Source: an uncultured Clostridia bacterium
GTDB lineage: Bacteria > Bacillota > Clostridia > Oscillospirales > Ruminococcaceae
DNA: 39,594 nucleotides
Direction of reading: 5' to 3'
NCBI GenBank assembly: GCA_947631575.1
Contig: CANRLW010000011.1
Span: forward strand, 1-39,594
Position numbers and translations under genes: made by a program. Shown here in pieces: positions 1-39,594 of the stretch (position 1 is its first letter; every line of letters starts with the position of its first letter). The notes beneath the pieces are model-generated. The model had not been told where the DNA came from, searched no databases, and saw only the letters and a program-made list of their open reading frames with translations.

Positions 1-318
1 CGCTGTTGGAAAGAGGAAGCCGACGAGATAAGGGCGGCGTCTAGATACGGAAAACCGACAGAGGACAAAAATGAAGTTTCTGTCCGAGGAATAGTGACCG
101 ACGAATTTCTCTTGGAATTATCAGATGATGAACCGACAGACAAAAGCATATACAACAAGATGACAAAGTATTTTACAATTAACGTAAAAAATTTTTGCAG
201 TGCGCATTATGGGACAGAGATTTATATTGAGAATTTGCCCGAAGAGGATATTTTATTTGTCGAAGATGTTTTTAGTCCGTTTGAGGATAAGTTCAGCATT
301 TCAATAGGAAACTATTAA
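1..318 (+). CDS. 3' end of an unknown protein (partial)
   Basis: The reading frame is open from the first base of the window to TAA at 316-318, so these 105 residues are the C-terminal part of a longer protein whose start lies outside. The visible part is acidic and hydrophilic, has no obvious membrane segment, and ends with the pattern EDKFSISIGNY. A GTG at 94 is in frame, but no good ribosome binding site precedes it, so it is probably internal. The gene ends 32 bp before dnaE and reads in the same direction, so the two may share a transcript. I do not recognise the family and assign no function. Confidence 0.6.
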   Translation, partial: RCWKEEADEIRAASRYGKPTEDKNEVSVRGIVTDEFLLELSDDEPTDKSIYNKMTKYFTINVKNFCSAHYGTEIYIENLPEEDILFVEDVFSPFEDKFSISIGNY

Positions 319-350
319 AATCCCCTCCCATAAGAAAAGAGGTGTGTATA

Positions 351-3300
351 TTGTCGGGTTTTGTTCATTTAAATGTTCATACTGGTTACAGTCTGCTTGA
401 GGGTGCTTGCAGGCTCAGAGAGCTGTGCGAAAAAGCAAAGGCGCTCGGTATGTCCGCGCTTGCGATAACCGACACGGGCGCACTCTACGGCGCTATAGAC
501 TTTTCGGATATCTGCGGAGAACTCGGCATAAAAGCTATTATCGGCTGTGAAATAAGGGTCAGCGAAAACAGCAGATTTATGAAAGCGTCCTCCGAGCCGA
601 GCAGGCTTACGCTTTTGTGCAAAAATGAAACGGGCTATAAAAACCTCTGCCGCCTTATCTCCGAGCAAGTCGAAGTAATGGGCGAATTTGTAAGCGACAA
701 GGACTGCATTGAAAAATACGCAGAGGGGCTTATTGCGCTTTCTGGCGGGAACAGGGGCGAAATTGCCCGCTTAATTCGTGAGAGAAGAACTGCCGAAGTC
801 AAAAAGTGCGCCGAATGGTATAGGTCGATATTCGGCGAGGACTTTTATCTTGAACTGAACAGCCACGATACCGCCGAGGAAACGGCGCTCTGCAGAGAAC
901 TTCGGGCATTGTCCGAAACAACGGGAATAAAGACCTGTCCCACAAACAATGTCCACTATGTCGAAAAATCGCAGAGCAGGGCGCAAAAGCTCCTTGAATG
1001 TATAAAAGAAAACCGCAGGCTTTCCGATAAATCGAGCGGCGGGCTTTTAAACGACGAATATTATCTGAAAAGCGCACAGGAGATGAAACGCTTTTTCACC
1101 GCCGAGGAGATCTCGCAAACCGAAATAATTGCCGAAAAATGCAATTTTAAATTTGAGTTTGGCGTTACAAAGCTCCCGCTTTTCAAAAAAGACGGCGTTT
1201 CGGACAACGCCGAGTATTTTCGCAGGCTATGTGAAAAAGGCGCGGAAAAGCGTTATGGCACGGTGACGGACGAGATAAAGAGCCGCCTTGATTACGAGCT
1301 TTCGATAATCGAAAAAATGGGCTTTGTGGACTATTTTCTGATAGTGTGGGATTTTGTGCGCTATGCAAAGACGAATGATATTCCCGTAGGACCGGGCAGA
1401 GGGAGCGGCGCGGGGTCACTGTGCGCATACTGCATGGGGATAACGGAAATTGACCCGCTGCGTTATAATCTCCTGTTCGAGAGATTTTTAAACCCCGAGC
1501 GCGTTTCAATGCCCGATTTTGATATAGACTTCTGCAACGAGCGCAGGGGAGAGGTTATAGAGTATGTCCGCGGGCGTTACGGCGCGCCGTGCGTTGCACA
1601 AATTGCCGCGTTCGATACCCTTAAATCAAAAGCGGCGATACGCGACGCGGGGCGGGCGCTTGCCATTCCACAGCGCAAGATAGACGCCGCCGCAAGAGCC
1701 GTGCCGCCGCTCATAAATCCGCAGCTTTCGGAGGAAATAAAGCGCGGGGAGCTTAAAGCGCTCTACGAAACGGACAGCGAGATAAAAACGCTTATTGACG
1801 CGGCAATGCTTATCGAGGGATTTCCGCGGCATACTACCGTTCATGCGGCGGGAATAGTTATAACGCGCGAGCCTGTCGTAGAATATGCGCCCGTAGAAGT
1901 AAACGCGGACGGCGCAAAAACGCAGTTTACCATGACCGCGCTTGAACGGCTCGGGCTGCTGAAAATGGACTTTCTGGGGCTTAGAAATCTCACGGTCATT
2001 CACAAAGCTTGCCTTAAAATACGCGAAACCGAGCCGAATTTTGACATAAAGACAATAAGCGAAAATGACGAAAAAACATTTAAAATGCTCGGAGAGGGAA
2101 AGACCTGCGGCGTGTTTCAGCTTGAATCGGACGGAATGTCGTCGGTAATTGCCCGCTTGAAACCGCAGTCTATAGAGGACCTTACGGCGGCAATTGCATT
2201 ATACCGCCCCGGACCTATGGATTCTATTCCCGCGTATATTGAAAACAGGCACAAAAAGCCCGAAGAGATAAAATACAAACATCCGCTCTTGAAAAATATA
2301 CTCTCCGTAACATACGGCTGTATAGTATACCAAGAGCAGGTAATGCAGATATGCCGCGAAATAGGCGGGTATTCATACGGCAGAGCCGACCTTGTAAGGC
2401 GCGCGATGTCCAAGAAAAAACACGGCGTTATGGAAAAAGAGCATGACGCGTTTGTTTACGGCACTGAAACCAACTGCGGAGCAATAAAAAACGGCGTGCC
2501 CGAGGATATTGCAAACGAGATATTCGACGAAATGGAAAAGTTTTCGAGCTATGCCTTCAACAAATCCCATGCGGCGGCTTATGCCACGGTAGCGTATCAG
2601 ACGGCGTATCTACGCTGTCATTATTACAAAGAGTATATGAGCGCGCTTTGTTCGAGCGTTGAGGACTATAACTCAAAGCTCGCGGAATATGCCGCGGACA
2701 TAAAAGCGAGCGGCTATAAACTTTTGCCGCCCGATATAAACAAAAGCTATGCGGATTTTGTGGTAGAAGGGAATGCGATAAGATTCGGGCTTTCGGCGAT
2801 AAAAAGCCTCGGCAGGAGCTTTTCCGAAGAAACAGCAAGAGAGCGCGACAAAAACGGGCTTTATACCTCGCCCGAAGATTTTGCCGTGAGGACGGAGGCT
2901 TTCGGAAACAACCGCAGGTATACCGAATCGCTTATAAAATGCGGCGCTATGGACAACTTGGGCGTTACGCGCGCAAGCATGCTTTTGGGTTTAGACGGAC
3001 TTATGAACTACGCGGCGCGCGAAAACTTCAGGAGGGAGAGCGGACAGCTCGACCTGCTCGGAAGTGAAGAAAAGCAAACGAAGTTTACCTTTCCGCACTC
3101 GGAAGAATTTCCTAAAACAAAGCTCCTTAGTTTGGAAATAGAGATGATAGGGTTTTATGTTTCGTGTCACCCCGCGAGCATTTACCTGCCGCGCGCGGAA
3201 AATGCTCCCGACCATGAGAGCTTTATGTTCATAGCGGACGCTTTAGGGCGGAGGGACGGCGCTTTAGTGTCGACAGTTGCGCTTGTGCAGAATGTAAGGA

Positions 3301-3737
3301 CGCATTTTTCAAAGAGCGGGGAAATGGCGTTTGCGGATATTGAGGACGAAAGCGGGACAATTTCGGCGGTCGTATTTCCAAGCACTTTTTCCGTCTCGGA
3401 GCGGCTCACCGTGGGGAAGGTGTACTATTTCGGCGGGAGAATACAAAAGAAGGACGGGAAAACGAGCCTTATTGTAAACAGCATAAGGCGGGGCGAGAGC
3501 CTCCCCGAGGGACGTTCTAAGACGCTCTATGTCAATTTTGAAAACGAAAACGACCCGCGCATTCCGAGGGTAACGGCATTGCTTTTCGAGTATTGCGGGA
3601 TAAGCGCCGCGAGAGCGTGCTTTCGCGATAAACGCGAGGTCAGACGTATAAACGGACTGCGGGGAGTCAGAATATGCGCGGAGCTTGTAAAGCGATTAAA
3701 AGACATTCTCGGCGGCGGAAATGTGGTCGTAAAGTAA
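351..3737 (+). CDS. dnaE: DNA polymerase III subunit alpha (DnaE)
   Basis: Replicative or error-prone DNA polymerase alpha subunit, 1128 residues, the usual DnaE size. Order of parts: PHP domain (about 1-280), family-C polymerase core with GRGSGAGS near residue 345 and the catalytic aspartate motif PDFDIDF near 386, KMDFLGLRN near 538, tandem HhH region, and a C-terminal OB fold near 975-1060. I choose TTG at 351 because AGAGG at 338-342 sits 8 nt upstream; a GTG at 342 overlaps that ribosome binding site. The PHP metal motifs are altered: HLNVH instead of HLHVH, ITDTG instead of LTDHG, and AQ instead of AH before the LLECI motif. From memory, B. subtilis DnaE, the companion of PolC, also begins HLQVHSGYS, so this is probably the equivalent polymerase with an inactive PHP domain. 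It ends at a strong hairpin shared with the converging transporter gene. Confidence 0.95.
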   Translation: MSGFVHLNVHTGYSLLEGACRLRELCEKAKALGMSALAITDTGALYGAIDFSDICGELGIKAIIGCEIRVSENSRFMKASSEPSRLTLLCKNETGYKNLCRLISEQVEVMGEFVSDKDCIEKYAEGLIALSGGNRGEIARLIRERRTAEVKKCAEWYRSIFGEDFYLELNSHDTAEETALCRELRALSETTGIKTCPTNNVHYVEKSQSRAQKLLECIKENRRLSDKSSGGLLNDEYYLKSAQEMKRFFTAEEISQTEIIAEKCNFKFEFGVTKLPLFKKDGVSDNAEYFRRLCEKGAEKRYGTVTDEIKSRLDYELSIIEKMGFVDYFLIVWDFVRYAKTNDIPVGPGRGSGAGSLCAYCMGITEIDPLRYNLLFERFLNPERVSMPDFDIDFCNERRGEVIEYVRGRYGAPCVAQIAAFDTLKSKAAIRDAGRALAIPQRKIDAAARAVPPLINPQLSEEIKRGELKALYETDSEIKTLIDAAMLIEGFPRHTTVHAAGIVITREPVVEYAPVEVNADGAKTQFTMTALERLGLLKMDFLGLRNLTVIHKACLKIRETEPNFDIKTISENDEKTFKMLGEGKTCGVFQLESDGMSSVIARLKPQSIEDLTAAIALYRPGPMDSIPAYIENRHKKPEEIKYKHPLLKNILSVTYGCIVYQEQVMQICREIGGYSYGRADLVRRAMSKKKHGVMEKEHDAFVYGTETNCGAIKNGVPEDIANEIFDEMEKFSSYAFNKSHAAAYATVAYQTAYLRCHYYKEYMSALCSSVEDYNSKLAEYAADIKASGYKLLPPDINKSYADFVVEGNAIRFGLSAIKSLGRSFSEETARERDKNGLYTSPEDFAVRTEAFGNNRRYTESLIKCGAMDNLGVTRASMLLGLDGLMNYAARENFRRESGQLDLLGSEEKQTKFTFPHSEEFPKTKLLSLEIEMIGFYVSCHPASIYLPRAENAPDHESFMFIADALGRRDGALVSTVALVQNVRTHFSKSGEMAFADIEDESGTISAVVFPSTFSVSERLTVGKVYYFGGRIQKKDGKTSLIVNSIRRGESLPEGRSKTLYVNFENENDPRIPRVTALLFEYCGISAARACFRDKREVRRINGLRGVRICAELVKRLKDILGGGNVVVK

Positions 3738-3750
3738 GCGAATAATAAAA

Positions 3751-3782
3751 AGGGCGTAAACCGTTATAGCGGTTTACGCCCT
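3751..3782. terminator. Bidirectional intrinsic terminator between dnaE and Na/Pi transporter
   Basis: A 13-bp perfect stem (AGGGCGTAAACCG paired with 3770-3782) with a 6-nt loop TTATAG lies between two converging genes. On the minus strand it is followed by a T-rich tract (the complement of 3741-3750), on the plus strand by TATAATTT. Confidence 0.85.
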
Positions 3783-3809
3783 TATAATTTCATACTGTAT
3801 ACTGACTAT

Positions 3810-5579
3810 CTATCTTCTTTCGGGGAGCGTGTACTTAGAGCGGTAGTCGTTGAATTCGTCCATAAACTCGGACTTGTCGAGCTTTTTCAGCTCGTTTATA
3901 TACTCATGAGTATCAAGGCTGTTTTCCTTTATCTGGATAAGACATACCGCAATATTCGAACAGTGGTCCGAAACCCTCTCATAATTCGTCAGCAGATCCT
4001 GAAGGATAAACCCTAGCTCTATAGTGCATTTTCCTGTTTTCAGGCGCTCTACATGGCGGTTTTTAAGCTCCGTTCTAAGCCCGTCTATAACGTCCTCAAG
4101 CGGCTCTACTTCTTTCGCCAGTGCAACATCGTCGTTTAAAAATGCCTTTAGCGACATATCTAGTATCTCTTTCAGCGCCGCAGTCATAACCGCCATTTCG
4201 TTTTCCGCAGCTTTTGAAAACTTTATCTTCTTGTCGTGCATTTCTTCGGCAGCCTCGGTTATGTTTACCGCATGGTCTGAAATGCGCTCGAGGTCGCCTA
4301 TGGTGTGGAGCAGGTTTGAAACGGCTTGTCCGTCGCTGGAAGAAAGGTCTTTAGAGGCGACCTGGAGAATATACGAGCCTATTTTGTCTTCATAGATGTC
4401 AATTGTGTTTTCGTTTTCGACAATTTCCGCGGCGGTCTTTGCGTCGTAATTCCCCACAAGGTCTATCGCCGAAAGCAGCGTTTTGTGTGTAAGATCCGCC
4501 ATTTTATACGCAACGTTCTTGCATTCTTCAATTGCTACTGCGGGAGTATTAAGAAGACGCTTGTCCAGTATAGGCATTTTCGCCTCGTCGTCCTTGCTGT
4601 CGCGGATAGTAAGGCAAGCCAGCTTTTCGAGCTGCTTTGTAAAAGGCAGGAACAGCGCGGTTGCTAAAATGTTGAACAGCGAGTGGATAACGGCAATTCC
4701 TACCGCGTTTATTTGTTCGTTTACTATCGGCATATCAATAAACGCCGTAACAAGATAGAACAGCCCGAGGAACACTACCGTTCCTATAACGTTGAAATAA
4801 AGATGAACTATCGCCACGCGCTTTGCGGCTTTGTTAGCTCCTATCGACGAAATAAGCGCCGTAACGCACGAGCCTATGTTCTGTCCGAGAAGAATGGGGA
4901 GCGCTATTTTATATGTGACAGTCCCCGTCTGACTTGCGACCGACTGTAGAATACCGATAGAAACGGACGACGACTGCAACACCGCCGTGAGTATCGCGCC
5001 CGCGATAACTCCGAGTATCGGGTTTGAAAACATCGTCATAAACCGCGTAAATTCGGGAACATCCTTTAATTTTTCCGAGGCGGCGGACATCATATTCAGT
5101 CCGAACATCAAAAGCGCAAATCCCATAAGTATATTTCCGACGGTCTTTTTCCTGTCGGATTTTGTAAACATTGCGAGGATTATTCCGATAAGCGCGATAA
5201 CGGTTATAATGGTGTTGAAATTTAAAATGTTCATTATTCCCGAAACTTCGCCGCCCGCGAGCGAAGAAAGGCTCACAAGCCACGCCGTAGCGGTCGTTCC
5301 GATGTTTGCGCCCATAATAACGCTTATCGCCTGGGAAAGCTTTAAAAGTCCCGAGTTTACAAAGCCTACCATCATGACGGTGGTAGCGGCGGATGACTGT
5401 ATAAGCGCCGTTACTGCCGCGCCGAGAGCCACGCCCTTTATGGGGTTTGAAGTCATTTTATTGAGCAGGTCTTCTATCCTGCCACCTGCAAATTTTTCGA
5501 GCGACGCGGAGAGCGTGTGCATTCCGAACATAAACACGCATAATCCCGCGATCATTGACACAACATCTTGAAAGGTCAT
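3810..5579 (-). CDS. Na/Pi cotransporter family protein with C-terminal PhoU-like domain
   Basis: Integral membrane sodium/phosphate symporter of the NptA/YjbB type, 589 residues. The N-terminal half has two inverted Na/Pi-cotransporter repeats, marked by QSSAATT at residues 61-67 and QSSSVSIG at 202-209, each followed by a GxNIG motif (GANIGTT near 90, GQNIGS near 233). Between and around them are about eight hydrophobic segments. Residues about 345-570 are charged, helical and PhoU-like. ATG at 5579 is preceded by GGGAG at a good distance. The gene stands alone with its own promoter at 5654-5682 and ends at the bidirectional terminator at 3751. Transported ion and direction are inferred from the family. 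Confidence 0.9.
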   Translation of the reverse strand: MTFQDVVSMIAGLCVFMFGMHTLSASLEKFAGGRIEDLLNKMTSNPIKGVALGAAVTALIQSSAATTVMMVGFVNSGLLKLSQAISVIMGANIGTTATAWLVSLSSLAGGEVSGIMNILNFNTIITVIALIGIILAMFTKSDRKKTVGNILMGFALLMFGLNMMSAASEKLKDVPEFTRFMTMFSNPILGVIAGAILTAVLQSSSVSIGILQSVASQTGTVTYKIALPILLGQNIGSCVTALISSIGANKAAKRVAIVHLYFNVIGTVVFLGLFYLVTAFIDMPIVNEQINAVGIAVIHSLFNILATALFLPFTKQLEKLACLTIRDSKDDEAKMPILDKRLLNTPAVAIEECKNVAYKMADLTHKTLLSAIDLVGNYDAKTAAEIVENENTIDIYEDKIGSYILQVASKDLSSSDGQAVSNLLHTIGDLERISDHAVNITEAAEEMHDKKIKFSKAAENEMAVMTAALKEILDMSLKAFLNDDVALAKEVEPLEDVIDGLRTELKNRHVERLKTGKCTIELGFILQDLLTNYERVSDHCSNIAVCLIQIKENSLDTHEYINELKKLDKSEFMDEFNDYRSKYTLPERR

Positions 5580-5653
5580 ATGTTACTCCCAAAAAATAGT
5601 TCGTTCTGTCTTCTTGCCATTTTACTTCTTATCATTATTTTGTCTCAATTTAT

Positions 5654-5682
5654 ATTATACAAGAAATTCCCCAAAAAGTAAA
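5654..5682 (-). promoter_or_regulatory. Sigma-A promoter of the Na/Pi transporter gene
   Basis: Read on the minus strand: TTTACT (5677-5682), 17-bp spacer, TATAAT (5654-5659), about 75 bp before the start codon. No Pho-box type direct repeat was recognised. Confidence 0.65.
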
Positions 5683-5781
5683 GCCTTTTCACATATTTTT
5701 TCAAGATTTATGCAAAAGCGACATTTTTCCCCGTATGTGCCAAAAACTATGGTTTAGTTTAACAAGTTTGTATCAATTTCC

Positions 5782-6420
5782 TTATTTTGGCAATTGCGGC
5801 AGCTCTATCCGACTTCCGTTTTTGCCAATGTAATAATCGTTGCTTTTAAGACACGCGAGAGTTATCATATCAACGATCCAGCCTATGCCGAACATTCCGC
5901 CCGTAAACAGCCAGAGAAAGCCTGTCCCGACCTTGCCTTCATAAAAACGGTGAACGCCGAGCACTCCCATAGCAATGCAAAGTATAAGGCTCACCATTCT
6001 GTTTAGAGGTCTTACGTTTGCGGGAACGGTCGTATGAATAACAGTGGTCGTCTGGTTGACATAATTCGGCTCGGTTTTGAGAACTTCGACCTGCCGCCCG
6101 CAGTATGTGCAAATTACCGCGTCCATGTGTATAAGCTTTCCGCAGTACTTGCAGTATTTCATATTGTCGCTGCGCTCTATATGAACGCTTGCGGAAGAAA
6201 CCGACTGATTTTGCTGATTTTGCTGATTTGGTTGATTTGGCTGATTTACCTGCGGTATCTGCGAAAATTCGGGAAACGCCGTCTGACCCGAAAACGCGCC
6301 GCTTTGCGAAGAAGTGGCGGTTTTGCTTATTTCATTAGGGTTTCCGCCGGGATAATATTCCCCGGTCTGCGGGTCTGTCCAGCCTTTTTTCTTCAGGCTA
6401 AGTCCTTTATTGTCACTCAT
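5782..6420 (-). CDS. Zinc-ribbon and TM2 domain membrane protein
   Basis: A 212-residue small membrane protein of unknown role. Residues 1-35 are polar and contain a short W/P/G-rich stretch. Residues 57-73 are a low-complexity Q/N/P linker. A four-cysteine zinc ribbon follows (C90, C93, C104, C107). Residues about 138-190 form a TM2 domain: two hydrophobic helices around the conserved GVHRFYEGKVGTG turn. A strong AGGAGG precedes ATG at 6420. It is the last gene of the minus-strand run starting with DUF6062, 34 bp behind the CPBP protease gene. The zinc-ribbon plus flexible linker plus membrane segment layout is shared with the two proteins at 10760 and 11781. Confidence 0.85.
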   Translation of the reverse strand: MSDNKGLSLKKKGWTDPQTGEYYPGGNPNEISKTATSSQSGAFSGQTAFPEFSQIPQVNQPNQPNQQNQQNQSVSSASVHIERSDNMKYCKYCGKLIHMDAVICTYCGRQVEVLKTEPNYVNQTTTVIHTTVPANVRPLNRMVSLILCIAMGVLGVHRFYEGKVGTGFLWLFTGGMFGIGWIVDMITLACLKSNDYYIGKNGSRIELPQLPK

Positions 6421-6454
6421 AGTTAAAAGCCTCCTTTTCGGAAGTGTTGTTTAA

Positions 6455-7519
6455 TTATCCTGTTATCTTTGAAAGAACTTCATAGATACCGTTCGGAATA
6501 AACTGAAAGGTAAAGCTGTCCGCCGCAAGCAAAAAGCCGATTATTACCGTAACGCTTGAAAAGAATATCCCCCAGCGTTTTGCGGGCGACAATTCTTCTT
6601 GGACTTTCGGTACGCGATATTTATTGAGCTTTATAAGCTTTGCTATCAGCATAAACAACCCTACCGCAATAAGCAAGCCCATAAACACCATAAGTCCCAT
6701 ATATATCCCGACCGCGGGAGTTATCTCCGCTTGCCTGCCGGACGCTGTCGCAAGGATATAATCCCCGACGCTCTTTTCCGTAATAAGTAGCAGCAGCAGC
6801 GCCGCAACGCTGTTGAACATGGCGTGGAGAACGGTCGTAGTGATAATGCTTTTCGTTGAAACCGCGATATATCCCAGGCAAATTCCCAGAATGGTGGCAT
6901 AGAAGAACTGTGCGAAATTCGCATGAGTAAGCCCGAAAAGCAGTCCCGAAATGAAAATTGCAACGCCGTTTCCGTATGGGCGCATGCTTTCGAGGACTAT
7001 CCCTCTGAACCAGAATTCCTCCACTATCGGCGCAAGTATCGCCATCTGAAAGAACAATATCAGCCCGCAGGTGAAATTAGGCGCGGCAAAACTGTTCGCG
7101 GTATTGAAACTCTCGTTTACGTCCGTTTGTTTAAAAAACTGAGAGATAAACATAGTTATAAGATTTGTGACCATTCCCGCGGCATAAAGAGCGGGGAAAG
7201 TTCCGAGGGCGCTGGCGAAATACTTCGGTTTCCGATAGCTCGTTCTGCCGACTTCGCTTATCGGCTTTTTGAACACTATGAGCGTAAGCGCAATAGGAAT
7301 AACGTTCAGAAATAAAATGGACACAAGCGTTCTTATAATATAAGCCGTGGTAATGTCGGCATTATCGAGCGCGTCGGCGGCTAAGCTTAAAATTATCTCG
7401 GCAATTCCTCTCGCGCAGAAAATGATAATTATCATAATGCCGAGCTTTAAGCTTACGGACTTAAAGCCCTCGCGGAGATCGGCGGGCTTTTTGTTTTCGG
7501 TAGTTAACTCTTCGGACAT
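6455..7519 (-). CDS. CPBP family intramembrane glutamic endopeptidase
   Basis: A 354-residue multi-pass membrane protein of the CPBP (CAAX protease and bacteriocin-processing, Abi) family. The expected motifs are present: EExxxR as E167-E168-F-W-F-R172, FxxxH as F195-G-L-T-H199, and HAMFN at 232-236 supplying the last conserved His and Asn. There are about eight hydrophobic segments and a hydrophilic N-terminus. It starts 1 nt after the aroK-like stop codon, so the genes are probably translationally coupled. Substrate unknown; members process prenylated or membrane peptides or give bacteriocin self-immunity, but nothing nearby looks like a bacteriocin cluster. Confidence 0.88.
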   Translation of the reverse strand: MSEELTTENKKPADLREGFKSVSLKLGIMIIIIFCARGIAEIILSLAADALDNADITTAYIIRTLVSILFLNVIPIALTLIVFKKPISEVGRTSYRKPKYFASALGTFPALYAAGMVTNLITMFISQFFKQTDVNESFNTANSFAAPNFTCGLILFFQMAILAPIVEEFWFRGIVLESMRPYGNGVAIFISGLLFGLTHANFAQFFYATILGICLGYIAVSTKSIITTTVLHAMFNSVAALLLLLITEKSVGDYILATASGRQAEITPAVGIYMGLMVFMGLLIAVGLFMLIAKLIKLNKYRVPKVQEELSPAKRWGIFFSSVTVIIGFLLAADSFTFQFIPNGIYEVLSKITG

Positions 7520-7520
7520 T

Positions 7521-8033
7521 TTACTTTGCTCCTATCATTCTGTGATAATCGGCTATCTCGGCTACGACGTCCTCGGCGGTCTTTCCCAGACAGTCTACCT
7601 TGATATCGCAATATTCTTCGTAAAGCGCGCGCCTGTTGTTAAATACCTCTTCTACGCTCTGACCCTTGCGCATGGCTATGCCGCGCGTTTTTATGTTTTT
7701 AAGGCGCGGGAGAAGTTCCTCTGACGGCAGCGACAGATAATAGACAGCCCCGTTTTTCTTTAGGTAGAGCATGGATTCTCTGCTGTAGACCGCGCTCCCG
7801 CCCGTTGCGATAACGGTGTTTTCCGTTTCCGAAACGGAGAGTATCGCGCGTTCTTCGGCTATACAAAAGGTGTCAAGCCCGTCGCTGTCAATTATATCCT
7901 GCAAGAGCCTGCCCGTTTGCTTTTGAATAATAAGGTCGGTGTCGATAAACTCAAAGCCCAGCGATTTCGCCAGCAGAACGCCGATTGTCGACTTTCCCGC
8001 GGCGGGCATTCCGATAAGCACAATGTTTTTCAT
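7521..8033 (-). CDS. Shikimate kinase-like P-loop kinase
   Basis: A 170-residue small nucleotide kinase. It has Walker A GMPAAGKST (8-16), the DTD motif (31-33) and a lid-proximal Arg in NNRRALYEE, all typical of the shikimate kinase AroK fold. Two substrate-site features differ. The Arg expected in the F-R-x-x-E segment is a Cys (TFCIAEE, 56-62), and the GGG loop is GGS (78-80). It may therefore phosphorylate something other than shikimate. No other aromatic-pathway gene is near; it lies between tsaD and a protease gene. Its ATG overlaps the tsaD stop (TGATG), showing tight coupling. I assign the family with confidence but not the substrate. Confidence 0.75.
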   Translation of the reverse strand: MKNIVLIGMPAAGKSTIGVLLAKSLGFEFIDTDLIIQKQTGRLLQDIIDSDGLDTFCIAEERAILSVSETENTVIATGGSAVYSRESMLYLKKNGAVYYLSLPSEELLPRLKNIKTRGIAMRKGQSVEEVFNNRRALYEEYCDIKVDCLGKTAEDVVAEIADYHRMIGAK

Positions 8034-9046
8034 CAGAACCTCACCTCGTCGAGCGGCATTGTCGCATAAGCGTTAAGGTTAGTCTTTGCAATATTTCCCG
8101 CCATAAACTCATAATACCCCTGACAGCCTATCATTGCGGCATTGTCTCCGCAAAGCGAGAGCGGCGGCGCGAAAAGCGCCATGTCGTGTTCTTCGGCGGC
8201 TTTTGATAATGCCGAGCGCAGTCCGCTGTTTGCGGCTACGCCTCCCGCGACGGCAATTGTCTTATAGTTGTTTTCAACTGCGGCGGAAATGAATTTTTCC
8301 GTCAGCATTTCGCACACTGTTTCCTGAAAGCAAGCCGAGAGGGAATTTACGTCAATTTCTTCTCCGCGCTGCTCGGTGTTGTGGATAAGGTTTAAAACGG
8401 CAGTTTTAAGCCCCGAAAAGCTGAAGTCATAGGGGTTAGGCGTATGCGGTCGGGGGAGCTTGTATTTCGAGCTGTCGCCGAGCTTTGCGGCGCTGTCGAT
8501 AAAGACCCCTCCGGGATAGGGAAACCCCATAGCCCGCGCGGCTTTGTCAAATGCCTCTCCCGCCGCGTCGTCTATAGTTCTTCCGAGCGTTTCAAACTCG
8601 GTGTGGCTTTTTACTTTTACTATGTGAGAGTGGCTTCCCGAAACGACAAGGCACATATAAGGCGGCTCAAGCTCTTTGTGCGCGAGATAGTTCGCCGCGA
8701 TATGCCCTCTTATATGATGAACGGGGATAAGAGGTTTTCCGAGAGAAAACGCCAGTCCCTTTGCGAAATTAACTCCCACAAGAAGAGCTCCCACCAGCCC
8801 CGGCGCAAACGATACCGCTATTGCGTCAACGTCTTTCGCCGTCACTTGTGCTTTTTCGAGCGCCTCGGACACTACTCCGCAAATGCTCTCACAGTGCCGC
8901 CTTGAGGCGATTTCGGGAACAACGCCGCCGTATAGACGGTGTTCTTCGATCTGCGTTGCTACGACCGAGGAAATTATTTCCCGCCCGTCGCGCACGACCG
9001 CCGCGGCAGTCTCGTCGCAGGAGCTTTCTATTGCTAATATATCCAT
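8033..9046 (-). CDS. tsaD: tRNA threonylcarbamoyladenosine transferase TsaD
   Basis: A 337-residue ASKHA-fold enzyme that, with TsaB and TsaE, transfers the threonylcarbamoyl group to A37 of ANN-decoding tRNAs. The N-terminus MDILAIESSCDETAAAVV and the GGVVPEIASRRH segment are diagnostic. Metal ligands are in HHIRGH (H111, H115), with a further conserved Asp in LCGDNAAMIG near residue 300. Length is normal for TsaD. It follows the DUF6062 gene by about 30 bp and overlaps the next kinase gene by one base. TsaB and TsaE are not in this window. Confidence 0.96.
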   Translation of the reverse strand: MDILAIESSCDETAAAVVRDGREIISSVVATQIEEHRLYGGVVPEIASRRHCESICGVVSEALEKAQVTAKDVDAIAVSFAPGLVGALLVGVNFAKGLAFSLGKPLIPVHHIRGHIAANYLAHKELEPPYMCLVVSGSHSHIVKVKSHTEFETLGRTIDDAAGEAFDKAARAMGFPYPGGVFIDSAAKLGDSSKYKLPRPHTPNPYDFSFSGLKTAVLNLIHNTEQRGEEIDVNSLSACFQETVCEMLTEKFISAAVENNYKTIAVAGGVAANSGLRSALSKAAEEHDMALFAPPLSLCGDNAAMIGCQGYYEFMAGNIAKTNLNAYATMPLDEVRF

Positions 9047-9075
9047 TATTTTAAATACCTCTGATACTTTTAGAG

Positions 9076-9795
9076 TTATTCTTCTCTGTCTTTCATTATT
9101 TCTATTTCATTTTCCGTCTGCCTTCCCGTTAAAAAGCAGACCGCGTTTTCGGGAGACACCTCGGCGTTTTCGGAAAGAGGCTTTCCGACATTGCGGTAGT
9201 CAAAGCTCCTGCAAAGCTCTTCAAGCCCGTTTCTGACAAGTTTCAGTCTTTCCTTTGAGAGCCGCTCGGTCTCCTGTGAAAACTGTTTAAGGATATCCTT
9301 TTTGAGATACTTTCGGGCATTATTCAACAGAAGATTTCTGTGCGGAAAGCAGATGTATTCCTGTTCAGAAAACAGCTTTCGGAAATTCTCGTCCTCCGCG
9401 TACATCTTAAACATTCCGTGTAAGAAACGGTCGAGGTCGTCGTTCATACGATTGCAGACATAACAGGTCTTTTCAAATTCCGCGCCGCGTTCGGCTTTGG
9501 TGTTTTTCCCGAAAGCAGGCTCAACTTCATAGGCTTTGGTTTCTATCTCGTCGAGGTGGGTGCTTAGTATAAGAGCTATCGGAAGTCTTGCGCTTGTTTT
9601 AAGGAGCATGTCGAAATGCTTTTCGCAAAAGCCGAGCTTGTTTGTTTCAATGCGTATTTCGGGCGTCATCATAGCCGAGCCCGCAATATATTCGCAGGCG
9701 TTTTGCTCGGATATCCTTTTTGTAAGGCAGATAGGGCAGCCGCATTTCTGCCCGAAGATGTCGTCTACGCGGATAGTAAGAATGTTCTTTTTCAC
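9076..9795 (-). CDS. DUF6062 family protein
   Basis: A 239-residue cytoplasmic protein of unknown function. Cysteine pairs CGCPIC near residue 17, C in GFCEKHF and CYVCNR near 130 suggest a metal site. The pattern CPIC ... YI.G.AMM.PE.RIETNK.GFC..H is the signature I associate with DUF6062. I choose GTG at 9795 because GGAGG lies 9 nt upstream; the frame is open further to an ATG at 9852, but that has no ribosome binding site and overlaps the opposing ogg promoter region. It is the first gene of the minus-strand run tsaD-aroK-like-CPBP-TM2, which suggests co-expression but gives no clear role. Confidence 0.75.
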   Translation of the reverse strand: MKKNILTIRVDDIFGQKCGCPICLTKRISEQNACEYIAGSAMMTPEIRIETNKLGFCEKHFDMLLKTSARLPIALILSTHLDEIETKAYEVEPAFGKNTKAERGAEFEKTCYVCNRMNDDLDRFLHGMFKMYAEDENFRKLFSEQEYICFPHRNLLLNNARKYLKKDILKQFSQETERLSKERLKLVRNGLEELCRSFDYRNVGKPLSENAEVSPENAVCFLTGRQTENEIEIMKDREE

Positions 9796-9860
9796 TTTTC
9801 CTGTCCTCCGTTTATAAGAGAAAATTTTGTGTCGGGTTGGTGAAAAAAGCAAGAAAACAC

Positions 9861-9889
9861 TTGAAATCCCAATAAAATTATATTATAAT
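9861..9889 (+). promoter_or_regulatory. Sigma-A promoter of ogg
   Basis: TTGAAA (9861-9866), 17-bp spacer, TATAAT (9884-9889). The predicted start near 9896 leaves a leader of about 27 nt with AAGGGG before the TTG start codon. Confidence 0.75.
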
Positions 9890-9922
9890 TAAAGTAAATA
9901 ATCAAGGGGTTTTTGAAAAATT

Positions 9923-10735
9923 TTGAAAATCATAACAACTACAAGCGAGCTTTCTCCCGCGCGTACTTTCCTTTGCGGACAGTGTTTCCGCTGGAGCGGC
10001 GATGAAAGCGGGAATTTTACGGGCATTGTCCGCGGGCGGAAACTGACCGTAACTCAAAAAGGCGACACGGTAGAAATTGACGGCGTGACCGAAAGTGACA
10101 AGAAATTCTGGCGGGATTATTTCGACCTTAATGCGGATTATAATGAATACATAGCGCGGCTTTCCGAAGATGAAACGCTGAAAAAAGCCTGCGGGGCGTC
10201 CTACGGTATAAGGATCTTAAAGCAAGAGCCGTTTGAAACGCTTTTGAGTTTTATCATTTCCCAGAACAACAACATTCCCCGCATTTCGGGAATTATCTCG
10301 CGGTTTTGCGAAAAGTTCGGAGAGAAGATAACGGGCGGCTATGCTTTTCCGACAGCCGAAAGCTTAAGAGGGATAGAAGAAGGCGACCTCGCGGAACTAA
10401 GAGCAGGCTTTCGCGCAAGGTATATTGTTGACGCGGTTTCAAAGATAAACCGCGGGGAAATAGACTTTGAGGAAATAGACGCGCTGGCGCTTATTCCTGC
10501 GAGGGAAAAGCTCAAAACCATAGTGGGCGTAGGGGATAAGGTCGCGGACTGCGTATTGTTGTTTGCGTTCCACAAGCTCGACGCATTCCCGAAAGATGTC
10601 TGGATAAAGCGGATAATGAGCGAATATTTTCCGGACGGACTTCCCGAATGCACAAAAGGTATAGAGGGCATAGCCCAGCAGTATCTGTTTGATTATTTCA
10701 GGAACATTCAGAATAAAGAAAAAATTTCGGTTTAA
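9923..10735 (+). CDS. ogg: 8-oxoguanine DNA glycosylase/AP lyase (OGG1 type)
   Basis: A 270-residue base-excision repair enzyme that removes oxidised guanine and nicks the abasic site. The N-terminal OGG_N domain contains GQCFRW near residue 20. The HhH-GPD domain has VGVGDKVADC with the catalytic Lys at K206 and PKDV with the essential Asp at D225; the Lys-Asp distance of 19 equals that of K249-D268 in human OGG1. The start is TTG at 9923, with AAGGGG at 9903-9908 about 14 nt upstream, slightly far, so the start is less certain than the gene. It has its own promoter and probably cotranscribes the zinc-ribbon gene 24 bp downstream. Confidence 0.92.
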   Translation: MKIITTTSELSPARTFLCGQCFRWSGDESGNFTGIVRGRKLTVTQKGDTVEIDGVTESDKKFWRDYFDLNADYNEYIARLSEDETLKKACGASYGIRILKQEPFETLLSFIISQNNNIPRISGIISRFCEKFGEKITGGYAFPTAESLRGIEEGDLAELRAGFRARYIVDAVSKINRGEIDFEEIDALALIPAREKLKTIVGVGDKVADCVLLFAFHKLDAFPKDVWIKRIMSEYFPDGLPECTKGIEGIAQQYLFDYFRNIQNKEKISV

Positions 10736-10759
10736 TGATTATAAAGGAAGGTATAAATT

Positions 10760-11464
10760 ATGTTTTGTTCTTATTGCGGAAAGCAACTTGGCGACAGCGC
10801 AAGATTTTGCAGCTTTTGCGGAAAACCCGTTTCGGCAAGCGTTATAAGACCCGCTCAACCGGTTCAACCAGTACAACCAGTACAACCCGTAGAGCCGTTT
10901 GAACCCGCGCGACCCGTTGAAATCGTTCAACCGACACAGCCCGTTGAACAGGCGGCTGCCAGCCTTATGGGGCAGAATGTTGAACAGGAAAGAATTGAAC
11001 AGCAGATATCCGAGCCCGTTATTCAGAGGGCGGAGCAAGCGGCAGAGCCTGCGGCGCAGACTGTTGAACAGGAGAGAATTGAACAGCAGATCTCCGAGCC
11101 CGTTATTCAGCGGGCGGAGCAGACGGCAGAGCCTATAGCGCAAAATGTTGAACAAGCAATTGAACGACCGATATCCGAACAGGCGTTTTCGCCGACATTT
11201 GACCGCCCCGCAGAGACCGTAAACAGCGCAACGGGAAAACAGCTTAACGAAACGCCATGGACGGGCGCGGAAATGAGCGTAAATATGGGAAGTGTATCGA
11301 ACGTTGCAAACGTTCCGAATGTTCCGAATGTTACAAATGTTCCCGTAGAGCAAAAGCCGGAGCGCAAATATACTTTCGCTCATCTGATGATGTGCCTTGT
11401 TTCGACGGCGGTCTTTGCAATTGCCGCGGGAATTTTCGCAGGGTTATACTTTGCGGGACTGTAA
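10760..11464 (+). CDS. Zinc-ribbon, Gln/Glu/Pro-repeat, tail-anchored protein
   Basis: A 234-residue protein of unknown function. A zinc ribbon lies at the very N-terminus (C3, C6, C17, C20). Then come a P-V-Q repeat tract (about 34-60), two near-identical copies of a roughly 26-residue Q/E-rich segment (VEQERIEQQISEPVIQRAEQ, around 74-130), an N-V-P-N-V repeat tract (about 175-195), and a single C-terminal hydrophobic helix ending GLYFAGL. The domain order predicts a cytosolic zinc ribbon on a long flexible arm anchored in the membrane. AAAGGAAG precedes ATG at 10760. It is followed by a good terminator and is a relative by layout of the next gene. Confidence 0.82.
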   Translation: MFCSYCGKQLGDSARFCSFCGKPVSASVIRPAQPVQPVQPVQPVEPFEPARPVEIVQPTQPVEQAAASLMGQNVEQERIEQQISEPVIQRAEQAAEPAAQTVEQERIEQQISEPVIQRAEQTAEPIAQNVEQAIERPISEQAFSPTFDRPAETVNSATGKQLNETPWTGAEMSVNMGSVSNVANVPNVPNVTNVPVEQKPERKYTFAHLMMCLVSTAVFAIAAGIFAGLYFAGL

Positions 11465-11505
11465 AGCCTAAAGCGGGCATTAAACTCCAACACATACCGA
11501 AGGTC

Positions 11506-11537
11506 AGAGGCAAGAGTTTTAACTCTTGCCTCTTTTT
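11506..11537 (+). terminator. Intrinsic terminator after zinc-ribbon gene
   Basis: Stem AGAGGCAAGAG (11506-11516) pairs with CTCTTGCCTCT (11523-11533) around a 6-nt loop and is followed by TTTT, 42 bp after the stop codon. Confidence 0.85.
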
Positions 11538-11549
11538 ATACGTTATTTT

Positions 11550-11640
11550 CAGCGGACAGCTTTTCGGCTGTTACTGAATACAGCGTTGTACGCAAAGCGT
11601 TCAATGCGTACATTGTATACTGTCAACTGTCGACAGGCGC
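11550..11640 (-). repeat. R1 repeat fragment (tail only)
   Basis: Contains the R1 tail pattern in reverse (TTTCGGCTGTTACTGAATAC ... GTATACTGTCAACTGTCGACAGG) with an internal GTACGCAAAGCG/CAATGCGTAC-like near-palindrome, but no core or C/G hairpin. Together with the flanking terminator and promoter it accounts for the 316 bp between the two zinc-ribbon genes. Confidence 0.6.
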
Positions 11641-11708
11641 TTTTTCAGTGGATTAGCACAAAAACTGACGCGTTCTTTTAATCAATTGTACAATTTTCAT
11701 AAATTCAA

Positions 11709-11737
11709 TTGACATCACGGTTTAAATATTGTATAAT
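11709..11737 (+). promoter_or_regulatory. Perfect sigma-A promoter of the repeat-protein gene
   Basis: TTGACA (11709-11714), exactly 17 bp, TATAAT (11732-11737). The predicted start near 11744 gives a leader of about 37 nt. Confidence 0.88.
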
Positions 11738-11780
11738 AAGATTAGTAATTTTGTGCTTTGTCAGCAACGGGGGAATTTTT

Positions 11781-13715
11781 ATGTTTTGCGGAAATTGCGG
11801 TAAAAAGCTTATTGACGGAAGTTTATTCTGTATGGAGTGCGGCACGCCTGTGCCTGTGGGAAGATTTCCGAAAAAACCTCCCGTACAGCAGAACCCTGCT
11901 AATCCTGCCGCGTCAGACAGCGGCAGCGCGCCCTACGGCGTTTCGGGCGAAGTTGATCTTTTCGGAACGAACAGCTTTTCCGAAGAGGCGGTTTCGGCAG
12001 TTTCGGGAGCAATAAACGCCTTTGGCGCAGAGGGTTTTCAGGTTCCGACAATTGAGGCGGTGGACCTTGCTACAGGGCGCGTGCGCCAGAAAGCTCCGAA
12101 GAAGGGCGATGAAATGCGCGTCGAAAACTTTTCAATGAGCGACGGCGCGGAAAACGTTGAAATTACGGACAACATTCCCGTTATAGACGGCTGTTCTATG
12201 GAAGAGAACGCTGAGCTTGACGTTATACTTGACCCTTATAGTTTTCTTGGCGGCTCTATGGACGAGGTTCCCCTTGATTCCAAACAATCCGAACAGCAGA
12301 CGCAGCCTAAAGCTGCCACAGCCGAGCCTGTCACTGTCGAACCCGTTACATTTGCGGGAATGGCGGACAATTTTGCGGCGCTTGCTGCCGAGCCGGATAT
12401 TCAGCCGACTGTTTATGAAGAACCCATTGTTGAGCAGGCAGTTGAAGAACCCATAGCGGAGCAAGTGATTGAAGAACCCGTTGCGGAGCAAGTTGTTGAA
12501 GAACCGATTGCAGAGCAGGCAGTTGAAGAACCCGTTGCGGAGCAAGTTGTTGAAGAACCTACTGTTGAGCAGGCAATTGAAGGACCCGTAGCCGAGCAGG
12601 AAGTTGAAGAACCCGTTGCGGAGCAGGCAATTGAAGAACCGATTGCGGAGCAAGTTGTTGAAGAGCCTGTTGCGGAGCAGGCGATTGAAGAACCCGTAGC
12701 CGAACAGGCAATTGAAGAACCGATTGTGGAGCAGGCAGTTGAAGAACCCGTTGCCGAGCAGGCGATTGAAGAACCCGTTGCGGAGCAGGCAGTTGAAGAA
12801 CCTGTTGCGGAGCAGGAGATTGAAGAACCCGTTGCGGAGCAAGTTGTTGAAGAACCTACTGTTGAGCAGGCAGTTGAAGAACCCGTTGTTGAACAGGCAG
12901 TTGAAGAACCCGTAGCCGAGCAGGAAGTTGAAGAACCCGTTGCGGAGCAAGTTGTTGAAGAACCGATTGCCGAGCAGGCAATTGAAGAACCCGTTGTTGA
13001 ACAGGCAGTTGAAGAACCCGTTGCCGAGCAGGCGATTGAAGAACCCGTTGCGGAGCAGGCGATTGAAGAACCCGTTGCAGAGCAGGCAGTTGAAGAACCC
13101 GTTGCCGAACAGGCGGTTGAAGAACCTGTTGCGGAGCAGGCGATTGAAGAACCGATTGCCGAGCAGGCAGTTGAAGAACCTGTTGCCGAGCAGGCAGTTG
13201 AAGAACCCGTTGCTGAGCAAGTTGTTGAAGAACCCGCTGCCGAGCAGACAGTTGAAGAACCAGTCGCAGAGCAAGCAGTTGAAGAACCTGTTGCAGAGCA
13301 GGCAATTGAAGAACCCGTTGCAGAGCAGGCTGTTGAAGAGCCCGCTGCCGAGCAGACAGTTGAAGAACCTGTCGCGGAACAGGCAATTGAAGAACCCGCT
13401 GCGGAGCAGGCAGTTGAAGAACCTGTAGTTGAAGAAACTCCCGTTATTCCGCAGCCGACAGAGCAGCCCGTTGAACCGACCGCGCCAACTACACCACCCA
13501 CACCGACCGCGCCACCCGTAACGCCTGTTCAACCTGTCGCGCCCGTTCAACCCGTTCAGCCCGCCGAGCCTGTCAGGCAGGAAGAACCCGTTCAAACCGT
13601 TGAACAGCCGCCCGTGCCGCAGAAGAAAGGCGTTCCCGTGGGGTTGTTTGCTGCGGCGGTCATAGCGCTTATAATTGCAATAATAGTAATCATAATCATG
13701 GGCATAAACAAGTAA
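11781..13715 (+). CDS. Zinc-ribbon protein with about 42 tandem 8-residue E/P repeats and a tail anchor
   Basis: A 644-residue protein of unknown function. The N-terminal zinc ribbon (C3, C6, C17, C20) is followed by about 190 residues of mixed sequence. A very regular 8-residue repeat with consensus EEPVAEQA, where position 8 or 1 alternates V/I, is encoded by a 24-bp tandem DNA repeat from about 12417 to 13437. Then comes a P/T/V-Q-P linker and one C-terminal hydrophobic helix (LFAAAVIALIIAIIVIIIM) ending GINK. ATG at 11781 has GGGGGAA about 7 nt upstream; an in-frame start at 11709 would overlap the promoter and is rejected. The repeat is extremely acidic and has a proline every 8 residues, so it should be an extended stalk, not a coiled coil. 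Length may vary between strains by slippage. Confidence 0.85.
   Translation: MFCGNCGKKLIDGSLFCMECGTPVPVGRFPKKPPVQQNPANPAASDSGSAPYGVSGEVDLFGTNSFSEEAVSAVSGAINAFGAEGFQVPTIEAVDLATGRVRQKAPKKGDEMRVENFSMSDGAENVEITDNIPVIDGCSMEENAELDVILDPYSFLGGSMDEVPLDSKQSEQQTQPKAATAEPVTVEPVTFAGMADNFAALAAEPDIQPTVYEEPIVEQAVEEPIAEQVIEEPVAEQVVEEPIAEQAVEEPVAEQVVEEPTVEQAIEGPVAEQEVEEPVAEQAIEEPIAEQVVEEPVAEQAIEEPVAEQAIEEPIVEQAVEEPVAEQAIEEPVAEQAVEEPVAEQEIEEPVAEQVVEEPTVEQAVEEPVVEQAVEEPVAEQEVEEPVAEQVVEEPIAEQAIEEPVVEQAVEEPVAEQAIEEPVAEQAIEEPVAEQAVEEPVAEQAVEEPVAEQAIEEPIAEQAVEEPVAEQAVEEPVAEQVVEEPAAEQTVEEPVAEQAVEEPVAEQAIEEPVAEQAVEEPAAEQTVEEPVAEQAIEEPAAEQAVEEPVVEETPVIPQPTEQPVEPTAPTTPPTPTAPPVTPVQPVAPVQPVQPAEPVRQEEPVQTVEQPPVPQKKGVPVGLFAAAVIALIIAIIVIIIMGINK
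12417..13437 (+). repeat. 24-bp in-frame tandem repeat, about 42 units
   Basis: The unit reads approximately GAAGAACCCGTTGCGGAGCA followed by GGCR (V/I codon change). Units differ mainly at third positions and by V/I, A/V, I/V substitutions, so the array is old enough to have drifted while keeping frame. Because 24 is a multiple of three and the unit has no stop in several frames, spurious long open frames appear on both strands. Confidence 0.92.
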
Positions 13716-13731
13716 AATTAGAATCAAATAA

Positions 13732-13767
13732 AAAAGCGCCGTTCTTTGAGAACAGCGCTTTTGTTTT
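13732..13767. terminator. Bidirectional terminator between repeat-protein gene and clpB
   Basis: AAAAGCGC (13732-13739) pairs with 13755-13762 and an inner GTTCT/AGAAC stem closes a 3-nt loop, with one mismatch. It is followed by TTTTGTTTT on the plus strand and an A/T-rich tract on the other, fitting the two converging genes. Confidence 0.8.
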
Positions 13768-13778
13768 ATGTCGAATTA

Positions 13779-16373
13779 TTAGAGAATAGCCAACTTTCCG
13801 TCCTTTGTGCCGACCTTTATGGTATCGCCCTGGTGGAGTTTGTCCTCCAGAATTTCCTTTGCGATAAGGGTTTCAAGATTGCGCTGCATATAGCGCTTGA
13901 GCGGTCTTGCACCAAACGCGGGGTCATAGCTCTCGTCAACGATAAACTGCTTGGCGTCTTCGGTTATCTCCAGACCGAGTTGTTTTTCTTTCAGGCGCTT
14001 TGCGAGGTCGTTCGCCTGAATGTCGATTATGCCGAAGATATTTTCCTTGGACAAAGGCTTGTAGAATACTATCTCATCGAGCCTGTTCAGGAATTCGGGT
14101 CTGAACGAGCGTTTTAAAAGCGCGTCTACATTGTTCCTCGCCTCTTCGGTTATCTCGCCGTTTTCGTCAATGCCCTCAAGAATAAACTGCGAGCCTAAAT
14201 TTGAGGTGAGTATTATTATCGTGTTCTTGAAATCAATGAGCCGCCCTTGGCTGTCGGTTATTCTTCCGTCGTCAAGCACCTGCAAAAGAACGTTGAACAC
14301 ATCGGGGTGAGCCTTTTCAACCTCGTCAAAAAGCACCACGGAATAAGGTTTTCTGCGGACGGCGTCAGTCAGCTGTCCGCCTTCTTCATAACCGACATAT
14401 CCGGGAGGCGCGCCGATAAGTCTTGACACCGTGTGCTTTTCCATATACTCGCTCATGTCAAGGCGAATAAGGTTTTTCTCATCGTCAAACAGCGCCTCGG
14501 CGAGCGACTTTGCAAGCTCCGTTTTTCCTACGCCCGTAGGACCTAAGAACAAGAACGAACCTAATGGTTTTCTCGGGTCGTTTATTCCCGCTCTAGAACG
14601 CATAATGCTTTCGCTTACGCGCTCTACAGCCTCGTCCTGTCCCATAACGCGTTTGTGGAGAGTGTCTGAAAGCCGCAGTATCTTTTCACGCTCTCCCTCT
14701 GCTAGCTTATCTACGGGGATACCCGTCCTTCTGGCGATTATAAGCGCAATTTCGTCGTCCGTTACCTTGTCGCGAAGGAGCGAATCGGACTTCGCCTGCT
14801 CGGCAAGCTCTTCTTCGGTCTTAAGATCCGCCTGCAATTTCGGGAGCTTTCCGTACATAAGCTCGGCGGCTTTGTTCATGTTATACTCGCGCTTTGCTTT
14901 TTCAATGTCGGCGTTTGTCTGCTCTATTTCCTTGCGCAGGTCCTGAACCTTGGAAATGGCGTTCTTTTCGTTTTCCCACTTTGCTTTCATTGCGGAGAAC
15001 TTCTCGCGCTTTTCGGCAAGCTCTTTCTGAAGTTCCGCAAGATGTTCCTGCGACAGCGCGTCGGTTTCCTTTTTAAGCGCGGTCTCCTCAATTTCAAGCT
15101 GTAGAATGCTCCTCGAAATTTCATCAAGCTCCGCGGGCATGCTCTCCATTTCCGTTCTTATCATTGCGCATGCCTCGTCTATAAGGTCTATTGCCTTATC
15201 GGGAAGAAATCTGTCGGTTATATAGCGGTCGGACATTGTCGCGGCGGCAATTATGGCGTTGTCCTGAATTTTAACGCCGTGAAAAACTTCGTATCTTTCT
15301 TTAAGTCCGCGCAGAATTGAAACGGTGTCCTCAACCGTCGGCTCGTCTACAAGCACTTTCTGAAAACGGCGTTCAAGCGCGGGGTCTTTTTCGATGTACT
15401 TTGAATACTCGTCAAGCGTTGTCGCACCTATACAGTGCAATTCTCCGCGCGCAAGCATGGGCTTTAAAAGGTTTCCCGCGTCCATTGCGCCACTCGATTT
15501 TCCCGCTCCGACAATAAGATGAAGTTCGTCGATAAAGAGGATTATCTGACCTTCGCTCTTTTTGATTTCATTTAGTACAGCCTTTAAGCGCTCCTCAAAT
15601 TCTCCCTGATATTTTGCGCCCGCGATAAGCGCGCCCATATCGAGCGAAAAAAGCTTTCTGTCTTTGAGGTTGGAGGGAACGTCCCCGCGCACTATTCTAA
15701 GCGCCAACCCCTCGGCAATAGCCGTTTTTCCTACGCCGGGTTCGCCGATAAGGCAGGGGTTGTTTTTGGTTTTTCGTGACAGTATGCGGATAACGTTTCT
15801 TATCTCGCTGTCACGCCCAATAACGGGGTCAAGCTTGTTCTGGCGGGCAAGCTCTACAAGGTCCTGTCCGTATTTTCTCAGAACGTCATAGGTATCCTCG
15901 GGGTCTTGAGATGTGACGCGCTGATTTCCGCGTATTTCCTGAAGAGCTTTGAGGAGCTTGTTTTTGTCGATCCCAAAGCTCTTTATTATTCCCGAAACGC
16001 CGCTGTCAGCCTTTTCAATAAGCGCCATCAGCAGATGTTCTACCGACACATAATCGTCCTTCATTCTCTCAGCCAGCTGCTCAGCCTCGGTAAACGCCTT
16101 GTCGAGGTCGGGGGAAATATATATTTTCCCTGCCTCTCTGCCACTTCCCGAAACGCGCGGCATGCCCTCGATAAAACGAAGTGCCGCCGTTCTTACGCCG
16201 TTTGAGTCAACCCCCGTTTTGGTGAGTAACTGCGGGCAAAGTCCGCCCTCGTCATTCAACAGCGCATAGAACAGGTGCATTTGTTCAACGCAGTTGTTCT
16301 GATAAGAAACCGAAACGTCCTGCGCGCTTTGAACTGCCTCTATTGACTTTTTGGTCATCTTGTTTGGATTCAT
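13779..16373 (-). CDS. clpB: ATP-dependent disaggregase ClpB
   Basis: Hsp100 chaperone of 864 residues that threads aggregated proteins through a hexameric ring, working with DnaK. Order: Clp N-terminal repeats (about 1-145), first AAA+ module with Walker A GEPGVGKT (210-217), a long coiled-coil middle domain (about 400-530) that distinguishes ClpB from ClpA/ClpC, second AAA+ module with Walker A GPTGVGKT (near 609) and the C-terminal D2-small domain. AAAGGAG lies 10 nt before ATG at 16373. No CIRCE (TTAGCACTC-N9-GAGTGCTAA) or CtsR heptad repeat was seen upstream; instead the upstream region is filled with an R1 repeat, so heat regulation is not evident from sequence. Confidence 0.97.
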
Positions 16374-16399
16374 TATAAATCAACTCCTTTGTCGACAGA

Positions 16400-16660
16400 T
16401 CTTTCAAGTATACAGTTTACAGTGTACAGTGAACAGTATAATACAAGTCAGACAGTACTTTTTGTTCAGTGTACAGTTAAAAGTTTATAGTGAACAGCAT
16501 AATAACCACCGCGCATTTACAGCGTTTTGCGCGCGCAGCGCGGCAGGGTTGCGGGGCGCACCGCGCCCCGCTCTTTTCTCCCTTCCCCTTCGGGGAAGGG
16601 GGGGTTAGGGCGAATGAACGTTATTTCAGAAAAATGCCTTTTGACAAGAACCACCGCGCA
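16400..16660 (-). repeat. R1 repeat, reverse, between clpB and copA
   Basis: From right to left: core (16606-16655), C/G hairpin (16580-16600, CCCTTCCCC with loop TTC), GC hairpin (GCGGGGCGC...GCGCCCCGC around 16553-16571) and a tail of short AACAGT/GTACAGTG units (16405-16500). Its edge lies within 2 nt of the copA stop codon. This accounts for the 288-bp space. Confidence 0.8.
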
Positions 16661-16661
16661 T

Positions 16662-16871
16662 TTACTGAATATCAGTCACTTTATAGTCCTTGTCCTCAAC
16701 GGCTTTTTTAAGCGTTTCTTTGTCAACGTTTCCGTTAAGCTTTACTACAGCTGTTCCGCTTTCGTGGCTTACTACAGCCTCTGAAACTCCGTCTACCGCC
16801 TCGAGCGCCTTTTTAACCGTCGCCTCACAGTGACCGCACATCATACCTTCGATTTTCATTGTAACTTCCAT
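16662..16871 (-). CDS. Nested CopZ-like copper chaperone frame (possible internal start in copA)
   Basis: An in-frame ATG at 16871 inside copA would give a 69-residue CopZ-like protein with GMMCGHC near its N-terminus. The internal start has a perfect AGGAGG (16880-16885) 8 nt upstream. The upstream linker is charged and poorly conserved-looking. Two readings are possible: a simple fusion of former copA and copZ genes with a fossil ribosome binding site, or dual expression of the fused pump and a free chaperone. The sequence alone does not decide. Confidence 0.45.
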   Translation of the reverse strand: MEVTMKIEGMMCGHCEATVKKALEAVDGVSEAVVSHESGTAVVKLNGNVDKETLKKAVEDKDYKVTDIQ

Positions 16872-19181
16872 TGTCTGTTCCTCCTGAATTTCATTTTTAT
16901 TTTCAAGCGAATGTTTCGCTTTGATTTTCCTGTCATGCTTTGGGTCGTAGATATTGCAGAAATTGAGCCTCAAAGCGTTTGTCACTACGAAAAAGCTCGA
17001 AAGCGACATTGCTAATGCTCCGAACATCGGGTTTAATCTCCAGCCAAAAAGCGGTATCCATACTCCCGCCGCGAGCGGTATTCCTATAACGTTGTAGAAA
17101 AACGCCCAGAAAAGGTTCTGCCTTATGTTGCGGAGAGTTTTTCTTGAAAGCCTTATTGCCGCGGGAACGTCCGAAAGCCTGCTTTTCATCAATACAACGT
17201 CCGCCGCGTCTACGGCAACGTCTGCTCCCGCGCCTATCGCTATTCCCGTATCGGCGCGCGTCAGAGCGGGCGCGTCGTTTATGCCGTCGCCGACCATTGC
17301 GACCCTGCCGAGCTTTTGAAAACGCCTTACGACGCTTTCTTTATCTCCCGGCATGACCTCGGCTATTACCTCGTCTATTCCTGCGAGCTTTCCGACGGCG
17401 TTGGCGGTGCGCTTGTTGTCGCCCGTCAGCATAACGGTTTTAATTCCCATGTTTTTAAGCTCGGAAACGGCGGAGGGGCTGTCGGGCTTTATCTTGTCCG
17501 CAACGGCGATCATTCCCAAAAGCGTACTTTCCCGACAGAAAAACAGCGGCGTTTTTCCGTCGTTTGCGAGTCTGTCGGCATTTTCACGAATATTTTCGGG
17601 AATATCGCAGATATCCTCGCAGAGCTTTAAATTGCCCGCGGAATAATTTTCGCCGTTTATTACTGCCGAAACTCCCGCGCCCTTTAAGACCTCGAACTTT
17701 TCGGGGTCGTTTGCGGTATATCCCTTTTCATTGCCGAGGTTTACTATTGCTTTTGCGAGAGGGTGTTCGCTGCGCTTTTCGAGAGTGCAGGCGGTTTTCA
17801 AAAGCTCATCTTCGGAAATGCCGAAGGGAATTATATTCGTAACGGCAGGCTCTCCGCTTGTAATAGTGCCTGTTTTATCAAGCAGGACAATTTCCGTTTT
17901 CCCTGCCTGTTCAAGTGAAACGGCGGTTTTAAACAATATCCCGTTTTTCGCGCCCATTCCGCTGCCGACCATTATCGCCACAGGCGTTGCAAGTCCCAGA
18001 GCGCAAGGGCAGGAGATGACGAGGACGGAAATTCCGCGCTCTATCGCATAACCCGCGCCGACGCCCGCAATTAGCCAAACGGCGATTGTCACAAGCGCGA
18101 TTGAAATAACCGCCGGCACAAACACTCCCGAAACCTTATCCGCTATCTTTGCAATAGGAGCTTTTGTTGCGGACGCGTCGCTGACCATTTTTATTATCTG
18201 TGAAAGGGAGGTGTCTTCTCCGACGCGCGTCGCCTTACAGCGTATATACCCCGAAAGGTTTATTGTTGCCGCCGAAACCTCATCGCCGACCGATTTGTCT
18301 GCGGGAATGCTCTCGCCCGTCAGCGCGCTTTCGTTTACTGACGTTTCTCCCTCGATTATTACCGCGTCCGTCGGGATATTTTCTCCCGCCTTAACGGCAA
18401 AAACGTTGCCGACCTTTACTTGTTCTATGGGAACGGTTATTTCCTGCCCGTCTTTTATAAGAACGGCGGTTTTCGGAGCGAGCTTTATAAGGCTTTTGAG
18501 AGCGTCTGTCGTCCTGCCCTTTGAGCGTGCCTCGAGATATTTTCCGAGAGTAATCAGCGTAAGGATAGTGCCTGCACTCTCAAAATACAGCTCGTGCATA
18601 TATGTCATAACAAGCTCGTGGTTTCCCGCCGCCTGTGCGTTTGACATGACAAAGGTCGCATAGACGCTGTATATAAACGCCGCGGCAGAGCCTAACGCAA
18701 CGAGCGTATCCATATTCGGTGCGCGGTGGATAATTCCCTTAAACCCGCTTATAAAAAACTTTTGGTTTATTACCATTATAATGCCCGAAAGCAAAAGCTG
18801 AACTATCGCCATTGAAACATGGTCGTCAGCCAAAAACGGCGGGAGCGGAGCGCCCCACATCATGCCGCCCATTGAAATATACAAAAGCACTATCATAAAA
18901 CCCAGACTCCAGAAAAGTCTGCGTTTTATTTTCGGGGACTCTTTATCCTCAAGAGCGCTGTCATCTGCGGATTTTTCGGCAGGCTTATCCTTCAGCGCCG
19001 CGCCGTAGCCCGCTTTTTCAACGGCGCTTATTATGTCGGCGCTTTCTCCGCCATCAACGCTCATTGAGTTTGTGAGAAGATTTACCGAGCACTGTTTAAC
19101 GCCTTTTACCGCGCTTACGGCTTTTTCAATTCTTGCGGAACAAGCGGCGCAGCTCATTCCCGTGACATTGTACAAAACCAT
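16662..19181 (-). CDS. copA: Copper-exporting P-type ATPase with CopZ-like C-terminal domain
   Basis: An 839-residue P1B-type ATPase that exports Cu(I). Order: N-terminal heavy-metal-associated domain with GMSCAAC (8-14), eight membrane helices, the CPC metal channel motif near 390 (SCPCALGLATP), phosphorylation motif DKTGT near 435, hinge GDGINDAP near 628. After the last helix and a charged linker there is a second metal-binding domain (GMMCGHC) in the last 69 residues. That domain is as long as a free CopZ chaperone and is preceded by its own ribosome binding site (separate entry). ATG at 19181 lies 9 nt beyond the csoR stop; the stop itself is part of the TAGAGGAAAG ribosome binding site, so csoR and copA form a coupled operon. 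Expected induction: copper, through CsoR. Confidence 0.95.
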   Translation of the reverse strand: MVLYNVTGMSCAACSARIEKAVSAVKGVKQCSVNLLTNSMSVDGGESADIISAVEKAGYGAALKDKPAEKSADDSALEDKESPKIKRRLFWSLGFMIVLLYISMGGMMWGAPLPPFLADDHVSMAIVQLLLSGIIMVINQKFFISGFKGIIHRAPNMDTLVALGSAAAFIYSVYATFVMSNAQAAGNHELVMTYMHELYFESAGTILTLITLGKYLEARSKGRTTDALKSLIKLAPKTAVLIKDGQEITVPIEQVKVGNVFAVKAGENIPTDAVIIEGETSVNESALTGESIPADKSVGDEVSAATINLSGYIRCKATRVGEDTSLSQIIKMVSDASATKAPIAKIADKVSGVFVPAVISIALVTIAVWLIAGVGAGYAIERGISVLVISCPCALGLATPVAIMVGSGMGAKNGILFKTAVSLEQAGKTEIVLLDKTGTITSGEPAVTNIIPFGISEDELLKTACTLEKRSEHPLAKAIVNLGNEKGYTANDPEKFEVLKGAGVSAVINGENYSAGNLKLCEDICDIPENIRENADRLANDGKTPLFFCRESTLLGMIAVADKIKPDSPSAVSELKNMGIKTVMLTGDNKRTANAVGKLAGIDEVIAEVMPGDKESVVRRFQKLGRVAMVGDGINDAPALTRADTGIAIGAGADVAVDAADVVLMKSRLSDVPAAIRLSRKTLRNIRQNLFWAFFYNVIGIPLAAGVWIPLFGWRLNPMFGALAMSLSSFFVVTNALRLNFCNIYDPKHDRKIKAKHSLENKNEIQEEQTMEVTMKIEGMMCGHCEATVKKALEAVDGVSEAVVSHESGTAVVKLNGNVDKETLKKAVEDKDYKVTDIQ

Positions 19182-19190
19182 TTCTTTCCT

Positions 19191-19490
19191 CTATTTCATA
19201 AGTTTTCGGAGAGTTTCGACAAGCTCTTCAACTATTTCGTCGTCACCTTCTCTTATATTATCCGCAACGCACGTTCTTATATGCTCGGAAAGCAGAGCCT
19301 TGTTGAAAGAATTAAGGGCGGAGTTCACCGCGGAGACTTGTATTAAGATGTCGGTGCAATAGGCGCTCTCCTCGACCATTTTCTTTATCCCGTTTATCTG
19401 ACCCGAAATTCTGTTCAGGCGGTTTATAAGGCTTTTATACTCTTCGGGGGAGCGGTCTTTTCGCTTTTTTGAACAATCACACTCGCGCAT
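19191..19490 (-). CDS. csoR: Copper-sensing transcriptional repressor CsoR
   Basis: A 99-residue all-helical DUF156 repressor that releases DNA on binding Cu(I). The copper ligands are all present with the expected spacing: C45, H70 and C74 (25 and 4 apart, as in characterised CsoR). The N-terminus has an extra CDC motif. ATG at 19490 is chosen because AGAGGTG lies just upstream; an upstream in-frame GTG/ATG at 19538 would start inside the operator. The product represses its own promoter, where a palindromic operator fills the spacer, and the operon continues directly into copA. Confidence 0.95.
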   Translation of the reverse strand: MRECDCSKKRKDRSPEEYKSLINRLNRISGQINGIKKMVEESAYCTDILIQVSAVNSALNSFNKALLSEHIRTCVADNIREGDDEIVEELVETLRKLMK

Positions 19491-19523
19491 TTTATCACCT
19501 CTTGCTTTCTTGCTCACGAGTAT

Positions 19524-19552
19524 ATTATATACCCCCATGGGGTATTTGTCAA
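19524..19552 (-). promoter_or_regulatory. csoR-copA promoter, perfect sigma-A consensus
   Basis: Minus strand: TTGACA (19547-19552), 17-bp spacer, TATAAT (19524-19529). The CsoR operator occupies the spacer. Confidence 0.9.
19529..19545. promoter_or_regulatory. CsoR operator
   Basis: 17-bp inverted repeat ATACCCC-CAT-GGGGTAT, the known TACCCC/GGGGTA CsoR-type site, placed between -35 and -10 so that bound repressor would exclude RNA polymerase. Confidence 0.88.
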
Positions 19553-19593
19553 GAGGGAAATGTGAAAATTGTGTGAATTTTATAGGGAGCGGG

Positions 19594-19865
19594 GTTGACA
19601 GTATACAATTGACAGGGTACAGTATGCAGGAAGAGCGGAAAGGTTGTTCTTTTCAAACGTTGTTTTCTCTAAATAACGCTCACTCGCCCTATCCCCCTGA
19701 CCCCCTTCCCCGAAGGGGAAGGGGGAAAAGTGCAGGGCGCTGCGTGCCCTGCACCCGCTGTCGGCAGTTGACAATTGACAGGGTACAGTATGCAGTAACA
19801 GCCGAAAAGTCCGCTGAATAAACGCAAAAAGAGGCTAGGGTTTAAAACTCTAGCCTCTAGCCTCT
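19594..19865 (+). repeat. R1 repeat, forward, plus a TAGAGG-type palindrome
   Basis: Tail (19597-19640), core (19643-19690), 25-nt C/G hairpin (19701-19725, loop GAA), GC hairpin (TGCAGGGC...GCCCTGCA, 19731-19753), then a second tail to 19808. It ends in a GAGGCTAG...CTAGCCTC hairpin (19841-19865). No gene lies between csoR and 20446. Confidence 0.82.
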
Positions 19866-19924
19866 TTCTCTGAACATCAATAAACTTTACCTTCCAAAAG
19901 CTCTTGAAATTCTTACCTCTTACA

Positions 19925-20205
19925 GTGTTATCCGCCGTAAGGCGGATAATGCGCTTACATTCTTACCTCTAGATGGGGAAGGGGGAAAAGTGCAGGGCGC
20001 TGCGCGCCCTGCACCCGCTGTCGGCAGTTGACAATTGACAGGGTACAGTATGCAGTAACAGCCGAAAAGGTTGTTCTTGTCAAACGCTCTTTTTTCTCAA
20101 TAACGCACATTCGCCCCAACCCCCTGACCCCCTTCCCCGAAGGGGAAGGGGGAGAGAGCGGGGCGCTGGCGCGCCCCGCGCCCCGCCTGTTGGCAGTTAA
20201 AAAAA
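19925..20205 (+). repeat. R1 repeats, half copy and full copy
   Basis: A small TCCGCC/GGCGGATAATGCG hairpin (19931-19953) and a TTCTTACCTCTAG end (19959-19972) directly abut the right half of an R1 hairpin (ATGGGGAAGGGGG from 19973), as if something had inserted at the hairpin loop. A GC hairpin, tail, core (20069-20117), full hairpin (20128-20152, loop GAA) and GC hairpin (20159-20180) follow. Confidence 0.8.
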
Positions 20206-20242
20206 TGAAAGCACTTTCCCGCTCAAAACCTCTTTTAGGATT

Positions 20243-20405
20243 GCCGTTTCAAAGCATGGCTTTGAAACGGCAATGCGGGGAAAACTCTTGTTTTCCCCGC
20301 ACCCTTTAGCGCTAATTTGCGGATTGCGGGGGCTTTGCCCCCGCGCCCCCACCAAAGGGCGCAATGCGCCCTTTGGAAACCCAAATACCGCGCCTTGCGG
20401 CGCGG
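20243..20405 (+). repeat. R4 multi-hairpin repeat, copy A
   Basis: Five consecutive perfect hairpins: GCCGTTTCAAAGC...(20243-20271), GCGGGGAAAAC...(20275-20300), GCGGGGGC...(20326-20344), CCAAAGGGCGC...(20352-20376) and CCGCGCC...(20388-20405). Copy B at 29974-30125 is in the opposite orientation. Copy A lies just past the stop of the surface-protein gene and could end its transcription. Confidence 0.8.
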
Positions 20406-20446
20406 TAGGATTGCGGAAACGCTGTTTACCGCTCAAAATAAATTTA

Positions 20447-22147
20447 TTACCTCGTCTTCTTTCTTGAAACTACTACCGCCGCGCCCGCGAGAGCAACTAC
20501 CGCCATTGCAGCGCCGCCAAAGCCCGTGCCGGGGTTTGTTGTTTCGCCTTCGGACGGTTCGCTTTCTGTTGCATAAGTCACAAGATACGTCTTGTCACCG
20601 CTCATTGCAACAAACAGATCCTCATCTATCGCAAAAACGTCCTCAGCCTCTATCTCAGTCGAAACTTCGTTCATTTCCTTGTCGATAAGGAATGCCTTTC
20701 CGTCCTTTACAACGGGAGCATAAAGCTCAGCCATAAAGCCGCCCGCAACGTCGAAATAAGCGAGAACTTTTCCGCTTTCGTCCATATAGCCTTTTTTGCC
20801 GTCGGCGTCCTCAAATTTCAGAAGAAGTTTTGTATCTCCCTCGTCAAAGGTATAACGATGAATGTCTTTATAATAAGTCTTGCTCTCCCAGTTTGCAAAG
20901 TCTTCAATATTATCGAAAATTGCATAGCCGAGGTTTGTGTGTGAATTGTCGGCTTTGTAAATCGTATATACTTCGCCCATTATAACGCCGCTGTCTGTCA
21001 TATAATACGGGTCGAATAATGAAAATCCGTCATATTCATAGTCAAAGGAAGTGACCTCTTCGGTCTCGGTATTATAAAGACAGAACCTGCTCCACATGCC
21101 CTGATTGTGTTCGTCCGCTTCGTACCAGTAAAAATTGTCGCCGATGTTCAATGCAGATAAATGTTTAGCTACGGTTTGCCCATAGTTTGTTTCATAAACT
21201 TTTTTTACGTTTCCGTCAAAGTCAGCCGTATATATTACAAGGCTCAGATTGTCGTTGATCATAGATCCAAAATTGTTCTGGAGAACAAGGCTCGATGTGA
21301 TGCAGTCAGACATAGCGGTTAAATTATAATAAATGTCGCTGAAATAGTACAGCCCGTCAAATTGCTGCTTTAAGGACTCTTCTTCGTTGAAGTTTTCGTC
21401 CGTGCGATCAATGGTAACCGTCATATCATTAAGCGGAGCTTTTGCAATGGTAGTTTCTTTCTTTTTGCCGTCGGGCTGTGTAATTACCAATTTCATTCCG
21501 ACAAGGTATTTTTCGTCGCTTTCAGTCGTCTTTACTTCGCCTGTTACCTCGTCTTTGTCGATCACCGTATAGTGGACTGTAGCATATTCTTGCACACAGC
21601 CAACCGAAACGCCGTTTGATTTCGAAGTTGTCCAGAAAGTATCAAGGTCGCAGCACTTCTTTATTTCACCGTTTTCGATCTTGTAAAGCCCTCTTTCTGT
21701 GACAACGTTCGTTTCTTCATCGCTGCCTTCGGCTTTTTGCTTTTCCATTTTCACAAGCTGAACATAACCGTTCTCGTCGTTGAACATTCCCCACTTTAAG
21801 CCCGTGGTATCAAAGTCGGCTTTCAGGGTAGTAAGTTTAAGCTCGCCCGTTTCCTGCCAAGTTTTCAGGTCAGCTGCGCTGATATAGCCTATCTCGTCAA
21901 AGTCAACGTCAAGATTCGCGTCGTCATCAGCGTTACTGTTCTCGCTTGAATCAATGCTCTTGCCGGTGATGTCTATAAGACCGTAGCCCTCAATGTAGAC
22001 AATGTTCGACTTCAGCTCGGCTTTTATATCCGAGGTCAGAAGAGAGAGCTTGCTCTCTTTTACTTCTTCGGCAGACGCGCAGAACGCAAACGCCGAAAGC
22101 GCTGCCGTCGCCGCCAGCATTGAGGCGGCAATTTTCTTCAGTTTCAT
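20447..22147 (-). CDS. Secreted surface protein with NPGTG sorting-type C-terminus
   Basis: A 566-residue exported protein of unknown function. The N-terminus MKLKKIAASMLAATAALSAF is a signal peptide with an A-rich core and a likely AxA cleavage near CASAEE (residue about 26). The mature part is acidic and rich in Y, D, E and short beta-strand-like stretches, with patterns such as KLLLKFEDADGKKGYMDESG that resemble WG-type or propeller repeats. The C-terminus has a sortase-like signal: NPGTG, a small-residue hydrophobic segment, then RKKTR. AAAGGAG precedes ATG at 22147. It has its own promoter at 22174-22202. No sortase gene is in view. Confidence 0.85.
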   Translation of the reverse strand: MKLKKIAASMLAATAALSAFAFCASAEEVKESKLSLLTSDIKAELKSNIVYIEGYGLIDITGKSIDSSENSNADDDANLDVDFDEIGYISAADLKTWQETGELKLTTLKADFDTTGLKWGMFNDENGYVQLVKMEKQKAEGSDEETNVVTERGLYKIENGEIKKCCDLDTFWTTSKSNGVSVGCVQEYATVHYTVIDKDEVTGEVKTTESDEKYLVGMKLVITQPDGKKKETTIAKAPLNDMTVTIDRTDENFNEEESLKQQFDGLYYFSDIYYNLTAMSDCITSSLVLQNNFGSMINDNLSLVIYTADFDGNVKKVYETNYGQTVAKHLSALNIGDNFYWYEADEHNQGMWSRFCLYNTETEEVTSFDYEYDGFSLFDPYYMTDSGVIMGEVYTIYKADNSHTNLGYAIFDNIEDFANWESKTYYKDIHRYTFDEGDTKLLLKFEDADGKKGYMDESGKVLAYFDVAGGFMAELYAPVVKDGKAFLIDKEMNEVSTEIEAEDVFAIDEDLFVAMSGDKTYLVTYATESEPSEGETTNPGTGFGGAAMAVVALAGAAVVVSRKKTR

Positions 22148-22173
22148 AGTTTGTTCTCCTTTAGTTGTGCTTA

Positions 22174-22202
22174 ATTGTATTTAACATTAAGCGCCGTTTC
22201 AA
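22174..22202 (-). promoter_or_regulatory. Sigma-A promoter of the surface-protein gene
   Basis: Minus strand: TTGAAA (22197-22202), 17-bp spacer, TACAAT (22174-22179), about 27 bp before the start codon. The -35 box lies inside the hairpin that follows gltA, so terminator-like structure and promoter overlap. Confidence 0.7.
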
Positions 22203-22215
22203 GAAAACAGCGCTT
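22189..22215 (-). terminator. Hairpin after gltA
   Basis: AAGCGC-T-GTTT pairs with AAAC-G-GCGCTT (11 pairs including one G-T). It lacks a good T-run on the minus strand, so it may be only a weak terminator. Confidence 0.4.
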
Positions 22216-22227
22216 TTGTCCTAAGAT

Positions 22228-23613
22228 TTACTTGCTCTTAATGTACTCGTCCATTGCTTTTGCGGCTGTCTTTCCCGCGCCCATTGCGAGAATAACGGTC
22301 GCCGCGCCAGTTACTGCGTCGCCGCCCGCGAATACGCCCTCGCGCGAGGTCTGTCCGTTTTCGTCGGCAATGAAACAGCCGTGTTTGTTGGTTTCAAGAC
22401 CTTTCGTTGTGTTTCTGATAAGCGGGTTTGGAGAAGTGCCTATTGACATAACTACGCAGTCAACGTCAATGGTAAACTCGCTGTTCGGCTTTTCAACGGG
22501 TCTGCGCCTGCCGCTTGCGTCAGGCTCGCCAAGCTCCATTTCTATGCACTTCATTCCCGTTACGAATTTATGCTCGTCGCCGAGTATCTCAACGGGGTTG
22601 TTCAGCGTTTTGAAGATAATGCCTTCTTCCATTGCGTGCTCGACTTCTTCTTTACGCGCGGGCATTTCTTCAAGTCCTCTGCGGTATACTATGTAGACAT
22701 TTTCCGCGCCCAGACGCTTTGCGCAGCGCGCCGCGTCCATTGCGACGTTTCCGCCGCCCACAACGGCAACGTTCGTGTTTTTCTTTATCGGCGTGTCCGA
22801 GCCGTCTTTGTAGGCTTTCATAAGATTAACGCGCGTCAGGAACTCATTTGCGGAATATACGCCCTTTAAGTTCTCTCCCGGTATGTTCATAAATCTGGGC
22901 AGACCCGCGCCCGAGCCTATAAAAATTGCCTCAAAGCCCTGTTCAAAAAGCTCGTCAACTTCGATCGTCTTTCCTATAACGACATTTGTTTCTATCTTAA
23001 CGCCGAGCGCTTTCAGATTTTCAACTTCATGTGCAACGATAGCTTTCGGAAGTCTGAATTCGGGAATACCGTAGACAAGAACTCCTCCCGCGAGGTGAAG
23101 AGCCTCGAATACAGTAACGTCATAGCCCATTTTCGCGAGGTCGCCCGCGCAGGTAAGCCCGCTCGGTCCTGCGCCGATAACAGCACACTTGTGACCGTTC
23201 TTTTCGGGGGCTTTTGGAGCGTCGGTGGAGTTTTTGTTGTGATAGTCGGCAACAAAACGCTCCAGTCTGCCTATTGCGACAGGCTCGCCCTTTATTCCTC
23301 TCACGCACTTGCTTTCGCACTGGGTTTCCTGCGGGCATACGCGTCCGCAGACAGCGGGCAGAGAACTGCTCTTTGCTATTATATCATAAGCGCCCTCAAA
23401 ATCCTTTTCGCGTATCTTAGCGATAAACGCGGGAATATCAATCGACACGGGGCAGCCCGAAACGCAGGGCTTGTTCTTGCAGTTTAAGCAGCGGTTAGCC
23501 TCGTCTACTGCCTGTTCTTCGGTATAGCCGAGAGCTACCTCGCTGAAATTCTTGTTTCTGACATTCGGCTCTTGCGTCGGCATTTCGTTTTTCTTTAAGC
23601 TCATGTTCGGCAT
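22228..23613 (-). CDS. gltA: NADPH-dependent glutamate synthase small chain-like flavoprotein (NfnB/GltA type)
   Basis: A 461-residue Fe-S flavoprotein. The N-terminus carries the cysteine array CLNCKNKPCVSGCP near residue 42 for [4Fe-4S] clusters, then a FAD-binding Rossmann motif GAGPSGLTCAG near 147 and an NADPH-binding motif VVGGGNVAMDAA near 285. No glutamate synthase large subunit lies alongside; instead the gene starts 1 nt after the stop of a ferredoxin-NADP reductase-like subunit. That pairing is typical of NfnAB, the electron-bifurcating NADH-dependent reduced ferredoxin:NADP oxidoreductase. AGGAGG inside the preceding gene's end serves ATG at 23613. Sure of the family; NfnAB role is inferred from pairing. 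Confidence 0.9.
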   Translation of the reverse strand: MPNMSLKKNEMPTQEPNVRNKNFSEVALGYTEEQAVDEANRCLNCKNKPCVSGCPVSIDIPAFIAKIREKDFEGAYDIIAKSSSLPAVCGRVCPQETQCESKCVRGIKGEPVAIGRLERFVADYHNKNSTDAPKAPEKNGHKCAVIGAGPSGLTCAGDLAKMGYDVTVFEALHLAGGVLVYGIPEFRLPKAIVAHEVENLKALGVKIETNVVIGKTIEVDELFEQGFEAIFIGSGAGLPRFMNIPGENLKGVYSANEFLTRVNLMKAYKDGSDTPIKKNTNVAVVGGGNVAMDAARCAKRLGAENVYIVYRRGLEEMPARKEEVEHAMEEGIIFKTLNNPVEILGDEHKFVTGMKCIEMELGEPDASGRRRPVEKPNSEFTIDVDCVVMSIGTSPNPLIRNTTKGLETNKHGCFIADENGQTSREGVFAGGDAVTGAATVILAMGAGKTAAKAMDEYIKSK

Positions 23614-23614
23614 T

Positions 23615-24454
23615 TTACTTTACCTCCTTAAAGAGATTGCAGACCTCTTCGCGCTTTTTCGCCTCAAATTCGCGGTACATCGAGCCGCGCTCCAGCGCCT
23701 CGTCAAAGTCTACAAGGTGTCCGTCAAAATCCGGACCGTCCACGCAGGCAAACTTTGTTTCCCCGCCGACCGTAAGTCTACAGCCGCCGCACATTCCCGT
23801 TCCGTCTATCATAATGGGGTTCATGGAAACAACGGTCTTTATGCCGTATTCTTTCGTCAGCTTGCAGACAAACTTCATCATTATAACCGGTCCTATCGCT
23901 ATTACCTCGTCATATTTGTTGCCCGAATCTATGAGAGCCTTCAGAGCGTCAGTTACAAGACCCTTTGTCCCGTAAGAGCCGTCGTCGGTCATAATTTTAA
24001 GCTCGGTCGATGCAGCCTTGAACTCGTCCTCAAGAATAACAAGGTCCTTGTTTCTGAAACCTACTATCGAGTGGACCTCACAGCCGTTGTCATGGAGCTT
24101 TTTCGCTACGGGATACGCAATAGCGCACCCCACGCCGCCGCCCACAACAGCGACCTTTTTCAGCCCCTCCGTTTCGGTAGCCTTTCCCAAAGGACCTACA
24201 AAGTCCTGAATATACTCGCCTTCGTTTTTGTGGTTTAAAAGCTCGGTCGTTCCGCCTACTATCTGGAAGATAATGGTAACTGTTCCTTTTTCGCGGTCAT
24301 AGTCCGCCACGGTCAGCGGTATTCTCTCGCCGTTTTCATTTACGCGCAGAATGACGAACTGTCCGGGCTCGGCTTTTTTCGCTATAAGCGGCGCGTCGAT
24401 ATCCATAAGCGTGACCGTAGGATTAAGCTCTTTTTTCCTAAGTATCTTATACAT
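23615..24454 (-). CDS. Sulfide/dihydroorotate dehydrogenase-like FAD/NAD-binding subunit (NfnA type)
   Basis: A 279-residue ferredoxin-NADP reductase-fold protein. The N-terminal beta barrel binds FAD (around PGQFVILRVNENGERIPLT), the second half binds NAD(H) (VVGGGVGCAIAYPVAK near 104), and the C-terminal cysteines in GTGMCGGCRLTV and KFACVDGPDFDGH hold a [2Fe-2S] cluster, as in PyrK/SudB/NfnA. It is cotranscribed with the gltA-like gene to form the likely heterodimer. GGAGGAG lies about 10 nt before ATG at 24454. Promoter at 24492-24520. Confidence 0.9.
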   Translation of the reverse strand: MYKILRKKELNPTVTLMDIDAPLIAKKAEPGQFVILRVNENGERIPLTVADYDREKGTVTIIFQIVGGTTELLNHKNEGEYIQDFVGPLGKATETEGLKKVAVVGGGVGCAIAYPVAKKLHDNGCEVHSIVGFRNKDLVILEDEFKAASTELKIMTDDGSYGTKGLVTDALKALIDSGNKYDEVIAIGPVIMMKFVCKLTKEYGIKTVVSMNPIMIDGTGMCGGCRLTVGGETKFACVDGPDFDGHLVDFDEALERGSMYREFEAKKREEVCNLFKEVK

Positions 24455-24491
24455 TATAAATAAACTCCTCCCCGTATAATTGTACTTTTAA

Positions 24492-24520
24492 ATTATATCA
24501 CAATGCTTTGAAAAATTCAA
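24492..24520 (-). promoter_or_regulatory. Sigma-A promoter of the nfnAB-like operon
   Basis: Minus strand: TTGAAT (24515-24520), 17-bp spacer, TATAAT (24492-24497), about 38 bp before the start codon. Confidence 0.75.
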
Positions 24521-24594
24521 TAGTTTTTTGACACTATGCGGGAATTACCGTGAAATTCCGAATAAAGTTTCATTATTTTTTCACAAAAAACTTA

Positions 24595-24623
24595 TTGACA
24601 AATTATTTATTATGCATTATAAT
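24595..24623 (+). promoter_or_regulatory. Perfect sigma-A promoter, probably of the marR-ABC operon
   Basis: TTGACA (24595-24600), 17 bp, TATAAT (24618-24623). The first gene downstream on this strand is marR, about 1.03 kb away across a repeat cluster. No other plus-strand gene is in between. Confidence 0.75.
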
Positions 24624-24638
24624 GTAGGATATCCAACA
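24623..24638. promoter_or_regulatory. Possible MarR operator
   Basis: Imperfect 16-bp inverted repeat TGTAGGATATCCAACA (one mismatched base pair) lies on the expected transcription start of the promoter at 24595. MarR proteins bind such palindromes near their own promoters; assignment to this MarR is inference. Confidence 0.45.
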
Positions 24639-24663
24639 AAATTAGAAGTGGCTTAGATTATAA

Positions 24664-24753
24664 CCCTCTAGAGGTAAGATGTAAGAGGTAAGAAGTAAAA
24701 GTTTAAGGCGAAAGGCTTTTCGCTGAATATAACGCACAAAAGCCCATTTGTTG
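24664..24753 (+). repeat. TAGAGG tract followed by R6 module
   Basis: CTCTAGAGGTAAGATGTAAG-type short units (24666-24702), then the R6 module (AGGCGAAAGGC ... ACAAAAGCCCATTTG, 24706-24753). The same pair of modules in the same order recurs at 32895-32982. Confidence 0.65.
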
Positions 24754-25068
24754 TTATTTTCAAACGTTATTTATCTAAATTACGTTTACTCGCCCCAACC
24801 CCCTAACCTTCTAGAGGTTAGATGTAAGAAGTAAGAGTTAAGAATTTCGTGGAACTTCTGAGATAAAAAGTTGTTTGGTTTTCGAAGAAAGAGGCTAGAG
24901 GCTAGAATACTAACGAGAAACGAACTGCCTTTCAGTTACAACTCTAACCTCTTACCTCTAACCTCTAGAAGGGGAAGGGGAAAGTATGCGAGGGCTGCCG
25001 CCCCCGCTGCCCCCGCTGGCAGTTGACAGAAGACAGGGTACAGTATGCAGTAATAGCGGAAAGGCAAT
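24741..25068 (+). repeat. R1 repeat, forward, interrupted by a 158-bp inverted-repeat element
   Basis: Core at 24748-24796 runs into CGCCCCAACCCCCTAACC, where the C/G hairpin should begin. The hairpin's right arm (GAAGGGGAAGGGG) resumes at 24968 after the inserted element. A degenerate GC hairpin and the usual tail (25016-25065) follow. Confidence 0.72.
24811..24968. mobile_element. 158-bp MITE-like element with 29-bp terminal inverted repeats
   Basis: The left end (24811-24839) and the reverse complement of the right end (24940-24968) match at 26 of 29 positions and both begin CTAGAGGTTAGA. The interior has an AAGAGGCTAGAGGCTAGAAT tract but no gene. The element sits exactly in the C/G hairpin of an R1 copy. 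No transposase is in the window, so mobility would have to be supplied in trans; a non-mobile recombination origin is also possible. Confidence 0.6.
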
Positions 25069-25160
25069 TGCCCGCCCGCGCCTTCACAACTCCAAACCAA
25101 CTTACCCGCCCGATTTGCGCGTTTTCCACTTTTGGTGTCGAACGCGCGTTTAAGAGAAAC
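25068..25160 (+). repeat. R5 repeat, copy 1
   Basis: Begins TTGCCCGCCCGCGCCTTC and ends GAACGCGCGTTTAAGAGAAA. A close copy lies at 33197-33293 and a partial one at 36132-36179, all in the same orientation. Confidence 0.65.
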
Positions 25161-25204
25161 GGGGCGTTAGCCCAAGGCGGGGTTCGGGGCGCGTCAGCGC
25201 CCGT

Positions 25205-25620
25205 TACCATTTGACGGGGCTGCGGGGACGGAGTCCCCGCCCTCTCCCCCTTCCCCTTCGGGGAAGGGGGCAGGGGGATAGGGCGAGTAAACGTTATAGA
25301 GAGAAACAGCGTTTGAAACAAACCACAAATAGGTTTTATACAGTAATTCGCAATAACAGAAAAAGTGCTTTAAGGAAAAATTTCTAACCTCTTACCTCTA
25401 ACCTCTAACTTCTAAAAGGGCAGGGGGATAGGGCGAGAGAACGTTATTGAGAGAAAATTGCGTTTGAAAAGAACAACCTTTCCGCCCTTACTGCATACTG
25501 TACCCTGTACCCTGTCAACTGACAACAGGGTGAGAGAGCGTTATTGAGAGAAAATTGCTTTTGAAAAGAACAGCCTTTCGGCAATCACCGACTACAGCGT
25601 TTTCCGCCAAAGGTGGATAA
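25205..25620 (-). repeat. Three R1 cores, reverse, in front of marR
   Basis: GC hairpin (GCGGGGACGGAGTCCCCGC, 25222-25240), full C/G hairpin (25246-25270, loop TTC) and core (25279-25325). Then a TAGAGG tract (25382-25415) replaces most of the next hairpin before a second core (25430-25480) and tail. A third core (25527-25573) ends at a TCCGCC/GGTGGATAATGCG remnant. With the preceding entries this explains the whole 1.2-kb space 24455-25662; no gene is seen in it. Confidence 0.78.
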
Positions 25621-25662
25621 TGCGTAATTGATAACTAAGAATTAAGAAAAGGGGTGTATTTC

Positions 25663-26163
25663 TTGGGAGATAACAATGATAATAAGGGCGTAGGCTTAAG
25701 GCTCAGAATGATAAGCAACGCCATAAGGCGCTATCTTGACGGAAACTCGGAGCTTAAAGAGGAGCTGGATAAACTCACTTGCTCAAACAAGTGGATCATA
25801 GGCTATCTGTATGAGGCAGAGCAGGAGCAGCGCGATATTTTCCAGAAAGACTTTGAGGAGAAATTCGGCATAACGCGCTCTACCGTGTCAAAAATGCTGT
25901 CGCTCTTAGAAAAGAAGGAGCTTGTGCGCAGGGTCGTCGTGTCGCATGACGCGAGGCTTAGAAAGATAGTGCTGACCGAAAAGTCCCGCGAGCTTGGCAG
26001 AGCCATGCACACAGAGGTAAACGATATAGAAGAAAAGCTCGTAAAGGGCTTTTCCCAGACAGAGCTTAAACAGCTCAACGAATATTTCGACCGGCTCGAA
26101 AAAAATATAGACAGCGCCGCCAGAGAAAGAAAAGACGCTGAGAAAAGAGGAAATGATGATTAA
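25663..26163 (+). CDS. MarR family transcriptional regulator
   Basis: A 166-residue winged-helix regulator. The recognition region FGITRSTVSKMLSLLEKKEL and the wing VVVSHDARLRKIVLTEKSREL are typical of MarR. I choose TTG at 25663, 8 nt after AAGGGG; a GTG at 25654 overlaps that site. The stop overlaps the start of the first ABC gene by 8 nt, so it is the first gene of a three-gene operon with a heterodimeric exporter, the usual arrangement for drug-responsive autorepression. The probable promoter is about 1 kb upstream. Confidence 0.92.
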   Translation: MGDNNDNKGVGLRLRMISNAIRRYLDGNSELKEELDKLTCSNKWIIGYLYEAEQEQRDIFQKDFEEKFGITRSTVSKMLSLLEKKELVRRVVVSHDARLRKIVLTEKSRELGRAMHTEVNDIEEKLVKGFSQTELKQLNEYFDRLEKNIDSAARERKDAEKRGNDD

Positions 26164-27904
26164 AACACTTGCGAAATGCGTAAGGCAAGCGCTCCTGCCC
26201 GCAATTTTAACGCCGATTTTCGTACTGTGCGAAAGCTTTGTAGAAGTGTCAATTCCCAGCACAATGGCTCATCTTATTGACGACGGCATAACCGTCGGGA
26301 ATATGGATATGGTCTTGAGATACGGAATTGAACTGCTTATAAGGACGCTTACGGCGCTGTGTTTCGGCGTTATTGCGGGATATACCGCGTCGCGCGCCTC
26401 GTCTTATTTTTCGAGGAATTTAAGGCACGATATGTACTACAATATTCAGAATTTCAGCTTTTCAAACATTGACAAGTTTTCTCCCGCGAGTCTTGTAACG
26501 CGCCTTACGACAGACGTCACGAATGTTCAGATGTCGTTTCAGATGCTGACGAGAATTGTTTTCCGCGCGCCCGCAATGCTTATTTTCGCATTTACATTTG
26601 CATTCAGCGCAAGCAAAGAGCTTTCAATGATATTCCTTTGTGTAATACCGTTTCTTGTTATTGTGCTGGCAATTATCGTCAAGACGGCTTTTCCGATGTT
26701 CAGAAAAGTGTTTACGACTTATGACGATCTGAATAACGTCGTAGAAGAAAACCTGCGCGGAATACGCGTTGTAAAGAGCTTTGTGCGCGAGGATCACGAA
26801 ATAGGAAAGTTCGGCAAAATTTCAAAGCTCATCTATGACCGTTTCACCAAAGCCGAAAAGACCGTTGCATTCAACGCTCCCGCAATGCAAATTTCCGTTT
26901 ACACCTGCATTATCGCCATTTCATGGCTCGGCGCGCAGGCGGTTGTAGCGAGCGGCAATAACGAGGCGTTAGGACTTACCACGGGAAGTCTAATGGAGCT
27001 GTTTACATACACAATGCAGATACTTATGAGCCTTATGATGCTGTCAATGATCTTCGTAATGCTCACTATGTCGAAGGCTAGCGCGGACCGCGTCTGCGAG
27101 GTATTGAACGAAAAGAGCGACCTGCGCGACGGTGATCGCAACTTGACCGAAGTTAAAGACGGCTCGATTGAGTTTAAGAATGTCGGTTTCAGATACTTCA
27201 AGACCTCCGAAAAAGCCGCGCTGAATGACATTGACCTTAAAATAAAGAGCGGCGAGACTATCGGCATTATCGGCGGCACGGGTTCTTCTAAATCCACGCT
27301 CGTTCAGATGATACCGAGGCTTTACGACGCGGACGAGGGAGAAGTTCTTGTCGGCGGGGAAAATGTAAAGGACTATAACATTGAGGCGCTCAGAAACAAC
27401 GTCGCAATGGTTCTCCAGAAAAACACGCTGTTTTCGGGAACAATCGCCGAGAATATCCGCTGGGGCGACGAAAACGCGACCGACGAAGAAGTAGAAAAGG
27501 TGTGCAAGCTGGCATGCGCGGACGAATTTATTCAGACCTTCCCCGATAAATACAACACCTATATAGAACAGGGCGGAACAAACGTTTCGGGCGGACAAAA
27601 GCAGAGATTGTGCATAGCGAGGGCGCTGCTGAAAAAGCCGAAGATACTTATACTTGACGACTCGACTTCGGCTGTCGACACTCACACTGATGCAATGATA
27701 AGAAAGGCTTTCCGCGAGGAAATTCCCGACACAACAAAGATAATCATAGCCCAGCGCGTTTCGTCGGTCTGCGACGCCGACAGGATAATAATAATGGACA
27801 ACGGCAGAATTTCCGAAATAGGAACGCATGAAGAGCTGTACGAGCGCGGGGGAATTTACCGCGAGATATACGATTCTCAGACGAAAGGAGCGGCGGAAGA
27901 ATGA
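26156..27904 (+). CDS. ABC transporter, fused permease/ATPase, degenerate-site subunit
   Basis: A 582-residue half-transporter: six membrane helices (about 1-300) and a nucleotide-binding domain. Walker A is GGTGSSKST (about 372-380), signature VSGGQ near 476, and Walker B ILILDDS near 500, where the usual catalytic Glu after the Walker B Asp is an Asp. That marks a weakly hydrolysing site, as in heterodimeric exporters such as BmrCD, LmrCD or TM287/288. Its partner is the next gene, which overlaps by 4 bp (ATGA). ATG at 26156 has AGAGG 5 nt upstream; ATG at 26153 is an alternative. Substrate unknown, probably drugs or lipid-like compounds. Confidence 0.93.
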   Translation: MIKTLAKCVRQALLPAILTPIFVLCESFVEVSIPSTMAHLIDDGITVGNMDMVLRYGIELLIRTLTALCFGVIAGYTASRASSYFSRNLRHDMYYNIQNFSFSNIDKFSPASLVTRLTTDVTNVQMSFQMLTRIVFRAPAMLIFAFTFAFSASKELSMIFLCVIPFLVIVLAIIVKTAFPMFRKVFTTYDDLNNVVEENLRGIRVVKSFVREDHEIGKFGKISKLIYDRFTKAEKTVAFNAPAMQISVYTCIIAISWLGAQAVVASGNNEALGLTTGSLMELFTYTMQILMSLMMLSMIFVMLTMSKASADRVCEVLNEKSDLRDGDRNLTEVKDGSIEFKNVGFRYFKTSEKAALNDIDLKIKSGETIGIIGGTGSSKSTLVQMIPRLYDADEGEVLVGGENVKDYNIEALRNNVAMVLQKNTLFSGTIAENIRWGDENATDEEVEKVCKLACADEFIQTFPDKYNTYIEQGGTNVSGGQKQRLCIARALLKKPKILILDDSTSAVDTHTDAMIRKAFREEIPDTTKIIIAQRVSSVCDADRIIIMDNGRISEIGTHEELYERGGIYREIYDSQTKGAAEE

Positions 27905-29865
27905 GCGACATGAAAGAAGAAAAAATACCCGTAAGACAGGGGAGACCGCCGCGCGGAGCGAGAGTTCCGATGAAGTTTGACAAAAAGGTAATAAAGCGGC
28001 TTTTCGGCTATATGAAACCGTTCAGGAAAAGACTTATTCTGGTGGTCGTGTGCATTATAGTAAGCGCGCTGGCGAGCGTTGCGTCGTCGCTGTTTATAAA
28101 AACGCTTATCGACGATTATATACTTCCGCTTGTAGAAGTGCATAAAAACGGCGGCAACCCCGATTATTCGGGATTACTCAGGACAATTATCCTCATGGCG
28201 GCGCTGTTTCTTGCGGGAGCGGGAAGTTCTCTCATTCAGGCAAGGATAATGGCGACTGTTTCGCAGGGCGTATTGAAAAAAATACGTGACGAAATGTTCT
28301 CACATATGCAGACATTGCCGATAAAATATTTCGACACTCACACCCACGGCGACGTTATGAGCTTTTATACAAACGACGCGGACGCCATGCAGCAGATGTT
28401 GTCGCAGTCCCTGCCGCAGGTCATTTCCTCGGGAATAACGCTGTTTTCGATTTTCTGTTCAATGCTTTCGCTGTCATTGTGGCTGACGCTGACGGTGTTG
28501 GTTTTCCTGCTGTTAATACTGTGTATAACTGCGATAATTGCCAAAAAATCGGGAACATATTTTATCCGTCAGCAGGGCTCGATGGCGAAAGTGAACGGCT
28601 ATATAGAAGAAATGATAAACGGACAGCGCGTTATAAAGATCTTCTGCCGCGAACAGAAATCGAAAGAGGGCTTTGACACAAGAAACTTCGACCTCTCCGA
28701 AAACACCTGCCGCGCGAACGCTTATGCAAACGTACTTATGCCGATAAACAATTGTCTGGGATATTTTCTGTATGTGGTGCTGGCGATAGTGGGCGGTTAT
28801 CTTGCGATAAACGGAGTTACTAATGTTGCGTGTTTTGCGGTGAATACGCTTACGCTCGGAGCTATTGCGTCGTTCTTGCAGCTTTCGAGGAGCTTTATCG
28901 GTCCTATAGGACAGGTGTCACAGCAGTTGAACTCGGTCGCTATGGCAATGGCGGGCGCGGGAAGAATATTCGCGCTTATTGACGAGCCGAGCGAGACCGA
29001 CAACGGCTATGTAACGCTTGTAAACGCAAGGCGCGGCGAAAACGGCGAGCTTATCGAAACTGCCGAGCATACGGGCTTGTGGGCATGGAAACACCCGCAC
29101 AGCGCAGACGGCACCGTAACATACGAGGAGCTGAAAGGCGACATTGTGCTTGATAATGTTGATTTCGGATATGTACCGGAAAAGCTGGTGTTGCAGGATA
29201 TAAACATATATGCCGAGCCGGGGCAGAAGGTGGCTTTTGTCGGCGCTACGGGCGCGGGCAAGACGACCATAACGAACCTTATAAACCGTTTCTATGACAT
29301 AGACGACGGAAAAATACGCTATGACGGGATAAACGTAAACAAGATAAAAAAGAGCGATTTAAGGCGGTCGCTGGGCGTGGTATTGCAGGACGTAAATTTG
29401 TTTACGGGCACTGTTATGGACAACTTGCGCTATGGAAAGCCCGACGCGACTGACGAGGAATGTATAGCGGCGGCAAAGCTTGCAAATGCGGACAGCTTTA
29501 TAAGAATGCTGCCGGACGGTTATAACACGGTGCTGAGAGGCGACGGCAGCGGACTTTCACAGGGACAGAGGCAGCTTATTTCGATAGCGAGAGCGGCAGT
29601 TGCAGACCCGCCTGTTATGATACTTGACGAGGCGACAAGCTCGATAGATACCCGCACGGAGGCGATAGTTCAGGCGGGAATGGACGCGCTTATGAAAGGG
29701 AGAACGGTCTTTGTAATTGCGCATAGACTGTCGACTGTCAGAAATTCGGATGTTATAATGGTTTTAGACCACGGCAGAATAATCGAACGCGGCTCGCATG
29801 ATAAGCTGATAGCGGAGAAAGGGCAGTATTATAGATTGTATACCGGGGCTTTTGAACTAGACTAG
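27901..29865 (+). CDS. ABC transporter, fused permease/ATPase, catalytic-site subunit
   Basis: A 654-residue half-transporter with an N-terminal basic tail, six membrane helices, an insertion of about 45 residues before the ATPase domain, and a canonical nucleotide-binding domain: Walker A GATGAGKTT near 447, Walker B MILDEATS near 573 with the catalytic Glu. Its signature is LSQGQ instead of LSGGQ, so the degenerate composite site would be formed by the partner's Walker motifs plus this signature. The gene overlaps the preceding one by ATGA. Its last codons GAA-CTA-GAC-TAG lie at the edge of a TAGAGG repeat tract, so the natural C-terminus may have been altered by the repeat. Confidence 0.93.
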   Translation: MSDMKEEKIPVRQGRPPRGARVPMKFDKKVIKRLFGYMKPFRKRLILVVVCIIVSALASVASSLFIKTLIDDYILPLVEVHKNGGNPDYSGLLRTIILMAALFLAGAGSSLIQARIMATVSQGVLKKIRDEMFSHMQTLPIKYFDTHTHGDVMSFYTNDADAMQQMLSQSLPQVISSGITLFSIFCSMLSLSLWLTLTVLVFLLLILCITAIIAKKSGTYFIRQQGSMAKVNGYIEEMINGQRVIKIFCREQKSKEGFDTRNFDLSENTCRANAYANVLMPINNCLGYFLYVVLAIVGGYLAINGVTNVACFAVNTLTLGAIASFLQLSRSFIGPIGQVSQQLNSVAMAMAGAGRIFALIDEPSETDNGYVTLVNARRGENGELIETAEHTGLWAWKHPHSADGTVTYEELKGDIVLDNVDFGYVPEKLVLQDINIYAEPGQKVAFVGATGAGKTTITNLINRFYDIDDGKIRYDGINVNKIKKSDLRRSLGVVLQDVNLFTGTVMDNLRYGKPDATDEECIAAAKLANADSFIRMLPDGYNTVLRGDGSGLSQGQRQLISIARAAVADPPVMILDEATSSIDTRTEAIVQAGMDALMKGRTVFVIAHRLSTVRNSDVIMVLDHGRIIERGSHDKLIAEKGQYYRLYTGAFELD

Positions 29866-29925
29866 AGGCTAGAAGTTAGAGGATAGGGGCTAGAAACTGT
29901 TTTGAGCGGCAAAGTACTTTTCCGT
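29858..29925 (+). repeat. TAGAGG tract at the ABC gene end
   Basis: CTAGACTAGAGGCTAGAAGT and similar units begin inside the last codons of the ABC subunit and run to about 29900, followed by TTTTGAGCGG...TTTTCCG. The stretch 29866-31140 has no long gene; its contents are listed in the following entries. Confidence 0.6.
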
Positions 29926-29973
29926 TCAAACCACCTAACGAGCGGGCGCACGAAAGTTTTTTGAAAAGGGAGT

Positions 29974-30125
29974 CCAGAGGGAAAAAATTTTTTTCAAAAA
30001 ATTTTTTCCCTCTGGCAGGGGCGCGGGGGCAGCGCCCCCGCAAACGCTCAAAAGCGCTAAAGGGTGCGGGGAAAACAAGAGTTTTCCCCGCATTGCCGTT
30101 TTAAAAACCGTGTTTTTAAAACGGC
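29974..30125 (-). repeat. R4 multi-hairpin repeat, copy B
   Basis: In reverse order to copy A: a 42-nt palindrome with 20-bp arms starting CCAGAGGGAAAAAA (29974-30015), GCGGGGGC-AGC-GCCCCCGC (30023-30041), GCGGGGAAAAC...(30066-30091) and GCCGTTTTAAAAAC...(30095-30125). Two hairpins differ from copy A in both arms while staying fully paired. It can serve as the terminator of the ABC operon. Confidence 0.8.
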
Positions 30126-30156
30126 AATCCTAAGAGAGGTGTAGAGCGTGAAACCA

Positions 30157-30187
30157 CCTCGGAAATGAATTTACAATAGAGCGGGAA
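30157..30187 (+). repeat. 31-nt direct repeat, left copy
   Basis: CCTCGGAAATGAATTT-R-CAATAGAGCGGGAAA occurs here and at 30518-30548 with one mismatch. The two copies flank an R1 element. Confidence 0.7.
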
Positions 30188-30194
30188 AAATTCC

Positions 30195-30440
30195 GCTCCG
30201 CTTAAAAAACCTATTTGTTGTTCTTATCAAACGCAATTTCTCTAAATAACGTTTACTCGCCCTATCCCCCTGCCCCCTTTCCCGGAGGGAAAGGGGGAAT
30301 TTTGCGGGGCGCTGGCGCGCCCCGCGCCCCGCCTTGTTGACAGTTGACAGTGCACGCATTATGCGCTTTGCGCAAAACGCTACGATGCAAAACACTAGGT
30401 ACAGTATGCAGTAACAGCTGAAAGGCTGTTTGCTAATTTA
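30195..30440 (+). repeat. R1 repeat, forward, with a compensated hairpin variant
   Basis: Core (30210-30262), hairpin CCCCCTTTCCC-GGA-GGGAAAGGGGG (30273-30297), GC hairpin (30304-30325) and tail with an inserted GCATTATGCGC/GCGCAAAACGC segment. Compared with other copies one C-G pair has become T-A in both hairpin arms. Confidence 0.8.
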
Positions 30441-30517
30441 TCACTTTTGATTAACCTTATAGTTTTTCTTTTTCGCTCAAATGTAAGTACATTTTTTAGG
30501 TGGTTTCACGCTCAAAA

Positions 30518-30548
30518 CCTCGGAAATGAATTTGCAATAGAGCGGGAA
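30518..30548 (+). repeat. 31-nt direct repeat, right copy
   Basis: Second copy of the repeat at 30157-30187; it lies next to the 3' end of the small-peptide transcript unit. Confidence 0.7.
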
Positions 30549-30589
30549 AGAGCTTTAATAAAGAAAAGCCCCAGAGCGGGAAAAGTTTA

Positions 30590-30619
30590 CCCCGCGCTGT
30601 ATTGCAGTACAACGCGAGG
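30590..30619 (-). terminator. 3' hairpin of the small-peptide mRNA
   Basis: On the minus strand CCTCGCG ... CGCGGGG pair (one G-U), with an inner TGTA/TACA stem and loop CTGCAA, about 27 nt after the peptide's stop codon and followed by a short TTTT after TAAAC. The 41-nt segment 30583-30623 is 38/41 identical to 30912-30952, the terminator of the divergent small RNA. Confidence 0.65.
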
Positions 30620-30645
30620 CGGACTTATTGCCGAGGCTCTGCCGG

Positions 30646-30729
30646 TTAATCACCTCCATCGAGCCATTTGCATATGTAGTAAGCCACTACACTTGCTAAG
30701 ACGGAGACCAAAAAACCGAAAAGATTCAT
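30646..30729 (-). CDS. 27-residue hydrophobic peptide, candidate type I toxin
   Basis: An 84-bp gene: ATG at 30729, TAA at 30646-30648. The peptide starts MNLFGFLVSVLASVVAYY, a single membrane-spanning helix, and ends with a polar CKWLDGGD tail, the layout of small membrane toxins such as Fst. A strong ribosome binding site (GGAAGGGGG) lies 7 nt upstream, and a promoter at 30776-30804 gives a leader of about 40 nt. I recall many short unannotated clostridial peptides ending YYICKWLD, but cannot check this here. A divergent small RNA is complementary to its start codon region and to its 3' hairpin, which is the main reason to read it as a toxin and not a chance frame. Confidence 0.7.
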   Translation of the reverse strand: MNLFGFLVSVLASVVAYYICKWLDGGD

Positions 30730-30775
30730 AACCGCACCCCCTTCCGTACTGATCTTCCGGGGAACCGGCAACTAT

Positions 30776-30804
30776 ATTATACAACAAACTCCTTAATTCG
30801 TCAA
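30776..30804 (-). promoter_or_regulatory. Promoter of the small peptide
   Basis: Minus strand: TTGACG (30799-30804), 17-bp spacer, TATAAT (30776-30781); predicted start near 30769. Confidence 0.82.
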
Positions 30805-30843
30805 ATGTTTTTCAAAATTTTTTAAGAATTTATCTAAAAAATG

Positions 30844-30872
30844 TTGACAAATACAAAATAATATGCTATAAT
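30844..30872 (+). promoter_or_regulatory. Perfect promoter of the divergent small RNA
   Basis: TTGACA (30844-30849), 17 bp, TATAAT (30867-30872); predicted start at G30879. It matches consensus better than the peptide promoter, as expected for an abundant antitoxin RNA. The two -35 boxes are 39 bp apart, back to back. Confidence 0.88.
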
Positions 30873-30878
30873 ACAATT

Positions 30879-30958
30879 GTAGAAAACCGAAAAGATCTAC
30901 ATAACCGCAAAAAGTTTGCCCCGCGCTGTATTGCAGTACAACGCGGGGCAGATTTTTT
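30879..30958 (+). ncRNA. Candidate antisense antitoxin RNA, about 80 nt
   Basis: Starts with a 5-bp stem GTAGA/TCTAC (30879-30883 with 30896-30900) whose 12-nt loop AAACCGAAAAGA displays the antisense segment. Positions 30883-30896 are complementary to 14 nt of the peptide mRNA (codons 2-6), and 30900-30909 (CATAACCGCA) to 10 nt that include the ATG. Then comes a strong intrinsic terminator: GCCCCGCG/CGCGGGGC (30918-30925 with 30942-30949), inner TGTA/TACA stem, loop TTGCAG, followed by TTTTTT (30953-30958). The terminator is a duplicate of the hairpin at the end of the peptide transcript, hence also complementary to it. It contains no credible reading frame. Confidence 0.72.
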
Positions 30959-30995
30959 ATTGTAAAATAATTGACAAAAAGATTCGACTGCCCTA

Positions 30996-31135
30996 CTAGA
31001 AGTTAGAGGTTAGAGGTTAGAGGTAAGAGTTTAAACCCCTACCCCTTTTTACTCGCCATATTCAATATATAACCTTTCGGCTGTTACTGAATACTGTACA
31101 CTGTACCCTGTCAAATGCCAACAGGGGCGGATTTT
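30996..31135 (-). repeat. TAGAGG tract and R1 tail after rsmA
   Basis: TTAGAGG units (30998-31030), an ACTCGCC remnant of the R1 core and an R1 tail in reverse (31070-31128) reach within a few bases of the rsmA stop codon. Confidence 0.6.
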
Positions 31136-31140
31136 TTTAT

Positions 31141-31986
31141 TCAAGCCAGCCTCTTTGCCAGCTCTATATAATCTTCAAGTTTAAGTTCCTCGGCGCGTGC
31201 CGTAGGCTTTATTCCGACAGCCGAAAACATTCCGCAAAGCTCCTCTTTCGACAGTTTAAGCTCCCCCGAAAGCGGATTTAAAAGTTGCTTTCGGCGCTGA
31301 GAAAATCCCGAACGAATAAGCCTGAACAGCATTTTTTCAACATCATTCGGCAGCTTATTCCTGTCGGTAATTTCCAGCTTTATCACCTCGCTGTCAACAT
31401 TCGGCGACGGCATAAAGCTCCCTCTGTTCACCTTAAACAACAGCCTCGGCTCGCTGTAATACCTCACGGCATACGAAACCGCGCCGCTCTCCCTTGTGCC
31501 GGGAGCGGCGCAAATTCTGTCGCCCGCCTCGCGCTGTACCATTACGGTAAGCGACTTTATCCGAAGTCTGCTTTCGAGTATCTTCATTATCACGGGAGAA
31601 GTGATGTAATACGGCAGATTTGCACATACTACAACGTCTTTCTCGCCGAATTTTTCGACAATTTCATTAAGGTCGGTCTGCATAACGTCCGCGAAAATTA
31701 TTTCAACATTGTCAAACTCCGCGAGCGTTTCGGCTAAAACAGGTTTCAGCCTTTCGTCAAGCTCAATCGCTGTCACCTTATCGCACCGCTTTGCAAGCTC
31801 CTGCGTAAGAACCCCCACGCCCGTTCCTATCTCAATAGCGCAGACACCCTCTTTACAACCGCCCATTTCGGCAATTTTCGGGCATACCGCGGGATTTATC
31901 AGGAAATTCTGCCCGAGTGCCTTGGAGAACGAAAAGCCGTGACGGGAGAAGAGTTCTCTTATAACATTGATGTTCGTTAAGTCCAT
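31141..31986 (-). CDS. rsmA: 16S rRNA (adenine1518/1519-N6)-dimethyltransferase RsmA/KsgA
   Basis: A 281-residue SAM-dependent methyltransferase that dimethylates two adjacent adenines near the 3' end of 16S rRNA. Diagnostic motifs: KALGQNFLI near residue 22, SAM-binding EIGTGVGVLTQ near 52, acidic EL(D) after beta-2, and the catalytic NLPYYI near 123, followed by the C-terminal helical domain. ATG at 31986 is served by AGGTG at a short spacing; that AGG belongs to the edge of a repeat element. Whether it is read from the deaminase promoter upstream or from its own is unclear. Confidence 0.96.
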   Translation of the reverse strand: MDLTNINVIRELFSRHGFSFSKALGQNFLINPAVCPKIAEMGGCKEGVCAIEIGTGVGVLTQELAKRCDKVTAIELDERLKPVLAETLAEFDNVEIIFADVMQTDLNEIVEKFGEKDVVVCANLPYYITSPVIMKILESRLRIKSLTVMVQREAGDRICAAPGTRESGAVSYAVRYYSEPRLLFKVNRGSFMPSPNVDSEVIKLEITDRNKLPNDVEKMLFRLIRSGFSQRRKQLLNPLSGELKLSKEELCGMFSAVGIKPTARAEELKLEDYIELAKRLA

Positions 31987-31991
31987 TTTTC

Positions 31992-32195
31992 ACCTGTCGG
32001 CAGTATACAGTTTACAGTGTAAAGTATTCAGTAAAATGTATCCGCCTTGCGGCGGATAATATTTAGATTGTTATCGGACTAAAACGTTTTGGAATATATC
32101 GTAAAAGGTTGTTTGTGTGCTTATTGTCTAAAAACAATCTAAATTATCCGCGGAGCGGATACCTTTGCTGTACACTGTTCACTGTACACTGTTGT
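31992..32195. repeat. Palindromic repeat element upstream of rsmA
   Basis: Two nested inverted repeats. Inner: TATCCGCC...GGATAATATTTAGATTGTT (32039-32072) against its complement at 32133-32161. Outer: CAGTATACAGTTTACAGTG units (32000-32036) against CACTGTTCACTGTACACTG units (32165-32195). About 60 bp of unique A/T-rich sequence lies in the middle; no gene. Confidence 0.6.
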
Positions 32196-32227
32196 TATCA
32201 TGTATCTTTAAATGAAAAAGTTCGTTA

Positions 32228-32713
32228 TCAATATCCAGAACTTCCGTTAAGGCTGGCGTCGTTTTCAATCCAGTCGTTTACGACAAACTCGGTGAACTCG
32301 TCCTTGTTGTTGCGGACAAAAACGCGATCAATGCCCGCGTTTATTATCAGCCTTTTGCACATGGAACAAGGCTCGGTGTTTCCCGTAAGCTCTCCGCTCT
32401 TTGCGTCAAGGCACGCAAGATACAGCACCGAACCGAGCATTTCCGTCCTCGGCGCGGAGATTATGCAGTTAGCCTCGGCGTGTACCGAGCGGCAAAGCTC
32501 ATACCTCTGACCGCTCGGAACGCCGAGCTTTTCGCGCGTGCACTCTCCGACGTCACAGCAGTTCTTTCTTCCGCGAGGTGCGCCGTTGTAGCCCGTGGAA
32601 ATAATGCTGTCGTTTTTTACAATTATCGCGCCGAAATTTCTTCTCAGGCACGTTCCTCTTTCAGCGACCGTCTGCGCAATGTCCAGATAATAATTCGTCT
32701 TGTCGACCCTCAT
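32228..32713 (-). CDS. dCMP deaminase family protein
   Basis: A 161-residue zinc-dependent cytidine/deoxycytidylate deaminase, converting dCMP to dUMP for thymidylate synthesis (ComEB family). Zinc and catalytic residues: H78-A-E80 and PC116-x-x-C119. The Cys-rich GRKNCCDVGEC segment (49-58) and the GYNGAPRG motif are usual in dCMP deaminases of this type. AAAGGAG lies before ATG at 32713, and a perfect promoter is at 32746-32774. Confidence 0.93.
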   Translation of the reverse strand: MRVDKTNYYLDIAQTVAERGTCLRRNFGAIIVKNDSIISTGYNGAPRGRKNCCDVGECTREKLGVPSGQRYELCRSVHAEANCIISAPRTEMLGSVLYLACLDAKSGELTGNTEPCSMCKRLIINAGIDRVFVRNNKDEFTEFVVNDWIENDASLNGSSGY

Positions 32714-32745
32714 GATAAACTCCTTTTATGTAATTACTTTATTTG

Positions 32746-32774
32746 ATTATAACACGGTTTTTGAGTTTTGTCAA
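32746..32774 (-). promoter_or_regulatory. Perfect sigma-A promoter of the dCMP deaminase gene
   Basis: Minus strand: TTGACA (32769-32774), 17 bp, TATAAT (32746-32751), about 33 bp before the start codon. Confidence 0.88.
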
Positions 32775-32804
32775 TTGTTTATTGCTTACGGAGAGGGAAT
32801 CATA

Positions 32805-33150
32805 TACAGTGTAGAGTGTACAGTATTCAGTAATAGCGGAAAGGTTGTTCTTTTCAAACGCTGTTTCTCTCAATAACGCTAATTCGCCCTATCCTGCTAG
32901 AGGTTAGAGGTTAGAAGTAAGAGGTAAGAGTTTCAGGCGAAAGGCAGTCTGCTGAATTTGACGTACAAAAGCCCATTTGCGGTTCTTCTCAAACGCTATT
33001 TTTTTAAATAACGTTAATTCGCCCTATCCCCCTGACCCCCTTCCCCGATGGGGAAGGGGGAAAATTGCGGGGACTCCGTCCCCGCAACCCCTGTTGACAG
33101 TATACAGTTTAAAGGGTACAGTGTACAGCAACAGCCGAAAGGCTGTTTGT
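32805..33150 (+). repeat. Two R1 copies, forward, with TAGAGG tract and R6 between
   Basis: First copy: tail and core (32844-32890), cut off at CGCCCTATCC where a TAGAGG tract (32895-32930) begins, then R6 (32935-32982). Second copy: core (32979-33024), hairpin 33036-33060 (loop GAT), GC hairpin (33067-33085) and tail. Part of the 946-bp gene-free space before spoIIE. Confidence 0.78.
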
Positions 33151-33196
33151 TCATTATTCCGTGGATTTTACTGAAACGCGCATAATTGAAACACAA

Positions 33197-33293
33197 GTGC
33201 CCGCCCGCGCCTTCTAAATCCCAAACCAACTAGCCCGATTTGCGTGTTCTCTGTCTTTGGCGTTGAACGCGCGTTTAAAGGAAACAGGGAGAG
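33197..33293 (+). repeat. R5 repeat, copy 2
   Basis: Close copy of 25068-25160, sharing the CCCGCCCGCGCCTTC start and the GAACGCGCGTTTAA end. Confidence 0.65.
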
Positions 33294-33311
33294 CGTCCAC
33301 TTTCCTTCAAG

Positions 33312-33510
33312 AACTAACCTCTAGAAGGGCGGGTGCAGGGCGCGCAGCGCCCTGCAATTTTCCCCCTTCCCCATCGGGGAAGGGGGCAGGGGAATAGGGC
33401 GAGTGAGCGTTATTTTAAGAAACAACGTTTGAAAAGAACAACCTTTCGGCTATTACTGCATACTGTACCTGTCTACTGTCAATTGCCAACAGGCGGGGTT
33501 TTGCACTGTC
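33312..33510 (-). repeat. R1 repeat, reverse, upstream of spoIIE
   Basis: A CTAACCTCTAGAAGGG end (33314-33329), GC hairpin (TGCAGGGCGCGCAGCGCCCT, 33331-33352), C/G hairpin (33362-33386, loop ATC), core (33397-33445) and tail (33455-33495). Confidence 0.8.
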
Positions 33511-33518
33511 CACTGTAA

Positions 33519-33527
33519 TTCGACGAA
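33519..33527. promoter_or_regulatory. Possible Spo0A box upstream of spoIIE
   Basis: TTCGACGAA differs by one base from the 0A-box complement TTCGACAAA and lies about 130 bp before the spoIIE start. B. subtilis spoIIE is Spo0A-activated. A 9-bp match alone is weak evidence. Confidence 0.25.
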
Positions 33528-33659
33528 TTCCCCTCCCTTCTCCCCGCATTAAACAAAACAACCTACTATCCTCCCCTCGTTTTCTACAGCATTTTCGGGC
33601 GGGATATGATATATTAAAATCCAAAGGCTTTATTGTCATAAGCTGAAAGGATAGAAAAA

Positions 33660-35909
33660 ATGACGGAAAAAACAAAAAGGCTGTTTTCTTTGGGGAATAA
33701 GGAAGAATGGAAGGATTTTGCGCTGAAAAAAGCGGTGTGGGTGTTTGCGGGGATAGCCCTTGAAACGGGAGCATCCGACCTGTCCGCCGCGCCCGCGGCA
33801 TACGCGCTCCTAGCGGGAGTTTCGGGAGTAAAGACATGGTACGTCCTCGCGGGAGGAATACTCGGCGCGGTCATACACGGCTTTCCCGCCGCGTTTATCA
33901 GCATAGCGGCAATGGCAATTGTCCTCGCCGCAAGAATGCTGCCCGACCTGAAACGCGTTTCGGTGCGCGCTGTCGAACGGTTTTTCGCGGCAGCGGGAGC
34001 TTGCTTTTTCTCGCGCGTTACTTTGGCTGAAAGCACTTCGGACTTTCTGGCGATAACAGTCGCGGCGGTTTGCGCGGGAGTTTTTGCCGCAAGCATTGTA
34101 AGGCTCGAAAGCATATCGGAAAAAGGAATTGACCTTTCAAAGCCCGCTGTCCGGGCGTATTTCGGAGTTGTCGCGGGGCTGGTGTTCTTGTCGCTGGGTG
34201 CGCTTGATTATCCTTTTGCAAATATCGGCAGGCTTGTTTTCGGCGCGGTATTTTTGTACACTTTATCAGAGAAAAGTCATGACGCGGCTTTGACGGTGGG
34301 CGTTGCGGGATTGTTCGGACTGTGCGCGGCAGATTATGAAATGGGCGCGGGAGCGGCAGTCTTTGCGCTGGCGGCGGTTGCCTGCGGAATGTTCAAAAAG
34401 CGCGGGAAGATAGTGCGCGCGTTGGGGTATGTGTTCTTTGCCGCGGCAGGAACGCTCGTTTCGGGCGCGGACGAGGGCTCAATTAGGATAATGACTGAAA
34501 CGATTATTACTGCCGCGATTTATGTCGTCATGCCGAATGCAAAGCCGAAAGAAAGCGCGGGAATTTCGGACAACACCGCGGCAAAGCTGCTGTGCGAAAG
34601 GCTGAACTATGCGGCGGACGCGCTAAGAGGAGTAGGCGCGGGAATAAGCGCCGCGTCAGAGGCTCTCGAAGAAAAATACGCTCTCACTCCCGAAAGCATA
34701 GCCGAGAAAGCCGCGGACAGGGTATGCCGTTCGTGTCCGAAAAGTATGCTGTGCTGGGGCGAGAAATACGAGCTTTTCAGAGCGGAGTTTGAAAGGCTAG
34801 TAGAACAACTTCGGACGGGCTTTCCGCTGACGGATAATTCAATGAACGGCGAGTGCGCGCAGATCTGCGTTTATCCGAGCGGAGTGGCGAATGCGCTGAC
34901 GGAGGAATACTCGCGCTATCTCTCGGCAAAGCGCGATGAACAGCGAATAGGCGAGATACGCAGGATATACACAGACAGGCTTTTAAGTACAGAACAGATA
35001 CTCCGCGACCTGAGCCGCTCGGATATTCTTGACGACTCCGACCGTGACGCGGAAAAGCGCGCGGAAAAGCTGTTGTATGATGCGGGGGTAAGAAAGCCGC
35101 GCGCGTTTGTGACGGCAGGGGAGAACGGACTTCATTTTGAGGCATACGGCGAGACCGAGCCGATAATTGACAGGGAGTATCTCGGAAAGCTGATAGGGCA
35201 GACGCTGGGACGGGCGGTAGATGTTCCCGAAATTTCGGGCAGCGGGGGAATGTACAGGATAACCGCAAACAAAGCGCCCGCGCTTTCGCTTAGGCTCGGC
35301 GCATTTCAGCTACCTAAGGGCAATAACAATGTCTGCGGCGACTGTTATGACAGCTTTACGGACGCGGACGGAGTTTTCTATGTGATACTTTCCGACGGCA
35401 TGGGAACGGGCAGCAGGGCGAGGGTTGACTCGGCGATGGCGTGTTCTGTTGCGGCAAAGCTTATTAAAAGCGGAATTTCGCTTTCGGCGGCGCTGGAAAC
35501 GGTGAATACCGTGATGATGATAAAAAGTTCCGATGAGAGCTATGCGACCTTGGACATATGCAGGATAGACCCTGACAGCGGGGAGTGTGCGATTTATAAA
35601 GCGGGCGCGGCGGCTACTTATATAAGGAAGGCTGACAGGCTGATACGCGTTTCACTTTCGTCAGCTCCAGCGGGGACGGGCGGGAAGATAAATCTTCCCG
35701 CGCAGAGATTGAAAGTTTCGGTGGGGGATATGATAGTTATGATAACGGACGGGGCGACAATTGACGAGCGGTGGCTGGCAAGGGAGCTTTCCACACCCAC
35801 GCCGCCCGACGAGCTTTCTGAGCGCATAGCGAGAGCCGCACGCAACGCCGACAGCGGGAAGGACGACGACATTAGTGTCATAGCTGTTGAAGTTGGCAAT
35901 AGGAGATAG
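33660..35909 (+). CDS. spoIIE: Stage II sporulation protein E-type membrane phosphatase
   Basis: A 749-residue SpoIIE-family protein, somewhat shorter than the B. subtilis 827. The first 290 residues form a multi-pass membrane domain (about eight to ten hydrophobic helices). A middle region follows with the CRSCPKSMLCW cysteine motif near 357. The last 220 residues are a PP2C-type phosphatase: GDCYDSF near 560, SDGMGTGSRA near 577, TDGAT near 695, and GKDDDISVIAVEV at the end. In B. subtilis it dephosphorylates SpoIIAA to release sigma-F in the forespore. ATG at 33660 has GAAAGGAT at 8 nt. The match indicates a sporulation programme in this organism or its ancestors. No sigF operon is in view. 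Confidence 0.93.
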   Translation: MTEKTKRLFSLGNKEEWKDFALKKAVWVFAGIALETGASDLSAAPAAYALLAGVSGVKTWYVLAGGILGAVIHGFPAAFISIAAMAIVLAARMLPDLKRVSVRAVERFFAAAGACFFSRVTLAESTSDFLAITVAAVCAGVFAASIVRLESISEKGIDLSKPAVRAYFGVVAGLVFLSLGALDYPFANIGRLVFGAVFLYTLSEKSHDAALTVGVAGLFGLCAADYEMGAGAAVFALAAVACGMFKKRGKIVRALGYVFFAAAGTLVSGADEGSIRIMTETIITAAIYVVMPNAKPKESAGISDNTAAKLLCERLNYAADALRGVGAGISAASEALEEKYALTPESIAEKAADRVCRSCPKSMLCWGEKYELFRAEFERLVEQLRTGFPLTDNSMNGECAQICVYPSGVANALTEEYSRYLSAKRDEQRIGEIRRIYTDRLLSTEQILRDLSRSDILDDSDRDAEKRAEKLLYDAGVRKPRAFVTAGENGLHFEAYGETEPIIDREYLGKLIGQTLGRAVDVPEISGSGGMYRITANKAPALSLRLGAFQLPKGNNNVCGDCYDSFTDADGVFYVILSDGMGTGSRARVDSAMACSVAAKLIKSGISLSAALETVNTVMMIKSSDESYATLDICRIDPDSGECAIYKAGAAATYIRKADRLIRVSLSSAPAGTGGKINLPAQRLKVSVGDMIVMITDGATIDERWLARELSTPTPPDELSERIARAARNADSGKDDDISVIAVEVGNRR

Positions 35910-35914
35910 AAAGT

Positions 35915-36110
35915 ACAAGCGTTGTACAGTATTCAGTAGTAACGGAAAGGTGGTTCTTGTCAAACGCTATTTTTCTCAACAACGCTCTTTCGCCCTATCC
36001 CCCTGCCCCCTTCCCCGAAGGGGAAGGGGGAGAGTCGCGGGGACTTCGTCCCCGCGACCCCTGTTGGCAGTTGACAGTGCACAGCCTATTGTGTACAGTA
36101 ATGGGGGGAA
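35915..36110 (+). repeat. R1 repeat, forward, after spoIIE
   Basis: Tail (35920-35945), core (35949-35995), C/G hairpin (36006-36030, loop GAA), GC hairpin (GCGGGGAC-TTC-GTCCCCGC, 36037-36055) and tail (36060-36100). Confidence 0.8.
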
Positions 36111-36131
36111 AAAAGGAAATTATCTGTTCGC

Positions 36132-36179
36132 TTTGCGCATTCTCTGCCTTTGGCACTGAACGCGCGTTTAAGGGAAACG
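36132..36179 (+). repeat. R5 repeat, partial copy
   Basis: Matches the second half of R5: TTTGCGCATTCTCTGCCTTT...GAACGCGCGTTTAAGGGAAA. Confidence 0.55.
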
Positions 36180-36184
36180 GAGCA

Positions 36185-36625
36185 AGCGCCCGTCGGCAGT
36201 TGGCAGCAGGCAGGGTGCGGGGCGCGCAGCGCCCCGCAATTTTCCCCCTTCCCCTTCGGGGAAGGGGGTTAGGGGGATAGGGCGAGTGAGCGTTGTTGAG
36301 AGAAACAGCGTTTGACAAGAACCACATATGGGTTTTGGCACGTTTTATTCAGCAATCAGCCTTTCGGCGGCAATTACGGACTACTGTACCAGCGTTTTCC
36401 GCCGAAGGCGGATAATGCGTGCATAATGCGTACCCTGTCAACTGCCAACAGGCAGAGCGCGGGGCGCGCAGCGCCCCGTTGCCAGTTGACGGGGGCAGCG
36501 GGGGCGGAGCCCCCGCACTCTTCCCCCTTCCCCTTCGGGGAAGGGGGTCAGGGGGTTGGGGCGAGATAGTGTTATCTTAGAGAAACAGCGTTTGAAAAGA
36601 ACCACAAATGGGAACTGTTCCCGCC
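36185..36625 (-). repeat. Two R1 copies, reverse, upstream of glgB
   Basis: Copy 1: tail, GC hairpin (36217-36239), C/G hairpin (36244-36268), core (36279-36327). Copy 2: TCCGCC/GGCGGATAATGCG hairpin (36401-36420), tail, two GC hairpins (36456-36478 and 36500-36516), C/G hairpin (36523-36547) and core (36561-36606). Together with 35915-36179 this fills most of the 1-kb gene-free space; 36630-36790 is unique A/T-rich sequence with nothing recognised. Confidence 0.8.
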
Positions 36626-36794
36626 GCAAAGCGGATACCCTTTGTTACATAGACCAGCCCCCGAAAATCCTCAAAAACCTTTGGAGTGAGAACTAATTCC
36701 CCCTGTTTACACTTTGGTTTCAGGAAAACATTGTCAGAATTGCACAAAAACAAAGGGCCAAAATATCAAAAATCATAGAATATTTACAAAATAC

Positions 36795-36823
36795 TTGAAA
36801 ATTGTTTCGTGTTGTGTTATTAT
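36795..36823 (+). promoter_or_regulatory. Sigma-A promoter of glgB-glgC
   Basis: TTGAAA (36795-36800), 17 bp, TATTAT (36818-36823). Predicted start near 36830 leaves a leader of about 92 nt. Confidence 0.7.
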
Positions 36824-36841
36824 GTTTATGAAGGTGAAATA

Positions 36842-36893
36842 GCGCCTGTTTTTGGCGCGCTTTTTCAGAATATCTGACAGAACAGGGTTCTGT
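36842..36893 (+). promoter_or_regulatory. Structured glgB leader, possible attenuator
   Basis: Two hairpins in the leader: GCGCC/GGCGC (36842-36846 with 36854-36858) followed by GCTTTTT, which looks like a short terminator, and ACAGAAC-AGG-GTTCTGT (36877-36893) just before the AAAGGGGG ribosome binding site. No known riboswitch was recognised. Confidence 0.35.
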
Positions 36894-36921
36894 AATTTTA
36901 TGAAAAGGGGGAGAGCATTTT

Positions 36922-38889
36922 ATGGCAGGAGGCATATCCAAAGAATATGAGATCCCGCTGTATCTGTTTCACAGAGGAGAAAACGCCCATGCATACGACT
37001 TTTTCGGGTCGCATAAAGCGACGGTAAACGGAAAGAACGGCGTTATTTTCAGGTGCTGGGCGCCGCATGCAAAGTCCGTAAGCATTGTCGGAGATTTTAA
37101 CCACTGGGACAGAACAAAAGCTCCGATGTACAGAGTAGTCGATGAACACAGCGAGGTCTGGGAGCTTTTCGTTGAGGGGATAAAAGTATACGACAATTAT
37201 AAGTACAGCGTCGAAAGCAGAGACGGTCTTATAAAACTTAAAGCCGACCCGTATGGTTATCATATGGAGTTAAGACCCAACACCGCCACAAAGTTTTTCG
37301 ATATAGACGGTTATAAGTGGAAAGACAAGAAGTATTGCGAAAAGGCTGCTAAAACAAACGTATACGACAGCCCCATAAATATCTATGAAGTAAATATCGG
37401 CTCTTGGAAGAAAACCGGCTCGAATTACCTCAGCTATTCAATGATAGCGGACGAGCTCATTCCTTATGTAAAGGAAATGGGATATACCCACATTGAGCTT
37501 ATGCCCATTGCGGAGTATCCGTTTGACGGCTCGTGGGGCTATCAGCAGATAGGTTATTACGCGCCGACTTCGAGATTCGGAACGCCGTTTGATTTTATGG
37601 AGTTTGTGGACAGGTGTCACCAGGCGGGAATAGGCGTTATCCTCGACTGGGTGCCGGGTCACTTCCCCAAAGACGCGGCGGGTCTTTACGAATGGGACGG
37701 AGAAAGCTGCTATGAGGACACAGACCCCCTGAGAAGAGAGCATAAGGCTTGGGGAACGCACATCTTCAACTGGGGCTTGGCGGAAGTTCAGTCCTTCCTT
37801 GTTTCAAACGCCAACTACTGGATAGAAAAATATCACATAGACGGTCTGAGAGTTGACGCGGTAGCCTCTATGCTGTACCTTGATTATGACAGGCGCGACG
37901 GCGAATGGCGTCCGAATGAAAAGGGCGGAAAGGAAAACCTCCAGGCGATAGCGTTCTTGCAAAAGCTGAACGCCGCAATGTTCAAAGAACATCCGAACAT
38001 TCTGATGATCGCCGAGGAGTCTACGGCATGGCCGATGGTAACAAAGCCGGCGGATATAGGCGGTCTTGGATTTAACTTTAAGTGGAACATGGGCTGGATG
38101 AACGATATGCTCAGATATATGAGCATGGACCCGCTCGGCAGACCGTATAACCAGAACCTTGTTACGTTCTCGTTCTACTATGCGTTCTCCGAAAACTTTA
38201 TATTGCCGATAAGCCACGATGAAGTGGTTTACGGAAAATGCTCGATGCTCGATAAAATGGGCGGTCCGAGAGAATACCGCTTTAATTCAATGAGAACGTT
38301 TTTGGGCTATATGATGGCGCACCCCGGAAAGAAACTTATGTTTATGGGTCAGGAATTTGCCCAGTATAAAGAGTGGAATTTCCAGGAGCAGCTTGACTGG
38401 GAAGTTCTTGAGTTTGAGCCGCACAGAAAGTATTTCGAGTATGTAAAGGACATAAACAAGCTCTACAAACAGACCCCCGCGCTCTGGGAGTGCGACACGA
38501 GCTGGGAGGGATTCCACTGGATATCCGCGGAGGACAACCAGAACAGCGTCATTGCTTTCAGAAGAATTGCTAAGAGCAAGGACGAAGTAATTGTTGTGTG
38601 CAATTTCCAGCCCGTCCGTCACGAGGTATATGAAATAGGCGTTCCGTATTATGCGGATTATGTCGAGTTCTTCAATTCCGACGATGAGAAATACGGCGGC
38701 AGCGGCATAAAGAACGGCGTAGTTACCGCGAAATGCGAGCCTATGCACGGCGAACAATATCGGATATCTCTCGATATACCGCCGATGTCGGTCATTTATT
38801 TAAAGCCGAAGAATATCCGCGAGCCAAAGCCCGTAAAGGAAATAGTGGTCGGGGAAAAACCTAAAAGCAAAAAAATCAAATCAGAATAA
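36922..38889 (+). CDS. glgB: 1,4-alpha-glucan branching enzyme GlgB
   Basis: A 655-residue GH13 enzyme that makes alpha-1,6 branches in glycogen. N-terminal CBM48 domain (about 15-125, with [20 protein letters not shown]), central barrel, C-terminal beta domain. Catalytic residues by alignment to motifs: nucleophile D312 in [10 protein letters not shown], acid/base E365 in IAEEST, and D433 in SHDEV; the spacings 53 and 68 equal those of D405, E458 and D526 in E. coli GlgB. AAAGGGGGAGAG precedes ATG at 36922. It is followed 16 bp later by glgC, forming a glycogen synthesis operon. Confidence 0.97.
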
Positions 38890-38905
38890 AACAGGAGGAA
38901 TGGTT

Positions 38906-39594
38906 ATGAACCACATCAAGAAAGAATGTGTCGCTATGCTTTTGGCAGGCGGTCAGGGAAGTCGTCTGTATGCTCTGACGCAGGAAATGGCAAAGCCCGC
39001 CGTACCGTATGGCGGCAAGTACAGGATCATTGACTTCCCGCTTTCAAACTGCGTAAATTCGGGAATAGACACCGTCGGCGTTCTCACCCAGTATCAGCCG
39101 CTTGTGCTGAACGAGTACATCGGAAACGGTCAGCCGTGGGGTCTGGACAGGGCGCACGGAGGAGTTCATGTTCTCCCGCCGTATGAAACTGCCGCGGGAA
39201 AAGCATGGTATTCGGGAACGGCAAACGCAATTTATCAGAACATCGGCTTTGTAGACCGCTATGATCCCGACTATGTAGTTATCCTTTCGGGCGACCATAT
39301 CTATAAAATGGACTACTCGAAAATGGTCGATTTCCACAAAGAGCACAACGCAGACGCTACTATAGCAGTACTCGAAGTGCCGTGGGAAGAGGCTCCGCGT
39401 TTCGGTATAATGACGGCTGACGAAAACGGCATAATAACCGAGTTTGCCGAAAAGCCGAAAGAGCCGAAGTCAAACCTCGCGTCTATGGGAATTTATGTGT
39501 TCTCGTGGCAGAAACTGCGCAAGTATCTTATTGAAAACGAGCAGGACGAGGGAGCGACAAAGGACTTCGGAAAGAACATAATCCCCGCAATGCT
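38906..39594 (+). CDS. glgC: Glucose-1-phosphate adenylyltransferase GlgC (partial)
   Basis: The first 229 codons of ADP-glucose pyrophosphorylase, which makes ADP-glucose for glycogen synthesis; the frame runs off the window end. The nucleotidyltransferase signature [14 protein letters not shown] is at residues about 12-25, followed by [20 protein letters not shown], the [12 protein letters not shown] metal-binding motif near 132 and the [12 protein letters not shown]-like sugar phosphate-binding segment (here [11 protein letters not shown]). ATG at 38906 lies 7 nt after AGGAGG; an ATG at 38900 is too close to that site. Second gene of the glgBC operon. Confidence 0.97.

Follow-up and report, generated by a model that had tools for sequence, protein, structure and literature searches.

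Type I toxin-antitoxin genes are in general laid out divergently, convergently or in parallel (PMC8167048). The described system closest to the locus analyzed here appears to be par/Fst, known from the Enterococcus plasmid pAD1 and from homologs in Firmicutes, in which a small membrane peptide with a tryptophan signature is paired with an antisense RNA whose complementarity to the toxin message lies in two start-region repeats, DRa and DRb, and in the terminator loop. A review of this system describes high conservation of the convergent promoters, of the bidirectional terminator and of the direct repeats across the par homologs that were examined (PMC7472228). Divergent type I pairs have been described in enterobacteria, i.e., tisB-istR1, shoB-ohsC, zor-orz, dinQ-agrB and timP-timR, with adjacent toxin and sRNA genes read in opposite directions. 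IstR-1 also has a short match to its toxin mRNA, a single one of 21 nt in the tisB leader, and the portions of the two accounts drawn on here mention neither start-codon repeats nor kissing terminators, the group being set apart by this description (PMC7667032, PMC4147584). In Clostridioides difficile, type I modules such as CD2517.1-RCd8 also have small hydrophobic toxins, but these are 50 to 53 residues long and their genes are convergent with a long overlap (PMC6563280). Finally, Ldr/Rdl includes LdrD (PDB 5lbj), the only PDB match to the peptide family profile described below, but this match has an E value of 0.27 and covers 16 residues around the conserved tryptophan; regulation of Ldr/Rdl is more like that of hok/sok (PMC7472228).

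In the window, by which we mean the whole 39,594-nt stretch of DNA analyzed, from a gut bacterium, a peptide gene and a small RNA gene lie on the chromosome, flanked by ksgA on one side and an ABC transporter operon on the other (Table 1). The pair resembles par/Fst in its peptide and in its three complementary segments; unlike in the published description of par/Fst, however, its promoters diverge, there is no overlap between the two predicted RNAs and each has its own, separate DNA copy of the terminator, with no convergent promoters on a shared bidirectional terminator (PMC7472228).

Table 1. Coordinates of the peptide gene, the antisense RNA gene and their elements in the window.
Feature	Position	Strand	Basis or remark
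Peptide ORF, 27 aa, putative membrane toxin	30646..30729, stop included	minus	ATG at 30729
Shine-Dalgarno region GGAAGGGGGTG	30735..30745	minus	sequence; similar Shine-Dalgarno region in most listed relatives
Peptide promoter TTGACG-17-TATAAT	30776..30804	minus	11/12 consensus positions; start expected near 30769
Peptide mRNA terminator hairpin, loop CUGCAA	30589..30620	minus	repeated on the plus strand at 30918-30949
Antisense RNA promoter TTGACA-17-TATAAT, extended -10 (TG before -10)	30844..30872	plus	12/12
Antisense RNA, putative antitoxin, about 80 nt	30879..30958	plus	promoter, repeats, fold
5' hairpin GTAGA/TCTAC, displays first antisense segment	30879..30900	plus	fold; same arms in G034 RNA
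Antisense segment 1, DRa-like, complementary to codons 2-6	30883..30896; target 30712-30725	plus	direct repeat
Antisense segment 2, DRb-like, complement of the start codon plus the preceding 7 nt	30900..30909; target 30727-30736	plus	direct repeat
Antisense RNA terminator hairpin, loop complementary to peptide mRNA terminator loop	30917..30950	plus	repeat, hairpin search

The peptide, MNLFGFLVSVLASVVAYYICKWLDGGD as read directly from the sequence, has a mean hydropathy of 2.2 over residues 3-20, and the tail after the putative helix, KWLDGGD, is short. Its W22 corresponds to a tryptophan found in all 40 aligned family members; a short peptide with one membrane helix, a conserved tryptophan and a charged tail is also what par/Fst has. 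The P/D/S/TxxxG motif of the par/Fst helix is matched within the first 22 residues by 23 of the 40 members; the window peptide reads SVLAS there. The Shine-Dalgarno sequence is partly paired in the predicted fold, but the folding scores (z of 0.33 for the 70-nt leader and -1.99 for the 144-nt message) give no clear support for a leader stem-loop that sequesters it, as in par/Fst.

Two direct repeats of 14 and 10 nt, each 100% identical, connect the antisense RNA with the peptide's start region, and a third, of 49 nt and 90% identity (30581-30629/30910-30958, copies 329 bp apart), comprises the terminator hairpin, with the loop CUGCAA in both terminators. The RNA from 30879 to 30959 is predicted to fold at -35.1 kcal/mol (z = -6.1) into the 5' hairpin and the terminator hairpin, the latter accounting for the larger part of the structure; the 12-nt loop between the GTAGA and TCTAC arms contains 12 of the 14 nt of segment 1. 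In 2,000 dinucleotide-preserving shuffles of both the 56-nt start region of the peptide and the 37 nt at the RNA's 5' end, a 14-nt match never arose (maximum 13), and a 10-nt match arose in 25. Likewise, exact direct repeats in the 411-bp region extend to 27 nt, versus at most 13 in 200 shuffles. No Rfam family reached its gathering score in the window; the 12 matches at a relaxed E value look like chance (best E, 0.066) and were set aside.

These data agree with an earlier note on this DNA, which had proposed a 27-residue minus-strand gene with its own promoter and a strong ribosome binding site, a perfect sigma-A promoter back to back with it for an RNA of about 80 nt, 14 nt antisense to codons 2-6, 10 nt antisense to the start, and display of the longer segment in a hairpin loop. 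The note had also called the complementary pieces duplicated and had cited the terminator of par/Fst only as a contrast. The duplicated pieces are indeed present, and correspond to the par set of DRa, DRb and terminator placed on the toxin's other side; the separately encoded terminators of the window form a third matching segment, as in par/Fst. Because the antisense RNA matches both the start and the end of the peptide message, it would probably keep the peptide switched off.

We consider it about 80% probable that the window pair is a type I toxin-antitoxin module with a par/Fst-like mechanism in a divergent arrangement. The ORF, promoters, terminators, three complementary segments, co-variation and convergent relatives come from the sequence and its comparison with others, and from these we infer the following course. 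The minus-strand mRNA would encode a single-span membrane peptide, probably toxic when made freely, and the strong divergent promoter would drive an RNA that acts in trans and is presumably in excess over the mRNA. By analogy with par/Fst (PMC7472228), the complementary terminator loops would most likely make the first contact; pairing at the start codon and codons 2-6 would then follow, and ribosome loading would be blocked.

By sequence, the window peptide is a member of a large family of tryptophan-containing peptides with strong Shine-Dalgarno sequences. A protein search with the peptide gave matches in 28 of the 43 genus genomes at E ≤ 1, and a 40-row profile gave matches in 28 of 43 at E ≤ 0.001, with up to 8 per genome. 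Beyond the genus the peptide was rarer, with matches in 39 of 197 genomes of the family at E ≤ 0.1, of which the weaker are probably noise, and, at E ≤ 1e-6, in 21 of 394 order genomes and 16 of 391 genomes of a class sample, the window's own genome being counted in each sample. Relatives can be present in several copies, also in tandem, and are carried by plasmids and by phage-like contigs: related peptides were found in 400 Firmicutes plasmid records at E ≤ 10, of which 333 are from Enterococcus, and in 9 phage records. The named relatives of the KsgA protein encoded beside the window pair are mostly from uncultured Clostridia and Oscillospiraceae metagenome-assembled genomes.

Curated models were also compared with the family. 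Pfam gave no match for the 27-residue peptide and two weak ones for a longer, 41-residue frame; on the 40-member alignment it returned 13 families, each matching few members, which were not retained. With the Fst profile NF033608 (cut-off, 26 bits), none of the 43 genus genomes scored over the cut-off and the window's own genome gave no match at E ≤ 1, while weak matches were seen in 11 of the 40 members (and in 1 of 40 with PF13955). With the C. difficile type I toxin model NF047374 (cut-off, 60 bits), again none of the 43 genomes scored over the cut-off; the window peptide had a weak N-terminal match (E of 0.00097, 19.5 bits), and 20 of the 40 members matched weakly. In whole-genome scans NF047374 found the window peptide at E 0.035, and NF033608 did not list it; such matches are near noise, since among 14 control genomes 9 matched NF033608 (1 over the cut-off) and 7 matched NF047374 (none over), and were given no weight. 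As neither curated model was passed, we describe the pair as par/Fst-like in its working and not as a member of NF033608. Elsewhere in the family, a shared sequence, QQISNVIALQRLVCKDMQHN..., stands in place of the N-terminal part in three G040 peptide frames (L119, G040:C2), and L042 (G018:C382:6624) has a different replacement; these look like repeated disruption of the toxin start.

We then compared the architecture of 130 peptide ORFs by seeking an opposite-strand promoter with at least 10 of 12 consensus positions and then a repeat of the peptide's start region; a profile match in G064:C14 missed by the ORF filter and the weak profile matches L098-L108 are outside the 130. A convergent promoter with repeats was found at 86 of the 130 loci. 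In the genus set (87 ORFs in 29 genomes), 63 were convergent in the manner of par/Fst, 4 doubtful (8 nt) and 8 divergent, with no repeat for 12; outside the genus (43 ORFs, including 12 plasmid or phage loci), 23 were convergent, 3 doubtful and none divergent, with no repeat for 17. The 29 ORFs without a matching repeat by this criterion include degenerate frames and 5 plasmid loci that have a downstream repeat but no promoter of at least 10/12. By repeats only, 11 of the 12 plasmid or phage loci have a downstream repeat of 10 to 16 nt; the twelfth, from Butyricicoccus, was doubtful-convergent in the promoter and repeat survey and had no ORF in the repeat-only survey. In a separate set of 58 order and class loci, 33 had a convergent promoter together with the repeat, 10 were convergent as judged from the repeat alone, 5 were doubtful and 9 had no repeat; its sole divergent call, L249, was dismissed, the match being a neighboring copy of the toxin coding sequence. 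Divergence is thus a minority arrangement, found in one genus only within the loci surveyed. At one locus, L053 (G004:C15), a single peptide is followed by two tandem antisense-type units, both with the same 11-nt match.

The earlier note had made its proposal depend on antisense segments that co-vary with the peptide in related genomes, and such co-variation was found. Among 94 pairs with repeats, the shared repeat averaged 11.8 nt for own pairs, a value biased upward by the choice of own pairs with 9 nt or more, versus 5.95 nt for foreign pairs. Duplex energies were therefore also ranked without a length filter, over 133 peptide-RNA pairs with a 12/12 promoter (40 upstream and 93 downstream RNAs). 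For all 8 divergent loci, the own RNA ranked first (five loci) or second (three loci) among the 133, and the three second places were ties with or losses to an ortholog's RNA (window and G041:C10; G041:C39 and G034:C40:2690). A rank of 3 or better was reached by 10 of the 40 upstream RNAs and 66 of the 93 downstream RNAs. Several observations count against this pattern: the remaining two good upstream RNAs, G039:C37 and G037:C8, rank 2 and 3 at peptides that have a better-ranking convergent RNA; the G039:C37 RNA pairs well with many peptides, reaching -38.9 kcal/mol versus -39.2 for the own RNA of G034:C40:4189; and in G041 a synonymous T-to-C change cuts the exact 14-nt match to 10 nt.

Since the divergent loci have two separate terminators, complementarity of their loops is not automatic. 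With one rule for terminator hairpins applied to all eight, each locus was found to share a loop stretch of 7 to 10 nt. In a permutation of loops among six divergent loci, with two close orthologs left out, the own assignment gave a sum of 49, which it alone of 720 assignments reached (next best, 44); these six are not fully independent, since the window and G034:C30 loci occupy the same genomic site and a single G034 contig carries two of the six. At G030:C49 and G034:C30, only 3 nt are common to the stem arms, versus 7 nt to the loops. The window's loop match taken alone is weak because CUGCAA is also the loop of 6 of the 86 convergent loci and the window's two stems are nearly identical.

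Variation at one genomic site was followed at ksgA, which is present in 41 genomes; 29 of 30 collected sites were inspected, 4 of them with less than 300 nt to examine, and a peptide gene was found beside ksgA at 3. The thirtieth, L175, has just 111 nt beyond ksgA. The G041 site has a near-identical pair, with a peptide 96% identical to that of the window, and in both copies the promoters and Shine-Dalgarno sequence are intact. The G034 site has a divergent pair whose peptide is 67% identical to the window's; its start region, antisense segments and both terminator loops differ from those of the window, and each RNA matches its own mRNA. Predicted own-pair duplexes were -52.6 (window), -48.3 (G041) and -43.1 kcal/mol (G034), versus -18.9 to -26.5 kcal/mol for crosses of G034 with the window or G041, the two window-G034 crosses being -21.2 and -18.9; in the non-cognate test of 22 RNAs against the toxins, 21 were scored and one lay too near a contig end.

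The first 36 nt of the antisense RNA are identical in 4 of the 43 genus genomes, two of which have no peptide at the site. In these two, G031:C41 (L254/L256) and G035:C27 (L257), the RNA is kept at ksgA with 36/36 core nucleotides and a 12/12 promoter, the peptide gene is absent, and the sequence flanking it still aligns on both sides. The G031 RNA, whose terminator loop is changed, forms a predicted duplex of -51.4 kcal/mol with the window's peptide start versus -18.9 with the only peptide collected from G031. Conversely, the second family locus of the window's genome, on contig C35 (L067, G000:C35:2983-3152), has an intact RNA beside a truncated peptide frame without a start, and this RNA fits G031's peptide best, at -52.7 kcal/mol. 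The RNA-only sites may reflect recent toxin loss, immunity or another role, the last because two sister genomes have the RNA without the peptide. At L066 (G041:C10) and L254 (G031:C41), ksgA and the antisense RNA are separated by another small RNA-like unit, which has a 12/12 promoter, a GTAGA/TCTAC hairpin and a terminator and for which the set contains no clear matching peptide. In addition, a 33-nt direct repeat (97%) lies beside the window locus (30156-30188 and 30517-30549), with a similar stretch near the G031 RNA-only site; it is probably a dispersed repeat.

As to origin, the antisense promoter of the neighboring unit in head-to-tail arrays is placed between -117 and -155 relative to a unit's start in 12 cases out of 14, the two exceptions being -91 and -273; at the 8 divergent loci the antisense promoter lies at -122 to -145. 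For another 18 upstream 12/12 promoters the set contained no matching peptide; these 18 are termed "orphan" on the basis of the promoter, and some may not be antisense RNAs. At three divergent loci, two in G034:C40 and one in G041:C39, a convergent 12/12 promoter at +187 to +190 would direct an RNA into the terminator, without start-region repeats, and looks like a relic of the convergent form. Downstream 12/12 promoters, with repeats absent, also occur at G034:C30 (+259) and G030:C49 (+136); none was found downstream at the window, G041:C10 and G013 loci. The divergent loci are par/Fst-like loci probably rewired from head-to-tail arrays: if an array lost one of its toxin genes and one of its antisense genes, the window layout would remain, with its two similar terminators.

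As an alternative to a working toxin-antitoxin module, the divergent form might be in decay, a relic of a tandem duplication that has collapsed, with matches left over from the duplication and no working antitoxin. Tandem arrays do share its geometry, the peptide is missing in G031 and G035, degenerate copies exist, and the window's two terminators are still 90% alike; yet promoters and Shine-Dalgarno sequence are intact in the window and G041, the other divergent loci keep their loops complementary despite diverged stems, and at the ksgA site the matching segments of the window and G034 differ together, which makes decay very unlikely as an explanation. The chromosomal setting of the pair, between ksgA and an ABC transporter operon, would instead suit a regulatory or signaling membrane peptide whose dose is tuned by the antisense RNA, all the more as its toxicity is our supposition. 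Against this stand the presence of relatives on plasmids and phage-like contigs, their multicopy and tandem occurrence, and the loss of the peptide (G031, G035) or its truncation (C35) next to an intact RNA, the order of loss expected for an addiction pair, and we regard a purely regulatory peptide as improbable.

The identity of the RNA's first 36 nt in 4 of 43 genomes, two of them without the peptide at the site, could also mean that the RNA is a general trans-acting sRNA with the peptide as one target among others. This possibility is compatible with the toxin-antitoxin reading and is likewise very unlikely: among the 130 collected peptides, the RNA's start-region match is to those of the window and G041 only, and the peptide may have been lost recently. 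We retain a divergent, par/Fst-like type I module as the best explanation of the window pair.

The layout had been unfamiliar to the author of the earlier note. As divergent type I pairs, such loci have the enterobacterial precedents cited above, and to that extent are not new; a divergent par/Fst-like locus was not found in the open-access literature at the level of titles and abstract beginnings, and this form, in which the matching pieces exist as individual DNA copies, is apparently undescribed. The reciprocal keeping of RNAs, with the one that fits the window's peptide retained in G031 and G035 and the one that fits G031's peptide retained in the window's genome, leads us to a broader and more doubtful proposal: antitoxin RNA genes of this genus could have come loose from their toxins by array rewiring, passing from cis to trans action while held to their targets by kissing terminator loops and two start-region matches, and could have persisted once the toxin was gone, perhaps conferring immunity to the same toxin when it comes in on plasmids or in relatives.

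In ordinary par/Fst loci the two terminator loops are complementary because they are the same DNA, and comparison is therefore no guide to the importance of their pairing. The divergent loci encode the loops separately and have kept them complementary even where some stems differ, which provides comparative evidence for terminator kissing and, in the natural variants, a means of testing it. Altogether, these loci suggest a route from a cis antisense antitoxin to a trans-acting one, and suggest that antitoxins can outlive their toxins.
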